Of a stretch of DNA of 64,000 nucleotides, positions 1 through 64,000 are shown in pieces. The position numbers were made by a program, and so were the translations under genes. Source of the DNA: Streptococcus sp. 29887 (GTDB lineage Bacteria > Bacillota > Bacilli > Lactobacillales > Streptococcaceae); contig NZ_CP118735.1 in the NCBI RefSeq assembly GCF_032595075.1, forward strand, positions 1,826,001-1,890,000, given 5' to 3'. The notes beneath the pieces were generated by a model that saw only the letters and a program-made list of their open reading frames with translations, made no database searches and was not told the origin of the DNA. How positions within the stretch are numbered: position 1 is the first letter of the stretch; every line of letters starts with the position of its first letter.

Positions 1-681
1 TGTGGCGTCTGGTCCTGAAAAACGAGCAGACCAGACACCTGGCAGACCGCCAAGTGCATCAACCTTCAAGCCTGAATCATCAGCCAAAACCATCTTCCCT
101 GTCAGCTCTGCTATGGTTTCAGCCTTGAGCCGTGCATTTTCTTCAAAAGTCATACCTGTTTCTGCTACATCTGGCAGGTCAGGATAGTTGTTGAGGTTCT
201 CAACTTGGTAACCAAACCGCTCAAAAAACTTACGGAATTCCTTGGTCTTACCTTCATTTTTAGTGGCAATCAAGATGGTATCTCCCACGCTTGCCAACCC
301 CTTGTCTTGACCGAAGAAATCAGACATAGCCACACCATCTTTTGTCAGATGAACCAAGAGAAGCTTGTCATTCTCTGTTACCAGAATAGCCCCTTGGTGT
401 TGGAGGGCCTTGAACTGTCTATTGTTTAACTCATTCAAAACATCACAGGCAAACTGGAAGAGGGCAAAGTCAGACTGAAGTTTAATCACCTCAATATTGA
501 CACACTGGTTAAAAGTCTCATCTTCATAGTTGCCAGCAATGAGTTTGTCAAACAATTGACCAATCTGGTAAATTTCTTGTTCTCTGCCAGTTTCACCAAA
601 TGAACCAAATAGGTTGGCAAAGCTAGCCTTTCCAATAAACCAGTTATGCTCATCTCTGTATTCGTATATCTTGTCTGTCAT
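1..681 (-). CDS. rdgB: Non-canonical purine NTP pyrophosphatase (RdgB/Ham1) with streptococcal N-terminal extension, 3' end outside window
   Basis: Partial gene; 227 codons are visible and the stop lies before position 1. Ham1/RdgB enzymes hydrolyse ITP, dITP and XTP to monophosphates and keep deaminated purines out of DNA and RNA. The conserved nucleotide-binding motif [12 protein letters not shown] lies near residues 138-149 and [17 protein letters not shown] near 199-215. About 130 residues precede the Ham1 core; this long N-terminal extension is usual in streptococcal homologues and has no function I can name. The ATG overlaps the TGA of murI (ATGA), so the two genes are translationally coupled in the order murI-rdgB. 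Confidence 0.9.
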
Positions 682-1472
682 AGTTCTACATGCTCCACAT
701 GAATATCAATGCCCATCCAGCTTTCAGCAATTTCTTTAAAAGCTGCTGGGCTAGCTGTTGTGTAAAAACGGTGCTGAACATCCTTTTCGGTACGACTTCG
801 GTTGATTTCGAAATAATTCAACAAAACCGAAATATCCCGTGCGCACTCTGCCCCACTGTCAATCAACTTGACATCCTTGCCCATGGCATTTTGAATGATG
901 GGACGGAGAAGTGGATAGTGGGTACAGCCCAAAACCAGCGTATCTACCTGACCGACCAAGGGACGCAGACTATCGTAGACAACTTTCTTTGCCAAACTAG
1001 ATTGATGTCCATTGGACTCTACCAAAGGGACAAACTTGGGACAAGCCAAGCTTTCTACCTGTATCCCAGGAGAGAGAGCCTGTATCTTTTGTCTGTAAAT
1101 ATCCGATTGGATGGTCATAGCGGTTCCTAAAACCCCAATCTTCCCATTCCTTGTCGCCTTGATGGCTGCGGAGGCACCTGGCAAGATAACACCCAAAACG
1201 GGAATATCTAGAGATTCCTTGATTTCGTCCAAGACAATTGCTGTAGCTGTATTACAGGCAAGGACAATCATTTTGACATTTTTTGTCAATAAGAAACGCA
1301 CCAATTCCCAAGTATATTCTCTGATTTGTTCAGCTGGTCTAGGACCGTAAGGAGCTCGTGCAGAATCTCCGATATAAACGATTTCTTCATGGGGTAATTG
1401 ACGCATGAGTTCACGCACAACCGTCAAACCACCCACACCTGAATCTAAAAATCCTATAGGTCTATTATCCAT
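678..1472 (-). CDS. murI: Glutamate racemase
   Basis: Interconverts L- and D-glutamate to supply D-Glu for peptidoglycan. The 264-residue product has the FLDSGVGG substrate loop at residues 8-15 and the two catalytic cysteines, Cys73 in ACNTATA and Cys183 in GCTHYPLL. An in-frame TTG at 1520 would add 16 residues, but it lies in the T-tract of a terminator hairpin (1519-1552) and has no Shine-Dalgarno sequence. The ATG at 1472 gives the standard family N-terminus [12 protein letters not shown]. The gene is coupled to rdgB downstream. Confidence 0.93.
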
Positions 1473-1518
1473 ACTGCTCAGAATAGCCAGAAGTCTGACT
1501 AACCTTTCTTTCTTACTC

Positions 1519-1552
1519 AAAAAAAGGGAATGGGAAAGAATATCCCAGTCCC
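1519..1552 (-). terminator. Rho-independent terminator between the UPF0154 gene and murI
   Basis: On the minus strand a 10-bp stem (GGGACTGGGA with TCCCATTCCC, one mismatch) around a 7-nt loop is followed by seven T. It lies eight bases after the UPF0154 stop and just before murI. It separates the two genes and argues against the TTG start for murI. Confidence 0.8.
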
Positions 1553-1559
1553 ATGTCGC

Positions 1560-1802
1560 TTATTTTTTCTTGCTTGCTGCTTTTTGCTGGCTCTTGATTT
1601 GGCGAAGTACTTGTTGTACTTTTGCTTCGCTTGGCTTTTGACCCATTTGGCTCATCATCAAGCGCAAGGCATTTTCATCCAAAACTGGCTTGTCAGCAAT
1701 GTAGTTTTCCACTTGTTTGCGTGACAAGTAAATCCCCAAGGCTACACCACCTGCAAGTGCCACAAGCACCAAAACAATTACTAAACCGATACCTAATTGC
1801 AT
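1560..1802 (-). CDS. UPF0154 (YneF-like) small membrane protein
   Basis: An 80-residue protein with one N-terminal membrane helix ([21 protein letters not shown], residues 3-23) and a basic cytoplasmic tail ending in KKK. The sequence [20 protein letters not shown] is typical of the UPF0154 family, which is widespread in Firmicutes and of unknown function. The start at 1802 has an AGGAG six bases upstream. A longer frame to 1847 exists but lacks a ribosome binding site. A terminator follows directly. Confidence 0.85.
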
Positions 1803-1901
1803 ATCAATCTCCTGATTTTCTAAAAAATAATTCATCTGGTATTGCATCGCGCAATCTCATACTGACACTATTATACCAAATTCCCCAAGCTTTTCCAAGA
1901 C

Positions 1902-3149
1902 TTACCTGTCAAATTCAAAACCGTAAATGGTTGCGAAATAATCCTCAGGAGTTTCAGCACGGCGAATCATACGAGCTGTGCCATCTTCCTGCAAAAGAAT
2001 TTCAGAAGAACGCAAACGACCGTTGTAATTGTAACCCATGGAGAAGCCGTGAGCCCCACTATCATGGATGACCAAGGTATCTCCTACTTCTGCCCGTGGC
2101 AATTCCCGATTAACCGCAAACTTGTCGTTGTTTTCACATAAAGAGCCTGCTACATCCACGACTTCAATCGGAGCGTCTGGTCGAGTGATGTTAGTGATAT
2201 GGTGATAAGCGCCGTAGAAAGCTGGGCGCATGAGGTTGGCAGCTGAGGCATCTACACCTACATAGGTCCGATAGGTTTCCTTACGATGAAGCACCTTGGT
2301 AATCAAGTGACCATGCGGCGCCAACATAAAGCGACCCAATTCCGTAAAAATTTTGACCTGTCCCATACCAGCTGGCGTGAGAATTTCCTCATAGGCCTTA
2401 CGAACTCCCTCACCAATGACAGCGATGTCGTTTGGCTCTTGGTCTAGGCGATAGTTGACACCAATACCACCTGATAGGTTGATGAAGTCCAAGGTCACAC
2501 CTGTTTCCTCACGAATTTCCAAGGCCAATTCAAAGAGTTGACGAGCTAGGACAGGGTAGTAATCATTGGTAACAGTATTTGAAGCCAGAAAGGCATGGAT
2601 ACCAAATTCCTTGACACCAAGTTCTTTTAACTCCTTGTAGCCCTTCATCAGCTGGTCCTTGGTCATGCCAAACTTAGACTCTTCAGGATGGTCCATAATA
2701 TCCGTTCCCAGTGAGAATACTCCACCTGGATTGTAACGGAGGCAGACGGTTTCTGGAATTCCGGCTACATTTTTCAAAAACTCAATGTGTTCGTAGGCAT
2801 CCAAATTGATTGTTGCACCAACTTTACGAGCATAGACAAATTCTTGGGCTTGCGTATCATTTGATGTGAACATGATGTCCTTGAAGCCCATTTTTTCACT
2901 CATGAGCACCTCTACATCTGTCGCACAGTCCACTCCACAGCCTTCTTCTTGCAAGATTTTCAAAATGGCTGGTGTCGGTGTCGCTTTGACTGCAAAATAT
3001 TCCTTAAAACCCTTATTCCACGCAAAAGCTGCATTTAAAGCACGAGCCTTATCACGAATGCCTTTTTCATCATACAAATGAAAGGGAGTGGGAAATTGCT
3101 CCGTAATGGTTTCTAGAACTTCTTTACTAACAAATGGTGTCTTGGTCAT
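1902..3149 (-). CDS. lysA: Diaminopimelate decarboxylase
   Basis: Last step of lysine synthesis: meso-DAP to L-lysine, PLP-dependent. This 415-residue fold-type III decarboxylase has the PLP lysine in YFAVKATPTP (Lys55), an LSGGIGVNYR glycine loop for PLP phosphate near residue 225, and a C-terminal barrel with SLCENND carrying the active-site cysteine. The length is normal. The ATG has GAGGTAGAG upstream. It appears monocistronic: the BI-1 terminator lies on its 5' side. The product feeds both protein synthesis and the Lys-type peptidoglycan made with murC, mraY and murI of this window. Confidence 0.93.
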   Translation of the reverse strand: MTKTPFVSKEVLETITEQFPTPFHLYDEKGIRDKARALNAAFAWNKGFKEYFAVKATPTPAILKILQEEGCGVDCATDVEVLMSEKMGFKDIMFTSNDTQAQEFVYARKVGATINLDAYEHIEFLKNVAGIPETVCLRYNPGGVFSLGTDIMDHPEESKFGMTKDQLMKGYKELKELGVKEFGIHAFLASNTVTNDYYPVLARQLFELALEIREETGVTLDFINLSGGIGVNYRLDQEPNDIAVIGEGVRKAYEEILTPAGMGQVKIFTELGRFMLAPHGHLITKVLHRKETYRTYVGVDASAANLMRPAFYGAYHHITNITRPDAPIEVVDVAGSLCENNDKFAVNRELPRAEVGDTLVIHDSGAHGFSMGYNYNGRLRSSEILLQEDGTARMIRRAETPEDYFATIYGFEFDR

Positions 3150-3206
3150 CTCTCTACCTCATCAAATATTTTTCCTATTATACCACAGAACATCCTTTTC
3201 AGAAAA

Positions 3207-3231
3207 TGAAAAACCCACTCCTAAGAGTGGG
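3207..3231 (-). terminator. Terminator of the methyltransferase/HD/BI-1 operon
   Basis: A perfect 7-bp stem (CCCACTC, loop TTAG, GAGTGGG) followed by TTTTTC on the minus strand, immediately after the BI-1 stop codon. Confidence 0.85.
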
Positions 3232-3237
3232 CAATGA

Positions 3238-3939
3238 CTAATCTCTATTCATCATTCCAAAAATGCGAAGCAAGTTGAGGAAGAGGTTAACAAAGTCAAG
3301 GTAGAGTTGAAGAGCCATAGACACTACCCAACCATTCTGGACATTGCCACCTGTTTGCTCAAAGACATTTCGGATACGTTGGTTGTCATAAGCAATCAAA
3401 CCTGAGAAAACAAGGACTGACACGATAGACATGGCAAAGCTGATACCTGAACTACGAAGGAAGATGTTGATGACACTGGCAATCATAATTCCCCAGAGGG
3501 CAGCACGCAAGGCTTGGGCCATACCTGAAAGGTTTTTCTTAGTCGTCATACCAATCACTGCCATAATGGCAAACATCAGAGCAGCAGATAGGAAGGCCAA
3601 GGCAACTGTTTCAGTCGTATAGAACATCAAGACCATACTGATGGTCAAGCCGTTTGTTACCGAGTAGGCCAAGAACATTGGTAGGGCCATTGGACTATTT
3701 TTAGCAGCCATGGTAGAAGCAGCAACCACCAAGGCAATTTGTCCCAACATGACCAACATCATAACAATAGAACCAGCACTAAGCAAGGCATAAAGAAACT
3801 GCTGGAAAACAGTAACTGCTAGGAAGGAGACAAGGGCTGACAAGCCAATTCCCATAGCAACTACAGCATAAATCTTCCCAAAGAAACGGTTAAGAGCGGT
3901 GTTATCCACCTGATTGATGATAAATGAATCGTTGTTCAT
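3238..3939 (-). CDS. Bax inhibitor-1 / YccA-family integral membrane protein
   Basis: A 233-residue protein with seven hydrophobic segments, starting near residues 24-45 and ending with a helix before GMMNRD. The sequence LIAYDNQRIRNVFEQ near residue 180 is the conserved Asp-containing signature of the BI-1/YccA (TMBIM) family, members of which act as pH-sensitive calcium leak channels or FtsH modulators. Which of these applies here is unknown. It is the last gene of a three-gene operon, 19 bp after the HD protein, and is followed by a terminator. Confidence 0.88.
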   Translation of the reverse strand: MNNDSFIINQVDNTALNRFFGKIYAVVAMGIGLSALVSFLAVTVFQQFLYALLSAGSIVMMLVMLGQIALVVAASTMAAKNSPMALPMFLAYSVTNGLTISMVLMFYTTETVALAFLSAALMFAIMAVIGMTTKKNLSGMAQALRAALWGIMIASVINIFLRSSGISFAMSIVSVLVFSGLIAYDNQRIRNVFEQTGGNVQNGWVVSMALQLYLDFVNLFLNLLRIFGMMNRD

Positions 3940-3958
3940 ATAGTTCTCCTTTTATATC

Positions 3959-4441
3959 CTACTCAAAGCGCAGGACCTTTCGATTTTTCCATTTGTATTG
4001 CAGGGGCAGGGTAAACTCACGAACTGCCCAATATTTATCTACACAGGTCACAATCCATGATTCCTTGTAACGGGGCGGAGCCAAGGTTGCACCAAACATA
4101 TGCTTGACAATAATATCTTCTTCTACCTTATTAAGCTTGGTTAATTTTTCTGCATTGCGCTTGGCAATCCGCGGATGGACCCAGGCATGACTTTTGTTAA
4201 ATTTTGTTTCACGCCAGTCATAGAAGAAGAGATCATGTAGGAGGCCACCTCTGGCAGTCGACTTGGCATCCCATCCAAATTTTTTAGCAATTTTATAGCT
4301 GGTGTAGGAAACATTGATCGAATGTTCCAAGCGAGTCGAATGATAGTGGTGGGGAATGTCCGCCAACTTCTGCACCTTTTTAGTGTCAATCAAGTGACCG
4401 ACATAAGCCATATATTCTTTATCTTTTTTATAAGCACCCAT
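3959..4441 (-). CDS. HD-domain metal-dependent hydrolase
   Basis: A 160-residue cytoplasmic protein. The HD motif residues are visible: His40 in RLEHSINV, His69-Asp70 in LLHDLFFYDW, and Asp in VTCVDKYW near residue 133. These ligate the metal in HD phosphohydrolases. The substrate cannot be told from sequence; related small HD proteins are annotated as nucleotidases or uncharacterised hydrolases. It lies between the rRNA methyltransferase and the BI-1 gene in the same direction and is probably co-transcribed with both. Confidence 0.8.
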   Translation of the reverse strand: MGAYKKDKEYMAYVGHLIDTKKVQKLADIPHHYHSTRLEHSINVSYTSYKIAKKFGWDAKSTARGGLLHDLFFYDWRETKFNKSHAWVHPRIAKRNAEKLTKLNKVEEDIIVKHMFGATLAPPRYKESWIVTCVDKYWAVREFTLPLQYKWKNRKVLRFE

Positions 4442-4489
4442 AGATGTAAACCTCGTTTTGTTATTATAACACAGTTTATGCTTCTTGGC

Positions 4490-5230
4490 TTAAATAAAGC
4501 TAAAGACTAAAATTCCTGCTGCAATGGCAACATTCAAACTCTCCGCCTGGCCAGGCATGGTGATGTGAACCAGCTGATCGGCTTCCTCAGCCACAAAATC
4601 CGAAATCCCCTGACCTTCATTTCCCATCACAAGTGCAAAGCTAGCCCCTGGTGCTACCTGCCTATAATCTACAGACTGACTAGATAGGGTCGTTGCCAAA
4701 ATCTCCACCTGATTATTTTTTAGAGTGGAGAGAATATCACCGATGGGCAGGCGATAGATGGGCAGATGAAAATGACTTCCCTGCATAGAACGAAGGACCT
4801 TCATATTGTAAATATCGGCTGACTTATCTGTCAAAAATACGCCATCAAAACCAGCCGCATCAGCCGTACGTATGATGGTGCCAACATTCCCTGGGTCCTG
4901 AACATCTTCCAAGACTAGAAACCTACCATCCAGTCGCTCAGGCAAATCCTGACTAGGTAGAGCAAGTTGGGCAAGAACCCCTTGCGGTGACTTAGAATCA
5001 GTCAAATCTTGCATGATTTCTGGGCTGACTACTGTCACTTGCTCCATATGAGCAACCCTGTCCACATACTCTTCCACCACCAAAATATGTTGAATAGTCG
5101 CTCCAGCCTTGACTGCTTCTTCTAATAAATGCCATCCCTCAATTAAGTAGGAAGACCTACGGTATTTTTTCTGTTGTAATTTCTTAATTTGTTTGACCAG
5201 ATTATTGGATTTCGAACGGATAATTTCCAT
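4490..5230 (-). CDS. TrmH/SpoU-family RNA 2'-O-methyltransferase
   Basis: The 246-residue protein begins MEIIRSKSNN; the ATG at 5230 has GAGGAAACT upstream and is preferred to the longer frame starting at 5260. The three SPOUT motifs are present: LEDVQDPGNVGTIIRTADA (motif 1 with Asn and Arg), ALVMGNEGQGIS (motif 2) and the C-terminal ITMPGQAESLNVAIAAGI (motif 3) that forms the SAM-binding trefoil knot. The N-terminus resembles the RNA 2'-O-ribose methyltransferase substrate-binding domain. The target is probably 23S rRNA; the exact nucleotide cannot be inferred. Confidence 0.88.
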   Translation of the reverse strand: MEIIRSKSNNLVKQIKKLQQKKYRRSSYLIEGWHLLEEAVKAGATIQHILVVEEYVDRVAHMEQVTVVSPEIMQDLTDSKSPQGVLAQLALPSQDLPERLDGRFLVLEDVQDPGNVGTIIRTADAAGFDGVFLTDKSADIYNMKVLRSMQGSHFHLPIYRLPIGDILSTLKNNQVEILATTLSSQSVDYRQVAPGASFALVMGNEGQGISDFVAEEADQLVHITMPGQAESLNVAIAAGILVFSFI

Positions 5231-5259
5231 AGTTTCCTCATTTTCTTTCTTACCCAACA

Positions 5260-5288
5260 ATGATATAATAAAGTAAAGTTCTTGTCAA
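5260..5288 (-). promoter_or_regulatory. Promoter for the methyltransferase operon, facing acyP
   Basis: On the minus strand TTGACA (5288-5283), a 17-bp spacer and TATCAT (5265-5260) fit a sigma-A promoter about 30 bp upstream of the methyltransferase ATG. A TATAAT at 5264-5269 on the plus strand could serve acyP-yidC, so the 70-bp gap is a compact divergent promoter region. Confidence 0.6.
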
Positions 5289-5300
5289 AAGGAGAAACTT

Positions 5301-5582
5301 ATGAGAAAGGTTAAAATGATTGCATCTGGTCGGGTGCAAGGAGTTGGTTTTCGTTGGGCTGTCCAATTTTTAGCAGTGGAAATTGGTGATATTTACGGCA
5401 GGGTCTGGAACAATGATGATGGAACAGTGACCATCTTGGCTCAGTCCGAAAACGCTGAGAAGCTCAGCCATTTTATCCATGAAATCCGAAAAGGCCCCTC
5501 TCGCATGGCAAAGATTAGCTATCTTGATGTGACACTTGCTAACTTTGACGACTACCATGATTTTCAGGTCAGTCATAGATAA
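5301..5582 (+). CDS. acyP: Acylphosphatase
   Basis: A 93-residue enzyme hydrolysing carboxyl-phosphate bonds such as acetyl phosphate. Catalytic Arg18 lies in GRVQGVGFRWAV and Asn37 in GRVWNNDDGTV, both diagnostic for the family. The ATG has AAGGAGAAACTT upstream. It is followed by yidC on the same strand 64 bp later. Confidence 0.93.
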   Translation: MRKVKMIASGRVQGVGFRWAVQFLAVEIGDIYGRVWNNDDGTVTILAQSENAEKLSHFIHEIRKGPSRMAKISYLDVTLANFDDYHDFQVSHR

Positions 5583-5646
5583 AACTTGAAAATTGACCAT
5601 AAAAACAGTAAAATAGAATGTATCATGTAAAAAGGAATGTAGCAAT

Positions 5647-6564
5647 TTGAAAAAGAATAAACGTCTACTCTTAGCCAGCATGGCTCTTGCCAGTCTTGTA
5701 TTTTTGGCTGGATGTGTCAAAACTGATAAAAAAGGTGTTCCAACCGGTGAAGGCTGGGTTTATAACTATCTGGTAGAACCAATGGGAAACCTGATTACCT
5801 TCTTTGCTGAAAACCAAGGACTTGGTTTTGGTCTTGCCATTATCGTGGTAACCCTCATCGTTCGCTTCGTGATTATGCCACTCGGTATCTATCAGTCTTG
5901 GAAAGCAACCTACCAATCGGAAAAGATGAACTACCTCAAGCCAATCTTGGGTCCTATCCAAGAGCGCATGAAAAATGCAAGCTCTCAAGAGGAACAATTG
6001 GCTGCGCAACAAGAATTCTTTGCGGCTCAAAAGCAGTATGGAGTAAGTGTATTTGGCGGTATGGGCTGTCTTCCACTCCTTATCCAAATGCCTTTCTTCA
6101 CGGCTCTCTTCTATGCAGCCCGTCACACACCAGGTATCTCTGAAGCCTCATTCTTAGGCATTCCTCTTGGTCAGCCAAGTATGATTCTGACTGCTGTAGC
6201 AGGTATTCTCTACTATGCCCAATCACTATTGATGCAGGTCGGCATGGATGAAGAACAGAAAAAGCAAATGCAAACCGTGACCTATATGAACCCTATCATG
6301 ATTGTCATTTTCTCTTGGACTTCACCAGCTGGTGTCACTCTCTACTGGGTGGTCGGCGGTATTGTCGGGCTCATTCAACAAGCCTTAACCAACTTCATCC
6401 TCAAACCAAAAGTTCGCGCCAAGGTAGAGGAAGAATTTAAAAATAATCCACCAAAACCCTACAAATCTACCGTAAAAGATGTCACTCCCAAAGCATCTGC
6501 TATCATCGAAGAAAAGACTTCTAAAAAATCAAATCGCAACGCTGGTAAACAACGGTCTAGATAA
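5647..6564 (+). CDS. yidC: YidC/Oxa1-family membrane protein insertase
   Basis: Inserts and folds membrane proteins, with or without SecYEG. The 305-residue product has a lipoprotein signal peptide with lipobox LAGC (Cys23), the typical Gram-positive YidC form. Five hydrophobic segments follow, with the hydrophilic-groove Arg in LIVRFVIMPLGIYQSWKA, and a basic tail ending GKQRSR. The start is TTG with AAAGGAATG upstream. Streptococci carry two YidC paralogues, and which one this is was not settled. The last codons overlap the stop of the neighbouring IS transposase frame on the other strand. Confidence 0.92.
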   Translation: MKKNKRLLLASMALASLVFLAGCVKTDKKGVPTGEGWVYNYLVEPMGNLITFFAENQGLGFGLAIIVVTLIVRFVIMPLGIYQSWKATYQSEKMNYLKPILGPIQERMKNASSQEEQLAAQQEFFAAQKQYGVSVFGGMGCLPLLIQMPFFTALFYAARHTPGISEASFLGIPLGQPSMILTAVAGILYYAQSLLMQVGMDEEQKKQMQTVTYMNPIMIVIFSWTSPAGVTLYWVVGGIVGLIQQALTNFILKPKVRAKVEEEFKNNPPKPYKSTVKDVTPKASAIIEEKTSKKSNRNAGKQRSR

Positions 6565-8251
6565 AATATAGAGGCTGGGCAAAAACTAGCCAATAACTAA
6601 AAAAATACACAGACAGATTGAGCTGCTTCAGATGAAATCCAGCCGAACTGTCTGTGTTTTTCTTTCTGTTTCTACTCTCTTGGACTAATTTCTTAGCCAA
6701 TTTCGTTAGATTCATGCTCATTAGGAGGAATCCTATCTCTGTTTCAACCACCTTTTGACCTCTGACATGGACTCTGCGCACGCCAAAAACACCCTTCATC
6801 CTACCAAATACAGGTTCGACATCCACCTTGCGTTTGGCATAAATGCGGGCTCCCTCTTTACTTGTCAATTCCTCTTTGACTAAGTTCTTGAAATAGTTCC
6901 ACGTAGGATTATACTGAATTTGTTTGAGGTTTCCTTTTTCCGTCCGTGCTAACTGGTCTAACTCTTTACTAGCTTGTACAGGATCAGCTTCGTAAATCTT
7001 AATATCTTTCTCAAATCCATACTTGTCCATTCTTCGTGAATAATTCTTAAACGAGTAGACAACCCCATCTGGCTTTATCCATTGGTCAGAATCTTCCAAG
7101 TAAGTCCAGTTTTCAGGATTGGCATCACTCTTCTTGTAGCTTTTCTTCTGCTCTTTCTGATATGTTCCGTAGGGAATCAGAGGTGTTTTCTCCAGGTCAT
7201 CAAGGATAAAGCTATAATTTTCTTCACTACCATAACCTGCATCTGCGACAATGTGTTTAAAGAGTTCTAGGGTTTGGATGGATTGAAGAAAAGGCTTGAG
7301 TGTACGAGTGTCAGTTGGATTCGGAAACAGTCCGTAAGCTAAGGCAAACTGGCTGTTTGTGCCAAGTTGGAGGTTGTAGCCCGGTTTGAGCTGACCATTC
7401 TTCATATGATCCTCTTTCATTCTCATGAATGTAGCGTCGGGATCTGTTTTTGAGTAGGAGTTTCGTTCTTGTAAAATCTGTTTATCTCGTTCGTACTTCT
7501 GTTTCCGAACAAGACAATCTTCTTTCAACTTTCTCTTGAGTTTCTTAATTCTTCTTCGTTTCTGTCTGTTGGCTGAGCCACCTTTGATGACTTTAGGCTC
7601 TTGTGAGATAGCTTCTTCCACCTCATCCAATACTTGTTCGGTTTCTTGTAGGAGTTGGTTTAGTCCCTCGCTAGTGAGGCATTCTTCCTTGGACAAGGCA
7701 GTATTCACCCCTTCTTGGACTAGTTTGTCATAAAGGGCAGAAATGTTTCCATTCAAGGCATCTTCGTAGCGTTCAACGGCCTTTTTCCACGTGAAGGAAT
7801 ACTTGTTGGCATCAGCTTCTACCTTTGTTCCATCAATGAAGAGAGCCTCATCTTCAATCAAGCCATTCTCTCTGAGGAGGAGGGTGAAGTAAATGAAGGT
7901 AGTTTTGATGAGCTGATTGGCGTGTGTGCTAGCCCGAAAACTGTTTATGGTCCGATAACAGACATAGGTATCCTGACTCAGCCATTTCATAGGAATGACT
8001 TCTTCATTCATTTGAACGATTTTCCGACCAGAGAATACCTGGCGAGCGTAGGCAAACAGGGTCATTTTAAGCAACATAGCTGGATGAAAGGCAGGACGAC
8101 CTGTGTGGGAAGTTTCTTCTAACAGAACGGATAAAGGAATAGTATCCACAAACTGACTAATCAGACGAGCCTCATGCGTTGCAGGTAAATCCCAAGCAAT
8201 ATTTAATTCCAAACTTAACTGATTTGTGTTATACTGTTTATACATTTTCAT
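6557..8251 (-). CDS. IS1182-family DDE transposase
   Basis: A 564-residue transposase. The N-terminal DUF772-type helix-turn-helix region includes GRPAFHPAMLLKMTLFAYA. The catalytic residues are in FIDGTKVEADANKY (Asp140), VADAGYGSEENY, and VEPVFGRMKG (Glu). No frameshift or internal stop, so it may be active. The reading frame runs through the left inverted repeat and stops at 6557, outside the element and inside the 3' end of yidC, so the last few residues are supplied by the host. Start codon: ATG at 8251, or the next ATG two codons later. Confidence 0.9.
   Translation of the reverse strand: MKMYKQYNTNQLSLELNIAWDLPATHEARLISQFVDTIPLSVLLEETSHTGRPAFHPAMLLKMTLFAYARQVFSGRKIVQMNEEVIPMKWLSQDTYVCYRTINSFRASTHANQLIKTTFIYFTLLLRENGLIEDEALFIDGTKVEADANKYSFTWKKAVERYEDALNGNISALYDKLVQEGVNTALSKEECLTSEGLNQLLQETEQVLDEVEEAISQEPKVIKGGSANRQKRRRIKKLKRKLKEDCLVRKQKYERDKQILQERNSYSKTDPDATFMRMKEDHMKNGQLKPGYNLQLGTNSQFALAYGLFPNPTDTRTLKPFLQSIQTLELFKHIVADAGYGSEENYSFILDDLEKTPLIPYGTYQKEQKKSYKKSDANPENWTYLEDSDQWIKPDGVVYSFKNYSRRMDKYGFEKDIKIYEADPVQASKELDQLARTEKGNLKQIQYNPTWNYFKNLVKEELTSKEGARIYAKRKVDVEPVFGRMKGVFGVRRVHVRGQKVVETEIGFLLMSMNLTKLAKKLVQESRNRKKNTDSSAGFHLKQLNLSVYFFSYWLVFAQPLYFI
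6604..6662 (-). terminator. Terminator-like hairpin inside the transposase 3' end
   Basis: On the minus strand AAACACAGACAG pairs with CTGTCTGTGT across about 33 nt, followed by ATTTTTTTAG. The stem lies within the coding frame shortly before the left inverted repeat, so it may limit read-through out of the IS toward yidC. Confidence 0.5.
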
Positions 8252-8302
8252 GCCTTTCTAGTTGTTTTGTCGTTATTATAATTATAAAGCATGAAATGGA
8301 AA

Positions 8303-8338
8303 ACGAGCAACTCCTAATTGGAATTGCTCGTTTTTTTA
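8303..8338. terminator. Hairpin upstream of the transposase
   Basis: AACGAGCAA pairs with TTGCTCGTT across a 13-nt loop, with a T7 run on the plus strand and TTTTCC on the minus strand. In its position between greA and the transposase start it could stop incoming transcription. Confidence 0.5.
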
Positions 8339-8375
8339 CTGTGAGAAGCTAGTTTTTGCCCAGCCTCTTCTTATG

Positions 8376-8403
8376 CAAAAAAATGCTAGGCTAAGCCCAG
8401 CAT
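8376..8403 (-). terminator. greA terminator
   Basis: Minus strand ATGCTGGGCTTAGCCTAGCAT folds into a near-perfect stem followed by seven T, ten bases after the greA stop codon. It remains intact just outside the IS. Confidence 0.85.
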
Positions 8404-8412
8404 CTCCACACC

Positions 8413-8895
8413 TTATTTTGTTTTTTCTACTTTCAAGATTTTTACTTCGTAGCTTCCAGCAGGGGTTTCAATGGTTGCAACATCTCCTGTTTTCTTACCA
8501 ATCAAGGCGTGACCGATTGGACTTTCATTAGAAATCTTACTCGCAAAAGCATCTGCGCCTGCTGCACCAACGATATGGTAAATTTCCTCTTCCGTTTCGC
8601 CCACTTCTTGAACTGTAACAGTCTTACCAATTGCTACTTCATCTGCAGCTACTGCATCGCTGTTAACAATCTCAGCATAACGAATTTTTGTTTCAATTGT
8701 TGAGATTTGACCTTCTACAAAGGCTTGTTCATCCTTTGCCGCCTCATACTCAGAGTTTTCTGAAAGGTCCCCGTAAGAGCGTGCAATCTTAATACGCTCT
8801 ACAATTTCTGGACGACGGACTAGTTTTAACTCTTCCAATTCTCTTTCTAATTTTTCCTTCTCTTCCAAGGTCATTGGATAGGTTTTTTCTGCCAT
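8413..8895 (-). CDS. greA: Transcription elongation factor GreA
   Basis: Stimulates RNA polymerase to cleave backtracked transcripts. The normal-length 160-residue protein has an N-terminal coiled coil (about residues 8-75) with the catalytic acidic tip in [20 protein letters not shown], and a C-terminal FKBP-like domain with [16 protein letters not shown]. The ATG has AGAAAGGAAAT upstream. It lies downstream of mltG but is separated from it by a terminator. Confidence 0.95.
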
Positions 8896-8925
8896 GATAT
8901 TTCCTTTTCTTTCTATATTTTCATG

Positions 8926-8958
8926 AAAACAAAATTATGTGGAAAACCACATAATTTT
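8926..8958 (-). terminator. mltG terminator
   Basis: A perfect 12-bp stem (AAAATTATGTGG with its complement, 4-nt loop) followed by GTTTTC on the minus strand, between mltG and greA. Confidence 0.8.
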
Positions 8959-8982
8959 GTTATAAATTACTAATTTACTAAT

Positions 8983-10767
8983 TTACTCTAAGTGAGCATT
9001 GACATACTTGGCAACGTTTTGATCGTGTTCCTCAATAGTTTTAGCATAGTAAACCGTACCTGTTGTAACATCTGCTACAAAGTAGAGATAATCCGTTGTA
9101 TTGGCGTTGATGACGGCTTCAATCGCTGAAACACTTGGGCTATCCACTGGCCCAGGCATTAAGCCAGCCTTCCAATAGATGTTGTAAGGTGAATCAATAT
9201 TTGTATCAATTCCAGCATCCTCTGCCAAGGTTGTTTCTTGACCTAGCTTGCCTTGGGCATAAAGAATTGCGATATTAGACTGTAAAGGCATCCCACTATT
9301 GATACGGTTGAAGAATACACTTGCAATATTACGACGGTCCTCATCCGTAGAACCTTCTTTTTCAACAAGTGAAGCCAAGGTCAGCACTTCGTTAACCGTC
9401 AAGTTTTTGCTAGCAATCGTTTCATAGTATGGCTGCAAGCGAGCATCCATGGCTGCAATCATTTGTTCAACCAACTCTTCCATGGTGGTTTCTTCTGTAT
9501 ATTCATAGACAGCTGGGAAGAGATAGCCTTCCAATTGGTACATAACGCCACTATCTGTCGCTGGTAGGCTAGCAAATAATTGTGGATAAGCAGCAACCAT
9601 ACGATTGATGAAATCTGTATTGGTCACTGTAGCCATAAAGGCTTCCGATGTAAACGGAGTCTTGTCATTCTTATCTTCTGTCTGAGTATTGTTAGTGATT
9701 GCCTGAGAAATCTGAGTCAGTGTATAACCTTCTACAATGAGAATCTTACCTGCCGGTTCCTTTTGAGCAGTTGGAGTGCCACTCTCTTGAAGCGCCTTAG
9801 CAATATCATCTACTGACATGGTCTGCTTCAAATTATAAAAACCGCTTTGGAAGTTGTTATAACTCTTAATCTTAGAATAATAGTTGAAGACAGTTGCGTT
9901 TTTAATCAACTTATTCTCAACCAAAATCTTACCAATATCAAGGGTTGTTGAACCCTCAGGGATTTCGACCTGAACAGCTTCGGTCGCCTTTGTATCAACT
10001 GGGGCCAAGCTAGATTTAATCCAAATAAAGCCGGTAATCCCTGTAATCAATACAGCCAAGACAACAATAGACATGATGACTGAAACAATTCGTTTCGCAG
10101 CCTTATCTTGTTCCTGACGGCGTTGCTTGCTTGTTTTCTGGAGTGAAGTCTTTCTAGATTGGACAGGTTGGACACTCTCTTCTTCCCCAGCCTCAGCTGT
10201 AGTTGGCAGAGCCGCAGACGCAAGAACTGATTCATCTAATGTCAGAATTTCTGTATCCCCAGTTACTGCTGATACATCTTCTGTCGGAAAATCTAGGAAA
10301 GTATCTTCCAAAGAAGTTGCTTCTTCCGTTGAGAATTGTTCCCCCTGGACGGTCCTAGTTGTTTCTTCTTTGAAATCCACCGTATTAGCGGCAACTAAGT
10401 TTCTCAGTTCTTCAAGATTACGTTCTACAGTATCTTGTGAAACGGTTGTCACAGTTTCTTCAACTTCTTCAACCAGGTTTGAAGTTACTTCCTCAACCTT
10501 TGTGTCCTCTTGCTGTTCAGTTTCTTCTACAAGATAGGAATTTGGAAAGAGAACCCCACCAATCTTCACCGTTTCATGCTTATCATCCACGGTCTGACTA
10601 TCTTGTACAAAAGTCTGAAGTTCCTCAACGACTTCTTCGTGCTTATCAAGCTCAACTTCTTCTGTTTGGGCTGCCAATCGCTTGGTCTTTAGCTCTTCGA
10701 GTTCCCGCAAAATCTGATCGCGAAAACTTGAAGACTGCGTGTTATTTTCGTTCGTATCCTTTGTCAC
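8983..10767 (-). CDS. mltG: Endolytic murein transglycosylase MltG
   Basis: Cleaves nascent glycan strands at the membrane during peripheral wall synthesis. The 594-residue protein has a long acidic cytoplasmic region (1-225), one membrane helix at about 227-250, a LysM-like region (about 265-350), and the YceG catalytic domain with LASLVEKEG at 465-472 carrying the catalytic Glu, and SVFFNRINSGMPLQS. The long cytoplasmic N-terminus is characteristic of streptococcal MltG. It sits between murC/GNAT and greA, an order conserved in streptococci. Confidence 0.93.
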   Translation of the reverse strand: MTKDTNENNTQSSSFRDQILRELEELKTKRLAAQTEEVELDKHEEVVEELQTFVQDSQTVDDKHETVKIGGVLFPNSYLVEETEQQEDTKVEEVTSNLVEEVEETVTTVSQDTVERNLEELRNLVAANTVDFKEETTRTVQGEQFSTEEATSLEDTFLDFPTEDVSAVTGDTEILTLDESVLASAALPTTAEAGEEESVQPVQSRKTSLQKTSKQRRQEQDKAAKRIVSVIMSIVVLAVLITGITGFIWIKSSLAPVDTKATEAVQVEIPEGSTTLDIGKILVENKLIKNATVFNYYSKIKSYNNFQSGFYNLKQTMSVDDIAKALQESGTPTAQKEPAGKILIVEGYTLTQISQAITNNTQTEDKNDKTPFTSEAFMATVTNTDFINRMVAAYPQLFASLPATDSGVMYQLEGYLFPAVYEYTEETTMEELVEQMIAAMDARLQPYYETIASKNLTVNEVLTLASLVEKEGSTDEDRRNIASVFFNRINSGMPLQSNIAILYAQGKLGQETTLAEDAGIDTNIDSPYNIYWKAGLMPGPVDSPSVSAIEAVINANTTDYLYFVADVTTGTVYYAKTIEEHDQNVAKYVNAHLE

Positions 10768-10841
10768 GCTATTGCTCCTTTCACACAGTTACTATACATT
10801 ATATCTCAAAGAACTAGGAAATGCAAGAAATTCCCTTTATA

Positions 10842-11324
10842 TCAAGCTTTCCAATACATGTCATACCACTCTTTTCCTCCAAACTGAGATTGGGAAGGGC
10901 CTGCATCCTCAAATTGATTGAGTTGGTAATACCTAATCAAACTCTCCTTACATGTCAAGGCAATTCCTTGATAGTTTCCTTGAACAGCTACTTCTTTTAG
11001 ACCCGCAAGCAAGAGGGTGCCTACTCCCTGTCCTTGATAACTGGGAGCTACCGACAAACTAGCAATGGTTAGATGGTAGCCTACAGGAACTACTGGTTCT
11101 TCCAGATAAAAGATATCATCTGTAACCCTATTGGCTAGCGACGGACAAGCTAGTATAAAACCTGCCAGTTCACCTTCATTTTCCATCACTAAGCAAGTTT
11201 GTGAGAAAAGCTGCACATACCTTTCCAAAACAGTTTTTGAAATCTGTTCATCTTCAGAAAAATTTGCCCTCTCAAGAGCAGCTACAGCCTCCAAATCTTC
11301 CTGCCTGATATTGCGAATTTCCAT
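10842..11324 (-). CDS. GNAT-family N-acetyltransferase
   Basis: A 160-residue single-domain acetyltransferase. The acetyl-CoA-binding motif A is ASLSVAPSYQGQGVGTLLL (about residues 87-105), with Q/RxxGxG/A as QGQGVG. The C-terminus has YYQLNQFEDAGPSQSQFGG, typical of arylalkylamine-type GNATs. The substrate is unknown. It lies between murC and mltG in the same direction with short gaps. Confidence 0.85.
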   Translation of the reverse strand: MEIRNIRQEDLEAVAALERANFSEDEQISKTVLERYVQLFSQTCLVMENEGELAGFILACPSLANRVTDDIFYLEEPVVPVGYHLTIASLSVAPSYQGQGVGTLLLAGLKEVAVQGNYQGIALTCKESLIRYYQLNQFEDAGPSQSQFGGKEWYDMYWKA

Positions 11325-11379
11325 AAGATCCCCCCATATAGCGGAAAAACAGGGGCCAGGGGCCTCCGTCTTTCTGCGT

Positions 11380-12711
11380 TTATTGAACGTTATTAGTCAA
11401 ACTAGATAGCAATCTCTCAAAGGAATACTCATAAGACTGAATATCTCCGGCACCCATAAATACATAGACTGCATTGTCGTGATTCAAGAGCGGTGAAGTA
11501 TTTTCAACTGTGACTAGACCACCTTTTTTGTTGATTTTAGCAGCCAAGTCTTCCACCTTAACCTGACCATTATCGGTTTCACGCGCAGAACCATAAATTT
11601 GCGCCAAGTAAACGGCATCTGCTCCATTCAAGGCTTCCGCAAACTCATCCAAAAGGGCGATGGTACGTGTAAAGGTATGTGGTTGGAAAATAGCCACCAA
11701 CTCCTTGCTTGGATACTTCTGACGAGCAGCATCAATCGTTGCAATGATTTCTGTTGGATGGTGGGCAAAATCGTCAATAATAACTGTATCATTGACAACC
11801 TTTTCTGTAAAGCGGCGTTTGACACCTGCAAAAGTCTTCAAGTGTTCAGCAACCAAGCTCAAATCAAAGCCAGCAATGTAAAGATTTGCAATCACTGCCG
11901 TAGCATTCATGACATTGTGTTTACCAAAGGTTGGAATTTGGAACTCTCCCAATTCTTGTTCTTTGTGACGGACCTTGAACTGTGAACCAGTCGTCGACGG
12001 CTTCAAATCATAGGCAACAAAGTCATTGTCTGGACCTGTTCCGTAGTAGTAGATTGGGGCATTGGCCGTAATACGACGCAAATGCTCATCTTCACCATAG
12101 ACAAACAGACCTTTTTTGACTTGTTTGGCATAATCGTTAAAGGCGTTAAAGACATCCTCTAGGCTGGTGAAATAATCAGGATGGTCAAAATCAATATTGG
12201 TAATGATACTGTACTCAGGATAGTAAGGAGCAAAATGGCGCTCATACTCATCTGACTCAAAGACAAAATACTGGGCATTGGCTGAACCACGACCTGTTCC
12301 ATCTCCAATCAGGAAAGAGGTGTCTGTGATATTGCGCATCACATGGGCCAAGAGTCCTGTCGTCGAAGTCTTACCGTGGGCACCTGCTACACCAAGGCTG
12401 GTAAAGCCCTTCATAAATTCACCCAAGAATTCATGATAGCGTTTGTAGCTAAAGCCCTGTGCATCGGCAAATGCAATCTCCACATTGTTATCTGGACGGA
12501 AGGCATTTCCTGCGATTAGTTCAACATCCGCCGTGATATTTTTCTCATCGAAAGGTAAAATGTCAATACCTGCTTGTTCCAAGCCACGTTGAGTGAAGTA
12601 GTATTTCTCTACATCACTTCCCTGAACCTTGTAGCCCATTTGGTGCAACATCAGTGCCAAGGCACTCATGCCTGACCCTTTAATTCCAATAAAATGATAC
12701 GTTTTTGTCAT
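11380..12711 (-). CDS. murC: UDP-N-acetylmuramate-L-alanine ligase
   Basis: Adds L-Ala to UDP-MurNAc with ATP, the first peptide step of peptidoglycan precursors. The 443-residue protein has an N-terminal UDP-binding loop ([13 protein letters not shown]), the ATP loop [15 protein letters not shown] near residue 110, [12 protein letters not shown], and [14 protein letters not shown] in the C-terminal ligase domain. It starts one base after the stop of the upstream hypothetical gene, so translational coupling is likely. Confidence 0.95.
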
Positions 12712-12712
12712 G

Positions 12713-13375
12713 TTAGTCCTCTTCTATATTTGTTAAATTTAATTCCTGGGCAACCTGACGCTCTCGGTGTTGCTGGCGCTCAGGATAATTATAGACCTGA
12801 CTTCTCTTCAAGAAGTCATACGAATTTTTCTTAATCGGTTGCTCTTGCTCCCTATCTTCTTTCTTCAAAGAATAGACAGCTGGAACGTCGGCCAAAATAT
12901 AGTCTGTCTGGCGCAGTCTGTCCGCCAACCGCGTGAGATTTCCCACTTTTTCCTCAGGACTTGGCGTGACTGGTGGCTTGACAAAAACTTTGGCTGGTGC
13001 AGGCTTATCATCTCTCAGGTAAGGCGCTGTCCGTTTCTTCTTCAAATCCTCACGGGCCTGTTCACGGGCTACTTGACCCTGAGTTTTATGAGAAGAAGGT
13101 TTGGTTTGAGCCAGGTGTTGATGACGTTCTCTACGAGAATAAGAGCTTGATTTAGCCTCAAAGAGAGGGGGCAAGAGGTCATCGTCCATCACTACACGGC
13201 CGGTCCCGCTTATCGCTTGCTGACTAGCGGATGCCCCAGCAAATTCTTTTTCTTTATACGGCCCCTTGATATTGCTAATCAAGTCACTTTCGTCATATAA
13301 ACTCATAATTGGATTTTCTCCTACTAGTACCTCATTATCAGCTACTAGCGGAAATCTTTTTTCTTGTCTAATCAT
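12713..13375 (-). CDS. Uncharacterised protein encoded between the SNF2 helicase and murC
   Basis: A 220-residue, highly charged, hydrophilic protein without a signal peptide or membrane segment. It has a basic middle ([20 protein letters not shown], about 98-117), a Pro/Lys stretch ([19 protein letters not shown]), and a C-terminal part with many Arg/Gln/Glu ([17 protein letters not shown]). It looks largely disordered. I do not recognise a domain. The ATG has AAAGGATGA upstream, and its TAA is one base before the murC ATG, which suggests co-expression with cell-wall synthesis. Confidence 0.75.
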
Positions 13376-13455
13376 AAGTCATCCTTTCGAACCCTTATTA
13401 TACCATACTTGGCTTAGATTTGCCTAATACCACGCTAAGACCTTGTCTAGACTAA

Positions 13456-16400
13456 CTATTCTATCCCCAAAATAGCACGAATATCTTCAACCGTCAAGTT
13501 TGCACGGCTTTCACTACCGTCAAGAACCGTTTTAACCAGATTTTTCTTATTTTCCTGAAGGGCTTGGATTTTTTCTTCAATGGTCCCTCTAGTAATCAGG
13601 CGGTAGCATTCTACTTTTTCAGTCTGTCCCATTCGGTGGGCACGACTAATAGCCTGGGCTTCCACAGCCGGGTTCCACCAGAGGTCAACAAGGATAACTG
13701 TATCCGCACCGGTCAAGTTCAGACCAACCCCTCCTGCTTTCAAGGAAATGAGAAAGGCATCCCGGCTACCCGCATTGAAGGCCTGGGTCATTTCCTGGCG
13801 TTGATTAGCAGGGGTGGAGCCTGTCAAGGTATAAGAAGTTAAACCAATTTCTTTTAATTGATCTTCAATCTGCTCCAGCATCTGTCTAAATTGGGAGAAA
13901 ATCAAGACCCTGTGCTCCCCTTCTTTCAGTTGCAGAAGCAGTTCTTTCAGGCTATTGAGCTTACCACTCTCTCCCCTGAAATCATCCATGAAGAGACTAG
14001 GTGTGTCACAAATTTGGCGCAATCGCGTAATCCCAGACAGAATTTCAATCTTGCTTCGGTTGATTTGGGCATCATCAGCGCCAGCAATTTTAGACTGCAT
14101 TTGTTGGAGCTGGGCCAGATAGATGGTTTTCTGCTCATCAGTCAATTCATTGAGTACATTGACTTCTGTCAAATCAGGCAACTCCTGCAGAACATCTTCC
14201 TTATGCCGTCTGAGGACAAAGGGCTGGATGGTCCGAGCAATCTCTTTGGCACTTAACTTGCTAAAGGCCTGTTTACTGGGCAATAAACCTGGAAGTACAA
14301 TTTGGAAAATAGACCACAATTCCGTCAAATGATTTTCGATCGGTGTACCTGAAAGAGCGAAACAATTCCCAACCTCAAATTCTCTCAGTAGCTGAGCGAT
14401 TTTGGACTGGGCATTTTTCATGACCTGAGCCTCATCTAAAATCAGGTAGTCAAACTTTTCTTGTTTGTAGAGATCAATATCCTGCCTAAAAGATGGGTAG
14501 GAAGTCACTAAAATCTGATGCCCCTGTCCAATCAAATCTACTCGCTGCTCCTTACTTCCGTGGACAACAGCTACATCCAAGTCTGGAGCAAAGCGCTGAC
14601 ATTCATCTAACCAGTTATAAATCAAACTTGAGGGAGCCAAAATCAAAATCCGGCTATCCTCGGTCATCCGACTGGATAGAAAGGCGATGGTTTGCAGGGT
14701 CTTGCCAAGTCCCATATCATCCGCCAAAATCCCACCAAAACCATAATGGTCCAACATCGACAGCCATTTAATACCAGTCTGCTGGTAATCTCTCAATTCA
14801 GTTTTTACATCCACATCAGGCAAGGGAAAGCTATCAGGCTTGGCAAGATAACCAGCCATTTCTTGAAAATCCTTAGAAAAACGAACTTGATCATAGCTAG
14901 AAAGCGACTGGGCTAATTGGTAACCTGCCAAGGCATGAACCTGCATCTGCCCACCTTTGCCATGTTTAGCTCGGAGCTGAATAAGGGTCTGACTGATTTT
15001 CCGGGTTTCCTCATCAAATACAAGGACTTTCCCGGTCGGGCTGGTGTAATGGTCCTCTTGATTGAGCAAGGCTTCAAGTGCCAGATCAATTTCAGACTGA
15101 TCAATTCCAGATAAATCGAATGAAATATCCAAAAGAGAGCCATTTCGCACAATTTCCAGCTGTGGTTTGACTTCAACCAAGAGGGACCGAAGATTTTCTG
15201 TTAGATGAACTGGTCCCATTTTTTCTAGCAAGGGCAGTTGTAGACGGAAGAAGGAATAAACTTCCTGCTGGACGAGAGCAGGTCTTTGAGCCAGGTATTT
15301 GCCCCGAAAACCAGCCAAACTGATTGCCTGAAAGACAGCTTCTAGGTGCTGAAAATGACTGGCAAATGGAAGGAGACTCAATTCTTCCTCACTTCTGACC
15401 GAGCGACCATCAAAATCTAAAACCAACTGCAAGGACAGACTGCCATTTTCCTCTTTCTCCATATGGAAATGAGGGATGAAATCGTGAATTTTAAAGCGTT
15501 TGGGTGCCTTGACCCTTCCAATCGTCTGCAAATCTAGTAAACTCAGGGCCAAACGATCCTGGTCTTGAAAATCGACCTGGACTTTTCTCAGACCAGACTC
15601 AGTAGGCACTAGATTAGAAATCTGACCAATCAGTTGCTCCTGCATCCGATTGACACTATAAATGACCCCATCAAGCAAGAGATAACGACCTTGAAGTAAA
15701 GGACGAACAGCTTTTTCATGAATAACCATCTCAATCATATGCGTATGGACTGTCACATCAAAGTGGTAAAGTCCAGTTTCCTCTGTCAAAGGCAGCACCA
15801 TCAAGGACGAATAGGAGCGCTGTTCATAGGTAAAGACAAACTCATCCAGCTGGTTCAACAAGTCAAGACCTTCTTCAAAATAGGCTTGGGGCAAACGGAA
15901 ATGCCTCCCAAAATGGATGAGAATATCCGAGTCTAAACCTACCTTCTCCGGAATCAAGGTCCAAAGAAAATCCAATAGAGCCTGACTGGCTTCATCAAAG
16001 TTTTCATAGGCTAGCTGCTCATAGTAATTTTTCCCAATTTGGTAATGCCCATTGGTCTTGAGCAAGCGCAAAAAAGCACCAATATCCCTTACAATATAAG
16101 CACGGGTATCTGGCAAACGGCTTATTTTCAAGGTCCAGTCAATCTGCCGATCATAAGGCAACAAGCTTCCCTCAACAGAGAGGCGATACTTGATGCCCAT
16201 TTCTGGTTTGGGACGCAAAATCTCATCTAAAAAGAGGCCACCAAAATAGGTCCGACGGACCGTTTCCTTGTGTTGATTTCCCTCTTCTTTCCGCTCCTGC
16301 TCCAGGTTTTTACCAGCCCCATCATTTTTTAAATAATACTCCGTGGCTGCCAAATGCTGACAATAACCCTTGCTTTGAAACAAGTGACAACTACACTGCA

Positions 16401-16548
16401 AATCACTATCCTCATCGCTGTAAACAAAACGTTCTCCAGCAATATCCAGCTCCAACTTCCCATTCTCGCTCTGAAGAACAGTCAGTTTCCCAGCCTCATA
16501 CAAATCAATTCCTTCTTGGCGAACCCGCCCCGGCATCATGCGACCCAT
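13456..16548 (-). CDS. SWIM zinc-finger SNF2-family DNA helicase/ATPase
   Basis: A 1030-residue protein. The N-terminal SWIM zinc finger (CSCHLFQSKGYCQH, about residues 52-65) is followed by a bacterial SNF2-associated domain, then the two-lobed SNF2 ATPase: Walker A DDMGLGKTLQTIA near residue 610, DEAQ in YLILDEAQVMKN, and C-terminal helicase motifs including LKAGGVGLNLTGAD and SRAHRMGQ. Bacterial SNF2 proteins of this type (RapA/HepA-like) are thought to remodel nucleic acid-protein complexes; the role in streptococci is not known. It is first in the run leading to murC. Confidence 0.9.
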   Translation of the reverse strand: MGRMMPGRVRQEGIDLYEAGKLTVLQSENGKLELDIAGERFVYSDEDSDLQCSCHLFQSKGYCQHLAATEYYLKNDGAGKNLEQERKEEGNQHKETVRRTYFGGLFLDEILRPKPEMGIKYRLSVEGSLLPYDRQIDWTLKISRLPDTRAYIVRDIGAFLRLLKTNGHYQIGKNYYEQLAYENFDEASQALLDFLWTLIPEKVGLDSDILIHFGRHFRLPQAYFEEGLDLLNQLDEFVFTYEQRSYSSLMVLPLTEETGLYHFDVTVHTHMIEMVIHEKAVRPLLQGRYLLLDGVIYSVNRMQEQLIGQISNLVPTESGLRKVQVDFQDQDRLALSLLDLQTIGRVKAPKRFKIHDFIPHFHMEKEENGSLSLQLVLDFDGRSVRSEEELSLLPFASHFQHLEAVFQAISLAGFRGKYLAQRPALVQQEVYSFFRLQLPLLEKMGPVHLTENLRSLLVEVKPQLEIVRNGSLLDISFDLSGIDQSEIDLALEALLNQEDHYTSPTGKVLVFDEETRKISQTLIQLRAKHGKGGQMQVHALAGYQLAQSLSSYDQVRFSKDFQEMAGYLAKPDSFPLPDVDVKTELRDYQQTGIKWLSMLDHYGFGGILADDMGLGKTLQTIAFLSSRMTEDSRILILAPSSLIYNWLDECQRFAPDLDVAVVHGSKEQRVDLIGQGHQILVTSYPSFRQDIDLYKQEKFDYLILDEAQVMKNAQSKIAQLLREFEVGNCFALSGTPIENHLTELWSIFQIVLPGLLPSKQAFSKLSAKEIARTIQPFVLRRHKEDVLQELPDLTEVNVLNELTDEQKTIYLAQLQQMQSKIAGADDAQINRSKIEILSGITRLRQICDTPSLFMDDFRGESGKLNSLKELLLQLKEGEHRVLIFSQFRQMLEQIEDQLKEIGLTSYTLTGSTPANQRQEMTQAFNAGSRDAFLISLKAGGVGLNLTGADTVILVDLWWNPAVEAQAISRAHRMGQTEKVECYRLITRGTIEEKIQALQENKKNLVKTVLDGSESRANLTVEDIRAILGIE

Positions 16549-16635
16549 AGCAATACCTCTTTTGACCTAGCACAATCTCTAAAATATTATCTTTTCATTA
16601 TAGCATATTTCAAGAGATAATTCCTTGCCTAGGCA

Positions 16636-16665
16636 TCAAAAAAACACCAGTCAGTCACTGATGTT
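16636..16665 (-). terminator. Terminator after the paired membrane-protein genes
   Basis: Minus strand AACATCAGT pairs with ACTGGTGTT (one mismatch, 5-nt loop) and is followed by a T run. The stem overlaps the last codons of the upstream gene. Confidence 0.7.
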
Positions 16666-16974
16666 CCTAGAAATCATTTTATAATATGTTGTCACTTGCC
16701 ACATTTTCTTCACAAAACCAAGTGTTTTTAAGAGCCAAAATAGGAGAATTGGTATGAAAAGGATTGCTAAAATGAGATTAACCCAGCCCTTTCCATCCAG
16801 AAACATTAGGAGAAATATTGTTGGTACAAAAGTAAGCAGACCGAGCATCAAGAGGTTGATTAGAAGCCCAAACCAGCCCAGCCAGTAGCGAAGTCCAAAA
16901 GGAGTATACTTTCTTTCATCGAAATCTGCCAAACCCGCCAAAAATTCAAATACTAGTTCGCCTAAAAATTCCAT
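16651..16974 (-). CDS. Small membrane protein, paralogue of its upstream neighbour
   Basis: A 107-residue protein starting MEFLGEL; the ATG at 16974 follows AGAAAGGAAG, whereas the longer frame from 17022 has no ribosome binding site. Two long hydrophobic segments (about 33-58 and 65-85) and a short N-terminal region with KYTPFGLRYWLGW. The same YxPFGxRYWLG motif occurs in the adjacent gene, so the two arose by duplication. No known domain recognised. Confidence 0.7.
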   Translation of the reverse strand: MEFLGELVFEFLAGLADFDERKYTPFGLRYWLGWFGLLINLLMLGLLTFVPTIFLLMFLDGKGWVNLILAILFIPILLFWLLKTLGFVKKMWQVTTYYKMISRNISD

Positions 16975-16975
16975 A

Positions 16976-17314
16976 CTAGACTTCCTTTCTGACCTGTCGG
17001 TAATACTTGGTTCGTCGGACAAGGGTTTTCATCGCATGTAGGGATAGGAAGCTTAGGCCAATTGCACATAACAAAAAGAAGATGAAAAGCAAAACCGTAG
17101 GCTGTTCAAATCGATGATAGACCATGGTTGAACCACCTGTAAAAGCGATAAAATAGGATGCCAAAGTCACCAAATTGAGCCAGATACAAGCCACCAGTCC
17201 CAGCCAATAACGAAAGCCGAAAGGCTTATACTGACTGTCTTCATAAAATACAAGAAAAAATGATGAAAAAGAAAGCAATATCAAAAATGAACGCCAAATC
17301 GGAATCGCTACCAT
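16976..17314 (-). CDS. Small membrane protein, paralogue of its downstream neighbour
   Basis: A 112-residue protein with three hydrophobic segments (about 8-24, 37-58, 72-94) and the motif QYKPFGFRYWLG at about 28-39. The ATG follows TTAGGAGGTAG. It ends one base before the start of its paralogue, so the pair is one transcription unit. Function unknown. Confidence 0.7.
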   Translation of the reverse strand: MVAIPIWRSFLILLSFSSFFLVFYEDSQYKPFGFRYWLGLVACIWLNLVTLASYFIAFTGGSTMVYHRFEQPTVLLFIFFLLCAIGLSFLSLHAMKTLVRRTKYYRQVRKEV

Positions 17315-17361
17315 AAGAACTACCTCCTAATCCTATTCTAGCATATTTGTAAACGTCCGCA

Positions 17362-17385
17362 AAGAAAAAAGAGGTTTGACCTCTC
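17362..17385 (-). terminator. der terminator
   Basis: Minus strand AGAGGT, loop CAA, ACCTCT, then TTTTTTCTTT, just after the der stop. Confidence 0.8.
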
Positions 17386-17389
17386 TTTC

Positions 17390-18700
17390 TTATTTCCGTT
17401 TTCGTGCAATCAGATGAATCGGTGTTCCTTCAAAGACAAAGGCCTTGCGGATTTGATTTTCCAAGAAACGCATATAGGAGAAGTGCATGAGCTCTTCTTC
17501 GTTGACAAAGACCACAAATGTCGGTGGTTTGGTCGCAACTTGTGTCGCGTAGAAAATCTTGAGACGTTTACCCTTGTCGGTCGGCGTCGGGTTGATGGCA
17601 ATGGCGTCCATAATAACATCGTTGAGCACAGCCGACGGAATACGGGTATTCTGGCTCTCACTGATAGCCTTAATCATCTCAGGCAACTTGTGCAAACGTT
17701 GCTTGGTCAAGGCCGATACAAAGATAATCGGTGCGTAAGACAAGTATTGGAACTGGTCGCGGATATCATCTTCCCATTTCTTCATGGTGTGGTTGTCTTT
17801 TTCAAGCGTGTCCCACTTGTTGACCACGATAATCATTCCCTTACCAGCTTCATGGGCAAAACCTGCGATGCGTTTGTCGTACTCGCGGATGCCTTCTTCT
17901 GCATTGATAACCATCAATATGACATCCGAGCGTTCAATGGCACGCATGGCACGCATAACAGAGTATTTCTCCGTATTTTCATAGACCTTACCAGACTTGC
18001 GCATGCCTGCGGTGTCAATCATGGTAAATTCCTGACCTTCTGAGTCTGTAAAGTGCGTATCAATGGCATCTCGAGTCGTTCCAGCAACAGGCGACGCAAT
18101 CACGCGCTCTTCACCCAAAATAGCGTTAATCAAACTGGATTTTCCAACGTTTGGACGACCAATCAAGCTGAACTTGATAATATCTGGATTTTCTTCTGCT
18201 TCTTGGACTGGCAGATTTTCAATGATAGCGTCCAAGACATCCCCTGTACCGATACCATGCACAGATGATACTGGGTAGGGATCCCCAAGACCAAGCGAAT
18301 AGAAATCGTAGATGTCATTCCGCATTTCAGGGTTATCGACCTTGTTGACAACCAAAATAACTGGTTTGTTGGTCTTATAAAGGATACGCGATACATACTC
18401 ATCGGCATCCGTCACACCTTCCTTGCCTGAAACGACAAAGACGATAACATCTGCTTCATCCATGGCAATCTCAGCTTGATGCTTGATTTGTTCCATGAAA
18501 GGTGCATCCACATCATCGATACCACCTGTATCAATCAAGGAAAACTTGCGGTTGAGCCACTCACCAGTAGCATAGATACGGTCACGGGTCACACCTTCCA
18601 CGTCTTCGACAATGGAAATCCGCTCCCCTGCAATACGGTTAAATAGGGTTGATTTTCCAACATTGGGACGTCCAACGATGGCGATAGTTGGTTGAGCCAT
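17390..18700 (-). CDS. der: Ribosome-assembly GTPase Der (EngA)
   Basis: An essential tandem-GTPase factor for 50S assembly. The 436-residue protein has two complete G domains: [12 protein letters not shown] (about 10-21) with DTGG and NKVD, and [12 protein letters not shown] (about 182-193) with DTAG and NKWD. A C-terminal KH-like domain ends RKRK. Start ATG with AGGAGGAGCC upstream. It is the last gene of the nrdR-dnaB-dnaI-nitroreductase run but is separated from the nitroreductase by a 180-bp gap filled with a dispersed repeat. Confidence 0.95.
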
Positions 18701-18720
18701 GGCTCCTCCTCTTCTAATAT

Positions 18721-18880
18721 AGTCGTTTTCGTTTATCTTTTATTACGTCGACGCATGAGGAAACTTCGTTTCCCCATTTCCAACTTCAAATAATGTCATC
18801 ATTATTTGAACTCGCTTTGCCGTACTCCAGTACTGTCTGCAGCTCGTTGCCTAGTACTAAAAGCAAACAAAAAGACTATA
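18721..18880 (-). repeat. Dispersed intergenic repeat, copy 1 (long form)
   Basis: Read on the minus strand it begins ATAGTCTTTTTGTTTGC and contains AGTACTAGGCAACGAGCTGC, then CAGTACTGGAGTACGGCAAA, and ends near ATAAAAGATAAACGAAAACG. The same core occurs at 28956-29037 and 45517-45621. This copy has about 65 extra bases between GAGTT and CGACGTAATAAAAG, holding two small hairpins (AAATAATG/CATTATTT and GGGGAAAC/GTTTCC). Non-coding; it fills the gap between the nitroreductase and der. Confidence 0.8.
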
Positions 18881-18882
18881 AC

Positions 18883-19596
18883 TTACAATAGTTTATTTTT
18901 TTCTAATACAGCCCTCGTTTCAGGCTGCTCTGGCTGACCAAACTGGGCAACCATACGCTCCGACCAAGTTTCTGTCTGACGGGCTCCTGCATATTCCGTC
19001 TGAACTTGGTCGTAGGCTTCAATCACATCTACACCTTGCTCCACATATTCTTCCTGGAAGACTATGGCTTCACTTGCCAAGCGTGGTTTGACAGGATGGT
19101 TTTGGGCTGGTCGACCAAGTGCAATGCAGAAAATCGGATAGGTATAGTCAGGCAAGTTGAACAGCTCTGCTATTGCCATAGCCTTATGGCGAATCATACC
19201 GATGAAGACACCACCATAACCCAAGCTTTCAGCTGCCAAAAGGGCGTTTTGCCCTGCTAGGCTCGCATCAACAGAAGAAATCAGGAGATTCTCTGTTCCC
19301 TTGGCATCAAAGTCTGAACCATGGAGTTGAGCCGCCTTGCTGGCGCGGTTATGATCGCCCACAAAGAGCAAAATTGCCTTGGCCTGCAAGATAGCTGGCT
19401 GGGGCACCAAATCATAGAGAGCCTGTTTTTTGCCCTCTGATTGAACCACAATGATGGAATAGGATTGGAAATTCTTCCAGCTAGACGCAGCTCGCCCAGC
19501 TGATATAATAGCTTGCAAATGTTCCGCCTCAATGGGCTCTTCCGTAAAACGGCGGACGGAAGTGTGGCTCAACATCAAATCAATGGTTTCATTCAT
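18883..19596 (-). CDS. NfsA-like nitroreductase / NADPH-dependent oxidoreductase
   Basis: A 237-residue flavin oxidoreductase. SVRRFTEEPIEAEHLQAIISAGRAASSW-type N-terminus (residues 14-41) holds FMN-binding Arg residues, and LAAESLGYGGVFIGMIRH and FCIALGRPAQNHPVKPRL are typical of the NfsA/FRP subgroup that reduces nitroaromatics, quinones or flavins with NADPH. Its ATG overlaps the dnaI stop (ATGA). Its presence inside the replication operon probably reflects insertion rather than shared function. Confidence 0.85.
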   Translation of the reverse strand: MNETIDLMLSHTSVRRFTEEPIEAEHLQAIISAGRAASSWKNFQSYSIIVVQSEGKKQALYDLVPQPAILQAKAILLFVGDHNRASKAAQLHGSDFDAKGTENLLISSVDASLAGQNALLAAESLGYGGVFIGMIRHKAMAIAELFNLPDYTYPIFCIALGRPAQNHPVKPRLASEAIVFQEEYVEQGVDVIEAYDQVQTEYAGARQTETWSERMVAQFGQPEQPETRAVLEKNKLL

Positions 19597-20492
19597 CGGC
19601 GGTTCTTTCCTTTCAAATGCAAATCACGAGCCAGATAGCGAATCCGCTCCATAACCCGTTTGGCCTGCCAGGTCTCATCACCAGACTTACCAGAGGCGAA
19701 ATGCCGCTCCAAATCATCAAAGGAGAAATTGGAGGTAAAGAAGGTCGGCAGATTTTCCTGCATACGGTATTGAAGAATGACCTGTAGAACATCGTCGCGC
19801 ACCCACGGACTATGTTGCTCCGCTCCGATGTCATCTAGCACCAAGACCTGAGCCATCTTGATTTCATCAATCCGCTCCTTAACCGAACCATCTTTGATAG
19901 CATTTTTTATATCGACAACAAAGGTTGGATAATGGAGCATGGTGGTTGATTGAAGATGGGTTTTGGATAAAAGGTTGGCTAAATAAGCCATCAAATAACT
20001 TTTTCCAATACCGAAGTTACCATATATATAGAGACCTTTTGGCTTTTCCTCAAATCGTTTGACAAAATCTGCAATTGCCAACATGACTTCCACACGATTT
20101 TCATCACTCTTATCAATATCCGCCACTGTTACATTCTTCAAACTCGCAGGCATATTAATAAGTTGGATACGGTTCTTGATAGCTTCCAGACGACGGTATT
20201 CAACCAATTCCTCTGTCTCAAGATAGGAAACATCCGCATAGCCCTCATTCATAACCAAAACAGGTTGATACCCCTTGGCAATATAGGATTCATCCTGTTT
20301 GACAAAGAGGTCACGCTGACTGATATATTCCAAAAACTTAGAAATGGATAGGGTGATTTCCTGCTGGGTCAAGCCTTCCTTTTTGATAAAAGCAGCGACT
20401 TCAGAATCGCTCACAATCTCCTGATAGAGTTGCTGATAAGATTTTGGACTTGGATTGGTTGCCTGCGACAACCTGTCTTGAACTGATTTCAT
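19593..20492 (-). CDS. dnaI: Primosomal protein DnaI (helicase loader)
   Basis: A 299-residue AAA+ ATPase that loads the replicative helicase. N-terminal helicase-interaction domain (1-130), then Walker A GNFGIGKSYLMAYL near 163-176 and Walker B VLVLDDIGAEQ near 220. The C-terminus has the arginine-finger region FTSNFSFDDLERHF. Its ATG overlaps the dnaB stop. Confidence 0.94.
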   Translation of the reverse strand: MKSVQDRLSQATNPSPKSYQQLYQEIVSDSEVAAFIKKEGLTQQEITLSISKFLEYISQRDLFVKQDESYIAKGYQPVLVMNEGYADVSYLETEELVEYRRLEAIKNRIQLINMPASLKNVTVADIDKSDENRVEVMLAIADFVKRFEEKPKGLYIYGNFGIGKSYLMAYLANLLSKTHLQSTTMLHYPTFVVDIKNAIKDGSVKERIDEIKMAQVLVLDDIGAEQHSPWVRDDVLQVILQYRMQENLPTFFTSNFSFDDLERHFASGKSGDETWQAKRVMERIRYLARDLHLKGKNRR

Positions 20493-21643
20493 CAGCTACC
20501 TCCTTTGTTTTCCATTTCTTCTAATTCACGATAAAGGGCAGCCAGCTTGGCTTGGCCTTCCTGAGTTTGTTCTTGCTGAACCTCTTCCTTACTCCACTCA
20601 GGTACATTGGTTTTTTGTGGCTGGCTCGGCTTGGTGACTGCTTGACCTGTCTTCAAATCTCTTAGGTAAAGAACAGCTGCTTCTGCACTGCCAATCCCCT
20701 TGTAGGAAAAATCATTCCCCAATTTCATGGCATATTTCTCATTCAAATTGGCTGAATCCACCTTGTTAAAAGTGTAGAGGACCAAGACATTGATAACTTC
20801 GTCAAGTAGGCCCAAGTTTGCCAAATCTTTCAAGCACTTCTTCTCTGCCGCAGTGACAACCGCCTTGAGGCGATCCTTGATAAACTGCAAATAATCCTTA
20901 CTGGATATAGCCTTGGCTTCACGAACAATTGCCTCTTCCTGGGGAGTTAAATTTCCTGAAGCTAATGGTCTTGCCTGGCGTGACTGCTGCAAGCGTTTAG
21001 TCGAGATGGTCTGTCCAATGGCTGTTGCTTTGGCCTGACGATAGGTTTCCAACCAGGTCCAACCTGCCTGCTCTGCTATGTGACTAAGGGCAATAATATC
21101 CTCAGCTTCATCTTGAAAAAGAAGCTTGTCCTTAGCCATCAAGGCTTTAAAGGCCGACCAATCAAAATCATGCTTGGGTTCAAAAGCTATTGGAACTTGA
21201 CCATCAATGGTAAAGACTTGGGAGAAGGTTTTGGATACCTTTTTCTCCTTATTTGGTCCAGATACTTGTAAACTTTCTACACTGGCTTCGCCAATCCTTT
21301 GAGCCAATAAATTCTTATAAAGCGGTTTGCCCAAAAATTGTTTGACCGTCAGTGGTGGCAACAAGACCAAGCCTGTCAACTCATCTGCCCGATAAACTTG
21401 TAGCAATTCCATGGCAGATAAGAGATCCAAGGCCTGCTCCAAGCGCTTCATACCGAAATCCATATGATTGAGGATTGTCGCCCACTTGTAACGCCCCTGC
21501 CCCTGATCCGAGAAACTATAGAGGTAATAGTAAAGGGCTAGGGCATCAAAACTAATGATAGGTTGATAACACTGGCTTAAACTGATAATGTCTGGTGTAA
21601 AAGGATTGGTCTTGATGTAGGTAAATAAATCACTTGGTTTCAT
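20492..21643 (-). CDS. dnaB: Replication initiation and membrane attachment protein DnaB
   Basis: Firmicute DnaB (not the helicase), which acts with DnaD and DnaI to load the helicase at oriC. A 383-residue protein starting [15 protein letters not shown]; an AGGTG lies six bases before this ATG. An in-frame GTG three codons earlier is possible. Winged-helix N-terminal part and a C-terminal DnaB/DnaD-type region with [20 protein letters not shown] near 270. The start lies inside the end of nrdR, so the two are coupled. Confidence 0.92.
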
Positions 21644-22121
21644 TGGCAGCACCTGACTTTACTTTACTACCCTTAGAAATCATCTGCTTGAGCAGATTTT
21701 CCAACTCTTCCACATCCTTAAAGGAACGATAGACAGAGGCAAAACGCACATAGGTGATTTCATCCAACTCCACCAATTCATCCATGACAAAGTTACCAAT
21801 GACATCACTTTCGACCTCGCCATCACTCTGAGAACGAACCTTCTGCTCAATCCGGTTGACAACTTCGTCTATATCACTAGTTGAAACTGGACGTTTTTGT
21901 GCTGAACGAATAATGCCATTGAAAATCTTTTCACGGGAAAATTGCTCCCTAGTCCCGTCCTTCTTCACAACGACAAGGGTTTTTTCTTCAACACGTTCAT
22001 AGGTGGTAAAACGTTGACCACATTGATCGCAAGAACGACGGCGACGGATGGTGTTGCCATCTTCAGCCTGACGACTATCAATAACACTTGATTTCAAACT
22101 TTGACATTTTGGACAACGCAT
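21630..22121 (-). CDS. nrdR: Transcriptional repressor NrdR
   Basis: A zinc-ribbon plus ATP-cone repressor of ribonucleotide reductase genes. The 163-residue protein has four zinc cysteines in MRCPKCQS and [11 protein letters not shown], then the ATP-cone ([20 protein letters not shown]). The length is normal. It is the first gene of nrdR-dnaB-dnaI. Confidence 0.95.
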
Positions 22122-22171
22122 ACTCTCACTCCTACAACTTCTTTATCACTTCAGTATAGCATAAAAACAGC

Positions 22172-22203
22172 AAAAATAAAAGAAAGCGAGAAAACTCACT
22201 TTC
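22172..22203 (-). terminator. Terminator of the AI-2E-family gene
   Basis: Minus strand GAAAGTGAG pairs with CTCGCTTTC (one G-T pair, 4-nt loop) followed by TTTTATTTTT. It lies between the AI-2E-family stop and nrdR. Confidence 0.75.
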
Positions 22204-22218
22204 TATTTTTAACCATTG

Positions 22219-23343
22219 TTAACCGACTGTTGCATCCTCTTGCTTCTTCAAGCGACTGGCAACCCATTCACGAACCAGACGGTAAATAACCGCAAAGATA
22301 GGTGTAAAGAAGACCATACCAAGCAAGCCAAATAAATTTCCACCAATTAAGGCTGCAGCAAGGGTAAACAAGGTCGGAAGTCCAACCGATTGTCCAACCA
22401 CGCGTGGATAGATAACATTCCCCTCAATCAACTGAATAATCTGGAAGAGAGCAATAGACCAAAGTGCCAAGAGGGGATTTTGAACCGCCACAAATAAGGC
22501 ACTAATCAGACAGGCGGTAAAGGGACCAATGTAAGGCACAAAGGATAAAACACCTGCCAAAATTCCTGCCATGCTGGCATAAGGAATTCCTGAGAGAGAA
22601 TAACTCACAAATACGAGAGTACCGATAATACAGGCTTCTACGATTTGGCTCATTAGGAATTTATCGTAAGTATCAACAATGACCTCTCCAATATAACTAA
22701 TCACTCGAACAGTTTTTGTCGGCAGTATCGCTTGTAGGAATTTACCTGTCATAGCTTGCAGATGTTCCTTGCTCCCAAGTATTGCCAAGGTAAAGAAGAA
22801 GGCCATCACAAGCGTCATGGTATTGGAAAAAATACCAGTGACATTTGATACTAAACCTGATAAGACTGGTGTTACCAAATTGGAAATAAAGGTTAGATTT
22901 TTCAATTGGTCCAGCATACCTGCAATTTGCTCACCCAACTGACCAGCCAAAAGTCCATTTTTTTCCAGGAAGCTTGTGAGGGCATTGACCGATTTAGGAA
23001 TGGCTGTGCTACTCACCGTCACTAATTGCGACACCGTTGACATCAAGGTAGGAAGAACAATCAACACCAACCCAGTAACAATTAAAGCAAAGCCAATCAA
23101 CACCCCAACAATAGCCAAGGAACGTTTGGATTTATTCAAAAAAGAAATCTTCTCTATCTGATCCTCTATCTTTTTCATAGGCACATTTAAAATAAAGGCA
23201 ATGATACTCCCTATAAAGAGAGAATTCATGCTTCCCAACAAAATCTGAACTGCCTTGTATATCGTATCCCAATTCAATACAGCTAAGAGGGTAGCTCCAG
23301 CCAACAAAATCAATAAAGCTTTTTCTTTAAACGACGAATTCAT
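22219..23343 (-). CDS. AI-2E-family transporter (PerM/YtvI-like)
   Basis: A 374-residue membrane protein with about eight hydrophobic segments, typical of the AI-2E (UPF0118) family; PF01594 members include sodium/proton exchangers and putative permeases. The conserved PYIGPF motif is present (FVPYIGPFTACLI) as is EGNVIYPRVVGQSVGLPTL. The real substrate is unknown; the family name does not prove autoinducer export. Monocistronic, with its own terminator. Confidence 0.85.
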   Translation of the reverse strand: MNSSFKEKALLILLAGATLLAVLNWDTIYKAVQILLGSMNSLFIGSIIAFILNVPMKKIEDQIEKISFLNKSKRSLAIVGVLIGFALIVTGLVLIVLPTLMSTVSQLVTVSSTAIPKSVNALTSFLEKNGLLAGQLGEQIAGMLDQLKNLTFISNLVTPVLSGLVSNVTGIFSNTMTLVMAFFFTLAILGSKEHLQAMTGKFLQAILPTKTVRVISYIGEVIVDTYDKFLMSQIVEACIIGTLVFVSYSLSGIPYASMAGILAGVLSFVPYIGPFTACLISALFVAVQNPLLALWSIALFQIIQLIEGNVIYPRVVGQSVGLPTLFTLAAALIGGNLFGLLGMVFFTPIFAVIYRLVREWVASRLKKQEDATVG

Positions 23344-23389
23344 AATATCTCCAATTTTGTATGATTAGCATTCAGTTTATCATAGGAAG

Positions 23390-23419
23390 CAAAAAAAAGA
23401 AAGAGTTTCCCCTTTCTTA
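23390..23419 (-). terminator. Terminator of the CovR-like gene
   Basis: Minus strand AGAAAGGGG pairs with CTCTTTCT across a short loop followed by eight T, starting at the stop codon. Confidence 0.7.
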
Positions 23420-24106
23420 ATCTCGCATGGCATAGCCAACGCCACGAACAGTCTTGATGTAAGATGGTTTACCAGTAACATCTAATTTTCCACGTAAATA
23501 ACGAATATATACATCTACTACATTAGTTTCTGAAGTCGTTTCGTACTTCCAAACCCGCTCTAGCAATTGTTCTCGGCTGACAGGTTCGGGGCTGTTCATC
23601 AGAGTTGCAAGCAAATCATATTCGCGTCTGGTCAGGTTAATCAACTCATCCCCACGAGTAACTGTTCGATTTTGAAAATCGACCTTTAGGTCACGATAGG
23701 CCGCCTGCATAGGAACATGTTTACAGTTTCTATCAATAAAATCTCGCCCACGGAAGATGGCTGCAATTTGCTCAACCAATTCACTAATAACGAAGGGTTT
23801 TACAACATAAGAAACTGCGTATGAAAGCACTTCTTCTCCATATTTGGCAACATCAGCTGAATCAATGGCCACAATCAACACACTAGCAGGCTTGATTGCG
23901 AGCAACTCTCTGGACAAGTCTTTACTGGACATATCCGACAGCTGAAAACTCATCAAAATCAAGTCAAAATCTGTTTCATGAGCTAAAGATAGGACTTCTT
24001 TCCCTGTTGAAGCGTAGTCTACCAAATACTCCTTCTTCTGTAATTCCATGGAAACAAAGTGCGAAAGATTGCGCTCTCTTCCTGCAATTAAAATTTTCTT
24101 AGCCAT
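23417..24106 (-). CDS. CovR-like OmpR-family regulator with a degenerate receiver domain
   Basis: The 229-residue protein (start MAKKILIAG; an ATG four codons upstream is also possible) has an OmpR/PhoB winged helix at the C-terminus with LTRREYDLLATLMNSPEPVS, ETNVVDVYIRYLRGKLD and IKTVRGVGYAMRD, close to CovR/CsrR. The receiver is abnormal: the phospho-acceptor position 53 is Ser (LILMSFQLSD) rather than Asp, and the acidic pair at 9-10 is Gly-Arg. Lys103 is kept. Phospho-control by a kinase is therefore unlikely. No sensor kinase is adjacent. An orphan CovR has been reported in S. suis, and this may be that gene. Confidence 0.85.
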   Translation of the reverse strand: MAKKILIAGRERNLSHFVSMELQKKEYLVDYASTGKEVLSLAHETDFDLILMSFQLSDMSSKDLSRELLAIKPASVLIVAIDSADVAKYGEEVLSYAVSYVVKPFVISELVEQIAAIFRGRDFIDRNCKHVPMQAAYRDLKVDFQNRTVTRGDELINLTRREYDLLATLMNSPEPVSREQLLERVWKYETTSETNVVDVYIRYLRGKLDVTGKPSYIKTVRGVGYAMRD

Positions 24107-24160
24107 TATCTCTTTCATTGTTCTCTCTATCAATCAAATCAGCTAGCGATAAATTAGAAA

Positions 24161-24335
24161 GAAGAGGCTGGGCATAAAGTCCAAAGACACTTCTCAGAGT
24201 TCGTGTCAACATCTCAGCGCAGTGGTTGATTGGCAGATTTGTTCGTGTTTTACCCTCCAAATCTGACCTAATCAACTGTGCGGGGGTGGGAAGACGAACT
24301 CTTTTTTGACTAGTCGAGTTCTTTCCCACTCCCAT
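24161..24335. repeat. Intergenic element with an IS-like end and a long hairpin
   Basis: A 175-bp non-coding stretch between gnd and the CovR-like gene. Its left end, AGAAGAGGCTGGGCA, equals the outer end of the IS1182-type element at 8368. The right half forms a strong stem (GTGGGAAAGAACTC with GAGTTCGTCTTCCCAC, imperfect) close to the gnd stop codon and may act as its terminator. I take it as a MITE-like or dispersed repeat; the small open frame across it looks accidental. Confidence 0.6.
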
Positions 24336-24340
24336 TCTTT

Positions 24341-25768
24341 TTATTTTGATTCGCTATACCAATCGTAGTGGAAGACACCTTCTTTGTCTTTACGGTTGTA
24401 AGTGTGAGCACCAAAGTAGTCACGTTGGGCTTGGATCAAGTTAGCCGGCAAGTTTTCTGCACGGTAGCTGTCAAAGTAGGTAATAGCAGCTGAGAAGGTT
24501 GGCACAGGCACTCCTGCTTGAACAGCCAAGGTTACCACATCACGAACAGCCTGTTGGTATTTAGCTGTTACATCAAGGAAGTACTCATCCAAGAGCAAGT
24601 TTGCCAAATCTTCGTCACGTCCGTAGGCATCTGTAATCTTTTGCAAGAAACGAGCACGGATGATACAACCTGCACGCCAGATTTTTGCGATTTCACCAAA
24701 TGGCAAGTTCCAGTTGTTTTCTTTAGAAGCAACACGCAACTGTGCAAAACCTTGTGCATAAGACATAATTTTTGAGAAGTAGAGGGCTTGACGGATTTTT
24801 TCTACCAATTCAGCCTTGTCGCCTTCGTATGCAAACGGAGCTGGTTTTGGAAGGACCTTGCTTGCTGCCACACGCTCATCCTTGTAAGTTGAAATGTAAC
24901 GAGCAAAGACGGATTCTGTAATCAATGACAATGGCACACCCAAGTCAAGTGATGATTGGCTAGTCCATTTACCAGTACCCTTGTTACCAGCAGCGTCCAT
25001 GATATAGTCAACGATTGGACCATCTTGACCTTGGTCATCCTTGCGTTTCAAAATGTCAGCCGTGATTTCAATCAAGTAGCTGTCTAGTTCACCCTTGTTC
25101 CACTCAGTAAAGATATCAGCCATTTCATCTACTGACAAACCAAGCAAGTGTTGCATGAGGTCATAAGATTCTGCAATCAATTGCATGTCACCATACTCGA
25201 TACCGTTGTGGACCATTTTTACATAGTGACCAGCACCATCTGGACCGATGTAAGTCACACATGGAGCGCCGTCTTCTGGAGCTTTTGCTGAAATTTCTTC
25301 CAAGACATCTGCCACCAATTCGTAAGCTTCTTTTTGACCACCAGGCATGATAGATGGACCTTCAAGGGCTCCTTTTTCACCACCAGATACACCTGTACCG
25401 ATGAAGTTGATACCTGAGTTAGCCAATTCTTTGGAACGACGGATAGTGTCTTCATAGAAGGTATTTCCACCGTCAATCAAGATGTCCCCTTCATCCAAGT
25501 GTGGTAAGAGGGCTTGAATGGTTGCATCTGTACCAGGACCAGCTTGAACCATAAGCATAATACGACGTGGTTTTTCGATAGATGCTACAAAGCTTTCTAC
25601 ATCGTAGCTTGGTACCAAGTTTTTACCTGGGTTGCTTGCAACAACGTCTTCTGTCTTATCAGCAGAACGGTTGTAAATGGCTACTGAATAACCACGTGAT
25701 TCTACGTTAAGTGCCAGGTTGCGACCCATAACGGCCATTCCTACAACACCAAAATTTGCTTTTGTCAT
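24341..25768 (-). CDS. gnd: 6-phosphogluconate dehydrogenase (decarboxylating)
   Basis: Oxidative pentose phosphate pathway: 6-phosphogluconate to ribulose 5-phosphate with NADPH. The 475-residue protein has [15 protein letters not shown] (Rossmann loop 7-21), [21 protein letters not shown] (about 128-148) and catalytic Lys in [18 protein letters not shown] (about 184-201). Full length and well conserved. Confidence 0.96.
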
Positions 25769-25855
25769 TTGTTTACTCCTCTAATTTGTATCTCTTTTAT
25801 TATACACTGAAAGCTTAAAATTGACAAGAATTTTCAGATAATTTAACCATCCAAA

Positions 25856-26395
25856 CTATTCTTCGCTATCAAACAAGCCCTGTAATTGTGCAAAAGGACT
25901 ATTGGCTTCTTTTTTCTCTTGCGCTTTTAGGTGGAAATCTTCCTCGGTCATCAAAGCCCAAGCTTGACCAGTTGGCAGTTCCTGCCCAGCTTCTTCTTCA
26001 GGTGTCAAAACCTTGATAGGAATAGCTAGGAGAATATTATCCGCTACACTTTCTTCTAAGACGATGTGGTCATCTTCTACCACCAATACCATATCCTCAT
26101 CAATCAAGTCCTGCTCCTTAAGAACAGCCTCATTGGCAACAAAGAGTTCATTGACTTCTTGCACTTCATGTAAAAGGACAGGTTGCAGGGAACGGCTGGA
26201 AGCCAAGGTAATGTCGTAAGTCATCTGATAGTCCAAGAAAAAGAAACCTGATTCAAAGCGAACATTTCCACTTACTTGTACAGGCGACAAACCTAAAACT
26301 TCACTATTTCGAGCTTGCAATTCTTCCTGTAAATCCAAGGTTTTATCAAAGGAGATTCCATCTGGATTTTTCTGAATATCGTAAATATGAAACAT
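25856..26395 (-). CDS. DUF177 (YceD-like) protein
   Basis: A 179-residue acidic protein of the DUF177 family, known in other bacteria next to rpmF and in plants as a plastid 23S rRNA accumulation factor. Features are RFESGFFFLDYQMTYDITLASSRSLQPV in the core and the C-terminal NSPFAQLQGLFDS, which matches the usual DPRLAxLxxL ending. rpmF does not follow here; trxB is upstream, nine bases away. A role in rRNA handling is by family only. Confidence 0.82.
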   Translation of the reverse strand: MFHIYDIQKNPDGISFDKTLDLQEELQARNSEVLGLSPVQVSGNVRFESGFFFLDYQMTYDITLASSRSLQPVLLHEVQEVNELFVANEAVLKEQDLIDEDMVLVVEDDHIVLEESVADNILLAIPIKVLTPEEEAGQELPTGQAWALMTEEDFHLKAQEKKEANSPFAQLQGLFDSEE

Positions 26396-26404
26396 AATTT
26401 TCCC

Positions 26405-27322
26405 CTATTCAGCTAGTTCTATGATGTAATTATAGACTTCCTGACCGGCAACTGCACCATTTCCAACGGCAGTCGCAATCTGGCGTAGTTGATTTTGGCG
26501 AATGTCACCGATGGCGTAAATACCAGATTTGCTGGTTGCCATCTTTTCATCCGTGATAATCCAACCTGCTTCGTCCGTAATACCCAAATCGGCAACCGAA
26601 TCCGTCATCGGATCCAAACCGACATAGATAAAGACACCACCGAAGTCCAGTTCGCTGACTTCCTCTGTTTTCACATTTTTGATAACAACGCTTTGTACAC
26701 GTAAGTCGTCGCCCTTGATTTCTTCCACTACGCTATCCCAGATGAAGTTAATTTTTTCATTGGCAAATGCACGGTCTTGGATAACTTTTTGAGCACGGAG
26801 CTGGTCACGGCGATGAACAATTGTCACGGTTTCAGCAAACTGTGTCAAGAAAAGGGCTTCTTCGACCGCAGAATCACCTCCGCCAACTACCAAGAGCTTC
26901 TGACCACGGAAGAAGGCACCGTCACAGACGGCACAGTAGGAAACTCCTCGGCTATTGTAGGTATCCTCACCCGAAACACCTAGTAAGCGGTGTTTAGCCC
27001 CCATGGCTAGAATGACAGTTTTGGTTTCCAAAACACCATCTTCTGTAATAACTTTCTTGATTGGTCCATCTTCTTCGATACGCACCAAGGTACCAAAAAT
27101 GTGATCTACTCCGAATTTTTCCAGAGGTTCAAACATTTTCTCTGCCAAGGCTGGACCAGAAATATGGTCATAGCCTGGATAGTTTTCGATTTCAGCCGTA
27201 TTGTTCATCTGGCCGCCGTAAATACCACGTTCCAGAAGAGCTACTTTTAGATTGCTACGTCCTGCGTAGAGGGCAGCAGTCATCCCTGCAGGACCTGCTC
27301 CAACAACAATTGTATCGTACAT
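26405..27322 (-). CDS. trxB: Thioredoxin reductase
   Basis: Reduces thioredoxin with NADPH. The 305-residue protein has the FAD loop VVGAGPAGMTAALYAGR (6-22), the redox-active CxxC in SYCAVCDGAFF (about 129-139), the NADPH loop VVGGGDSAVEEALFL (about 148-162) and AIGDIRQNQLRQIATAVGNG. Low-molecular-weight class, normal length. It follows DUF4059 by 11 bases, a conserved streptococcal pair. Confidence 0.95.
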   Translation of the reverse strand: MYDTIVVGAGPAGMTAALYAGRSNLKVALLERGIYGGQMNNTAEIENYPGYDHISGPALAEKMFEPLEKFGVDHIFGTLVRIEEDGPIKKVITEDGVLETKTVILAMGAKHRLLGVSGEDTYNSRGVSYCAVCDGAFFRGQKLLVVGGGDSAVEEALFLTQFAETVTIVHRRDQLRAQKVIQDRAFANEKINFIWDSVVEEIKGDDLRVQSVVIKNVKTEEVSELDFGGVFIYVGLDPMTDSVADLGITDEAGWIITDEKMATSKSGIYAIGDIRQNQLRQIATAVGNGAVAGQEVYNYIIELAE

Positions 27323-27333
27323 ATCTTTTCCTT

Positions 27334-27558
27334 CTATGCTTTAAACATTAACAAAATCCCCATGACCCCAAAAGCAAGAATTGGGATGGTCATGACGTTG
27401 ATCATCAACAAATCAAATATAAAATCCTGGCGCTCTTGCGGCGTTCGATCAACTTTTTTACCTGCTCTTACAGCAAAATAAATCAAGCTAGATAGAATAG
27501 CCAGCAGGGCTGCGACCAAAAGCCCCTGCAAATAAAAACTAAGAATATTTTGTAACAT
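27334..27558 (-). CDS. DUF4059 small membrane protein
   Basis: A 74-residue protein with two membrane helices (about 6-27 and 50-72) separated by a charged loop GKKVDRTPQERQD. Streptococcal DUF4059 proteins are found next to trxB, as here. The ATG at 27558 is used; a TTG four codons upstream is closer to the GGAGGG sequence but too near for a good start. Function unknown. Confidence 0.78.
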   Translation of the reverse strand: MLQNILSFYLQGLLVAALLAILSSLIYFAVRAGKKVDRTPQERQDFIFDLLMINVMTIPILAFGVMGILLMFKA

Positions 27559-27575
27559 GGTCTTTTCCAACCCTC

Positions 27576-28919
27576 CTAGAAGGTTTGGCGTTTGGCCTTG
27601 CGCTCTGCACGCCCCTTGGCACGGGCTTCTACACGCTTGGTCTTGCGACGTTTCTCATCCACTGCCCATTGGATTTTCTTCTTATAGCCTGGTTTGACTT
27701 TTTTCTTTTTCTTCTTCACCAAGCCAATCATTTCCAAGTCCAGTTTTTCACGAGATTTTTCTCGGTTGACACGGCGATCACGGTCGTAGGTATCAACAAA
27801 CTCCCCATTCTTCATTTCTTTTGGCAAGAATTTGATGTTGAGTTTTTCTAACTCGCGAATGTCCGCATCATCACTCGGCTGATAGAGGGTAATAGCAATA
27901 CCCGACAAGCCATTTCGACCTGTCCGACCCACACGGTGGACAAAGAAAGAAAGGTCCTGTGGAATGGCATCGTTGATAACATGACTGACACCTTCGATAT
28001 CAATCCCACGCGCTGCCAAGTCTGTCGCTACGATATACTGAAAATCCAAATTTTTCACCTGGTTCATGATCCGCTTGCGTTCACGCGGTGGAATGTCCCC
28101 ATGAATTTTTGCAACCCGCAAACCATTAGCAGTTAAGTAACTGTGCAATTCATCTGCACGGGTCTTTGTATTAACAAAAATCATAGCCAAATATGGCTGC
28201 ATGAGCTTGGTCGCTTCCAAAATCTGCGCATTGCGATCACGGCCCTTGGTTGAAATCAGCCAGTTTTCAATGGTATCTGAAATGACCGTCTGGGTCTTGA
28301 TTTGTTCCATGACTGGATTAGACAAATACTTTTTCAAAAACGGTTGCAGTTTCTGCGGAATAGTGGCTGAAAAGACCATAAATTGTAGATCTTTTGGCAG
28401 ACTTCCGGCAATCTTATCTACCGTTTCCAAAAAGCCCATGTCCAAGGTCATATCTGCCTCATCCACCACAAAGGTTTTAGCCTTGTGAATGGCCAGGTCA
28501 CCTGATTTAACCAAGTCATAAATACGGCCTGGTGTCCCAACAACAATGTGGGGCTGACCAGCTTGAAGTTTGTCAATCTGACGGTTTTTATCTGTACCGC
28601 CAACATAATTGGTCACACGAACTTCCATGTCCGAATGACTAGCCAACTGACGTGCCGCTTGATAAATCTGAGTTGCCAATTCTCGAGATGGAGCTGTAAT
28701 AACTGCTTGAACCTGATCTAATTCCTCATTTAGCTTTTGGAAGATGGGAATTAAGAAGGTATGGGTCTTTCCTGAGCCTGTTTTTGACTCTCCAATTAAG
28801 TCACGACCAGACAAGACGATTGGGATTAGTTTTTCCTGAACCTCTGTCGGCTGAACAAAGTTAATTTCTTTCAAAGCCTCCTGAATATAAGGCTTGAGTT
28901 TCATATCTGTAAATTTCAT
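27576..28919 (-). CDS. DEAD-box RNA helicase
   Basis: A 447-residue ATP-dependent RNA helicase with Q-motif region, Walker A SKTGSGKTHTF, FVVDEADMTLDMGF (DEAD), VFSATIPQ (SAT), and the C-terminal HRVGRTGRNG. A Lys/Arg-rich tail (VKKKKKKVKPGYKKK and KGRAERKAKRQ) suggests RNA binding; the layout resembles CshB-type helicases linked to ribosome assembly or cold adaptation. The ATG at 28919 follows AGAGGAAACT; the longer frame to 28946 lacks such a site. Confidence 0.9.
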   Translation of the reverse strand: MKFTDMKLKPYIQEALKEINFVQPTEVQEKLIPIVLSGRDLIGESKTGSGKTHTFLIPIFQKLNEELDQVQAVITAPSRELATQIYQAARQLASHSDMEVRVTNYVGGTDKNRQIDKLQAGQPHIVVGTPGRIYDLVKSGDLAIHKAKTFVVDEADMTLDMGFLETVDKIAGSLPKDLQFMVFSATIPQKLQPFLKKYLSNPVMEQIKTQTVISDTIENWLISTKGRDRNAQILEATKLMQPYLAMIFVNTKTRADELHSYLTANGLRVAKIHGDIPPRERKRIMNQVKNLDFQYIVATDLAARGIDIEGVSHVINDAIPQDLSFFVHRVGRTGRNGLSGIAITLYQPSDDADIRELEKLNIKFLPKEMKNGEFVDTYDRDRRVNREKSREKLDLEMIGLVKKKKKKVKPGYKKKIQWAVDEKRRKTKRVEARAKGRAERKAKRQTF

Positions 28920-28955
28920 AGTTTCCTCTTTAGAACCCGTATTCACAAGGCAAGT

Positions 28956-29037
28956 ATAGTCTTTTAGTACTAGTCAACGAACCGCAGGCATAACTGGAGT
29001 TAGGCAAGGCGAGTTAAAAAGAAAAACTAAATGACGA
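28956..29037 (+). repeat. Dispersed intergenic repeat, copy 2 (diverged)
   Basis: Begins ATAGTCTTTTAGTACTAGTC and ends near AAACTAAATGACGA. It aligns with copies at 18721-18880 and 45517-45621 with several substitutions (AACGAACCGCAGG for AACGAGCTGCAG, ACTGGAGTTAGGCAAGGCGA for ACTGGAGTACGGCAAAGCGA). It sits upstream of the helicase start, probably overlapping its promoter region. Confidence 0.7.
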
Positions 29038-29104
29038 TACCAACAATGGATACTGGTTCTTCATTATACTGCCTTCTATTATAGCATGATTTAGGTTGAC
29101 AAGC

Positions 29105-29126
29105 AAAAAGGACGGATGCCCGCCCT
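29105..29126 (-). terminator. Terminator of the EcsC-family gene
   Basis: Minus strand GGGCGGGCATCCGTCC (stem with 4-nt loop) followed by TTTTTG, directly after the stop codon. Confidence 0.7.
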
Positions 29127-29128
29127 CA

Positions 29129-29962
29129 TTAACTCTCACTTACTTCAGTAAATTCTGCCTCGATAATCCCTAGTTCTTTTTCCTCTGCCAAACTAGCCTT
29201 GAAGGCTTCGCTGAGTTCTAGTTCGCTATCGAAATCACCCTTTAATTTTTTTACAAAGGTATCAGCCAACAAACCACCCATTGGTTGGAAAGTAAAATAG
29301 GTCAAACCACCTGAAATCAGTCCACCCAAAATAGGGACCGCATTGGCAATGGTTTTCTCCACAGTCTTTTTGGTAATCTTAACACCAATCACTGCAGCAA
29401 CCTTTCTCACCAAGGGATACCAAGTCGTTTTGGTCAGAGCCTGCATGGCTACTTTCTTACCAACATTTGCCCCAACTGTTTTGGATACTTTATTTAGAAG
29501 CACTGCTGAACCACCTGCTCCAAACATGACACCGATGTAGGCAATAATACGGATTTGAACCTCTTCTGAAATTTCCTTTCCTTGACCAACAAACAACTCA
29601 TCTTCTCCAAAAAGATAGGCAATTTGCTGCGATAAATTCAAGGCAAAGCCAAAATACTGAGCAATATCTGCTGTCCCAGCTGCTATGGCAGTAAAAGGAT
29701 TGCCCGGCAAGCCTGCTGCAAAGGATAGAAGCGAGGTCTTGGTTGTCATATCATTGATGATTTTATCGGCCTCTTTGCGCAGGGCTTCGAGGCTATAAAC
29801 CGCTGTTGGCCCATCCGCTAAAATCTTATCTATATAAGGACTATCCTTAAACCGAGTTTTCAAAAATTCTTCCCTGTTGACTTTAACCATCGGAAGCTGA
29901 CTAGCTGCCGTCATGGTCTGGAGCACGACCCCATAAAGCTGTTCTTGGTTCAACTGTTCCAT
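29129..29962 (-). CDS. EcsC-family protein
   Basis: A 277-residue protein matching the EcsC family: a polar N-terminus, several Gly/Ala-rich hydrophobic segments (LSFAAGLPGNPFTAIAAGTADIAQ near 80-103, IGVMFGAGGSAVLLNKV near 143-159, AVPILGGLISGGLTYFTF near 208-225) and an acidic tail. EcsC proteins take their name from the third gene of the Bacillus ecs operon, but no biochemical function is established. It stands alone between the helicase and mraY, with terminators on both sides. Confidence 0.82.
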   Translation of the reverse strand: MEQLNQEQLYGVVLQTMTAASQLPMVKVNREEFLKTRFKDSPYIDKILADGPTAVYSLEALRKEADKIINDMTTKTSLLSFAAGLPGNPFTAIAAGTADIAQYFGFALNLSQQIAYLFGEDELFVGQGKEISEEVQIRIIAYIGVMFGAGGSAVLLNKVSKTVGANVGKKVAMQALTKTTWYPLVRKVAAVIGVKITKKTVEKTIANAVPILGGLISGGLTYFTFQPMGGLLADTFVKKLKGDFDSELELSEAFKASLAEEKELGIIEAEFTEVSES

Positions 29963-30028
29963 AATTATCCTCCACCTATTCTACTTCTCTTTATTCTACA
30001 TCTCATCGACCATTTTTGTCAAGGTAAA

Positions 30029-30053
30029 AATAAAACAGCATTTCTGCTGTTTC
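30029..30053 (-). terminator. mraY terminator
   Basis: Minus strand AAACAGCAG pairs with TGCTGTTT, followed by TATTTTT, after the mraY stop. Confidence 0.75.
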
Positions 30054-30060
30054 TGAAATT

Positions 30061-31059
30061 CTATAGATAAAGAATAGCCAGTGTAATCAGGCTCATGACT
30101 AGACCAACTGACCAAAGGAAGAAGTCAACCTGCCACTCGCTCCATTTTTCAGACTTGCCTGTCAAACCACCCAACTCCAAATGATGATGGAAAGGTGTCA
30201 TACGGAAGATACGACGACCTTCTCCAAAGCGTTTTTTAGTATATTTGAAATATGAAACCTGTAACATAACAGATGACGTTTCGATAACATAGACCAAACC
30301 GATTAGGAGGAGGGTCCATTCTTGACGGAGGGCAATGGAAATGGTTGCCAGCATTCCACCAAGAGCCAAACTACCCACGTCCCCCATGAAGATTTTGGCT
30401 GGTTTGCGATTATAGACAAAGAAACCAAGCAAGCCACCAATCATGGTCACACAGACCAAAAGAATGTCAAACTTCTGTTCCTTGTAGGCAATGATAGAAT
30501 AGGCAAGCAAACTAATAACAACCGAAATGGAGGCCAAACCATCAATACCATCGGTCAGGTTGACCGCATTTGAGAAACCAACCAACCAGAAAAGAACAAA
30601 GGGTAAATAGAGCATCCCGAGATTGATGATGTGCCCAAACACATTGAGCTCACCTCCGCCAGCACCATTCACATGGACGAAGTAGAAAACCAGTCCACCC
30701 AAAATCTGCAAGGCTAATTTTTGTTTCGGATTTAGCCCTTCATTGATTTTTTTGAATATTTTTAAGAAATCATCCAAAAAACCGACCAAGCCATAGAGCG
30801 CAAGGATAAAGAGAATGGCTAAGACGCCACCCGTTAGCATTTTCAAACTAGCCGCAAAGAGGAAGCTAACAATAATCGCTACTACCAGAAAGACAGTTCC
30901 ACCCATGGTTGGGGTTCCGGCCTTAAACTGGTGTTGCTTGACATCCTCGTGCATTTGTTGCCCTTCGATGCGCTTAGCTTGATAAAAGGTAATAAATCGT
31001 GGTATCAGGATAACCGTTGCCAAAAAGGCTACCAGTCCCGACATGAGTGCAAACTGCAT
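30061..31059 (-). CDS. mraY: Phospho-N-acetylmuramoyl-pentapeptide transferase
   Basis: Forms lipid I by moving phospho-MurNAc-pentapeptide to undecaprenyl phosphate. The 332-residue polytopic membrane protein has catalytic motifs [12 protein letters not shown] (Asp pair, about 90-101), [14 protein letters not shown] (about 164-177) and [11 protein letters not shown] with [11 protein letters not shown] (His cluster, about 290-300). Last gene of rsmH-ftsL-pbp2x-mraY; it starts two bases after pbp2x. Confidence 0.95.
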
Positions 31060-31060
31060 A

Positions 31061-33310
31061 TTATTCTCCTAATGTAACTGTTAATTTCTTGGTTTTATTC
31101 AATTTGGTCCCTACTTCAACATTTTGTTTGACAACCTTAGAACCAGAACCTTCATAGGTTACTTCAATACCTGTCCATCCGGCAAAGATATCCATGTTTT
31201 CTTTTGTTATGGCATATAAATCAGGCATATCCTCCAATTTGTTGGTCAACAAGAGGACTTGTTGATTAGGGGCTACCAAACTATCTTTTTCTAAGGAAAC
31301 TTCCTTAATCTCAGCACCATTGCCCAGAATAACCGGTTGGACCAGATAACGGCGAAGTTCTTCCGCCGACTCACCCGGCGCTTTCCCTATCAAATCTGGT
31401 AACTTGTAGTCAGTTTCTTTTTCTACATAAGTCAAGGATGGAGCAGGTGCATCTAGATTGAGATTATCCTTCAATAACATTGCTTCTTTCAGAGTAGGAC
31501 TGATAATAGTATCCCAAGAGAGAACACTCAAGACTTCTGGCTGACGAATGGTCACATACATAATGAACTCTGGATCCTCAGCAGGAATCATGGCGACAAC
31601 CGAGTTGATATAAGCGCCCTTGATATAACCCTGACCGTCTTCGCTGGCAATTTCGGCTGATCCTGATTTCATGGCAATATCATAGCCTTCCACCTGAATG
31701 GCTGGACCCTGCAAATCATGAGAGTAGAGTGTTCCGAACACAGGATCTGTTCCGACATTGATCATATAGCCGAGAGTATCGTCCGCCGCTTTTTCTGAAA
31801 CGGGATTCCCAACCTCTTCCTTAGCGGAAATACGAGCAGAGTCTGTGTTGGGATCATAGAGAGCAGAAAGAAATTTCGGCTCCAACATAACCCCATTATT
31901 GGCAATAGAAGTGAAACTTCTAATCATCTGGGTCTGGTTGGCAGAAATACCTTGACCAAAAGACGACATGGCAATGGTTACGATGTTATCCTCAGGTACC
32001 AAACCTGGAGCCTCATCTCCCATTCCAAAACGTGTCGGATAGCCAAAACGAAACTTGGTCAAGTAATTCAGCCACTTCTCATCCCCCATCTGCTGTTGGA
32101 GTAGGATCATACCGACGTTACTTGACAAAGAAAAACCTTGGGCATAATTCAGGGTTACCGCAGATTGGCCAGCGTTGAGGGTCCAGTCATTGATTTTTGC
32201 ATCGGCAATCACATACTCGTTATTGGTATAGTAGGCATTTGGGTCAAAGGTTCCATTGTCAATAGCTGATGCGACAGTCAAAACCTTCATGGTAGAACCT
32301 GGTTCAAAGGCCTCTTGGTAGAGGAGGGAACGCTCTAGAACCCCCTCTTGTCCCAAACCTTCCTTGGTATCAGAATCATAGCTAGGACGTTGCGTCGTTG
32401 CTAAAATTTCTCCTGTCTTAGCCGAAACTAAAGTAGCATTGGCATAGCGACCTCTGGCGGTATCAAAGAAAGTATTCATATTGGTTTCTAAGGACCGTTG
32501 CAGGTCTGCAGAAATCGTCGTATAGACATCCTGACCGTTAATGGTTTCTTTCTTAACTGTTTCTGTTCCCGGCAGCACACGTCCCTGGCTGTCCTTTTCA
32601 TAGACAACCTTGCCATCCTGGCCGGCCAGAATATCGTTGAGATAGTACTCCATGCCACTCATACCTTGCAGGCTATGACTACCATCCTTGTTTTCAATCA
32701 AATTGGCTAACCCAACAAAGATTGAAGCAAAGTTTCCATTTGGATACATCCGACCTGGGCTGGCATTAAAGGCTATCCCTTCAATCCCCGCCGCCTTCAT
32801 CTCCTCCTGGATAGTGGTCATGGTATTATAAGAAATATTTTTCCCTAAGGTTCCAAAATAAACCTGCTTCAGTTCTGGCTGTCGTAACTGTTGAAGTACG
32901 TAATCCGTTTCCATTCCAAGGTGGTTTTTGAATACATCTGCAACCTTACTAAATTGACTGTCCTGAACATAAAGAATTTTCTTCAATTCGGAAACATATT
33001 CCTTATCAATAATAGCATAAACGGTATAGGTGGTAGAATCTTCTGCAATAGGTATACCTGTTCGATCATAGATGGTTCCCCGTTTGGCCTGAACAGTTAC
33101 TTCTTGCTGGTGGACAGCCTCTGCTCTCTCCGATAATTTCACACCTGCCTTGCTATCTGTACCAATAATGTAGGCAAAATTAAAGAGAAAGATAGAAAAG
33201 ATTAAAATCGTCAAAAACAGCAGACCTTGGCCTACTCTTCGACGATTTTGGGACGGAAGATACCTTGTTTTCAGGACATACTGCAAGAGTTTATTGTTTC
33301 TTCTGGGCAT
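31061..33310 (-). CDS. pbpX: Penicillin-binding protein 2X, septal transpeptidase
   Basis: A class B PBP, 749 residues, acting with FtsW in septal peptidoglycan cross-linking. N-terminal membrane anchor (about 27-50), pedestal domain with [16 protein letters not shown], then the transpeptidase motifs STMK (in [10 protein letters not shown]), SSN (in SLSSNVGM) and KSG (in MKSGSAEI), and two C-terminal PASTA domains (from [13 protein letters not shown] and from [12 protein letters not shown]). All three motifs are in canonical form. Beta-lactam resistance cannot be judged without a reference sequence. Overlaps ftsL by one base. Confidence 0.94.
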
Positions 33311-33633
33311 TATTCAGCTACTCCAATATTGTCGTTATTAAATGTTAATCCAGCCTTCTCCGCTATCTCCATCAGACGTGCCGAACGTGTGAGCTCATTA
33401 ACGGCCTGTTTGGCATCATTGATTTCAATCTGTTTTTGGTTGATGTTTTGATTGACCTTGGCCATTTCAGACTGGACTTGAATCAAACGGGTCTGCAAGA
33501 AAATAATCCCTATCGCCAAGGCCAGACCGGATAGAATAATACTTGTATAAAAGGCTTTTTCTACACGGGTGAAGGTTTTAAACTTATCACCAATCACTCG
33601 CATGGTAGCTTCTCTACGTTTTTCTTGTAACAT
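33310..33633 (-). CDS. ftsL: Cell division protein FtsL
   Basis: A small bitopic division protein, 107 residues: a basic cytoplasmic N-terminus, one membrane helix (about 29-49), and an extracytoplasmic coiled coil with QTRLIQVQSEMAKVNQNINQ and the conserved C-terminal sequence near ARLMEIAEKAGLTF. FtsL works with DivIC and DivIB in the divisome. The ATG at 33633 has AGGAGAAACATCT upstream. Its position between rsmH and pbp2x is the conserved streptococcal order. Confidence 0.9.
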   Translation of the reverse strand: MLQEKRREATMRVIGDKFKTFTRVEKAFYTSIILSGLALAIGIIFLQTRLIQVQSEMAKVNQNINQKQIEINDAKQAVNELTRSARLMEIAEKAGLTFNNDNIGVAE

Positions 33634-33644
33634 AGATGTTTCTC

Positions 33645-34595
33645 CTACTTATGTACTCTCTTGGCTACGCGCAACTTGGCTGAATGGGCACGATTGTTGG
33701 CTTCCAATTCTTCCTGACTAGGTAAGATAGGCTTACGATTGACCAATTCAAGCGGTGCTTTCAAATCATCTGGAATAAACGGCAGACCTTTTGGCACATC
33801 AATCGTACTCGCTTCCTTAAAGAGTTGTTTGGTCAGACGATCTTCCAAGGAATGGAAGGTAATGACAGAAATCCGTCCATCCATCGCCAGCAAGTCAATA
33901 GCCTGCTGGATAGACTCATCTGCTGCACCCAATTCATCATTGACTTCAATCCGAATGGCCTGAAAAATCTGCTTGGCAGGGTGGCCTTTCTTCTTGAGTT
34001 CCTTGGCTGGCTTGGCAGACTTGATCAGCTCCGCCAACTCCGTCGTGGTTTCAATAGGTTTGATGGCACGTGCCTGTTCGATTTTACGAGCAATCTGTTT
34101 GGAAAATTTGTCCTCACCGTACTTGAAGAAAATCCGTACCAAGTCGTGATAGTCATAGGTATTGACCACATCATAGGCTGTCAACCGACCATCACGGTTC
34201 ATGCGCATGTCAAGCGGAGCATCCTGTTTGTAAGAAAAGCCACGCTCCCGCTCATCCAACTGCGGACTGGACACACCCAAATCGTAACAAATCCCATCAA
34301 TCTCTGTCACACCCAGCTCTGCCAAGCGGGCCTTGAGATTACGGAAATTATCCTTGATAAAGGTCACCTGCCCCTTTTCAATGTAGGCTGCCAAACGGAT
34401 CTGGGCATGATCAATAGCCGTCTGATCCTGGTCAAAGGCATAGAGATGCCCCCCATCCGTCAGCTGACTAAGCAGGTACTCACTATGACCTGCCCCACCC
34501 AGCGTTGCATCTACATAAATTCCATTTGGTTTGATGTCTAACATGTCTACTGTTTCATGTAAAAGAACAGTAGTGTGATTAAATTCCTTGCTCAT
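33645..34595 (-). CDS. rsmH: 16S rRNA m4C1402 methyltransferase RsmH (MraW)
   Basis: A 316-residue SAM-dependent methyltransferase. N-terminal [13 protein letters not shown] with [16 protein letters not shown] (SAM loop, about 28-43), [23 protein letters not shown] (about 101-123) and [17 protein letters not shown] motif near 265. First gene of the division operon. Its 5' side faces the divergent XRE operon, and the shared 270-bp gap carries four operator-like sites. Confidence 0.95.
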
Positions 34596-34656
34596 ATCTT
34601 ATCTATTGTACCACAAAATAAATCAAAAAGATGTTGCAAACTTTTTACAAAAAATG

Positions 34657-34674
34657 TGTCAAATATAGTTGACA
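34657..34674. promoter_or_regulatory. Operator-like palindrome 1 of 4
   Basis: TGTCAAATATAGTTGACA, a dyad with TGTCAA/TTGACA arms. Its right arm is the -35 element of the predicted promoter at 34669-34697, so bound protein would block RNA polymerase. This copy is slightly diverged from the other three. Confidence 0.75.
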
Positions 34675-34697
34675 AGTTTTCTTGATGGGTATATAAT
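34669..34697 (+). promoter_or_regulatory. Consensus promoter of the XRE/DUF3278 operon
   Basis: TTGACA (34669-34674), 17-bp spacer, TATAAT (34692-34697): a full sigma-A consensus promoter reading toward the XRE gene. It overlaps operator-like site 1. Confidence 0.8.
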
Positions 34698-34712
34698 AAC
34701 ATTACAGAAAGG

Positions 34713-34730
34713 TGTCGGATATAATTGACA
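34713..34730. promoter_or_regulatory. Operator-like palindrome 2 of 4
   Basis: TGTCGGATATAATTGACA, 56 bp after site 1 and just past the predicted transcription start. Confidence 0.75.
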
Positions 34731-34767
34731 GATACAGGGAGGGTTCCCACATTTTTTTACACTAGTA

Positions 34768-34785
34768 TGTCAGATATAATTGACA
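34768..34785. promoter_or_regulatory. Operator-like palindrome 3 of 4
   Basis: TGTCAGATATAATTGACA, 55 bp after site 2; identical to site 4. Confidence 0.75.
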
Positions 34786-34793
34786 ACATTTTA

Positions 34794-34827
34794 AAAGGAT
34801 AGCCAACCTATCCTCTCATTTTTAAAC
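34794..34827 (+). terminator. Possible attenuator hairpin between operator-like sites 3 and 4
   Basis: AGGATAG, loop CCAA, CTATCCT, followed by CTCATTTTT. It lies in the predicted leader before the XRE gene and could act as a weak terminator. Confidence 0.4.
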
Positions 34828-34832
34828 AATTG

Positions 34833-34850
34833 TGTCAGATATAATTGACA
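34833..34850. promoter_or_regulatory. Operator-like palindrome 4 of 4
   Basis: TGTCAGATATAATTGACA, 65 bp after site 3, immediately before the AAAGGAGG ribosome binding site of the XRE gene. Binding here could block elongation or translation start. Confidence 0.75.
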
Positions 34851-34865
34851 TAGAAAGGAGGGCAC

Positions 34866-35054
34866 ATGAACCGTGTCAAAGATTATCGCCTACTTCTAGG
34901 TATTTCCCAGCTGGATCTAGCCAAGGCCATCGGCGTATCCAGGCAGACCATCAACATGATTGAAAACAACAAGTACAACCCCTCGCTAGACCTTTGTATC
35001 AACCTAGCCAAAGCTTTACAGACCGACCTCAACAGCCTCTTTTGGAATGAATAG
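34866..35054 (+). CDS. XRE-family transcriptional regulator (YozG-like)
   Basis: A 62-residue single-domain helix-turn-helix protein: LLLGISQLDLAKAIGVSRQ (helices 2-3, about 9-27), TINMIENNKYNPSLDLCINL and a short C-terminal helix. Such minimal XRE proteins bind DNA as dimers and commonly repress their own operon. The four palindromes directly upstream are the likely sites; this is inference. AAAGGAGGGC precedes the ATG. Confidence 0.88.
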   Translation: MNRVKDYRLLLGISQLDLAKAIGVSRQTINMIENNKYNPSLDLCINLAKALQTDLNSLFWNE

Positions 35055-35069
35055 AAAGGAAAAATTACC

Positions 35070-35270
35070 ATGAAAAAGAATACACGCAAAGCCCTTATCT
35101 CTACCCTCATTTTTATCCCGCTCTTTGTCCTCTTTCAGCTTTGGGGCAATAGCGGAGCAGACATCTTGCATACTATCAGCCAAGCAAAATTTTGGCTACA
35201 ATTGCTGATTGCTGGGACCATCTACTTCTTAGGACTAGCCTACCTACCACTCATTTTTCGTCGTAAGTAA
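35070..35270 (+). CDS. Small membrane protein of the XRE operon
   Basis: A 66-residue protein with two hydrophobic helices (about 8-27 and 40-59) and a basic N-terminus MKKNTRK and C-terminus FRRK. It follows the XRE gene by 15 bp with AAAGGAAAAATTACC before the ATG. No family recognised; proteins of this size often accompany DUF3278 and XRE genes. Confidence 0.7.
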   Translation: MKKNTRKALISTLIFIPLFVLFQLWGNSGADILHTISQAKFWLQLLIAGTIYFLGLAYLPLIFRRK

Positions 35271-35283
35271 ATAGGAGTATCGT

Positions 35284-36366
35284 ATGAAAAAAGAAACCTT
35301 TCAAGATAAATTGATCAAACGATTTTACGGTATCGCAGGTCCCCTGGATGAATATCGCAAACAAGAAGCCTTCCGACTAGGCAATACCTGCTTTATCCTG
35401 CTCTTTTGGGGCACCATGGTTCTTACCCTGCTGGCACTTGCCCTATCCAAACGCTACCCAGAAGTCGTTGCCTATGGCTACCCAACTGCTCTACTCCTAT
35501 CCACTCTTTCCGCCAGTATGTATATGGCATCCAAGATGCGCCACAGCCAAGTGGACAGTTTAGATGTAGAAGAATTGACTAGCAAGGAACAGAAGCAGCT
35601 CAAGGGAGCAAGTTTCAAATTCACCCTCTATTTCACTGCCCTTATGTACATTTGGACTGTTGTTTTTGGTGCCTGGATGGAGGGACTCAATCCTCTCGAC
35701 CACCTATTTGACCTCCGAAAATTCCTTGCAGCCTGTCTAGGTGGTATTTTCACAGGCATTGCTATCGAAATCATGTTACGCAAGCGCATGAAAAAAGCAG
35801 AACAACTGACTGCCAGCTCTGCTATTTCCAAAAAAGAACCTAAGTGGATCCAAAACATGATACGGCACGTTTATGGTATTCGCGGGCCTTTAGACGAGTA
35901 CCGACGGACTAAGGCAGATGAGATTGGGGGAATAGCCTTTATCTACCACTTCTACTTCCTAGCTCTCGGAAATGCCATCGCCTACTTCCTAGCCTACCGC
36001 TATCCTCTGGAGGTGGCTACCTACTATCCAATGATCATTGCCTTCTTCAGTATTATCCTAATTGGTATCGTTAATATGCGCACCCTCCATGCTGACCTGC
36101 CTCAATATGACGTGGACGAACTAAGCCCTGAGGAAAGACAAGGACAGACCCTCAAGCCACTCGTTTGGGGACTGGGAGTTGCCCTGCTATCTAGCCTCTT
36201 TGCTGGGCTGGCAGACCTCTTTAGCCTCCAGCTTCCCCTACTGGATTCCATCTTCCACGTAAAATCCCTCCTCTTCGGTGGCATGATGGGCCTCTTTGCC
36301 AGTCTAGCCCTGTCTGCCCTTGCTTATCTGCAAAAATTGGAAGCAGATTCTGCTAAGAAAAAATAA
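35284..36366 (+). CDS. DUF3278-family membrane protein with internal duplication
   Basis: A 360-residue protein made of two homologous halves. Each starts with an amphipathic segment (FYGIAGPLDEYRKQEAFRLG at about 14-33, VYGIRGPLDEYRRTKADEIG at about 196-215), then four predicted membrane helices with an acidic loop between helices 2 and 3 (VDSLDVEELTSKEQ and LPQYDVDELSPEER). DUF3278 proteins are usually about half this length, so this looks like a tandem fusion. Function unknown. It lies 13 bp after the small membrane gene in the XRE operon. Confidence 0.78.
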   Translation: MKKETFQDKLIKRFYGIAGPLDEYRKQEAFRLGNTCFILLFWGTMVLTLLALALSKRYPEVVAYGYPTALLLSTLSASMYMASKMRHSQVDSLDVEELTSKEQKQLKGASFKFTLYFTALMYIWTVVFGAWMEGLNPLDHLFDLRKFLAACLGGIFTGIAIEIMLRKRMKKAEQLTASSAISKKEPKWIQNMIRHVYGIRGPLDEYRRTKADEIGGIAFIYHFYFLALGNAIAYFLAYRYPLEVATYYPMIIAFFSIILIGIVNMRTLHADLPQYDVDELSPEERQGQTLKPLVWGLGVALLSSLFAGLADLFSLQLPLLDSIFHVKSLLFGGMMGLFASLALSALAYLQKLEADSAKKK

Positions 36367-36376
36367 GGAGTAACCC

Positions 36377-36721
36377 ATGAACACCCCCTTTTCCCATAAA
36401 CAATCCTTTCAATTCTTTGTGCTATTTTATAGTCTGTTCTCTGCCTTTCTTATCTATTCCTACATAGTCAAGGAGCCCATTCACGATAGCTTCCTATTCG
36501 TTTTTCCCATCGTCCAGATGCTCAAACCTCTTAAATCTGCAAAAGAAAGGCATTACTTTATTCTCTCAAGTGTCTTTACAATTATTGCCATGACCTTGAC
36601 CTATTCCGTGGGCATTTGGCTAGGACATGTCAAACCACTTATCCTCATCCTTCCTGCTGGATTTGCTGTCGCTATCCTCTATCGGCTGTATGTCAAAAAG
36701 GAGAAAACAGATGAACGTTAA
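36377..36721 (+). CDS. Four-helix small membrane protein, paralogue of the next (broken) gene
   Basis: A 114-residue protein with four hydrophobic segments (about 13-33, 38-52, 62-82, 87-106). The part LTYSVGIWLGHVKPLILILPAGF aligns with LTFSIGFFAGQIKPLLAGFWG encoded just downstream, so these are tandem paralogues. The last four bases overlap the start of the next frame. No known family recognised. Confidence 0.7.
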   Translation: MNTPFSHKQSFQFFVLFYSLFSAFLIYSYIVKEPIHDSFLFVFPIVQMLKPLKSAKERHYFILSSVFTIIAMTLTYSVGIWLGHVKPLILILPAGFAVAILYRLYVKKEKTDER

Positions 36722-37058
36722 CAACCCGAAACTCATACTCACTTTGATTGTTCTCTCCTATACAGCAATTTGTAGCCTGTATATACATAGCTACCTGACT
36801 GGAGACAATCCACCACTCTTTATCTTACTGTTCACTATACTTCCAATCTTGAATAGTGACTGGCAAACTACCCGTCCAGAATCAAATGCTGTCCAAGAAG
36901 CTATCCATCTTTATCGTAAACCACTGCTCTAGTTTCTCATTGCAGGTTTTGCCCTAACTTTCTCCATTGGATTTTTCGCTGGACAAATCAAACCACTCTT
37001 AGCTGGATTTTGGGGAATCCTTGCTATCCTGCTCTTTGTTGGACAGTTGAAAAAATAA
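36711..37058 (+). pseudogene. Paralogue of the preceding membrane protein, interrupted by an in-frame TAG
   Basis: The frame starts at ATG 36711 (MNVNNPKLILTLIVLSYTA) and meets TAG at 36930-36932 after 73 residues. The same frame continues without another stop to TAA at 37056-37058, encoding FLIAGFALTFSIGFFAGQIK and LLFVGQLKK. The complete 115-codon reading would match the length (114 residues) and helix pattern of the upstream paralogue, so this is one gene broken by a point mutation. The N-terminal fragment may still be made. Confidence 0.75.
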
Positions 37059-37101
37059 GGAGTTAGACCAATAGAACAGGAGAACTCTTCCTAATTATCG
37101 T

Positions 37102-37126
37102 GCTGGCGCAAGGCCAGCCTTTTTTA
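37102..37126 (+). terminator. Terminator of the XRE operon
   Basis: GCTGGC, loop GCAAG, GCCAGC, followed by a C and six T. It closes the 34866-37058 transcription unit. Confidence 0.85.
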
Positions 37127-37212
37127 TTACAAAATCGTCCACTTTGTCGCTTACTTTTTTCCCTATTTGTGCTACAATATGCTCATCTTTATTTTTTTGA
37201 AAAGGTAGCTTT

Positions 37213-38562
37213 ATGAAAGCATTTAAGATACACCTTACTCCCAGTCAACGAATTATTCTGAGCTTTCTACTCGTTATACTGGTCGGCTCTCTCTTACTCA
37301 GTCTGCCCATTTCGCAAGTTCCTACATCTAATGCCCGTTACTGGGACCACCTCTTTACCTCTGTGTCCATGGTTTGCGTGACTGGATTGTTTACAAAGGC
37401 TGTGGCCGATACCTATTCTACATTTGGTCAAATCATCTGTATGCTACTCATTCAGATTGGTGGACTGAGCCTGGTTGGTTTTATTGGCCTCTTTGCCCTA
37501 CGAGGTGGTCGGAAAATCAATTTTATGAGTATGGCAACTCTCCAAGAAGCCCTCAATCGCTCTGACACAAAACATTTTAGAAATTTTCTCAAGTCTGTTT
37601 TCGGCTTCACCCTAGCCATTGAAACACTGGGAGCTATTCTCTTATCTCTGCACTTCGTACCAGAATTCGGTTGGGCTAGGGGGATATTTACTTCCATGTT
37701 CCTAGCCGTTTCAGCCTTCTGTAATGCTGGTTTTGATAATTTCGGCGCCACCAGTATTGTCCGCTATGTTGACAATCCCTTGATTAACCTGACCTTAGCC
37801 AGCCTAATCATCATGGGAGGACTGGGCTTCTCTGTCTGGTTTGATTTGCAAACCCAGCTTGGACAAAAATTCCATCTTCGTAAACTAGGTTTTCATACCA
37901 AGGTGGTTCTAGGTTTGACTGTCACGATTTTGAGCTGCGGTACCCTATTAACCTTACTTACAGAGTGGAACAACCCTGCTACCATCGGTCATCTATCCTT
38001 TGGTCACAAACTACTAGCAAGCTTTTTCCAGACTGTGACCATGCGAACGGCGGGATTTGCTAGTATTGACTATACCACAGCGGCTCCTATCACCCTGCTG
38101 ATCTATATCTTTCAGATGATGCTGGGGGGAGCACCAGGAGGAACGGCGGGAGGAATTAAAATTACTGCCTTTCTCACTCTGGTCCTCTATGCCCGTAGCG
38201 AAATCTTGGGACTGCCCCATACCAACTTCCTTGGTCGTACCATTGATAGCCTGACCATCCGCAAGGCTTTTGCGACCTTTTCTGTCTTTCTTTTGGTCTT
38301 TTTGACAGGCTTGTTTGCTTTAGTTCTCACAGATAGGCAGCAACCCCTGCTCTTCTTGGTCTTTGAAGTCATGTCAGCCCTAGCAACCGTTGGCGTGACT
38401 GCCAACCTGACCCCATCACTCACCATGGCAGGACAGGCCGTTATCATGGCTCTCATGTTTTTCGGCCGCATAGGGCCTCTATCTATCCTAGCTAGCCTTT
38501 CCCTCCGTAAAGCTTCCAAAAAGGAAAGCCTACAATACGCCAAATCATCTATGCTTGTATAA
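37213..38562 (+). CDS. TrkH/KtrB-family potassium uptake channel subunit
   Basis: A 449-residue K+-translocating subunit with four MPM repeats; the selectivity-filter Gly positions are visible in VCVTGLFTKA (about 56-65), AFCNAGFDNFG (about 171-181), MRTAGFASID (about 277-286) and TVGVTANL (about 395-402). It depends on a cytoplasmic RCK partner, which is the next gene 11 bp on. AAAAGGTAGC precedes the ATG. Bacterial names TrkH and KtrB overlap; the length and Gly pattern fit KtrB. Confidence 0.9.
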   Translation: MKAFKIHLTPSQRIILSFLLVILVGSLLLSLPISQVPTSNARYWDHLFTSVSMVCVTGLFTKAVADTYSTFGQIICMLLIQIGGLSLVGFIGLFALRGGRKINFMSMATLQEALNRSDTKHFRNFLKSVFGFTLAIETLGAILLSLHFVPEFGWARGIFTSMFLAVSAFCNAGFDNFGATSIVRYVDNPLINLTLASLIIMGGLGFSVWFDLQTQLGQKFHLRKLGFHTKVVLGLTVTILSCGTLLTLLTEWNNPATIGHLSFGHKLLASFFQTVTMRTAGFASIDYTTAAPITLLIYIFQMMLGGAPGGTAGGIKITAFLTLVLYARSEILGLPHTNFLGRTIDSLTIRKAFATFSVFLLVFLTGLFALVLTDRQQPLLFLVFEVMSALATVGVTANLTPSLTMAGQAVIMALMFFGRIGPLSILASLSLRKASKKESLQYAKSSMLV

Positions 38563-38573
38563 AAGGAGAAATC

Positions 38574-39239
38574 ATGCCAAACTATACTATCGGAATACTA
38601 GGCTTAGGAGTATTCGGTACAACCATTGCCAAGACCCTACATAATTACGATTGCAATATCATTGCCATTGATAACCACGAACAACAAATTAACCATCTTG
38701 AACCCATTCTCACGCGAGGGATTGTTGGAGATATAACCGACCGTTCTATCCTACGCGCTGCTGGCATCGGGAACTGTGATGCTGTCGTGGTTGCTACTGG
38801 TGAGAATTTAGAATCTAGCGTTCTCGCTGTCATGCATAGCAAGGTTCTCGGCGTTCCCATGGTTGTTGCTAAAGTAAAGGGAACAACCGCTAAAGAAGTT
38901 CTCCTTCGTGTCGGTGCAGATAAGGTCATCTCTCCAGAACGAGAAACAGGTATTTCACTGGCCAAGCAACTTCTTCACAAAGACACAACTAGCCTCCTGG
39001 AACTAGAAGGCAATGTTTCCATCGTTGAATTTCATCCGCCTGCAAAATGGATTGGCAAAACCTTGGGCGAGCTCAAGCTCCGTCAACGCTATAAGATGAA
39101 TATCATCGGTTACCGTAGCGGAGAAAATCAGGAATTGAATATCCAACTAACTCCAGACTATGTTTTCAAAACTGAAGAACTCATCATGGCCATTACAGAT
39201 CATAATACCGTTGACCACTTTGAAGACTTAGCTAACTAA
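38574..39239 (+). CDS. TrkA/KtrA-family RCK regulator of potassium uptake
   Basis: A 221-residue cytoplasmic ring-forming protein: RCK_N Rossmann fold with GLGVFGTTIAKTL (10-22), GDITDRSILRAAGIGNCDAV and an RCK_C domain from about residue 137. It binds ATP/ADP or NAD(H) to gate the partner channel. AAAAGGAGAAATC precedes the ATG; it is co-transcribed with the channel gene and followed by a hairpin. Confidence 0.92.
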   Translation: MPNYTIGILGLGVFGTTIAKTLHNYDCNIIAIDNHEQQINHLEPILTRGIVGDITDRSILRAAGIGNCDAVVVATGENLESSVLAVMHSKVLGVPMVVAKVKGTTAKEVLLRVGADKVISPERETGISLAKQLLHKDTTSLLELEGNVSIVEFHPPAKWIGKTLGELKLRQRYKMNIIGYRSGENQELNIQLTPDYVFKTEELIMAITDHNTVDHFEDLAN

Positions 39240-39250
39240 AATATTGAAAA

Positions 39251-39282
39251 AGCCTACTAGAGGATAAAACTCCTAGTAGGCT
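39251..39282 (+). terminator. Hairpin after the potassium uptake genes
   Basis: GCCTACTAG-type arm (39252) pairs with CTAGTAGGC across a 12-nt loop, but only a short T-poor tail (TTCTCGTCTG) follows. A weak terminator. Confidence 0.55.
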
Positions 39283-39308
39283 TCTCGTCTGTTAACAAAG
39301 GAGAATGC

Positions 39309-40646
39309 ATGAACGATTTAACAAAAGGGAAACCAATTATTGTCATCTTACAATTTGCCATCCCCTTACTGATTGGTTCTTTTTTCCAATTGGCCTATAA
39401 CTTTGCCGATTCTATGATTGTGGGTCATACCCTGGGAAAAGAAGCCTTTGCCAGTGTCGGCTCAACTGCCAGCCTGATTTTTCTCATCATCGGCTTTGCC
39501 CAAGGAGTGACCAATGGTCTGACCATCATTTCTGCCCAACGCTTCGGAGCTGAGGACTTTGAAGGATTGAAAAAATCCTTTGTTCATGGTCTTTTCTACT
39601 CTTTCCTTATCAGCCTGATATTGACAATCCTTGCATTGACTTTTTTACAACCTATCTTGGTCTTAATGAAGACACCTGCTAGTATCATCCAGCATTCTCA
39701 AGCCTTTTTGACTGCCATGTTCGGCGGACTAACCTTTACTATTTTCTATAATTTTCTCTCTTCTGCTCTCCGAAGTCTTGGAAATTCTAGAACGCCACTC
39801 ATAGCCCTGATCATCGCTTGTTTTATCAATATCGGTCTAGACTTTTTCTTCATCCTAGTCATGAAATGGGGTGTTTTCGGAGCTGGTTTTGCTACCATTA
39901 CAGCCCAAGCCTGTTCTGTTCTCTTTTTGATTTTTTACATTGCCCGTAAGGTTCCCCAATACCATATTGGCTTATCTGATATAAAATTAGACAAAGACAA
40001 TCTCAAGAAACACGCACAACTAGCTTTTCCCATGGGCTTTCAAGCCAGTATTATTGCTATCGGAGCCATGACCCTACAATTCATGGTCAACCAACTGGGC
40101 ACGGATGCTATTGCTGCCCAAGCTATCGCCCTCCGTACTGACCAGCTAGCTATGCTGCCCATGGTCAATCTTGGTCTAGCCATCGCAACCTTCACAGCCC
40201 AGAACTATGGGGCCAAGCTCTACGAACGGATCCGAGAAGGTGTTCGTCAGGCCTTGGTTCTAAACATCGCTTGGGCACTAGTATTTGCCCTCCTGCTCAT
40301 CCTGGGCAACCGCTTCTTCTCCGGCCTCTTTCTGCCAAATGCCAGTCAAACCGTATTGGATTTGGCCCTTATCTACTACATCATCAACGGGATTTGTTAC
40401 TGGATTGTAGCCAGCCTCTTTATTCTTCGTAGCTTTATCCAGGGACTGGGCAAGGGTTTTATTCCAACTCTTGCAGGCTTTGGGGAATTGATTTTCCGAG
40501 CGGCTGTCGCCATCATAGGTATGCAGTATTGGGGCTTTTATGGAACAGCAGCTGCCAATCCCGCTGCCTGGATCGGTAGCATCATCGTTCTCATTCCAAG
40601 CTCCATCGTCTTAATGAAAAAGTTGAAAGCCGGACAAACAATATAG
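39309..40646 (+). CDS. MATE-family multidrug/Na+ efflux transporter
   Basis: A 445-residue protein with 12 predicted helices in two halves. The N-half starts GKPIIVILQFAIPLLIGSFFQLAYNFADS (7-35) and the C-half repeats LAFPMGFQASIIAIGAMTLQFMVNQLGTDAIAAQAIA (about 238-274), typical of the NorM/DinF-like family. Substrates unknown. AAAGGAGAATGC precedes the ATG. Transcribed alone between hairpins. Confidence 0.88.
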   Translation: MNDLTKGKPIIVILQFAIPLLIGSFFQLAYNFADSMIVGHTLGKEAFASVGSTASLIFLIIGFAQGVTNGLTIISAQRFGAEDFEGLKKSFVHGLFYSFLISLILTILALTFLQPILVLMKTPASIIQHSQAFLTAMFGGLTFTIFYNFLSSALRSLGNSRTPLIALIIACFINIGLDFFFILVMKWGVFGAGFATITAQACSVLFLIFYIARKVPQYHIGLSDIKLDKDNLKKHAQLAFPMGFQASIIAIGAMTLQFMVNQLGTDAIAAQAIALRTDQLAMLPMVNLGLAIATFTAQNYGAKLYERIREGVRQALVLNIAWALVFALLLILGNRFFSGLFLPNASQTVLDLALIYYIINGICYWIVASLFILRSFIQGLGKGFIPTLAGFGELIFRAAVAIIGMQYWGFYGTAAANPAAWIGSIIVLIPSSIVLMKKLKAGQTI

Positions 40647-40655
40647 ACAAAGAAA

Positions 40656-40682
40656 AACGCATGAAACTCTCATGCGTTTTTA
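40656..40682. terminator. Bidirectional terminator between MATE and the converging small gene
   Basis: AAAAACGCATGA, loop AACTC, TCATGCGTTTTT: a perfect palindrome with T runs on both strands, between convergent genes and overlapping the end of the minus-strand gene. Confidence 0.8.
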
Positions 40683-41041
40683 AAATAATATTTCCGTAAA
40701 AATTGGATATGTAAGATATTCCAAAACGCACCATAGCTAATCCCGACCAAGAAAGCTAAGCCGACTTGCACATTGGATACTGGTAGCAGATGAACAAAAA
40801 GAATGATGCCCAAAATAACCACTAATAAAATAACTGTCGTTGTCTTATCCCACTTAAAATAGGCTGAAAAGGGTTTGTTAGGACAGACTTGCACTTCCTT
40901 GAACTGTTTGAAACTAGCACCAAGACTTGCTCCTGCCGCTCCTAAAATTGCACCAAAATAATCGTGCGGAAGGACATAGACCGACAAATAAGCGACCATA
41001 ACATAGGCAAGCACCAAGAAGGCATATACAAATTTTTTCAT
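40670..41041 (-). CDS. Uncharacterised membrane protein
   Basis: A 123-residue protein with four hydrophobic segments (about 5-23, 26-42, 70-87, 95-113) separated by a charged middle with KQFKEVQVCPNKPFSAYFKWDK. The ATG at 41041 has GGAGG six bases upstream; the TTG two codons earlier is discounted. No family recognised and no operon partner. Confidence 0.65.
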   Translation of the reverse strand: MKKFVYAFLVLAYVMVAYLSVYVLPHDYFGAILGAAGASLGASFKQFKEVQVCPNKPFSAYFKWDKTTTVILLVVILGIILFVHLLPVSNVQVGLAFLVGISYGAFWNILHIQFLRKYYFKNA

Positions 41042-41118
41042 GTCCAACCTCCTAGTCCAAATCTTCTTATCATTATTTTAACATAATTTTTTGTATATCC
41101 AAGACTTATAAAAAAATT

Positions 41119-42192
41119 TTACAGCTGACTTTCCGCCTCAATTTCTTCCAAAAGTTTACCATAAAAAGTCTGTTCATCAGCCAAAAGCGGACTGTTTGGC
41201 AACATTTTTTTAGCCTGAGCCAGAGATTTTTTCAAGGCCTTGTTATCTTTCGTAATTCGCTGATGGTAGAGAGCCGCGATGACTTGGTAATTTCCCATAG
41301 GGTACTTGAGCAGAGCCTTGACCTGTTTGTCCTGACCCAACTCCCTAGCTTCATCTTCCAACCCCTGCAAGATATAGACTTCCAACAAAATAAGTTTGCT
41401 TGCTTTGATGATGTAATCATTATCGGATGTGGCAATCAATTGTTCCAAGCGTTCCTTGGCTTCTGGGTATTGCCCCTTAAAAATCATGACTTCTGTCCAG
41501 TTGAGGTAATGCGTTTGTGGTAAATGTCCTGGCAAGATTGGGAGCTCCAAAACAAAATCACTCAAGTTAGCCGCAGTCGGATCCACCAATGCTTGAGCTG
41601 TATGACGAAGGGCATGATAGGTCAGCCGACTATATTCGGGATGAGCACGCAACTCTTGTATCTTAGCACCATCCAAGAAACCAGAAGGGTTGGCATTGAG
41701 AATGAATAAAGATAGATTGAGAAGAATTTGCGATAATGGTAGCCCCCACTTCCCAGTCAAAACTCCCATCAAAGCAGAAAGCAAGACTAGAACCAGATGA
41801 ACAATCAGGCCACCTGCAAACATCAAAATTGCCCGAGGGTCATTCTCATCTTTTTTGACCCCGATATACTGAGCAGCTGCCCCTTGCACAATCACGGTTT
41901 TCTTCCATTTCCAGCCCTGGTCAGTCTTGACCAACAAGCGATTACCCAAGCCAAGTGCCACCAAATCAAAACCTGTCAACCAACCAAAGAAGGCATGCCC
42001 CAATTCATGAAGAATGAGGGTCAGATAGAGTGTTCCCATAAACCAGATATAGCCTAGACCAACAATTAAAAAGATGCCCTCATCCGACTGAATAGGAAGC
42101 ACTTCCTCCATACCAATGAAACAATAACATGCTCCAACAAAACTTAATAGGATAGAAAGCCCAATCACCAACCAATTCCATACTTTTTTCAT
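41119..42192 (-). CDS. M50-type site-2-protease-like membrane metalloprotease with a TPR-like C-terminus
   Basis: A 357-residue protein; the ATG at 42192 follows AGAGGAGG, whereas the frame to 42222 lacks a site. The zinc motif HELGH lies at residues 62-66 in a membrane helix, and the third ligand region NPSGFLDG is at 168-175; this pair is the M50/S2P signature. About four to five helices (10-30, 40-60, 124-145, 152-168) precede a soluble helical region from about 195 whose hairpin pattern resembles tetratricopeptide repeats. M50 proteases cleave membrane proteins such as anti-sigma factors; the substrate here is unknown. Confidence 0.8.
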   Translation of the reverse strand: MKKVWNWLVIGLSILLSFVGACYCFIGMEEVLPIQSDEGIFLIVGLGYIWFMGTLYLTLILHELGHAFFGWLTGFDLVALGLGNRLLVKTDQGWKWKKTVIVQGAAAQYIGVKKDENDPRAILMFAGGLIVHLVLVLLSALMGVLTGKWGLPLSQILLNLSLFILNANPSGFLDGAKIQELRAHPEYSRLTYHALRHTAQALVDPTAANLSDFVLELPILPGHLPQTHYLNWTEVMIFKGQYPEAKERLEQLIATSDNDYIIKASKLILLEVYILQGLEDEARELGQDKQVKALLKYPMGNYQVIAALYHQRITKDNKALKKSLAQAKKMLPNSPLLADEQTFYGKLLEEIEAESQL

Positions 42193-42219
42193 AGCAAACC
42201 TCCTCTTGATATAGTATAA

Positions 42220-42246
42220 CAAAAAAAGACTAGGAAACCTAGTCTT
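42220..42246 (-). terminator. Terminator of the glyQS-DUF896 operon
   Basis: Minus strand AAAGACTAGG, loop TTT, CCTAGTCTTT followed by more T. A plus-strand T run nearby may make it bidirectional. Confidence 0.8.
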
Positions 42247-42273
42247 TACTTGTTTTTTTTAGCAATCTTATTC

Positions 42274-42531
42274 TTAGGAATTAGGGTCGTCCAAGCTACG
42301 TCCGTGCAAGCCTTTTTCACGTTGGACTTGACGAAGTTTTTCAGGTGTCACATCATTGCCGTCCTCATCGACGACCTTGATGCCTTCGATATGGGCACGC
42401 ACGCTACGGCGGTAGCCCTCGATGTACTCCTCACGAAGAGCTGCCTGTTCCTGCAACTCCTCCTCTGTCAAGCCTTCCGCCTTTTTCTTGCGGGCCAATT
42501 CATTGATACGATCAATTTTTGCTTGTTCCAT
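42274..42531 (-). CDS. DUF896 (YnzC-like) protein
   Basis: An 85-residue charged helical protein: [20 protein letters not shown] then [31 protein letters not shown], followed by [21 protein letters not shown]. This is the conserved UPF0291/DUF896 family of low-GC Gram-positives, in Bacillus YnzC linked to the SOS-induced yneA operon. It follows glyS by nine bases, so it is the third gene of the glycyl-tRNA synthetase operon. Confidence 0.88.
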
Positions 42532-42540
42532 ATTTGCCTC

Positions 42541-44577
42541 CTACTTGCTATTCAAGAGATTGAAGACCGCCACGGCACTTGCCTTATCCGCCAAGGATTT
42601 CAGTAGAGCCAAACGGTTGGCTTTGACTGCTGCGTCATCTGCCATGACCATGGTGTTGTCGAAGAAGGCCGCGATGATTGGGCTGAGAGCAAAGAGCTTG
42701 TCCAGGTTGCCCGCCATGTCTTCCGTCAACTCCAAGCCTGCCACTGCAGCAGCAAGGGCTTTCTCCTGGTCGTTTTCGAAGAGTGCCTCGTCAATGACAG
42801 TCGCCTCTGCCTTTTCAGCCAAGTTGAAGACCCGTGACAAGTTTTCCACGGCTTCCTTGTAGTCAGCCTCTTTTGATTTTTGGAAAATAGCAGAGCTGGC
42901 TGCCAGTTGTAGTCTGACCACAAAGGTTGAGCTGGCAAGTACAGCCTCACGGATGTCTTTCGGAATCGCCTTATCCATCATCTTCTCTACACGGGCACGG
43001 ATAAAGTCCATCACAGCTGGCTGGTTGTCGTAAGTCAAGCTGGCAAAGTTCAAGCTGTACAACTCCGCAATCAACTGATCCAATGGAATTTCCCAACCAA
43101 AGGCTTCCAAAATCCGCACGATACCCTGTGTTGCACGACGGAGAGCGTAAGGGTCGTTCGAGCCAGAAGGAATCAAGCCAACTGAGAAGAAGGATAGGAG
43201 GGTATCAAATTTATCAGCCAGTGCCAAGACCGCACCGACCTTGCTTTCAGGCAATTCGCCTTCTGCTGAGTTTGGCAAGTAGTGCTCACGGATTGCTGCT
43301 GCCACCGCAGGTTTTTCCCCTGCAAGAAGGGCATACTTCTCACCCATAATCCCTTGCAATTCATCAAACTCGCCGACCATGCCTGTCAAGAGGTCAAACT
43401 TGTAGATGTCCGCCGCACGTGCCACATCTGCTTTCTCATCCGCAGACAAGCCAGCCAAGTCAGCCAGTTTTTCTGCGATAACCTTGGTGCGTTCCATGTG
43501 CTCGTAAAGTGAGCCGATTTTCTCATGGAAGGTCACGACTTTGAGACGTTCCACCAAGTCAGCAATCTTGAGTTTTTGGTCTTCACGCCAAAAGAACTCG
43601 CCGTCTTCCAAACGAGCCACCAAGACTTTTTCGTTTCCTTTGATGACATTGTCAAGGTGTTGGTCGTTTCCGTTACGGACGGAGATGAAGTTTGGCAAGA
43701 GCTTGCCAGACTTATCACGCACCACGAAGTAACGTTGGTGATTTTTCATAGAAGTAACCAAAACTTCTTCTGGTACTTCCAAATATTTAGTGTCAAAAGA
43801 ACCCATGAAGGCAGTTGGATACTCGACCAAGTTGAGAACTTCATTAAGTAGGTCTTCGTCGATCTCAACAGTCACATTGTGTTTGTCCTCGATAGCCTTG
43901 ATTTGCTCGACGATCAAATTTTGACGCTCTGCGGGGTCTGTAATGACAAACTGTGCACGCAAGTCTGCCTCGTAAGAATCTGCACTTGCAATCTCTGTTT
44001 CATTTCCAAGGAAACGATGACCACGGCTGATGCGAGCTGACGAAATGTCCAAGAAGTCCATAGCCAATGCTTCATCGTCCAAGAGAACGGTCAAGGTATG
44101 GACAGGACGGATGTAAGCGAATTTATTGGACGCCCAGTTCATGCTGACTGGGAAGGTCATAGCCTTCAAAACCTCTGGAATGCCCGCCAAAACTGCCTTA
44201 GCTGGCTGACCAGCTTCGTGTTTGGTCACGTAGACATACTCTTCGCCCTTGATCTCGCGGAATTCAATGTTCGCAGTCGTCAAGCCTTTGCCACGGACAA
44301 AGCCTTCTGCAGCTTTAGTGAAGTTTCCGTCTGCGTCCAAGGCAATTTTCTTAGCAGGACCCTTGAAATCTTCCGTCAAGTCAGTCTGCTGGTCTGCCAA
44401 ACCACGCACACGAACAGCCAAACGGCGTGGCGTTGAAAAGACATCAATGCTGTCAAAAGCCAAGCGATTGTCTGTCAAAAAGGTCGCCATGCGGTCACGC
44501 AACTGGTGCATGGCTGGGGTTACGATGTAGGCAGGAATTTCTTCCAAACCAAGTTCAACAAGTAAATTCTTTGTCAT
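42541..44577 (-). CDS. glyS: Glycyl-tRNA synthetase beta subunit
   Basis: The beta chain of the alpha2beta2 bacterial glycyl-tRNA synthetase, 678 residues; it binds tRNA through its C-terminal part. The start [21 protein letters not shown] is the conserved family N-terminus, and an HD-like domain and C-terminal anticodon-binding region ([22 protein letters not shown]) are present. The ATG overlaps the glyQ stop by one base. Confidence 0.95.
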
Positions 44578-45494
44578 TATTCTGCGTCCTCCTTCAACAA
44601 TTCTGCTCGTGTTGCCTCATCCAAAAGTGGGAAACCGAGTTTCTTCCGCTCTGCCACAAAGGTCTTGGCAACGACACGGGCAAGGTTACGGATACGGGCA
44701 ATGTAGCCTGCACGCTCGGTTACAGACACAGCTCCACGGGCATCCAGCAGGTTAAAGGTATGAGAACACTTGAGTACATAGTCAAATGCTGGATGAACCA
44801 AGCCCTCTTCCAAAGCCCGCTCTGCTTCTTTTTCAAACTTGGTAAAGTTTTCAAGGAGCATGTCCTGGTCGGATACTTCAAAGGAATATTTTGAATGCTC
44901 ATACTCTGGCTGGATAAAGATTTCACCGTATTTAACGCCGTCAGCCCACTCGATGTCGTAAACGGAGTCAACTTCTTGGATGTAAGAAGCCAGACGCTCC
45001 AAACCATAGGTTACTTCGGCTGTGACAGGACCTGTCGCCAAACCACCGACCTGTTGGAAGTAGGTAAACTGTGTGATTTCCATACCGTCTAGCCAGACTT
45101 CCCAGCCCAGACCAGCTGAACCTGTTGATGGGTTTTCCCAGTTGTCCTCAACGAAACGAATGTCATGTTCCAAAGGATTGATCCCCAAACGCTCCAAAGA
45201 CTCCAAGTAGAGTTCTTGGATATTAGATGGAGATGGTTTCATCACCACTTGGAATTGGTGGTGCTGATACAAACGGTTTGGATTTTCCCCGTAACGACCG
45301 TCCGCAGGACGACGACTTGGCTCCACATAAGCCGCATTCCATGGCTCAGGACCGATAGCACGCAAGAAAGTGTAGGGACTCATGGTACCCGCACCTTTTT
45401 CCGTATCATAGGCCTGCATGAGCAAGCACCCCTGCTCATTCCAAAATTGTTGTAAGGTCAAGATAATCTCTTGAAATGTAAGTTTCTTTGACAT
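44577..45494 (-). CDS. glyQ: Glycyl-tRNA synthetase alpha subunit
   Basis: The catalytic chain, 305 residues, charging tRNA-Gly with glycine. It contains [47 protein letters not shown] class II motifs 1-2 (about 42-84) and [21 protein letters not shown]. The ATG follows AGAAGGAAGAAT. Expression is expected to depend on the T-box leader at 45773-46010, but 280 bp of repeat sequence and a second partial glyQ start lie between. Confidence 0.95.
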
Positions 45495-45516
45495 ATTCTT
45501 CCTTCTTTCTTTAATT

Positions 45517-45621
45517 ATAAGTCTTTTAGTTTACTTTTAGTACTAGGCAACGAGCTGCAGGCTGTACTGGAGTACGGCAAAGCGAGTTAACGACGTAATA
45601 AAAGATAAACTAAATGACGAT
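45517..45621 (+). repeat. Dispersed intergenic repeat, copy 3, inside the glyQ leader
   Basis: Runs from TATAAGTCTTTTAGTTTAC through AGTACTAGGCAACGAGCTGC and ACTGGAGTACGGCAAAGCGA to ATAAAAGATAAACTAAATGA. It is nearly identical to copy 1 without the internal 65-bp hairpin segment. It is oriented opposite to glyQ and lies between the T-box and the glyQ start. Confidence 0.8.
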
Positions 45622-45629
45622 GATTTTGT

Positions 45630-45755
45630 GACGTGAACCTTCCTAGCCTAAACCGCTAGGAAAGGCGAACTAGTACAGCGTCTAGCTCAGTCGCCCTAGC
45701 GATGAGCGTGTGGCAATTCGACTGAAAGGAGATTATGCCACTGACGCTGTGAAAG
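45630..45755. repeat. Structured insertion next to repeat copy 3
   Basis: A 125-bp stretch rich in nested inverted repeats: ACAGCGTC (45684-45691 and complement near 45742-45751), GTGGCA/TGCCAC, and CCTAGC/GCTAGG (45640-45660). It is not part of the T-box or of glyQ. With the adjacent repeat it makes up the extra DNA in the leader. Family unknown. Confidence 0.5.
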
Positions 45756-45772
45756 GTAAGTTTTTTTGACAT
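45656..45772 (-). pseudogene. Leftover glyQ start: 38-codon frame directly after the T-box
   Basis: After a strong GGAGGAAAT the ATG at 45772 encodes MSKKLTF, the same first seven residues as glyQ, then diverges and stops at 45656. The DNA around both starts matches (ATGTCAAAGAAACTTACATT at glyQ, ATGTCAAAAAAACTTACCTT here). The simplest reading is an insertion at glyQ codons 7-8 with duplication of the gene start, leaving this truncated frame in the leader. Confidence 0.7.
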
Positions 45773-46010
45773 ATATTTCCTCCGTTTTTTGTTAGACAGA
45801 CAAAAAGAACCACATTCTCTTCCCCTGTCCACAGACATAGGGGCGTTGAGAACGCGGTTCCACCCTAATTTATTACTTCATTGATTTGATTGTTATAACA
45901 GTCCGAACTTGGTCACGACTGGGAAAGCGCCAATTATTTCAAGACTGGCTTGGCTTCCACTCTCCCAAGCTCGCTAGACAGGCTTTTGAAACAACCTTCT
46001 TTCATGCTTA
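45773..46010 (-). promoter_or_regulatory. T-box riboswitch of the glyQS operon
   Basis: The minus strand carries the conserved T-box sequence AGGGTGGAACCGCG (complement at about 45856-45870). The downstream segment GAACCGCGTTCTC pairs with GAGAATGTGGTTC to form a terminator followed by TTTTT at about 45805-45809, mutually exclusive with the T-box antiterminator. Stem I occupies about 45905-46000 and contains TTGGCGC, a plausible GGC glycine specifier. Uncharged tRNA-Gly would stabilise antitermination and raise glyQS expression. Confidence 0.88.
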
Positions 46011-46012
46011 GT

Positions 46013-46041
46013 ATTGTAGCAGAAAAAACAGCGTTTGTCCA
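46013..46041 (-). promoter_or_regulatory. Promoter of the T-box/glyQS transcript
   Basis: Minus strand TGGACA (46041-46036), 17-bp spacer, TACAAT (46018-46013), just upstream of T-box stem I. Confidence 0.7.
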
Positions 46042-46062
46042 GAAAGAGCACTATTTATCCGA

Positions 46063-46767
46063 TTATAAACCCATAGTAGGACTGTTGTAATCCAATAGAT
46101 ATTTTTCTGGAACTACTCCCAAGAATTTTTCTGCGTGTTGACTGATAAAATCTAGGGCATTTTCCAAATCCTCTACTCTATCAGAATTGACCAACTCCAT
46201 AACCAAGAAAGCATTCTTTGTCTCATCCGTAATCATGGTCCGCTCACCATCACGCCAGTTGAAACAGCGACAAACTGCTCCTTTATCATCCTTATAGCAA
46301 ACTTCCCCTGGTAGAGTTGGATTATTGGTTTCATCACCAATGAGATAGAATTCATCCCCACCCTCAGTGACAGTTAGTTGAAGATTGCCTACAAATGTAT
46401 CTAAATCTTCAGCACCACATGGAAGACCAAAACGCAAACTCGCCGCATTATAAATATCCACTAATGGAGAAATTGTTGTGACTGGACGGTCACTAGTTGA
46501 ACGCTTCAAAAGTGCTTCAATACTTGAACGAGCCCCTTTTTTAGTTTTAAACTTTTGATAGGCTTGACGATATGTACGAATGACCTCGTTCTCACTAAAG
46601 GTATCTTCCGTAAGAAATTTCTGGGCAATTCCGTTGCTTTCTTCCAGTAATTTCACTAATTCATCAGGTGATTGCGCCGGCGTTTTATACCCCTTCAATA
46701 ATAGCACTCCGATTTTTGCATCTGGAAATAAATTCCAAAACGATGAATCAACAATAAATTGTGACAT
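46063..46767 (-). CDS. B3/B4 domain-containing protein (PheT B3/4-like)
   Basis: A 234-residue stand-alone B3/4 domain, related to the tRNA-binding and editing-site domain of phenylalanyl-tRNA synthetase beta chain. RPVTTISPLVDIYNAASLRFGLPCGAEDLD (about 107-136) is the family signature and WRDGERTMITDETKNAFLVME lies further on. Stand-alone B3/4 proteins are proposed to hydrolyse mischarged aminoacyl-tRNA, but that is family-based. The ATG at 46767 follows AAAAGGAGTGAGAAT. It has its own promoter and a 115-nt structured leader. Confidence 0.85.
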   Translation of the reverse strand: MSQFIVDSSFWNLFPDAKIGVLLLKGYKTPAQSPDELVKLLEESNGIAQKFLTEDTFSENEVIRTYRQAYQKFKTKKGARSSIEALLKRSTSDRPVTTISPLVDIYNAASLRFGLPCGAEDLDTFVGNLQLTVTEGGDEFYLIGDETNNPTLPGEVCYKDDKGAVCRCFNWRDGERTMITDETKNAFLVMELVNSDRVEDLENALDFISQHAEKFLGVVPEKYLLDYNSPTMGL

Positions 46768-46786
46768 ATTCTCACTCCTTTTATAC

Positions 46787-46842
46787 AAAAATCAGCACCC
46801 TATGAACATCTTCTAGGACCTAACGATGTTCATAAAATGCTG
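46787..46842 (-). terminator. Terminator-like hairpin in the leader of the B3/4 gene
   Basis: Minus strand CAGCA...TATGAACATC pairs with GATGTTCATA...TGCTG (two stems separated by a small internal loop) and is followed by ATTTTTG, about 20 bases before the ribosome binding site. A terminator ahead of a gene and behind a promoter suggests conditional read-through. Confidence 0.65.
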
Positions 46843-46877
46843 TTGCATGACTACCCGGTGGCAGTGTTTATTTAATT
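46843..46877 (-). ncRNA. Possible sensing portion of the B3/4 leader RNA
   Basis: Between the predicted transcription start and the terminator hairpin the leader reads AACACTGCCACCGGGTAGTC then ATGCAAC. It lacks the T-box sequence and matches no riboswitch consensus I can recall with confidence. It may be an unclassified cis-regulatory RNA of the lactic acid bacteria type. Confidence 0.4.
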
Positions 46878-46883
46878 AACATT

Positions 46884-46912
46884 ATTGTATAAAATCCCAG
46901 AGAGAATGTCAA
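46884..46912 (-). promoter_or_regulatory. Promoter of the B3/4 gene
   Basis: Minus strand TTGACA (46912-46907), 17-bp spacer, TACAAT (46889-46884). Confidence 0.75.
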
Positions 46913-46963
46913 ATATTATCTCAGAATATGGAAAAACATACTCTGAGGTTAGCCACAAGAAAA

Positions 46964-47323
46964 TTAAAATTTATCTACAAAATTATCTCTATTGATGCGA
47001 ACGTTTAAGAACATATAAAATGCCGATAGGAGCGTACACAAAATCAAAACGATTCCAACTGGTTTCAATTCTGGGACATCATAATTTGCCAGAGCTAGTA
47101 CAGGAATACTCAAAACAATATAGGGAAGTAACATGGTTGACCCTGCAGCAACATCTACTAAATCTTTGTCAGGATCCTCAACAAACCAAAGGAATGGTAA
47201 AAATAGACGAAGCCATTTAACTCTCTCCATAAACTTAGAAATTGGTCGAATAAATAGTGTCAGAAATTTGTAACCAACAAAAGCAAATATGACTAAGTTA
47301 TCCTCTTTAGATAAACCTGACAT
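46964..47323 (-). CDS. Uncharacterised membrane protein downstream of the adhesin
   Basis: A 119-residue protein with four hydrophobic segments (about 10-27, 38-48, 60-80, 88-108). No family recognised. The ATG at 47323 has no clear Shine-Dalgarno and lies at the edge of a 37-bp repeat (47321-47357), so the true start may be elsewhere or the 5' end may have been replaced by the repeat. Confidence 0.5.
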   Translation of the reverse strand: MSGLSKEDNLVIFAFVGYKFLTLFIRPISKFMERVKWLRLFLPFLWFVEDPDKDLVDVAAGSTMLLPYIVLSIPVLALANYDVPELKPVGIVLILCTLLSAFYMFLNVRINRDNFVDKF

Positions 47324-47357
47324 CTACTCACTACAGTTGAAAAAGAGCCAAAAAAAA
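47321..47357. repeat. Flanking direct repeat, left copy
   Basis: Begins ACATCTACTCACTACAGTTG and runs through AAAAAGAGCC to an A tract. It matches 56099-56135 with two mismatches and lies just beyond the adhesin terminator. Confidence 0.8.
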
Positions 47358-47384
47358 AATGGTCCAAAGGACCATTTTTCCGAA
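47350..47384 (-). terminator. Adhesin terminator
   Basis: Minus strand AAAATGGTCC, loop TTT, GGACCATTTT, then a run of T, about 65 bp after the adhesin stop. Confidence 0.85.
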
Positions 47385-47450
47385 AAGTCAAACTTTTCTT
47401 ATTTCTTCATTTTACATAGTAAAGTGGGAAGCCTTCTACTACTAAAACTA

Positions 47451-50400
47451 TTAGTCTTCATTGCGACGACGTTTACCTGCAAGAGCAAGAGTTGCGATAA
47501 GCATACCTGCACCAAGTACTGCTGCTGATGATGAAGCTTCACCAGTGTTTGGCAATTGAGCCGCACCAGCTTTAGCAGTTGTTGCTGGAGCTGCAGGAGC
47601 CTGTGGTTTTGGTGTCGCAGGCGCTTGAGGCGCTGGACTTGCAGGAGTTTCTGGTTTTGGTGCAACAGGGTTGCTTACCTTACGGTAAATGTGGAGTGTA
47701 TCACCGTTTGGAAGTGTGATAGTCTTACCTGTGAACTCGTATCCTGGGATTGACTTGTTAGGTGTTGTACCCTCTTCTTGCGGTGCAATTGGGTTACCAT
47801 CTTCGTCAACGTGGTTTGTCACAACCTTAGTTACCTTACGGTAGATGTGTGTTGTGCTACCGTCTGGATCTGTTACAGTCTTACCTGTGAACTCATAACC
47901 TGGGATTGACTTATCTGGAGTTGTGCCATCTTCTTGTGGTGAGATAACATTACCTTCTTCGTCAACGTGGTTAGTTACTACTTTCTTAACAGGTGTTACT
48001 TTACGGTATACGTAAGTTACTACAGTTTCACCTTCGACTACTGTACCGTTTTCAGTACCGTCAACTCGAACAAGTTCGTATTCTTCACCGTTAAATGTGA
48101 TTGTACCTGGCTTGTTATCTGTTGTGTCGTATGGTGTGTCTACATCTGATGATGGTGTATCTGTAACTGGAGTAGAGATAACTGTACCATCTTCAGTAAC
48201 ATAGTTCACGACTACTGTACCCTTAGGTGTTACTTTACGGTAAACGTGGGTTGTATTGCCGTTTTCATCTGTAGTTGTCTTACCTGTGAACTCGTAACCT
48301 GGGATTGACTTGTCTGGAGTTGTGCCATCTTCTTGTGGTGAGATAACATTACCTTCTTCGTCAACGTGGTTAGTTACTACTTTCTTAACAGGTGTTACTT
48401 TACGGTATACGTAAGTTACTACAGTTTCACCTTCGACTACTGTACCGTTTTCAGTACCGTCAACTCGAACAAGTTCGTATTCTTCACCGTTAAATGTGAT
48501 TGTACTTGGCTTGTTATCTGTTGTGTCGTATGGTGTGTCTACATCTGATGATGGTGTATCTGTAACTGGAGTAGAGATAACTGTACCATCTTCAGTAACA
48601 TAGTTCACGACTACTGTACCCTTAGGTGTTACTTTACGGTAAACGTGGGTTGTATTGCCGTTTTCATCTGTAGTTGTCTTACCTGTGAACTCGTAACCTG
48701 GGATTGACTTGTCTGGAGTTGTGCCATCTTCTTGTGGTGAGATAACATTACCATCTTCGTCAACGTGGTTAGTTACTACTTTCTTAGCAGGTGTTACTTT
48801 ACGGTATACGTAAGTTACTACAGTTTCACCTTCGACAACTGTACCGTTTTCAGTACCGTCAACTCGAACAAGTTCGTATTCTTCACCATTAAATGTGATT
48901 GTACCTGGCTTGTTATCTGTTGTGTCGTATGGTGTCTCTACATCTGACGATGGTGTATCTGTAACAGGTTTAGAGATAACTGTACCATCTTCAGTGATAT
49001 AGTTCACAACAACTGTACCTTTAGGTGTTACTTTACGGTAAACGTGAGTTACATTGCCATCTTCATCAACAGTTGTCTTACCTGTGAACTCATATCCTGG
49101 GATTGAGGTATTTGGCTTAGTGCCATCTTCTTGTGGTGAAATAGACTTACCATTCTCATCAACGTGGTTGGTTACAGGAGATTTAACTGCGCTAGATACT
49201 TTGCGGTAAACGTATGTTACTTGCGTTGTACCCTCTACAACAGAACCATTTTCATTACCTTGAGTCAATACTGGAACCAATTCATAAACAGAACCATCAG
49301 CTGTAGTAATTGTTGTTGGTTTGTTATCTGTTGTATCGTAAGATGTACCTGTTGAAGTTGAGCTTGTATCTTCTACTGGAGAAGCAATCACATTACCTTC
49401 CGTGTCGATGTAGTTAACAACTACGTTACCTTTCACTTCTTCATATACGTAAGTTACTTGCTTGTCTTCGCCTGAAGTTACTGATCCATTTTCTTCACCA
49501 GTAGTCAAGCTTGGAACAAGTTTGTAAGTCTTACCATCTTCTGTAGTGATTGTAGTTGGCTTGTTGTCTTCAGTTGTGTATGTCTTACCTGGTTCAGCGT
49601 TCTCTTCGTCCTTAACTGGAGATTTGATTACTGTACCGTCAGTTGTTACATAGTTAACTGTTACAGAACCTGCTGGCTCGTAGACGTATTGAACAGTCGT
49701 AGTACCTTCAACAACAGTACCTTTCTCAGCAGCTGATGTATCTTTCACTTCTTTGTAGAAGTAAGTTACACCGTTGTGTTTGATAACTGCAGGTTTGTAA
49801 TCTGTTGTATCGTAAGATGTATCAAGTGCCGCGTCTGTTGTATCGTTCACTGATGTTGCAATTGTTTCACCATTCGTGTTCACATAGTTAACGACAACGC
49901 TACCGTTTGGATTTGGAGCTGGAGTTGTTACTTTTTGGTAGACATAAGTTACTTGCGTTGTACCTTCAACAACAGAACCATTTTCTTCACCCTTGGTCAA
50001 TACTGGAACAAGTTTGTACTCAGTACCATCTTCAGTTGTGATTGTTTCTGGCTTGTTATCTGTTGTATCGTAAGATGTACCTGTTGAAGTAGATGGTGTA
50101 TCTGTTACAGGTGCCTTGATGACATTGCCATCAGTGTCGATGTAATTAACAACAACGTCACCTTTCACTTCTTCGTATACGTAAGTCACTTGCTTGTCTT
50201 CGCCTGGAGTTACTGACCCGTTTTCCTCACCAGTAGTCAAGCTTGGAACAAGTTTGTATGTCTTACCATCTTCAGTTGTGATTGTAGTTGGCTTGTTATC
50301 TTCAGTTGTATATGTCTTACCTGGTTCAGCGTTTTCTTCGTCCTTAACTGGAGATTTGATTACTGTACCGTCTGTAGTTACATAGTTAACTGTTACAGAA

Positions 50401-53400
50401 CCTGCTGGCTCGTAGACGTATTGAACAGTCGTAGTACCTTCAACAACAGTACCTTTCTCAGCAGCTGATGTATCTTTCACTTCTTTGTAGAAGTAAGTCA
50501 CACCATCTTTTGTGATTGTTGCTGGTTTGAAATCAAATGTTTCATAGACAGTTCCAGTTGTTGTTTCTGGTGTATCTACAACATCAGAAGCAATCTTCTC
50601 ACCTGTAGTGTTGTAGTACTCAACAACAACGTTACCTTTCACTTCTTCGTAAACGTAAGTCACTTGCTTGTCTTCGCCTGAAGTTACTGATCCGTTTTCC
50701 TCACCAGCAGTCAAGCTTGGAACAAGTTTGTAGACTTTACCATCAGTTGTAGTGATAGTTTCTGGCTTGTTATCTGTTGTGTTGTACTCAGTACCTGGTT
50801 TTTGATTTGTTTCATCGTTAACAGGATCTTTGATAACTGTACCATCAGCCAATGTGTAGTTTACAACAACGTTACCAGCTTTTTGGTAAATATAAGTAAC
50901 TTCAGTCGTACCTTCTACAACTTTACCAGTTTCCTTATCACCTGCTTTTACTTCATCGGTTGGCAAGATATAGTATACATCACCAGTAGCATCTTCAACG
51001 ATTTTCTCTGGTTTGTTGTCTCTTGTGTTGTAGTCTGTACCTGTTGATGTTGATGGGGTATCAACTACTTGTGAAGCAATGACTTTGCCATCAGTGTTTA
51101 CATAGTTAACAACAACGTCACCCTTAACTTCTTCGTACACATAAGTTACTTGAGTTACACCTGGAACTACGTCACCTGTTTCAGAACCTTTAGTAAGGGT
51201 TGGAACAAGTTTGTATGTCTTACCATCAGCAGTTGTGATAGTAGTTGGTTTGTTGTCTTTTGTATCGTAGTCTGTACCTGTAGATGTTTCTGGTGTGTCT
51301 GTTACAGGTGCTTGAAGAACTTTGCCATCAGTTGTTACATAGTTAACAACAACTGAACCTTTCACTTCTTTGTAGACATAAGTAACTTCTTTTGTTACAC
51401 CTGCTTCTACAGTTCCAGTTTCATCACCAACTGTAGATGCTGGAACCAACTCATAAGTTTTACCTTCATCAGTAGTAATTGTAGTTGGTTTCAAGTCAGT
51501 TGTATCGTATGTTGAACCTGGTTTACCATCTTTAGTATCATCAACTGTGCTTGCTGTTGTAGCACCAGTATTTGTTGTACCTGAGAGTGGTGCGCCATCT
51601 TCAGTGATGTAGTTAACAACTACGTTACCAGCTTTTTCGTAAACATACTGAACAGTTGTTGTTGTTTCTGCTACATTACCAGTTGTTGGTGCAGAAGTGT
51701 CTTTCACTTCTTTGTAGTAGTAAACTGTGCCGTCCGCTGCTGTGATTGTTTCTGGTTTCTTATCGTCTGTATTGTAGGCTGTACCAACTGAAGCGTCTTC
51801 TGTATCCACTACAGATGTTGCGTTACCAGTTTCAGTACCTGAAATTGGATTGCCTTCTGTATCGTAGTACTCAACTACAACGTCAGATTTAACTTCTTCG
51901 TAGATGTAAGTAACTTCGATAGTCTTACCAGCTTCAACGTCACCAGTTTCGTTACCGATTGTTGCAGTTGGAACAAGTTTGTAGACTTTGCCATCAGTTG
52001 TTGTGATGGTTTCTGGTTTGTTGTCAGTAGTGTTGTAGTCGTAACCTGGCTTTTGGTTCGTTTCATCGTTCACAGGATCTTTGATGACTGTACCATCTGC
52101 CAATGTGTAGTTAACAACAACATTACCAGCTTTTTCGTAAACGTAGGTTACTTCTGTAGTACCTTCTACGACTTTGCCAGTTTCTTTAGTTGCATCTTCA
52201 GCTTTGATTTCTTTGTAGTAGTATACATCACCAGTCGCATCTTCAACGATTTTCTCTGGTTTGTTGTCTTTTGTATCGTAGTCTGTTCCCGTTGATGTTG
52301 TCTTTGTATCTACTACTTGGGTAGCAATTACTTTACCATCAGTATTTACGTAGTTAACAACAACATCACCTTTCACTTCTTCGTATACATATGTTACTTC
52401 TGTTACTCCTGGTACCACATCTCCTGTTTCTGTTCCTTTTGTTAGGATTGGTACTAGTTTGTATGTTTTACCGTCTTCTGTTGTAATTGTTTCTGGTTTG
52501 TTATCTTTTGTATCGTAGTCTGTTCCTGTTGATGACTCTGGTGTGTCTGTTACTGGATCTTTGATCGGTGTTCCATCTGTTGTTACGTATTTTACTACTA
52601 CTGATCCTTTTACTTCTTGGTAAACGTAAGTGACTTCTTTAGTAACACCTGCCTCGATCTCGCCAGTTGTTGCCGCTGAAGTTGCTGAAACTTCTTTAAA
52701 TGTATATGTCTTGCCATCTTCTGCAACAATTGTAGTTGGTTTTTCACCATCTTGTGTCGCATCATAAGTGGTCCCTGGTTCCCCATCGACTGTATCAACA
52801 ACTTTAGCTTTGATAACATCGCCAGCTTCGTTGACATAATTGATATTTACATGGCCAGCAGGAACATAAACATAGGTCAGTTCTTTGATAGTATTGCTTG
52901 CTACTGTTCCAGTTTCAGCAGTAATTTCTTCTACTGCACGCTCATCATCTGCATGTGTAGTAGCGGCAAATACTCCTGCATCGCCAACACCATCTACTTG
53001 TTTGTAGTAGTATGTTACTCCATCTTTAACAATCTTTTCATCACGCAATGGTTCTGTATTGTAATCTGAACCTGTGTCACCATGTGCTACAGATACCTTA
53101 CTATCCTGAAGAACATTACCTTTTTCATCAACGTAGAAGACTTCAACTGAACCTTTTTGAACGTAATAGAAAGTTGTATCAACATTGGCTTCTTGGAACT
53201 CATTATAAAGTAACCAATATCCTACTTCCCCTGGATATGAATATGGACGCTGCGCTGAATATGGACGGTCATAAGTTCCGTTTGGATCAACAGTAAAGTT
53301 TTTTAAATTATCCAGCTTACCTGTAGAGAAGACTGTAACGTAGGCTGAATCATCTTCACCTTCTTTTTTACGTTGGATTGAGATATCAATATCACCATCT

Positions 53401-55301
53401 TCAGAAACAAACGTTTTTACCCGACGTTCAACAAAACCATTCAATGGAGGTGCTACCGTAATTGCTGTCTTACCGATTACATAAGCTTCGGAGATTTTTC
53501 CTGATTCTTGTGTACCAGAAACAAATTCATAATTTGTGATATCTCTCTGAGTTGAAGAAGTGAAGATATCTCCCTCAAGACCTTTAATAGTATATGTCGC
53601 GATTAATTCTTCCGTACCTTGAACACGGTAATATGTAATTTGTTCAGGGTTCTTTGGTACATAGCTCCATAATTTATGAACAAGTTGTCCCTCCTGAACC
53701 AATCCGTTTGATTGCCAAACTCCTAGCATACGAAGATTCGCTGCATCACCACTACCAAAATAGAACTCTAGGCGATCAACAGCTTTTCCACCTACTTCTG
53801 TCTCTATGTAAGTTGCGGTGAAGTTCAGAGTAATTGGATTTTTAGTAACATCATGATTAATCGTAACATTCTCGATTTGACCGTTGAGGACCTTTTCATT
53901 ATCACCGAGTGAAACAGTTGTTTCTCCTAGTAACTCTTGTGTGTCCTTATTTACAATACGAACAAATACATCTGTACTAGTTGGATTAGTCAAATCTTTA
54001 GAGACCGTCATATAAACATTTTGACGCTTATCAGTTTCGTTTACTAAAGAATATGGCCCTAGATTTGATACAAGGAAGGTATAGCGATTTGGTGTTGGAT
54101 CATTCTTATAAACATCCGTCTCTATGAAATACGGACGAGTAATTGATGCACCTGCTGGGTCATCCATATCAGGAGTAACAGTGAACCCATCTGCAATAGC
54201 TCCTTGACCTGATGATTGGAGTTCTTGGAAGTCAGAACCCGGTCCTTGGTTGATCAATCCTTCTGTCAAATTTCCTGTCGTTGAAGTTGTTGCCAACATA
54301 ACTACAATATCACCAGTTTCAGAGAACTTACGCAATTCAAGCACAAGTGCCTCGACATTTGTACGAACCGCATCAATTTGTTCGTTGACAGTTTCTAGAG
54401 TAGCTGCTGAGTTATTCAATTCTGCAGTTGCTTCGCTTACTGCCAATCTAGTTGCTGAAGCCACTGCCTTCAAGGCTGTATTGGTGCTGTCTGCAGCAAC
54501 TAAACGTTCTGCTTCCTTAGTCAATAACTCTGCTTCTGAAGTTACTTGCTCAAGGACTACCTTTGCTTCTTCTACAGTAACAGGTGTTTTCGCAGTTTCA
54601 GCTACTGTTGCTGAAGTTGTTTCTTCTGTAGCTGAATTGGTTGCGCTTGAAGTTGGTGTAGTTGTTGTCTCAGAAGTAGCTGCTTTTGCCTCAGCTTTCT
54701 TCACAACTTTAACAGTAGCTACGTTTTGACCATTTTCTGTTACTTCAAGAGTAACTGTAGCTGATTGACCTGTTGCCAATTCGTAACCTGCTGGTACTTC
54801 AATATAAACTGGAATAATTGCTTTAGCAACTTCATCAGCTGTATTAATTGTCGCAGTGTTTACACTTGCGTTAACAAGTGTGCCGTCTTCTAACACATAT
54901 GTAACGATGTAGTTGATTGTTGCAATACGCTCTGCACTTGTAACTGTTTGTCCTTCGATAGTTACAACAGCTTCATCTGTTTCTGTAGTTGAAGCTACAG
55001 TTTCAGTAGATGAGCTTGTTGCAGCTTCAGCAGCTGAAACTGATGTTTCAGTCGTTGATGCAACTGTTGCTTCAGTAGCAACTGCTTCCGAACTCGCAGA
55101 CGAAGCTGTAGATGAAGCAACTGTCGCTATTGTTGTTTCTGATGAAGCTACAGTCTCCTCGGCTTGTGCTACTTGAGCTCCAGCACCCATAGCTAGTGAC
55201 ATACCAAGCAATACGCTGGCCGCACCAAAATGATATTTACGGATTGAGAAATGTTGTTTCATTCCATACCAATCAAATGATTTTTTCTTAATTTTGCGCA
55301 T
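47451..55301 (-). CDS. Giant YSIRK/LPxTG cell-wall-anchored adhesin with about 19 MucBP-type repeats
   Basis: A 2616-residue surface protein. The ATG at 55301 has AAGGAGG six bases upstream. Order: YSIRK-type signal peptide (FSIRKYHFGAASVLLGMSLA, about 18-37; cleavage after VAQA), a Ser/Thr/Ala-rich stretch to about 230, a helical segment (240-330), a non-repeat adhesive region (about 350-720), about 19 MucBP-like repeats of 75-90 residues (KGxVVVNYVxxDG...VTYVYEEV), interleaved at the end with five VTNHVDExGN...IPGYEFTGKT units, a Pro/Ala spacer, LPNTG, a membrane helix and KRRRNED. MucBP repeats in other species bind mucin glycans, so host mucosa attachment is likely. Sortase A should anchor it. 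Confidence 0.92.
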   Translation of the reverse strand: MRKIKKKSFDWYGMKQHFSIRKYHFGAASVLLGMSLAMGAGAQVAQAEETVASSETTIATVASSTASSASSEAVATEATVASTTETSVSAAEAATSSSTETVASTTETDEAVVTIEGQTVTSAERIATINYIVTYVLEDGTLVNASVNTATINTADEVAKAIIPVYIEVPAGYELATGQSATVTLEVTENGQNVATVKVVKKAEAKAATSETTTTPTSSATNSATEETTSATVAETAKTPVTVEEAKVVLEQVTSEAELLTKEAERLVAADSTNTALKAVASATRLAVSEATAELNNSAATLETVNEQIDAVRTNVEALVLELRKFSETGDIVVMLATTSTTGNLTEGLINQGPGSDFQELQSSGQGAIADGFTVTPDMDDPAGASITRPYFIETDVYKNDPTPNRYTFLVSNLGPYSLVNETDKRQNVYMTVSKDLTNPTSTDVFVRIVNKDTQELLGETTVSLGDNEKVLNGQIENVTINHDVTKNPITLNFTATYIETEVGGKAVDRLEFYFGSGDAANLRMLGVWQSNGLVQEGQLVHKLWSYVPKNPEQITYYRVQGTEELIATYTIKGLEGDIFTSSTQRDITNYEFVSGTQESGKISEAYVIGKTAITVAPPLNGFVERRVKTFVSEDGDIDISIQRKKEGEDDSAYVTVFSTGKLDNLKNFTVDPNGTYDRPYSAQRPYSYPGEVGYWLLYNEFQEANVDTTFYYVQKGSVEVFYVDEKGNVLQDSKVSVAHGDTGSDYNTEPLRDEKIVKDGVTYYYKQVDGVGDAGVFAATTHADDERAVEEITAETGTVASNTIKELTYVYVPAGHVNINYVNEAGDVIKAKVVDTVDGEPGTTYDATQDGEKPTTIVAEDGKTYTFKEVSATSAATTGEIEAGVTKEVTYVYQEVKGSVVVKYVTTDGTPIKDPVTDTPESSTGTDYDTKDNKPETITTEDGKTYKLVPILTKGTETGDVVPGVTEVTYVYEEVKGDVVVNYVNTDGKVIATQVVDTKTTSTGTDYDTKDNKPEKIVEDATGDVYYYKEIKAEDATKETGKVVEGTTEVTYVYEKAGNVVVNYTLADGTVIKDPVNDETNQKPGYDYNTTDNKPETITTTDGKVYKLVPTATIGNETGDVEAGKTIEVTYIYEEVKSDVVVEYYDTEGNPISGTETGNATSVVDTEDASVGTAYNTDDKKPETITAADGTVYYYKEVKDTSAPTTGNVAETTTTVQYVYEKAGNVVVNYITEDGAPLSGTTNTGATTASTVDDTKDGKPGSTYDTTDLKPTTITTDEGKTYELVPASTVGDETGTVEAGVTKEVTYVYKEVKGSVVVNYVTTDGKVLQAPVTDTPETSTGTDYDTKDNKPTTITTADGKTYKLVPTLTKGSETGDVVPGVTQVTYVYEEVKGDVVVNYVNTDGKVIASQVVDTPSTSTGTDYNTRDNKPEKIVEDATGDVYYILPTDEVKAGDKETGKVVEGTTEVTYIYQKAGNVVVNYTLADGTVIKDPVNDETNQKPGTEYNTTDNKPETITTTDGKVYKLVPSLTAGEENGSVTSGEDKQVTYVYEEVKGNVVVEYYNTTGEKIASDVVDTPETTTGTVYETFDFKPATITKDGVTYFYKEVKDTSAAEKGTVVEGTTTVQYVYEPAGSVTVNYVTTDGTVIKSPVKDEENAEPGKTYTTEDNKPTTITTEDGKTYKLVPSLTTGEENGSVTPGEDKQVTYVYEEVKGDVVVNYIDTDGNVIKAPVTDTPSTSTGTSYDTTDNKPETITTEDGTEYKLVPVLTKGEENGSVVEGTTQVTYVYQKVTTPAPNPNGSVVVNYVNTNGETIATSVNDTTDAALDTSYDTTDYKPAVIKHNGVTYFYKEVKDTSAAEKGTVVEGTTTVQYVYEPAGSVTVNYVTTDGTVIKSPVKDEENAEPGKTYTTEDNKPTTITTEDGKTYKLVPSLTTGEENGSVTSGEDKQVTYVYEEVKGNVVVNYIDTEGNVIASPVEDTSSTSTGTSYDTTDNKPTTITTADGSVYELVPVLTQGNENGSVVEGTTQVTYVYRKVSSAVKSPVTNHVDENGKSISPQEDGTKPNTSIPGYEFTGKTTVDEDGNVTHVYRKVTPKGTVVVNYITEDGTVISKPVTDTPSSDVETPYDTTDNKPGTITFNGEEYELVRVDGTENGTVVEGETVVTYVYRKVTPAKKVVTNHVDEDGNVISPQEDGTTPDKSIPGYEFTGKTTTDENGNTTHVYRKVTPKGTVVVNYVTEDGTVISTPVTDTPSSDVDTPYDTTDNKPSTITFNGEEYELVRVDGTENGTVVEGETVVTYVYRKVTPVKKVVTNHVDEEGNVISPQEDGTTPDKSIPGYEFTGKTTTDENGNTTHVYRKVTPKGTVVVNYVTEDGTVISTPVTDTPSSDVDTPYDTTDNKPGTITFNGEEYELVRVDGTENGTVVEGETVVTYVYRKVTPVKKVVTNHVDEEGNVISPQEDGTTPDKSIPGYEFTGKTVTDPDGSTTHIYRKVTKVVTNHVDEDGNPIAPQEEGTTPNKSIPGYEFTGKTITLPNGDTLHIYRKVSNPVAPKPETPASPAPQAPATPKPQAPAAPATTAKAGAAQLPNTGEASSSAAVLGAGMLIATLALAGKRRRNED
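47960..49156 (-). repeat. Three near-identical 399-bp tandem repeats in the adhesin gene
   Basis: Three units of 399 bp (133 codons) beginning around 47960, 48359 and 48758 differ by only a few bases. Each encodes one MucBP repeat plus one VTNHVDE unit. The identity at synonymous sites indicates recent duplication or gene conversion and makes unit loss or gain by recombination likely. Confidence 0.85.
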
Positions 55302-55401
55302 GAAACGCCTCCTTAAAATTGAAATAACTACGCGAGAAATCAAAAGAAAAAGCAACATCGGTCCTACATTAAAATAAGAAAAATATCCCTTTTATTTTAA
55401 A

Positions 55402-55430
55402 TGTATAGTAGAAAAGCTAACAACTCACCA
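55402..55430 (-). promoter_or_regulatory. Possible weak gene-proximal adhesin promoter
   Basis: Minus strand TGGTGA (55430-55425), 17-bp spacer, TATACA (55407-55402). The -35 is poor. If active it would give basal expression independent of the G-tract promoters. Confidence 0.35.
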
Positions 55431-55471
55431 TAGAAATTGCGATAATCAATATAGTGGGGGTGATTGGTACA

Positions 55472-55721
55472 AATCCGCTTAGAATAATGAGATGAGAAAT
55501 TATCTACTCAACCTTTGTTGCTCTTACTATATGAAAATTCACATAGCCGTCTTTGATATATGAATATCACTGTCAGTATATCACCCCCCCCCCACTTTTA
55601 TCAAATAATATGTTTATATATATATTTACTTAAATGTTTTTGTAAGTATTTTCGTAAATAAAAACTTCCAGAACTAGTTCCGGGAACTAACAATCTTTAC
55701 TTTATGAAGATAAAAATTACC
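55472..55721. repeat. 250-bp tandem duplication upstream of the adhesin, copy A
   Basis: Starts AATCCGCTTAGAATAATGAG and ends GAAGATAAAAATTACC. It is repeated at once by 55722-55977. The two copies differ at a handful of bases and in the length of the C/G homopolymer: 10 here, 16 in copy B, which accounts for the whole 6-bp difference in length. Confidence 0.9.
55575..55604 (-). promoter_or_regulatory. Candidate phase-variable promoter A: G10 tract between -35 and -10
   Basis: Minus strand TTGATA (55604-55599), spacer AAAGT-G10-TGA of 18 bp, TATACT (55580-55575). The TG before the -10 gives an extended -10. The homopolymer occupies most of the spacer, so each slippage event changes -35/-10 spacing by one base. 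At G10 the spacing is close to the 17-bp optimum, predicted ON. The leader to the adhesin ATG would be about 270 nt. Confidence 0.7.
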
Positions 55722-55977
55722 AATCCGCTTAGAATAATGAGATGAGAAATTATCTACTCAACCTTTGTTGCTCTTACTATATGAAAATTCACATAGCCGT
55801 CTTTGATATATGAATATCACTGTTAGTATATCACCCCCCCCCCCCCCCCACTTTTATCAAATAATATGTTTGTATATATATATTCTTAAATGTTTTTGTA
55901 AGTATTTTCGTAAATAAAAACTTCCAGAACTAGTTCCGGGAACTAACAATCTTTACTTTATGAAGATAAAAATTACC
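55722..55977. repeat. 250-bp tandem duplication upstream of the adhesin, copy B
   Basis: 256 bp, same content as copy A with G16 instead of G10, TGTTAG for TGTCAG next to the -10, and minor changes in the TA-rich stretch after the tract. Confidence 0.9.
55825..55860 (-). promoter_or_regulatory. Candidate phase-variable promoter B: G16 tract between -35 and -10
   Basis: Minus strand TTGATA (55860-55855), spacer AAAGT-G16-TGA of 24 bp, TATACT (55830-55825). The spacing is far from optimal, so the core promoter is predicted weak or OFF in this sequence. Confidence 0.65.
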
Positions 55978-56098
55978 AAGCCGGTTATTGCTTGTTTTGA
56001 ATAATAAAAGAATTGGGGAAGTACTTTTTCACTAACCACCCAGAAATTGGAACAGTCTAAAGATAGAAGACCGCTAGGAACCTCTCAAGGTAGAGCTA
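55978..56098. other. Non-coding remnant between the promoter duplication and the flanking repeat
   Basis: About 120 bp without a gene. It includes CCGCTAGGAACCTCTCAAGG and leads into the 37-bp repeat. It resembles the end of a decayed mobile element, but no transposase remnant or terminal repeat is clear. Confidence 0.35.
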
Positions 56099-56135
56099 AC
56101 ATCTACCCACTACAGTTGACAAAGAGCCAAAAAAA
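56099..56135. repeat. Flanking direct repeat, right copy
   Basis: Begins ACATCTACCCACTACAGTTG and runs through ACAAAGAGCC to seven A; same orientation as 47321-47357 with two mismatches. The two copies bracket the adhesin and its promoter region (8.8 kb). Confidence 0.8.
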
Positions 56136-56152
56136 GAGGACCAACTGTCCTC
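56129..56152 (-). terminator. metI terminator
   Basis: Minus strand GAGGAC, loop AGTTG, GTCCTC followed by seven T, after the metI stop; its T run is part of the flanking repeat. Confidence 0.8.
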
Positions 56153-56174
56153 TCAAAAACCTCAAAAACATAAC

Positions 56175-56867
56175 TTATCTATGACTAATCTTTCTAGTCA
56201 AGAAATCACCAATGAATTGAATGGCAAAGATGATAACCAAAATCAAAAAGGTCGCAAGGAAGGTCACATCATCATTGTAGCGCAGGTAACCGTAGGATAG
56301 TGCAACCTGCCCCAAACCACCAGCACCGATAGCCCCTGCCATGGCCGTATAGCCTACCAAGGAAACCAGAGTCAAGGTTGTCACACGAATTAAGTCGGGT
56401 AGCCCCTCACGTAGATAGACAAGGACAATATCCCAGAAGGTCGCTCCTGAAGCCTGAGCAGCCTCAATGACACCTCGATCCAATTCTGATAAGACCACTT
56501 CAACCTGACGGGCAAAGAAGGGAAAGACTGATAGGGCTAGAGGCACCAAGGCTGCCTCTGTACCAATGGTTTTGCCAACAATAATTTTGGTTAAGGGAGA
56601 AATCGCCGCCAACAAGATAATGAAGGGAATGGCACGGAAAATCGAAGCCACCTTGTCCAAAATCCAGTAGGCAGTCTTATTAGCAATAACCCCACGTGGA
56701 CCAGTCAAGACCAAGAACAAACCGGACACCAAGCCCATAAAACCACCAAAAGCAAAGGAAACAAAGGTCATATAAAGAGTCAAATTAAAATGTGTTAACC
56801 AGCCTGTCTGACCATCCCAGCCCAATTTATAAATATCTGGAAAATTCGTTTGAATCCATTCTAACAT
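56175..56867 (-). CDS. metI: Methionine ABC transporter permease
   Basis: A 230-residue membrane subunit of the MetNIQ importer. Five to six helices; the EAA loop that docks to MetN is ELDRGVIEAAQASGATFWDIVLVYLREGLPDLI (about 126-158). The ATG starts one base after the metN stop. Some annotations use metP for this gene in Firmicutes. Confidence 0.92.
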   Translation of the reverse strand: MLEWIQTNFPDIYKLGWDGQTGWLTHFNLTLYMTFVSFAFGGFMGLVSGLFLVLTGPRGVIANKTAYWILDKVASIFRAIPFIILLAAISPLTKIIVGKTIGTEAALVPLALSVFPFFARQVEVVLSELDRGVIEAAQASGATFWDIVLVYLREGLPDLIRVTTLTLVSLVGYTAMAGAIGAGGLGQVALSYGYLRYNDDVTFLATFLILVIIFAIQFIGDFLTRKISHR

Positions 56868-57932
56868 CTAGTTCGCTCCTTTCAAAATCGTCACTTCTAC
56901 ACGGGCCTCTGTCACAGCTTCTAAAGCACGGTGTAACTGTCCAGGTTCTCCTGAGAGAATGACTACCATTTCACCGACTGGCGTATGGTCCAATATCTCA
57001 ATATTACCATAAAGAATATTGGCCGACACTTGATAGAATTTATATAAGTCATTGACAATCGCCGTATCCGTATTGGAACCAGCATACTTGAGTTGCACTA
57101 AAATGCTATTCTCAGGCAAATTCTGAACAATGTCCTGCTGATAAATTTTCACCAAGGCCTCATCAATTCCTGTTGCTGTTTTGATGAAATCCTGAGTCAA
57201 TTCTTCTTTTGGATGAGAGAAGATTTCTAACACTGAACCCTCTTCAATCAAGCGACCATCCTGCATGACAGCCACACGGTTACAAATGTCTTTTACAATC
57301 TGCATCTCGTGGGTAATCATGACAATAGTCAAGCCCAATTTTTCATTCAATTCCTGCAAGAGCGCCAAAATCTGTTTGGTCGTCTTCGGATCCAAGGCAG
57401 AAGTTGACTCATCTGAAATCAAGATTTTAGGGTCATTGGCCAAGGCACGGGCAATGGCAACACGTTGTTTTTGACCACCAGACAACTGAGCTGGATAGTT
57501 TTCAGCACGGTCAGAAAGTCCAACCAAGTCCAAGAGTTTAGCTACTTTTTCCTTCTTCTCTTCCTTGCTCAAACCCGAATGCTTAAGGGCAAAGGCTACG
57601 TTTTCTTCTGCCGTCATCTGAGCCATCAGATTGAAATGCTGGAAAATCATGCCAATCTCACGGCGTTTGCTTCGCAATTGAGCTGGGGTCAAAGTAACCT
57701 TGTCCCCCTCGTAAATCACATCCTCATCAATGGTAATCTTACCCGCAGACGGAACCTGCAACAAATTGATGACGCGGACAAGGGTAGATTTACCAGCTCC
57801 AGAATAACCTACGATACCGTAAATATCCCCTTGATTGATATGAATGGTCACATCCTTGACCGCTTCAATGGTCCGTTTTTTCTGCTGGAAAGTTACATCA
57901 ATATTATCTAGCTTAATCATTTCCTTACTCAT
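56868..57932 (-). CDS. metN: Methionine ABC transporter ATP-binding protein
   Basis: A 354-residue ATPase: Walker [12 protein letters not shown] (about 40-50), Q-loop IFQHFNLM, signature [15 protein letters not shown] (about 143-157), Walker B ILISDEST, and a C-terminal NIL (ACT-like) domain from about 280 that binds methionine and inhibits uptake when the amino acid is plentiful. The ATG at 57932 overlaps the upstream peptidase end; an upstream TTG (57941) is possible. Confidence 0.93.
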
Positions 57933-59292
57933 AACTTGCAATTAACTCCTCTACTAATTCAACATGGCTATAGTAGTCAGCGATGCTGACATTTTCATCA
58001 CCGGCATGGTCGCGACTGTTGGCATTACCCAGACCAAAGCCCGCAATCGGCACCCCTAAAGCATGAAAGACGGTGTGCATAGGGCCTGTTCCCGGTGAAG
58101 TCGGCAAGACAGCAACTCCTTCTGGTGTCAATTTTTTAGCCAATTCAATCACATTGACAATGGCAGGATGGGACATATCACTTCGGTAGCTCATTTCCCC
58201 CAAAGTAAAGATAACCTCAACTTTGTCAAATCCGTGCTTGTTCAAATGCTGGCGAATCTTGTCCAAAACATCGTGTGGCTCCAAACCTGGCACCAGACGA
58301 ACTTCCATTTTTGCAGAAGCCTGAGCTGGAATAATGGTCTTAACACCTTGACCAAGATAGCCAGTTGACAAGCCTTCAATGGTAATCGATGGCTCGAAAT
58401 ACAAACGCTTCAGAAATTCACGACGGTCTTCTACCAAGGTCGGTAGGGTCAAGCCATAAATGTCTTTCATAGACTGACTGGTTGCCAGTGCAAATTCCTC
58501 AACCAAGGCCAGTTCACGTTCGTTTGGTTCTTGAACTTGTTCGTAAATACCATCAACCAAAATACGTCCATCAGCTGCTCTCATGGATTGAAGAGCTGAC
58601 AATAAATACCAGCTTGCAGAATCAATAACCCCTCCATAAGAAGAATGAATGTCTAAGTCAGCTGATTTAACCTGAAGATCGAAGGTCACAATTCCCTTAT
58701 TCCCCCCAGCAATTTCTAGCTGATGTAAGCTATTGCGATGCCCCTGCTCCCAGACCAGCAAATCAGCACCAATCAAGTGTTCTTTGTATTTTGAAAGATA
58801 CTTATCCAAGTCGACAGAGGCTGACTCCTCTGCCCCCTCCATAATAAAGATGATATTAACAGGGAGCTGACCATCTTGTCTAGCCTGATATTTTTTCAAG
58901 GCTGACAGACGAGCTGTGATATGCCCCTTATCATCGTCTACTCCGCGACCATAGATATAGCCGTCGGAAATGGTCAATTCAAAAGGATTGCCCTTCTCCC
59001 AGACCTGATCGGCATCAGCAGGAACTGTGTCATAGTGATTGTAAAAAATCAAGGTTTTGGCATTTGGAACACTAGCCTCAAACCTAGCCATAACAAATGG
59101 CGCTGCATAGCTATCATCTAAAACAACAGTTGCCCCAGCCTCTTCAAACATTTCTTTCAGATAAATGGCTACATCCAGTAAACCAATCTGCTGAGCAAAA
59201 ATAGATTTCTTTGAAATCAAGACCTTCAACTTTTCAAAATAGTTTTGAATAATCGCATCATTTTCAAATAATTGAACTTTACTATCTGCCAT
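57925..59292 (-). CDS. M20-family metallopeptidase (dipeptidase-like)
   Basis: A 455-residue zinc peptidase. Zinc and catalytic residues are in [10 protein letters not shown] (His/Asp, about 85-94), [11 protein letters not shown] (Asp, about 116-126) and [12 protein letters not shown] (Glu pair, about 149-160), with a final His in RDHAGDEN. Its place between metQ and metNI suggests release of methionine from imported peptides, which is inference. Streptococcal met operons commonly carry such a gene. Confidence 0.88.
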
Positions 59293-59391
59293 ACTTTCTC
59301 CTCATACTCAATGAAATCAATCAAATCTACTAACCAAAATCAAAAATACTATACTATTTCTAACTTTAGTTAAGAGATTGTCTTATCTCTA

Positions 59392-59431
59392 TAAAAACAG
59401 ATAGAGGGCTGAACAATTCTGTCCAGTCCTC
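59392..59431 (-). terminator. Terminator-like hairpin between metQ and the peptidase
   Basis: Minus strand GAGGACTGGACA pairs imperfectly with TGTTCAGCCCTC, followed by TATCTGTTTTTAT. It would give more metQ than metNI transcript. Confidence 0.65.
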
Positions 59432-59445
59432 GACCTATTTGCATT

Positions 59446-60300
59446 TTACCAAACTGGCTCATCCATACCGTCAGATGTTGTTTCAATGACTTCTTTCACT
59501 TCATCTGTGTGGTAGGCTTCGATAATTTTCTTAATCGCTGCTGCTTGCTCTGATTTTTCCCAATCGCTACGAGCTGCAATCAAGTTATACCATTGTTTTG
59601 AATTTTCATCTTTTTGTTCTTTGTAAAGAGCGTTCTTGTAATCCAAACCAGCTTCCAATACGAAGGTGTTATTTACAACCGCTGCATCAACTGAGCTAAG
59701 TGAGCTTGCTGTTTGGCTCGCATCCAACTCAGTGATTTTCAAGTTTTTCTTGTTTTCAGTAATGTCAGCAATCGTTGCCAATTCTGTACCAGATACACCA
59801 ACCTTAATCAAACCAGCTGCTTGAAGAAGGTAAAGGGCACGGCTTTCGTTTGTTGGGTCATTTGGAACCGCAATTTCTGCACCATCAGGAATTTCTTCCA
59901 CTTTCGTGTACTTGTTTTTGCCATCAGCTGTACCTGAGTAAAGACGGATTGGTGAGATATAAGTATCCGCAATAGCAACCAAGTCTTCACCGTTTTCTTG
60001 ATTCCAGTTATTTAAGAAGTTATAGTGCTGGAAGGCGTTGATGTCTACTTCATTTTCAGCTACTGCCTTGTTTGGCTGTGAATAGTCCGTAAATTGAGTG
60101 AACTCCAATTTCACTTCATCACCAAGAATTTCTTGGATTTTGTTCCAACGTGCTTCTTCTGATTCGCTCAAGCTCATCACACCAACACGAACAGTTGTCG
60201 CTGAACCTGCAGCCTCATTTGAAGTTGAGCTACCACACGCAGCAAGAACACCTACTGACAAGGCAGCTGCTGCTAAACTAAACAATTTTTTTAATTTCAT
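59446..60300 (-). CDS. metQ: Methionine-binding lipoprotein MetQ
   Basis: A 284-residue NlpA-type solute-binding lipoprotein. Signal peptide with lipobox LAAC (Cys22), then VRVGVMSLSESEEARWNKIQ and VAENEVDINAFQHYNFLNNWN, typical of the MetQ family that binds methionine for MetNI. AAGGAGATATTC precedes the ATG. A MET-box-like palindrome lies upstream of its promoter. Confidence 0.93.
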   Translation of the reverse strand: MKLKKLFSLAAAALSVGVLAACGSSTSNEAAGSATTVRVGVMSLSESEEARWNKIQEILGDEVKLEFTQFTDYSQPNKAVAENEVDINAFQHYNFLNNWNQENGEDLVAIADTYISPIRLYSGTADGKNKYTKVEEIPDGAEIAVPNDPTNESRALYLLQAAGLIKVGVSGTELATIADITENKKNLKITELDASQTASSLSSVDAAVVNNTFVLEAGLDYKNALYKEQKDENSKQWYNLIAARSDWEKSEQAAAIKKIIEAYHTDEVKEVIETTSDGMDEPVW

Positions 60301-60332
60301 AAGAATATCTCCTTAATTTTTGAACTGAAACT

Positions 60333-60362
60333 ATCTTAACACAGAAAAGACTATCTGGCTAA
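60333..60362 (-). promoter_or_regulatory. metQ promoter
   Basis: Minus strand TTAGCC (60362-60357), 18-bp spacer, TAAGAT (60338-60333). Weak -35, in keeping with a need for an activator. Confidence 0.5.
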
Positions 60363-60381
60363 TTGGCTTTTTTTATAGAAT

Positions 60382-60402
60382 GTTATAACTTTTACTTATA
60401 AC
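60382..60402. promoter_or_regulatory. MET-box-like palindrome upstream of metQ
   Basis: GTTATA-N9-TATAAC dyad; 17-bp core TATAAGTAAAAGTTATA on the minus strand. It ends 19 bp before the predicted -35 of metQ. The core resembles the TATAGTTT...AAACTATA MET-box assigned to the LysR-type regulator MtaR/MetR in streptococci. Confidence 0.65.
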
Positions 60403-60431
60403 AAATACCCTTGCAATTATAAGGATTGATA

Positions 60432-60459
60432 ATAAAAAGAGGGAAGTCATTTCCCTCTT
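60432..60459 (-). terminator. Terminator of the glutamine amidotransferase gene
   Basis: Minus strand AGAGGGAA, loop ATGAC, TTCCCTCT, then TTTATT. It begins at the stop codon. Confidence 0.8.
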
Positions 60460-61147
60460 AAAACACATCCACCAAATACTGAAACAAATCTCTGTGCTGC
60501 TTGCAATCCTTGTATAAAAACTCTGGGTGCCATTGAATACCAAACAAGGCCTGTTTGCCCTTGCTTTCATAGACCTCAATGGTCCCATCTCGTGGATCTA
60601 GTCCAGTTGCCACTAAGCCTGGCGCCAAATCCTTGATCCGTTGATGATGAAAGGAATTGATTTGACTGCCCTGTGCGAACAATTGACTGACACGACTTTT
60701 AGGTTTAACCTGCAAACGATGCGAAGTTCCTTCTATATCCTCTTGCCAATGGTCAGCCACTTCCTGTTCCAAACTTCCACCTAAAGCGACATTGAGCAAC
60801 TGCATCCCACGGCAGACTGCAAAAATTGGTTTTCCTTGCCGAATCGCTTCTTTAATCAAGGCCAATTCAAACTCATCCCGCTCCAAGAGGTAATCCTCAC
60901 TATCTATCAAACGTTTTTGACCATACAGACTTGGATCCACATGCTGACCACCGGATAAAATCAACTTGTCAATCATATTGATATAATCCTTGGCTAAGTC
61001 CGGAGTTCCCATGGGAATAACCAGTGGCACACCACCAGCCTGACGGACACTATCTGCCAATTCACGCGCTACCGTTACATAAACGCGACCAGATTTTGTT
61101 GGAAATTCTTGCTCATTGCCTGAAATACCAATAATCACCTTTCCCAT
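60458..61147 (-). CDS. Class I glutamine amidotransferase / gamma-glutamyl-GABA hydrolase-like (PuuD family)
   Basis: A 229-residue peptidase C26 protein. Oxyanion loop LILSGGQHVDPSLYG (about 62-76), nucleophile Cys in IFAVCRGMQLLNVALGG (about 109-125), and His/Glu in GIQWHPEFLY near the end. PuuD members cleave gamma-glutamyl-GABA in putrescine breakdown, but no other polyamine gene is nearby, so the substrate is open. Transcribed toward metQ with its own terminator. Confidence 0.85.
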   Translation of the reverse strand: MGKVIIGISGNEQEFPTKSGRVYVTVARELADSVRQAGGVPLVIPMGTPDLAKDYINMIDKLILSGGQHVDPSLYGQKRLIDSEDYLLERDEFELALIKEAIRQGKPIFAVCRGMQLLNVALGGSLEQEVADHWQEDIEGTSHRLQVKPKSRVSQLFAQGSQINSFHHQRIKDLAPGLVATGLDPRDGTIEVYESKGKQALFGIQWHPEFLYKDCKQHRDLFQYLVDVF

Positions 61148-61419
61148 AAAAAACTCCTTTCTGTGATTTTCTACATTGTAACACGACCAGCCAAGTCTGT
61201 CTAATATAGAAGTTTTATAGACCGATTAAAAAATATTTATCAAGGATACATATAAATCATGATTTCAATTCCTCTCTACCATCTCATAGATAAAACCTAT
61301 CTCCCACATAAGAAAAAACTATACCAGTTCCAAGACCCAAAAATACGATAGGAATAAATAGCCGTATTTCAGGCTTTTATATAGAAGAAAGAGTGTCTAA
61401 ACCCATCTCGTTCCAACTT

Positions 61420-61440
61420 GTTATAGCCAAAACTTATAAC
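61420..61440. promoter_or_regulatory. MET-box-like palindrome upstream of metE
   Basis: GTTATA-N9-TATAAC; core TATAGCCAAAACTTATA. It ends 19 bp before the predicted -35 of metE, exactly the spacing seen at metQ. The rest of the 374-bp gap between the amidotransferase gene and metE (61148-61521) shows no gene or other structure to me. Confidence 0.65.
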
Positions 61441-61459
61441 ATACCCTAATTTTTTCCAA

Positions 61460-61489
61460 TTATACAAGTGGGATTTTTTCTGTTAGGAT
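61460..61489 (+). promoter_or_regulatory. metE promoter
   Basis: TTATAC (61460-61465), 18-bp spacer, TAGGAT (61484-61489); 30 bp before the metE ATG, which has GGAGGAAATCCC upstream. Confidence 0.5.
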
Positions 61490-61521
61490 AAAAGCATAGA
61501 AATATTTTTGGAGGAAATCCC

Positions 61522-63771
61522 ATGACAACAACTATTATCGGCTTCCCACGTATCGGCGAAAACCGCGAATTAAAATTTATCACTGAAAAATACTTTAGAA
61601 ACGAAATTCCACAGGAAGAACTTTTGACCGCAGCTAAAGACTTGCGTGCCAAGCACTGGACTATTGTCAAAGAAGCAGGTATTACTGAAATCCCAAGCAA
61701 CGACTTCTCTCACTATGACAATGTCTTGGATGCAGCAGTACTCTTCAACATCGTACCAAAAGCAGTTCAGGAGCTTGAATTGACAGACCTTGAAAAATAC
61801 TTTGCCCTTGCGCGTGGCTATCAAGGTGAAAAAGGTGACGTTCGTGCTAGACCCATGAAAAAATGGTTCAACACCAACTACCACTATATCGTTCCAGCTA
61901 TTGAAAAAGACACTGAGATTAAACTAGCTGGTCATAAGATTTTCGATGAGTTCCAAGAAGCAAAAGACTTAGGTATCACTACTCGCCCAGTTTTGATCGG
62001 TCCCTTCACTCTCTTGCAATTGACAGATTTCGAAGAAGGGGCGACAGCTACTGATTTCGCTGACAGCTTAGTTGCAGCCTACGGACAAGTCTTTGAAAAA
62101 TTGGCAGAACTCGGTGCGGAAAAAATCCAGTTAGACGAGCCTAGCTTGGTCAAGGACTTAACTGCAGAAGAAAAAGCCCTTTTCCTCAACATCTACCAAA
62201 CACTCTTGGCAGATAAAAAAGGCTTGCAAGTCCTCATCCAAACCTACTTCGGTGATGTTCGTGATATTTACACAGAATTGACCAACCTACCAGTCGATGC
62301 CATCGGTCTTGATTTTGTAGAAGGTAAGGAAACGGCTGCACTGGTTGCGACAGGTTTCCCAGCTGATAAAACTCTCTATGCAGGTATCGTCAACGGTAAG
62401 AACATCTGGCGCAACAATTATGAAAAGAGCCTGGCTGTACTCGATGCCATCCCTGCTGAAAATCTTGTCTTGACAACTTCTTGCTCTCTACTTCATGTAC
62501 CATTTACAACAGCCAATGAAGTCTTTGAACCAGCTATCCTCAACCACTTCGCTTTTGCAGTTGAAAAATTGAGCGAATTGCGCGACTTAGATGCTATCCG
62601 AAATGGTCAAGGAGATGCAGCTCTCACTGCCAATAAGGAACTCTTTGCCCTTGAACGTGTCGGTCGTGATGCAGCACTTGCTGATCGCCTGGCAGGATTG
62701 ACAGACGCAGACTACACTCGCCTGCCTGTCTTTGCAGAACGCGAAGCTATTCAACGCGAAAAATTGAACCTACCACTTCTTCCAACAACTACTATCGGAT
62801 CCTTCCCTCAAACCAAGGACGTTCGTAGCACACGTTTAGCTTTCCGCAAAGGAAACATCTCAGAAGAAGAGTACGATACATTTGTCAAAGCGCAAACAGA
62901 TGAATGGATTGCTTGGCAGGAAGAAGTTGATTTCGACGTGCTTGTACACGGTGAATTCGAACGCAACGACATGGTAGAATACTTCGGTGAAAACTTGTCT
63001 GGCTACCTCTTCAGTAAAAACGGTTGGGTACAATCCTACGGTATGCGTGGGGTTAAACCACCAATCATCTGGGGCGATGTCACACGCTTGAACCCAATTA
63101 CTGTCAAATGGTCAAGCTACGCACAAAGCCGTACCAACAAACCAGTCAAAGGTATGTTGACAGGTCCTGTAACCATCCTCAACTGGTCATTCCCACGTGA
63201 AGATATCTCTATCAAAGAATCAACTCTTCAAATTGCCCTTGCTATCAAGGAAGAAGTTCTCGACCTTGAAGCAGCTGGGATCAAGATTATCCAAATCGAC
63301 GAAGCAGCACTTCGTGAAAAATTGCCACTCCGCCGTAGCGACTGGTACAGCGAGTATCTTGACTGGGCAATTCCAGCCTTCCGTTTGGTTCACTCAACTG
63401 TTGCTCCAGACACACAAATCCACACCCACATGTGCTATAGCGAATTTACAGACATCATTCCTGCTATCGACAACATGGATGCGGATGTTATCTCCTTTGA
63501 AGCTAGCCGTTCAAATCTAGTCATCCTCGATGAACTCAAGGCTAAGAACTTCCAAACTCAGGTAGGTCCTGGTGTCTATGACATCCACTCTCCACGTGTC
63601 CCTGCAGTTGATGAAATTGCACACACTATCCAAGCCATCCTTGCAAAAGTACCGAAAGAAAAAGTTTGGATTAACCCAGACTGCGGTCTTAAAACGCGTG
63701 GCGAATCAGAAACAAAAGCTAGCCTTATCCACTTGACCCAAGCAGCTAAGGCAGCCAGAAAGGAACTCTAA
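61522..63771 (+). CDS. metE: Cobalamin-independent methionine synthase
   Basis: Transfers the methyl group of 5-methyltetrahydropteroyl-triglutamate to homocysteine. 749 residues, two TIM barrels: N-terminal [13 protein letters not shown]-terminal barrel from about 420 with [26 protein letters not shown], zinc ligands in HTHMCYSEF (His and Cys, about 635-643) and [12 protein letters not shown] (Cys, about 717). Complete. Followed three bases later by metF, so the two form an operon supplying substrate and enzyme. Confidence 0.95.
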
Positions 63772-63774
63772 TTT

Positions 63775-64000
63775 ATGATCGGTCAAACCCCAAGTCTATC
63801 ATTTGAAATTTTCCCTCCAAAACCAGAAGTAGGCAATGAAAAGATTATCCAAACCCTTGATCAGATGCAGGGTTTGGCCCCTCATTTTATCAGTGTTACC
63901 TGTAGTAATAACAACCTCAATATTGAAGAAACCACTGTTCGCCTGGTCAACCATGTCCGCAACGAGTTAGGCATTCCAACCATTGCCCACCTACCAGCAG
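63775..64000 (+). CDS. metF: Methylenetetrahydrofolate reductase, 3' end outside window
   Basis: 75 codons are visible, starting MIGQTPSLSFEIFPPKPEVG. SFEIFPPK is the conserved N-terminal MetF sequence with the catalytic Glu, and FISVTCSNNN carries the FAD-site Thr. MetF makes the 5-methyltetrahydrofolate used by MetE. It starts three bases after the metE stop. Confidence 0.93.
   Translation, partial: MIGQTPSLSFEIFPPKPEVGNEKIIQTLDQMQGLAPHFISVTCSNNNLNIEETTVRLVNHVRNELGIPTIAHLPA

What the first reader, a model, noticed from the sequence alone, without database searches (positions are those of the whole stretch)
55575..55604. G10 homopolymer fills the spacer of a promoter for a giant adhesin: candidate phase-variable ON/OFF switch
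Seen: on the adhesin's coding strand TTGATA, then AAAGT-G10-TGA (18 bp), then TATACT with an extended -10 TG. Known: G or C tracts between -35 and -10 change promoter strength by slipped-strand mispairing in Neisseria porA and opc. Inferred: slippage at G10 would move the spacing between 17 (best), 18 and poorer values, giving graded or ON/OFF expression of a wall-anchored MucBP adhesin.
Basis: partly seen in the sequence, partly recalled or inferred. Interest (0 to 1): 0.9.

Follow-up and report, generated by a model that had tools for sequence, protein, structure and literature searches.

The report
Tandem poly-G promoter switches for adhesin
In a Streptococcus that is probably of the S. suis group, the gene for a giant cell-surface protein is preceded by two copies of a promoter whose middle is a run of Gs (10 in one, 16 in the other), a layout that recurs in front of related surface proteins and probably lets cells randomly turn the protein up or down.

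Summary
In detail: the minus strand reads TTGATA-AAAGT-G10-TGA-TATACT (55604-55575, spacer 18). The 2.3-Mb genome has five G tracts of 8 or more; four lie in promoter-like spacers upstream of three YSIRK giant proteins. Among related adhesins, 14 of 26 loci carry G7-G16 between a -35 and a -10, against 0 of 19 other YSIRK loci. Tract length differs in 7 of 8 comparisons with flanks at least 93% identical. A strict pattern occurs 15 times in 284 Streptococcus genomes, reversed control 0; 10 of 15 precede surface-type proteins. Best explanation: a porA/opc-type slipped-strand promoter switch, here an adhesin-family trait and, in this genome, a double switch. Switching within a clone and effect on expression are inferred. 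No such report for S. suis appeared in the rows listed by my searches. New variant of a known kind.

The parts
55575..55604 (-). Proximal promoter: TTGATA, AAAGT-G10-TGA spacer (18), TATACT with extended -10 TG
   Evidence: Read directly; best-scoring site of the region (10 of 12 plus TG); shuffle test 10/5000
55584..55593 (-). G10 tract (C10 on + strand)
55825..55860 (-). Distal promoter: the same boxes with G16, spacer 24
   Evidence: shuffle test 14/5000
55834..55849 (-). G16 tract (C16 on + strand)
55468..55717 (-). Downstream copy of the ~250-bp tandem promoter block
   Evidence: the repeat finder; alignment (7 substitutions in 264 aligned columns, one gap of 6 in the G tract)
55718..55973 (-). 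Upstream copy of the block (similarity continues to about 55987)
   Evidence: the syntenic locus of another genome (G253, L220) shows one copy
55554..55569 (-). Inverted repeat TGATATTCATATATCA starting 5 bases after the proximal -10, around the expected transcript start; same in the distal copy at 55804-55819
   Evidence: 35 of 500 shuffles as good for this copy; folding z of -1 or lower just after the -10 in 14 of 19 loci tested
55668..55683 (-). Weak terminator-like hairpin (CCGGAACTAGTTCTGG, then AAGTTTTT) between the two promoters; second copy at 55924-55939
   Evidence: folding -6.1 kcal/mol
47451..55301 (-). Giant wall-anchored adhesin (2616 aa): YSIRK signal, MucBP and SSSPR-51 repeats, LPNTG anchor
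56134..56154 (-). Terminator-like hairpin after the upstream ABC transporter operon, so the adhesin is probably its own transcription unit
   Evidence: -12.0 kcal/mol

Best explanation
The adhesin gene is transcribed from sigma-70-type promoters whose -35/-10 spacing is set by a poly-G tract. Replication slippage adds or removes Gs, moving the spacing in and out of the range that RNA polymerase tolerates, so cells of one clone stochastically express the giant adhesin at high, low or no level. In this genome the promoter block is duplicated: the proximal copy (G10, spacer 18) is predicted ON or near optimal, the distal copy (G16, spacer 24) OFF. The two tracts can slip independently, and recombination between the 250-bp repeats could also collapse or expand the pair. 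Shown: the architecture, the duplication, its recurrence before related adhesins, and tract-length differences between near-identical loci. Inferred: switching within a clone, effect on transcription, which copy is active, and benefit (surface heterogeneity against host immunity, or attachment and detachment).
For: Own genome: five tracts of G8 or more in 2.3 Mb, in four regions; four tracts (three of the four regions) lie in a promoter-like spacer upstream of three of 16 YSIRK genes; chance of at least 3 of 4 regions within 1 kb upstream on the same strand about 1.6e-7. Relatives: 14 of 26 family loci have G7-G16 in a promoter spacer; 0 of 19 other YSIRK loci have G7 or more within 700 bp (the script merged L203 with L168, so it prints 13 of 25). 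Spacers of the 15 tracts: 16-20, and 24 for the distal copy. Flank shuffles: for 11 of these 15 tracts under 1% of shuffles reach the observed promoter score, for the other four 1.8-9.3%. Syntenic locus in another genome (L220): TTGACA, G8, TACAAT, spacer 17. Tract length differs in 7 of 8 comparisons with flanks at least 93% identical, including 10 versus 16 inside this window. Strict pattern 15 matches against 0 for the reversed pattern in 284 Streptococcus genomes.
Against: No set of strains or colonies of one species was reachable, so slippage within a clone is unseen. Homopolymer lengths in assemblies can be wrong. An extended -10 may keep some transcription at poor spacing (general knowledge). 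12 of 26 family loci have no such tract, so the family does not need it; one of these 12 (L183) has a G10 that is not in a promoter (4308 of 5000 shuffles score as well). Five of 15 strict-pattern sites are not next to a surface protein: four orthologous sites lie about 450 bp before an acetyltransferase-like gene and one before an ABC permease. The tract at 651919 before a phoH-like gene scores as a promoter no better than 751 of 5000 shuffles. One of the eight close comparisons shows equal tracts, and the eight come from only four groups of loci.
Confidence: 0.8

Rival explanations
1. The tract is a fixed part of a promoter (a G-rich spacer that sets DNA shape), not a switch; its length differences are neutral drift or assembly error.
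For: 14 of 15 spacers lie at 16-20, as expected for promoters under selection to stay active; homopolymer miscounts are a common assembly error (general knowledge).
Against: The length differs by 6 within one genome next to flanks that are 97% and 99% identical, and by 0 to 4 in the other close comparisons. Runs of G8 or more are rare in this genome (five), so a long unstable run is an odd choice if stability were wanted. The runs concentrate before surface proteins.
Confidence: 0.12
2. The tract acts by changing the distance between regulator sites (as upstream of nadA with NadR) rather than the -35/-10 spacing; a repressor may bind the inverted repeat at the transcript start.
For: An inverted repeat (TGATA-N-TATCA type) starts 5 bases after the -10 in the window, L170, L180 and L198, with related forms in L177 and L199 (the last two judged by eye).
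Against: The tract lies between -35 and -10 in the 14 family loci counted, unlike nadA. Some of the repeats need a G-U pair (L182, L202, L154; read by eye), which fits an RNA hairpin better than a DNA operator. No regulator was looked for.
Confidence: 0.06
3. The adhesin is mainly transcribed from another, weak non-variable promoter close to the gene, and the poly-G promoters are minor.
For: TTGTTA-18-TAAAAT at 55423-55394 scores 9 of 12.
Against: Promoter-like sites in this region are not clearly more frequent than in shuffles (7 found, 4.9 +/- 2.3 expected). The poly-G promoter is the best site of the region and is kept in another genome whose flanking DNA is 71% identical.
Confidence: 0.08

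Closest known systems
Neisseria meningitidis porA, opc and fetA promoters (homopolymer between -35 and -10)
   Same: G or C homopolymer inside the promoter spacer of a surface protein; length changes alter expression (PMC2791445, passages seen; opc 11 C in the parent versus 12 C in high-expressing variants, PMC3447861, passages seen)
   Different: Gram-positive host; giant wall-anchored adhesins; recurs before several paralogues; here duplicated in tandem; no expression data
Streptococcus pyogenes Spy1336/R28 intergenic T tract, and the T tract upstream of group B bca
   Same: Homopolymer upstream of an LPXTG surface protein of a streptococcus; for R28, length changes transcript level (PMC7098570, passages seen)
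   Different: Poly-T, not poly-G; a figure legend speaks of changed spacing of ATTTTT direct repeats; whether the tract lies between -35 and -10 I did not see
Streptococcus pyogenes mga poly-C and Bifidobacterium breve pilus G-tracts
   Same: G/C homopolymer slippage (C8; G10 and G11) in Gram-positive bacteria controls surface proteins (PMC10330708 and PMC9187656, passages seen)
   Different: Tract lies in coding sequence and acts by frameshift. The B. breve paper says in one sentence that some other G-tracts of that strain lie in promoter spacers
Streptococcus gallolyticus pil1 GCAGA repeats
   Same: Repeat-number phase variation of a streptococcal surface structure (PMC3894217, passages seen)
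   Different: Pentanucleotide in a leader peptide; acts by attenuation

Membership tests
Promoter-spacer homopolymer phase-variable loci (porA/opc type) | Homopolymer lies between -35 and -10 of a sigma-70-type promoter | tested here: met
   (by sequence; promoter activity itself not shown)
Promoter-spacer homopolymer phase-variable loci (porA/opc type) | Tract length varies while the flanks are conserved | tested here: met
   G10 versus G16 in the two copies; 7 of 8 close comparisons differ; between copies and relatives only
Promoter-spacer homopolymer phase-variable loci (porA/opc type) | Downstream gene encodes a surface-exposed protein | tested here: met
   YSIRK, MucBP, LPXTG
Promoter-spacer homopolymer phase-variable loci (porA/opc type) | Reversible length change within a clonal population | not testable with these tools
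   one genome per species was held
Promoter-spacer homopolymer phase-variable loci (porA/opc type) | Transcript level depends on tract length | not testable with these tools
   no expression data
Coding-sequence slippage switch (mga, B. breve pilus type) | Tract lies inside the reading frame | tested here: not met
   G10 ends 282 bases before the likely start and lies upstream of the longest open frame
nadA type (tract upstream of the core promoter) | Tract outside the -35/-10 interval | tested here: not met

The most novel reading that the evidence does not exclude
The duplicated promoter is a two-element stochastic switch (two independently slipping tracts, separated by a weak terminator-like hairpin, with copy number itself variable by recombination) that gives graded adhesin levels, and it is one member of a set of poly-G promoters that lets streptococci of the S. 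suis group shuffle which giant adhesins are displayed. Similar poly-G spacer promoters may serve the same purpose for exported proteins and lipoproteins of some uncultured gut bacteria.
Probability: 0.35. Interest if true: 0.78.

Novelty: new variant of a known kind. Interest (0 to 1): 0.64.

Why it matters
For S. suis, the phase-variation papers that my searches listed concern DNA methyltransferases (PMC8125046, PMC6265453, PMC10790761; listing and start of abstract). A family of directly phase-variable adhesin promoters would explain variable surface-protein expression between cells and isolates, matters for choosing surface antigens for vaccines or typing, and offers a readable code: tract length in existing reads would predict expression state. 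The tandem copy gives a natural case of two switches in series on one gene.

Tried and rejected
No Rfam family reaches its gathering score in the window's promoter region (L001) or around the phoH-side tract (L011). A first species guess (S. salivarius, used as a search word) was dropped: contig G259:C43 has the same length (88171) as a contig titled S. suis strain 2187, and a 2437-column alignment of own-genome locus L150 with its counterpart L158 from G259 is 95% identical.

A general reading (poly-G promoters all over Bacillota) was checked and weakened: 0 of 158 other Bacillota genomes, drawn evenly, have the strict pattern. Of these, 71 had a usable downstream gene of 150 aa or more within 500 bp; 41 of 71 begin with a strongly hydrophobic stretch against 115 of 432 other open frames of the same loci. 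Many come from a few metagenome bins and repeated gene families, so the p-value there is inflated; a hydropathy rule was used, no signal-peptide program.

Rows left out of the family count: L189, L211 and L215 (less than 350 bp upstream before the contig end); L215 also gave a meaningless score. L183 was kept as a miss. Nine of the 16 own YSIRK genes do not fit the motif used and so are not among its 19 'others'; none of the nine has a G run of 7 or more upstream. Some of the 26 family loci are close orthologues of each other. In one search, 19 loci were tested of the 27 listed (seven near-duplicates and L011 left out); 5 of 19 had z above -1, and the control stretches 60 bases further on were sometimes as stable (for the window -3.2 against -3.6 kcal/mol).

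Full report
What is there. The minus strand carries TTGATA-AAAGT-G10-TGA-TATACT at 55604-55575. The ~250-bp block that holds it is repeated immediately upstream; the second copy has G16 in the same place, spacer 24 instead of 18. Between the copies there are 7 substitutions in 264 aligned columns and one gap, six bases, in the G tract. These are the only G or C runs of seven or more in 64 kb. The gene behind them encodes a 2616-aa YSIRK/MucBP/SSSPR-51/LPXTG protein. A terminator-like hairpin (56154-56134) follows the preceding transporter operon.

Own genome. G8 or longer occurs as five tracts in 2.3 Mb. Two are in the window; G8 at 788568 and G9 at 1489301 also lie in promoter-like spacers (16 and 18) before two further YSIRK giant proteins. 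The fifth (651919, G9, before a phoH-like gene, named by eye) has a weak promoter-like setting that 751 of 5000 shuffles equal. Sixteen YSIRK genes were found, so three of 16 carry such promoters; the other 13 have no G run of 7 or more upstream. The probability that at least 3 of 4 regions fall within 1 kb upstream of YSIRK genes on the right strand is about 1.6e-7.

Relatives. A search with the first 300 residues of the adhesin found matches in 22 of 284 Streptococcus genomes; missing upstream regions were fetched. Among 26 loci with the QHFSIRKYHFGAASVLLG signal and at least 350 bp upstream, 14 have G7-G16 inside a promoter spacer and 12 do not (it prints 13 of 25, because L203 and L168 share an identical 250-bp key and were merged). 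Of 19 other YSIRK loci none has G7 or more within 700 bp. Three loci were too close to a contig end to judge. Spacers of the 15 tracts (window counted twice) are 16,16,16,17,17,17,17,18,18,18,19,19,20,20,24. The -35 is TTGAAA, TTGATA, TTGCAA or TTGACA, then a 3-5 base linker, the tract, a 3-5 base linker (TG before the -10 in 12 of 15) and a TATAAT-like box. With shuffled flanks, 11 of these 15 arrangements are equalled in under 1% of shuffles, and L170, L180, L182 and L202 in 1.8%, 3.6%, 9.3% and 4.2%. The locus of another genome beside the same transporter genes (G253, L002/L220) has one copy, G8, spacer 17, so the tandem copy is probably derived; that rests on one genome.

Length variation. 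Eleven flank comparisons were made. Eight have both 100-bp flanks at least 93% identical; in seven of these the tract differs (10/16, 8/11, 8/11, 8/7, 11/7, 12/11, 12/11) and in one it is equal (11/11). They come from four groups of loci and are not independent. Of the other three, more diverged, two have equal tracts (11/11, 8/8) and one differs (9/10). In L168 and L203 the 250 bp before the FSIRK motif are identical while the tract is G8 and G11.

Genus and beyond. The strict pattern TTGA-N3-16-G7-TGN-TATA(A/C)T occurs 15 times in 12 of 284 Streptococcus genomes; the reversed pattern occurs 0 times. Ten of the 15 sites precede surface-type proteins: three sites of this genome and L158 before adhesins of this family, L146, L147, L151 and L156 before other YSIRK proteins, L145 before a KxYKxGKxW-signal protein, and L152 before a pilin (L156 and L158 were judged by sequence and not scanned; for the loci outside this genome only the N-terminal part was seen, so wall anchors were not checked). 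Four orthologous sites (L148, L149, L154, L155) lie about 450 bp before an acetyltransferase-like gene (judged by eye) and one (L153) before an ABC permease. Outside the genus the strict pattern is rare: 0 of 158 other Bacillota genomes. A scan of all species genomes still gave 117 stretches before its limit, with several in single metagenome bins and an excess of hydrophobic N-termini downstream (41 of 71 against 115 of 432).

Mechanism. The simplest reading is slippage at the tract, change of -35/-10 spacing, and change of transcription, as in porA, opc and fetA (PMC2791445, PMC3447861; passages seen). Group A streptococci slip at C8 in mga (PMC10330708) and change surface-protein transcript with a T tract (PMC7098570) (passages seen). 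By spacing, the proximal copy should be active and the distal one silent (inferred). A weak hairpin with a T-rich tail lies between the two promoters and might dampen transcripts from the distal copy (inferred). Recombination between the repeats could change promoter number (inferred). An inverted repeat just after the -10 recurs at the same offset in several family members and may form a hairpin at the transcript's 5' end; 5 of 19 loci tested show no sign of it.

Limits. One genome per species was available, so variation within a strain or species was not tested. Homopolymer lengths may carry assembly error. There are no expression data. The species is inferred. Statements about absence from the literature rest on the rows listed by the searches in an open-access subset; several of these listed only the top 10 to 20 of more than 100 papers.

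Noticed in passing
window 55554-55569 and 55804-55819; L170, L180, L182, L198, L199, L202 after the -10: A short inverted repeat starting a few bases after the -10 recurs in many of these promoters, sometimes with a G-U pair; it may be a 5'-terminal mRNA hairpin or an operator.
   Followed up: partly
L148, L149, L154, L155 (about position 1505-1540): Four orthologous poly-G promoters (G8, G11, G11, G7) lie about 450 bp before an acetyltransferase-like gene with no surface protein directly downstream; in L004 a metallopeptidase-like gene lies upstream (judged by eye). The target is unclear.
   Followed up: partly
L028-L144 (genome-contig scan): Some metagenome bins carry several poly-G spacer promoters: 10 of the 80 printed rows are from one Candidatus Ancillula bin and 7 from the Clostridia bin Lapin-032__bin86, the latter mostly before similar lipoprotein-like starts.
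   Followed up: partly
window 55430-55470; L168 leader; L220: A second element with a short C run (ACCAATCA..CCC..ATTGATTAT) lies in the leader between promoter and gene in the window, in L168 and in L220 (by eye).
   Followed up: no
L011 1501-1509 (own genome 651919): G9 directly before a TATAAT upstream of a phoH-like gene, with TTGCAT at spacing 15; weak (751 of 5000 shuffles as good) but possibly another variable promoter.
   Followed up: partly
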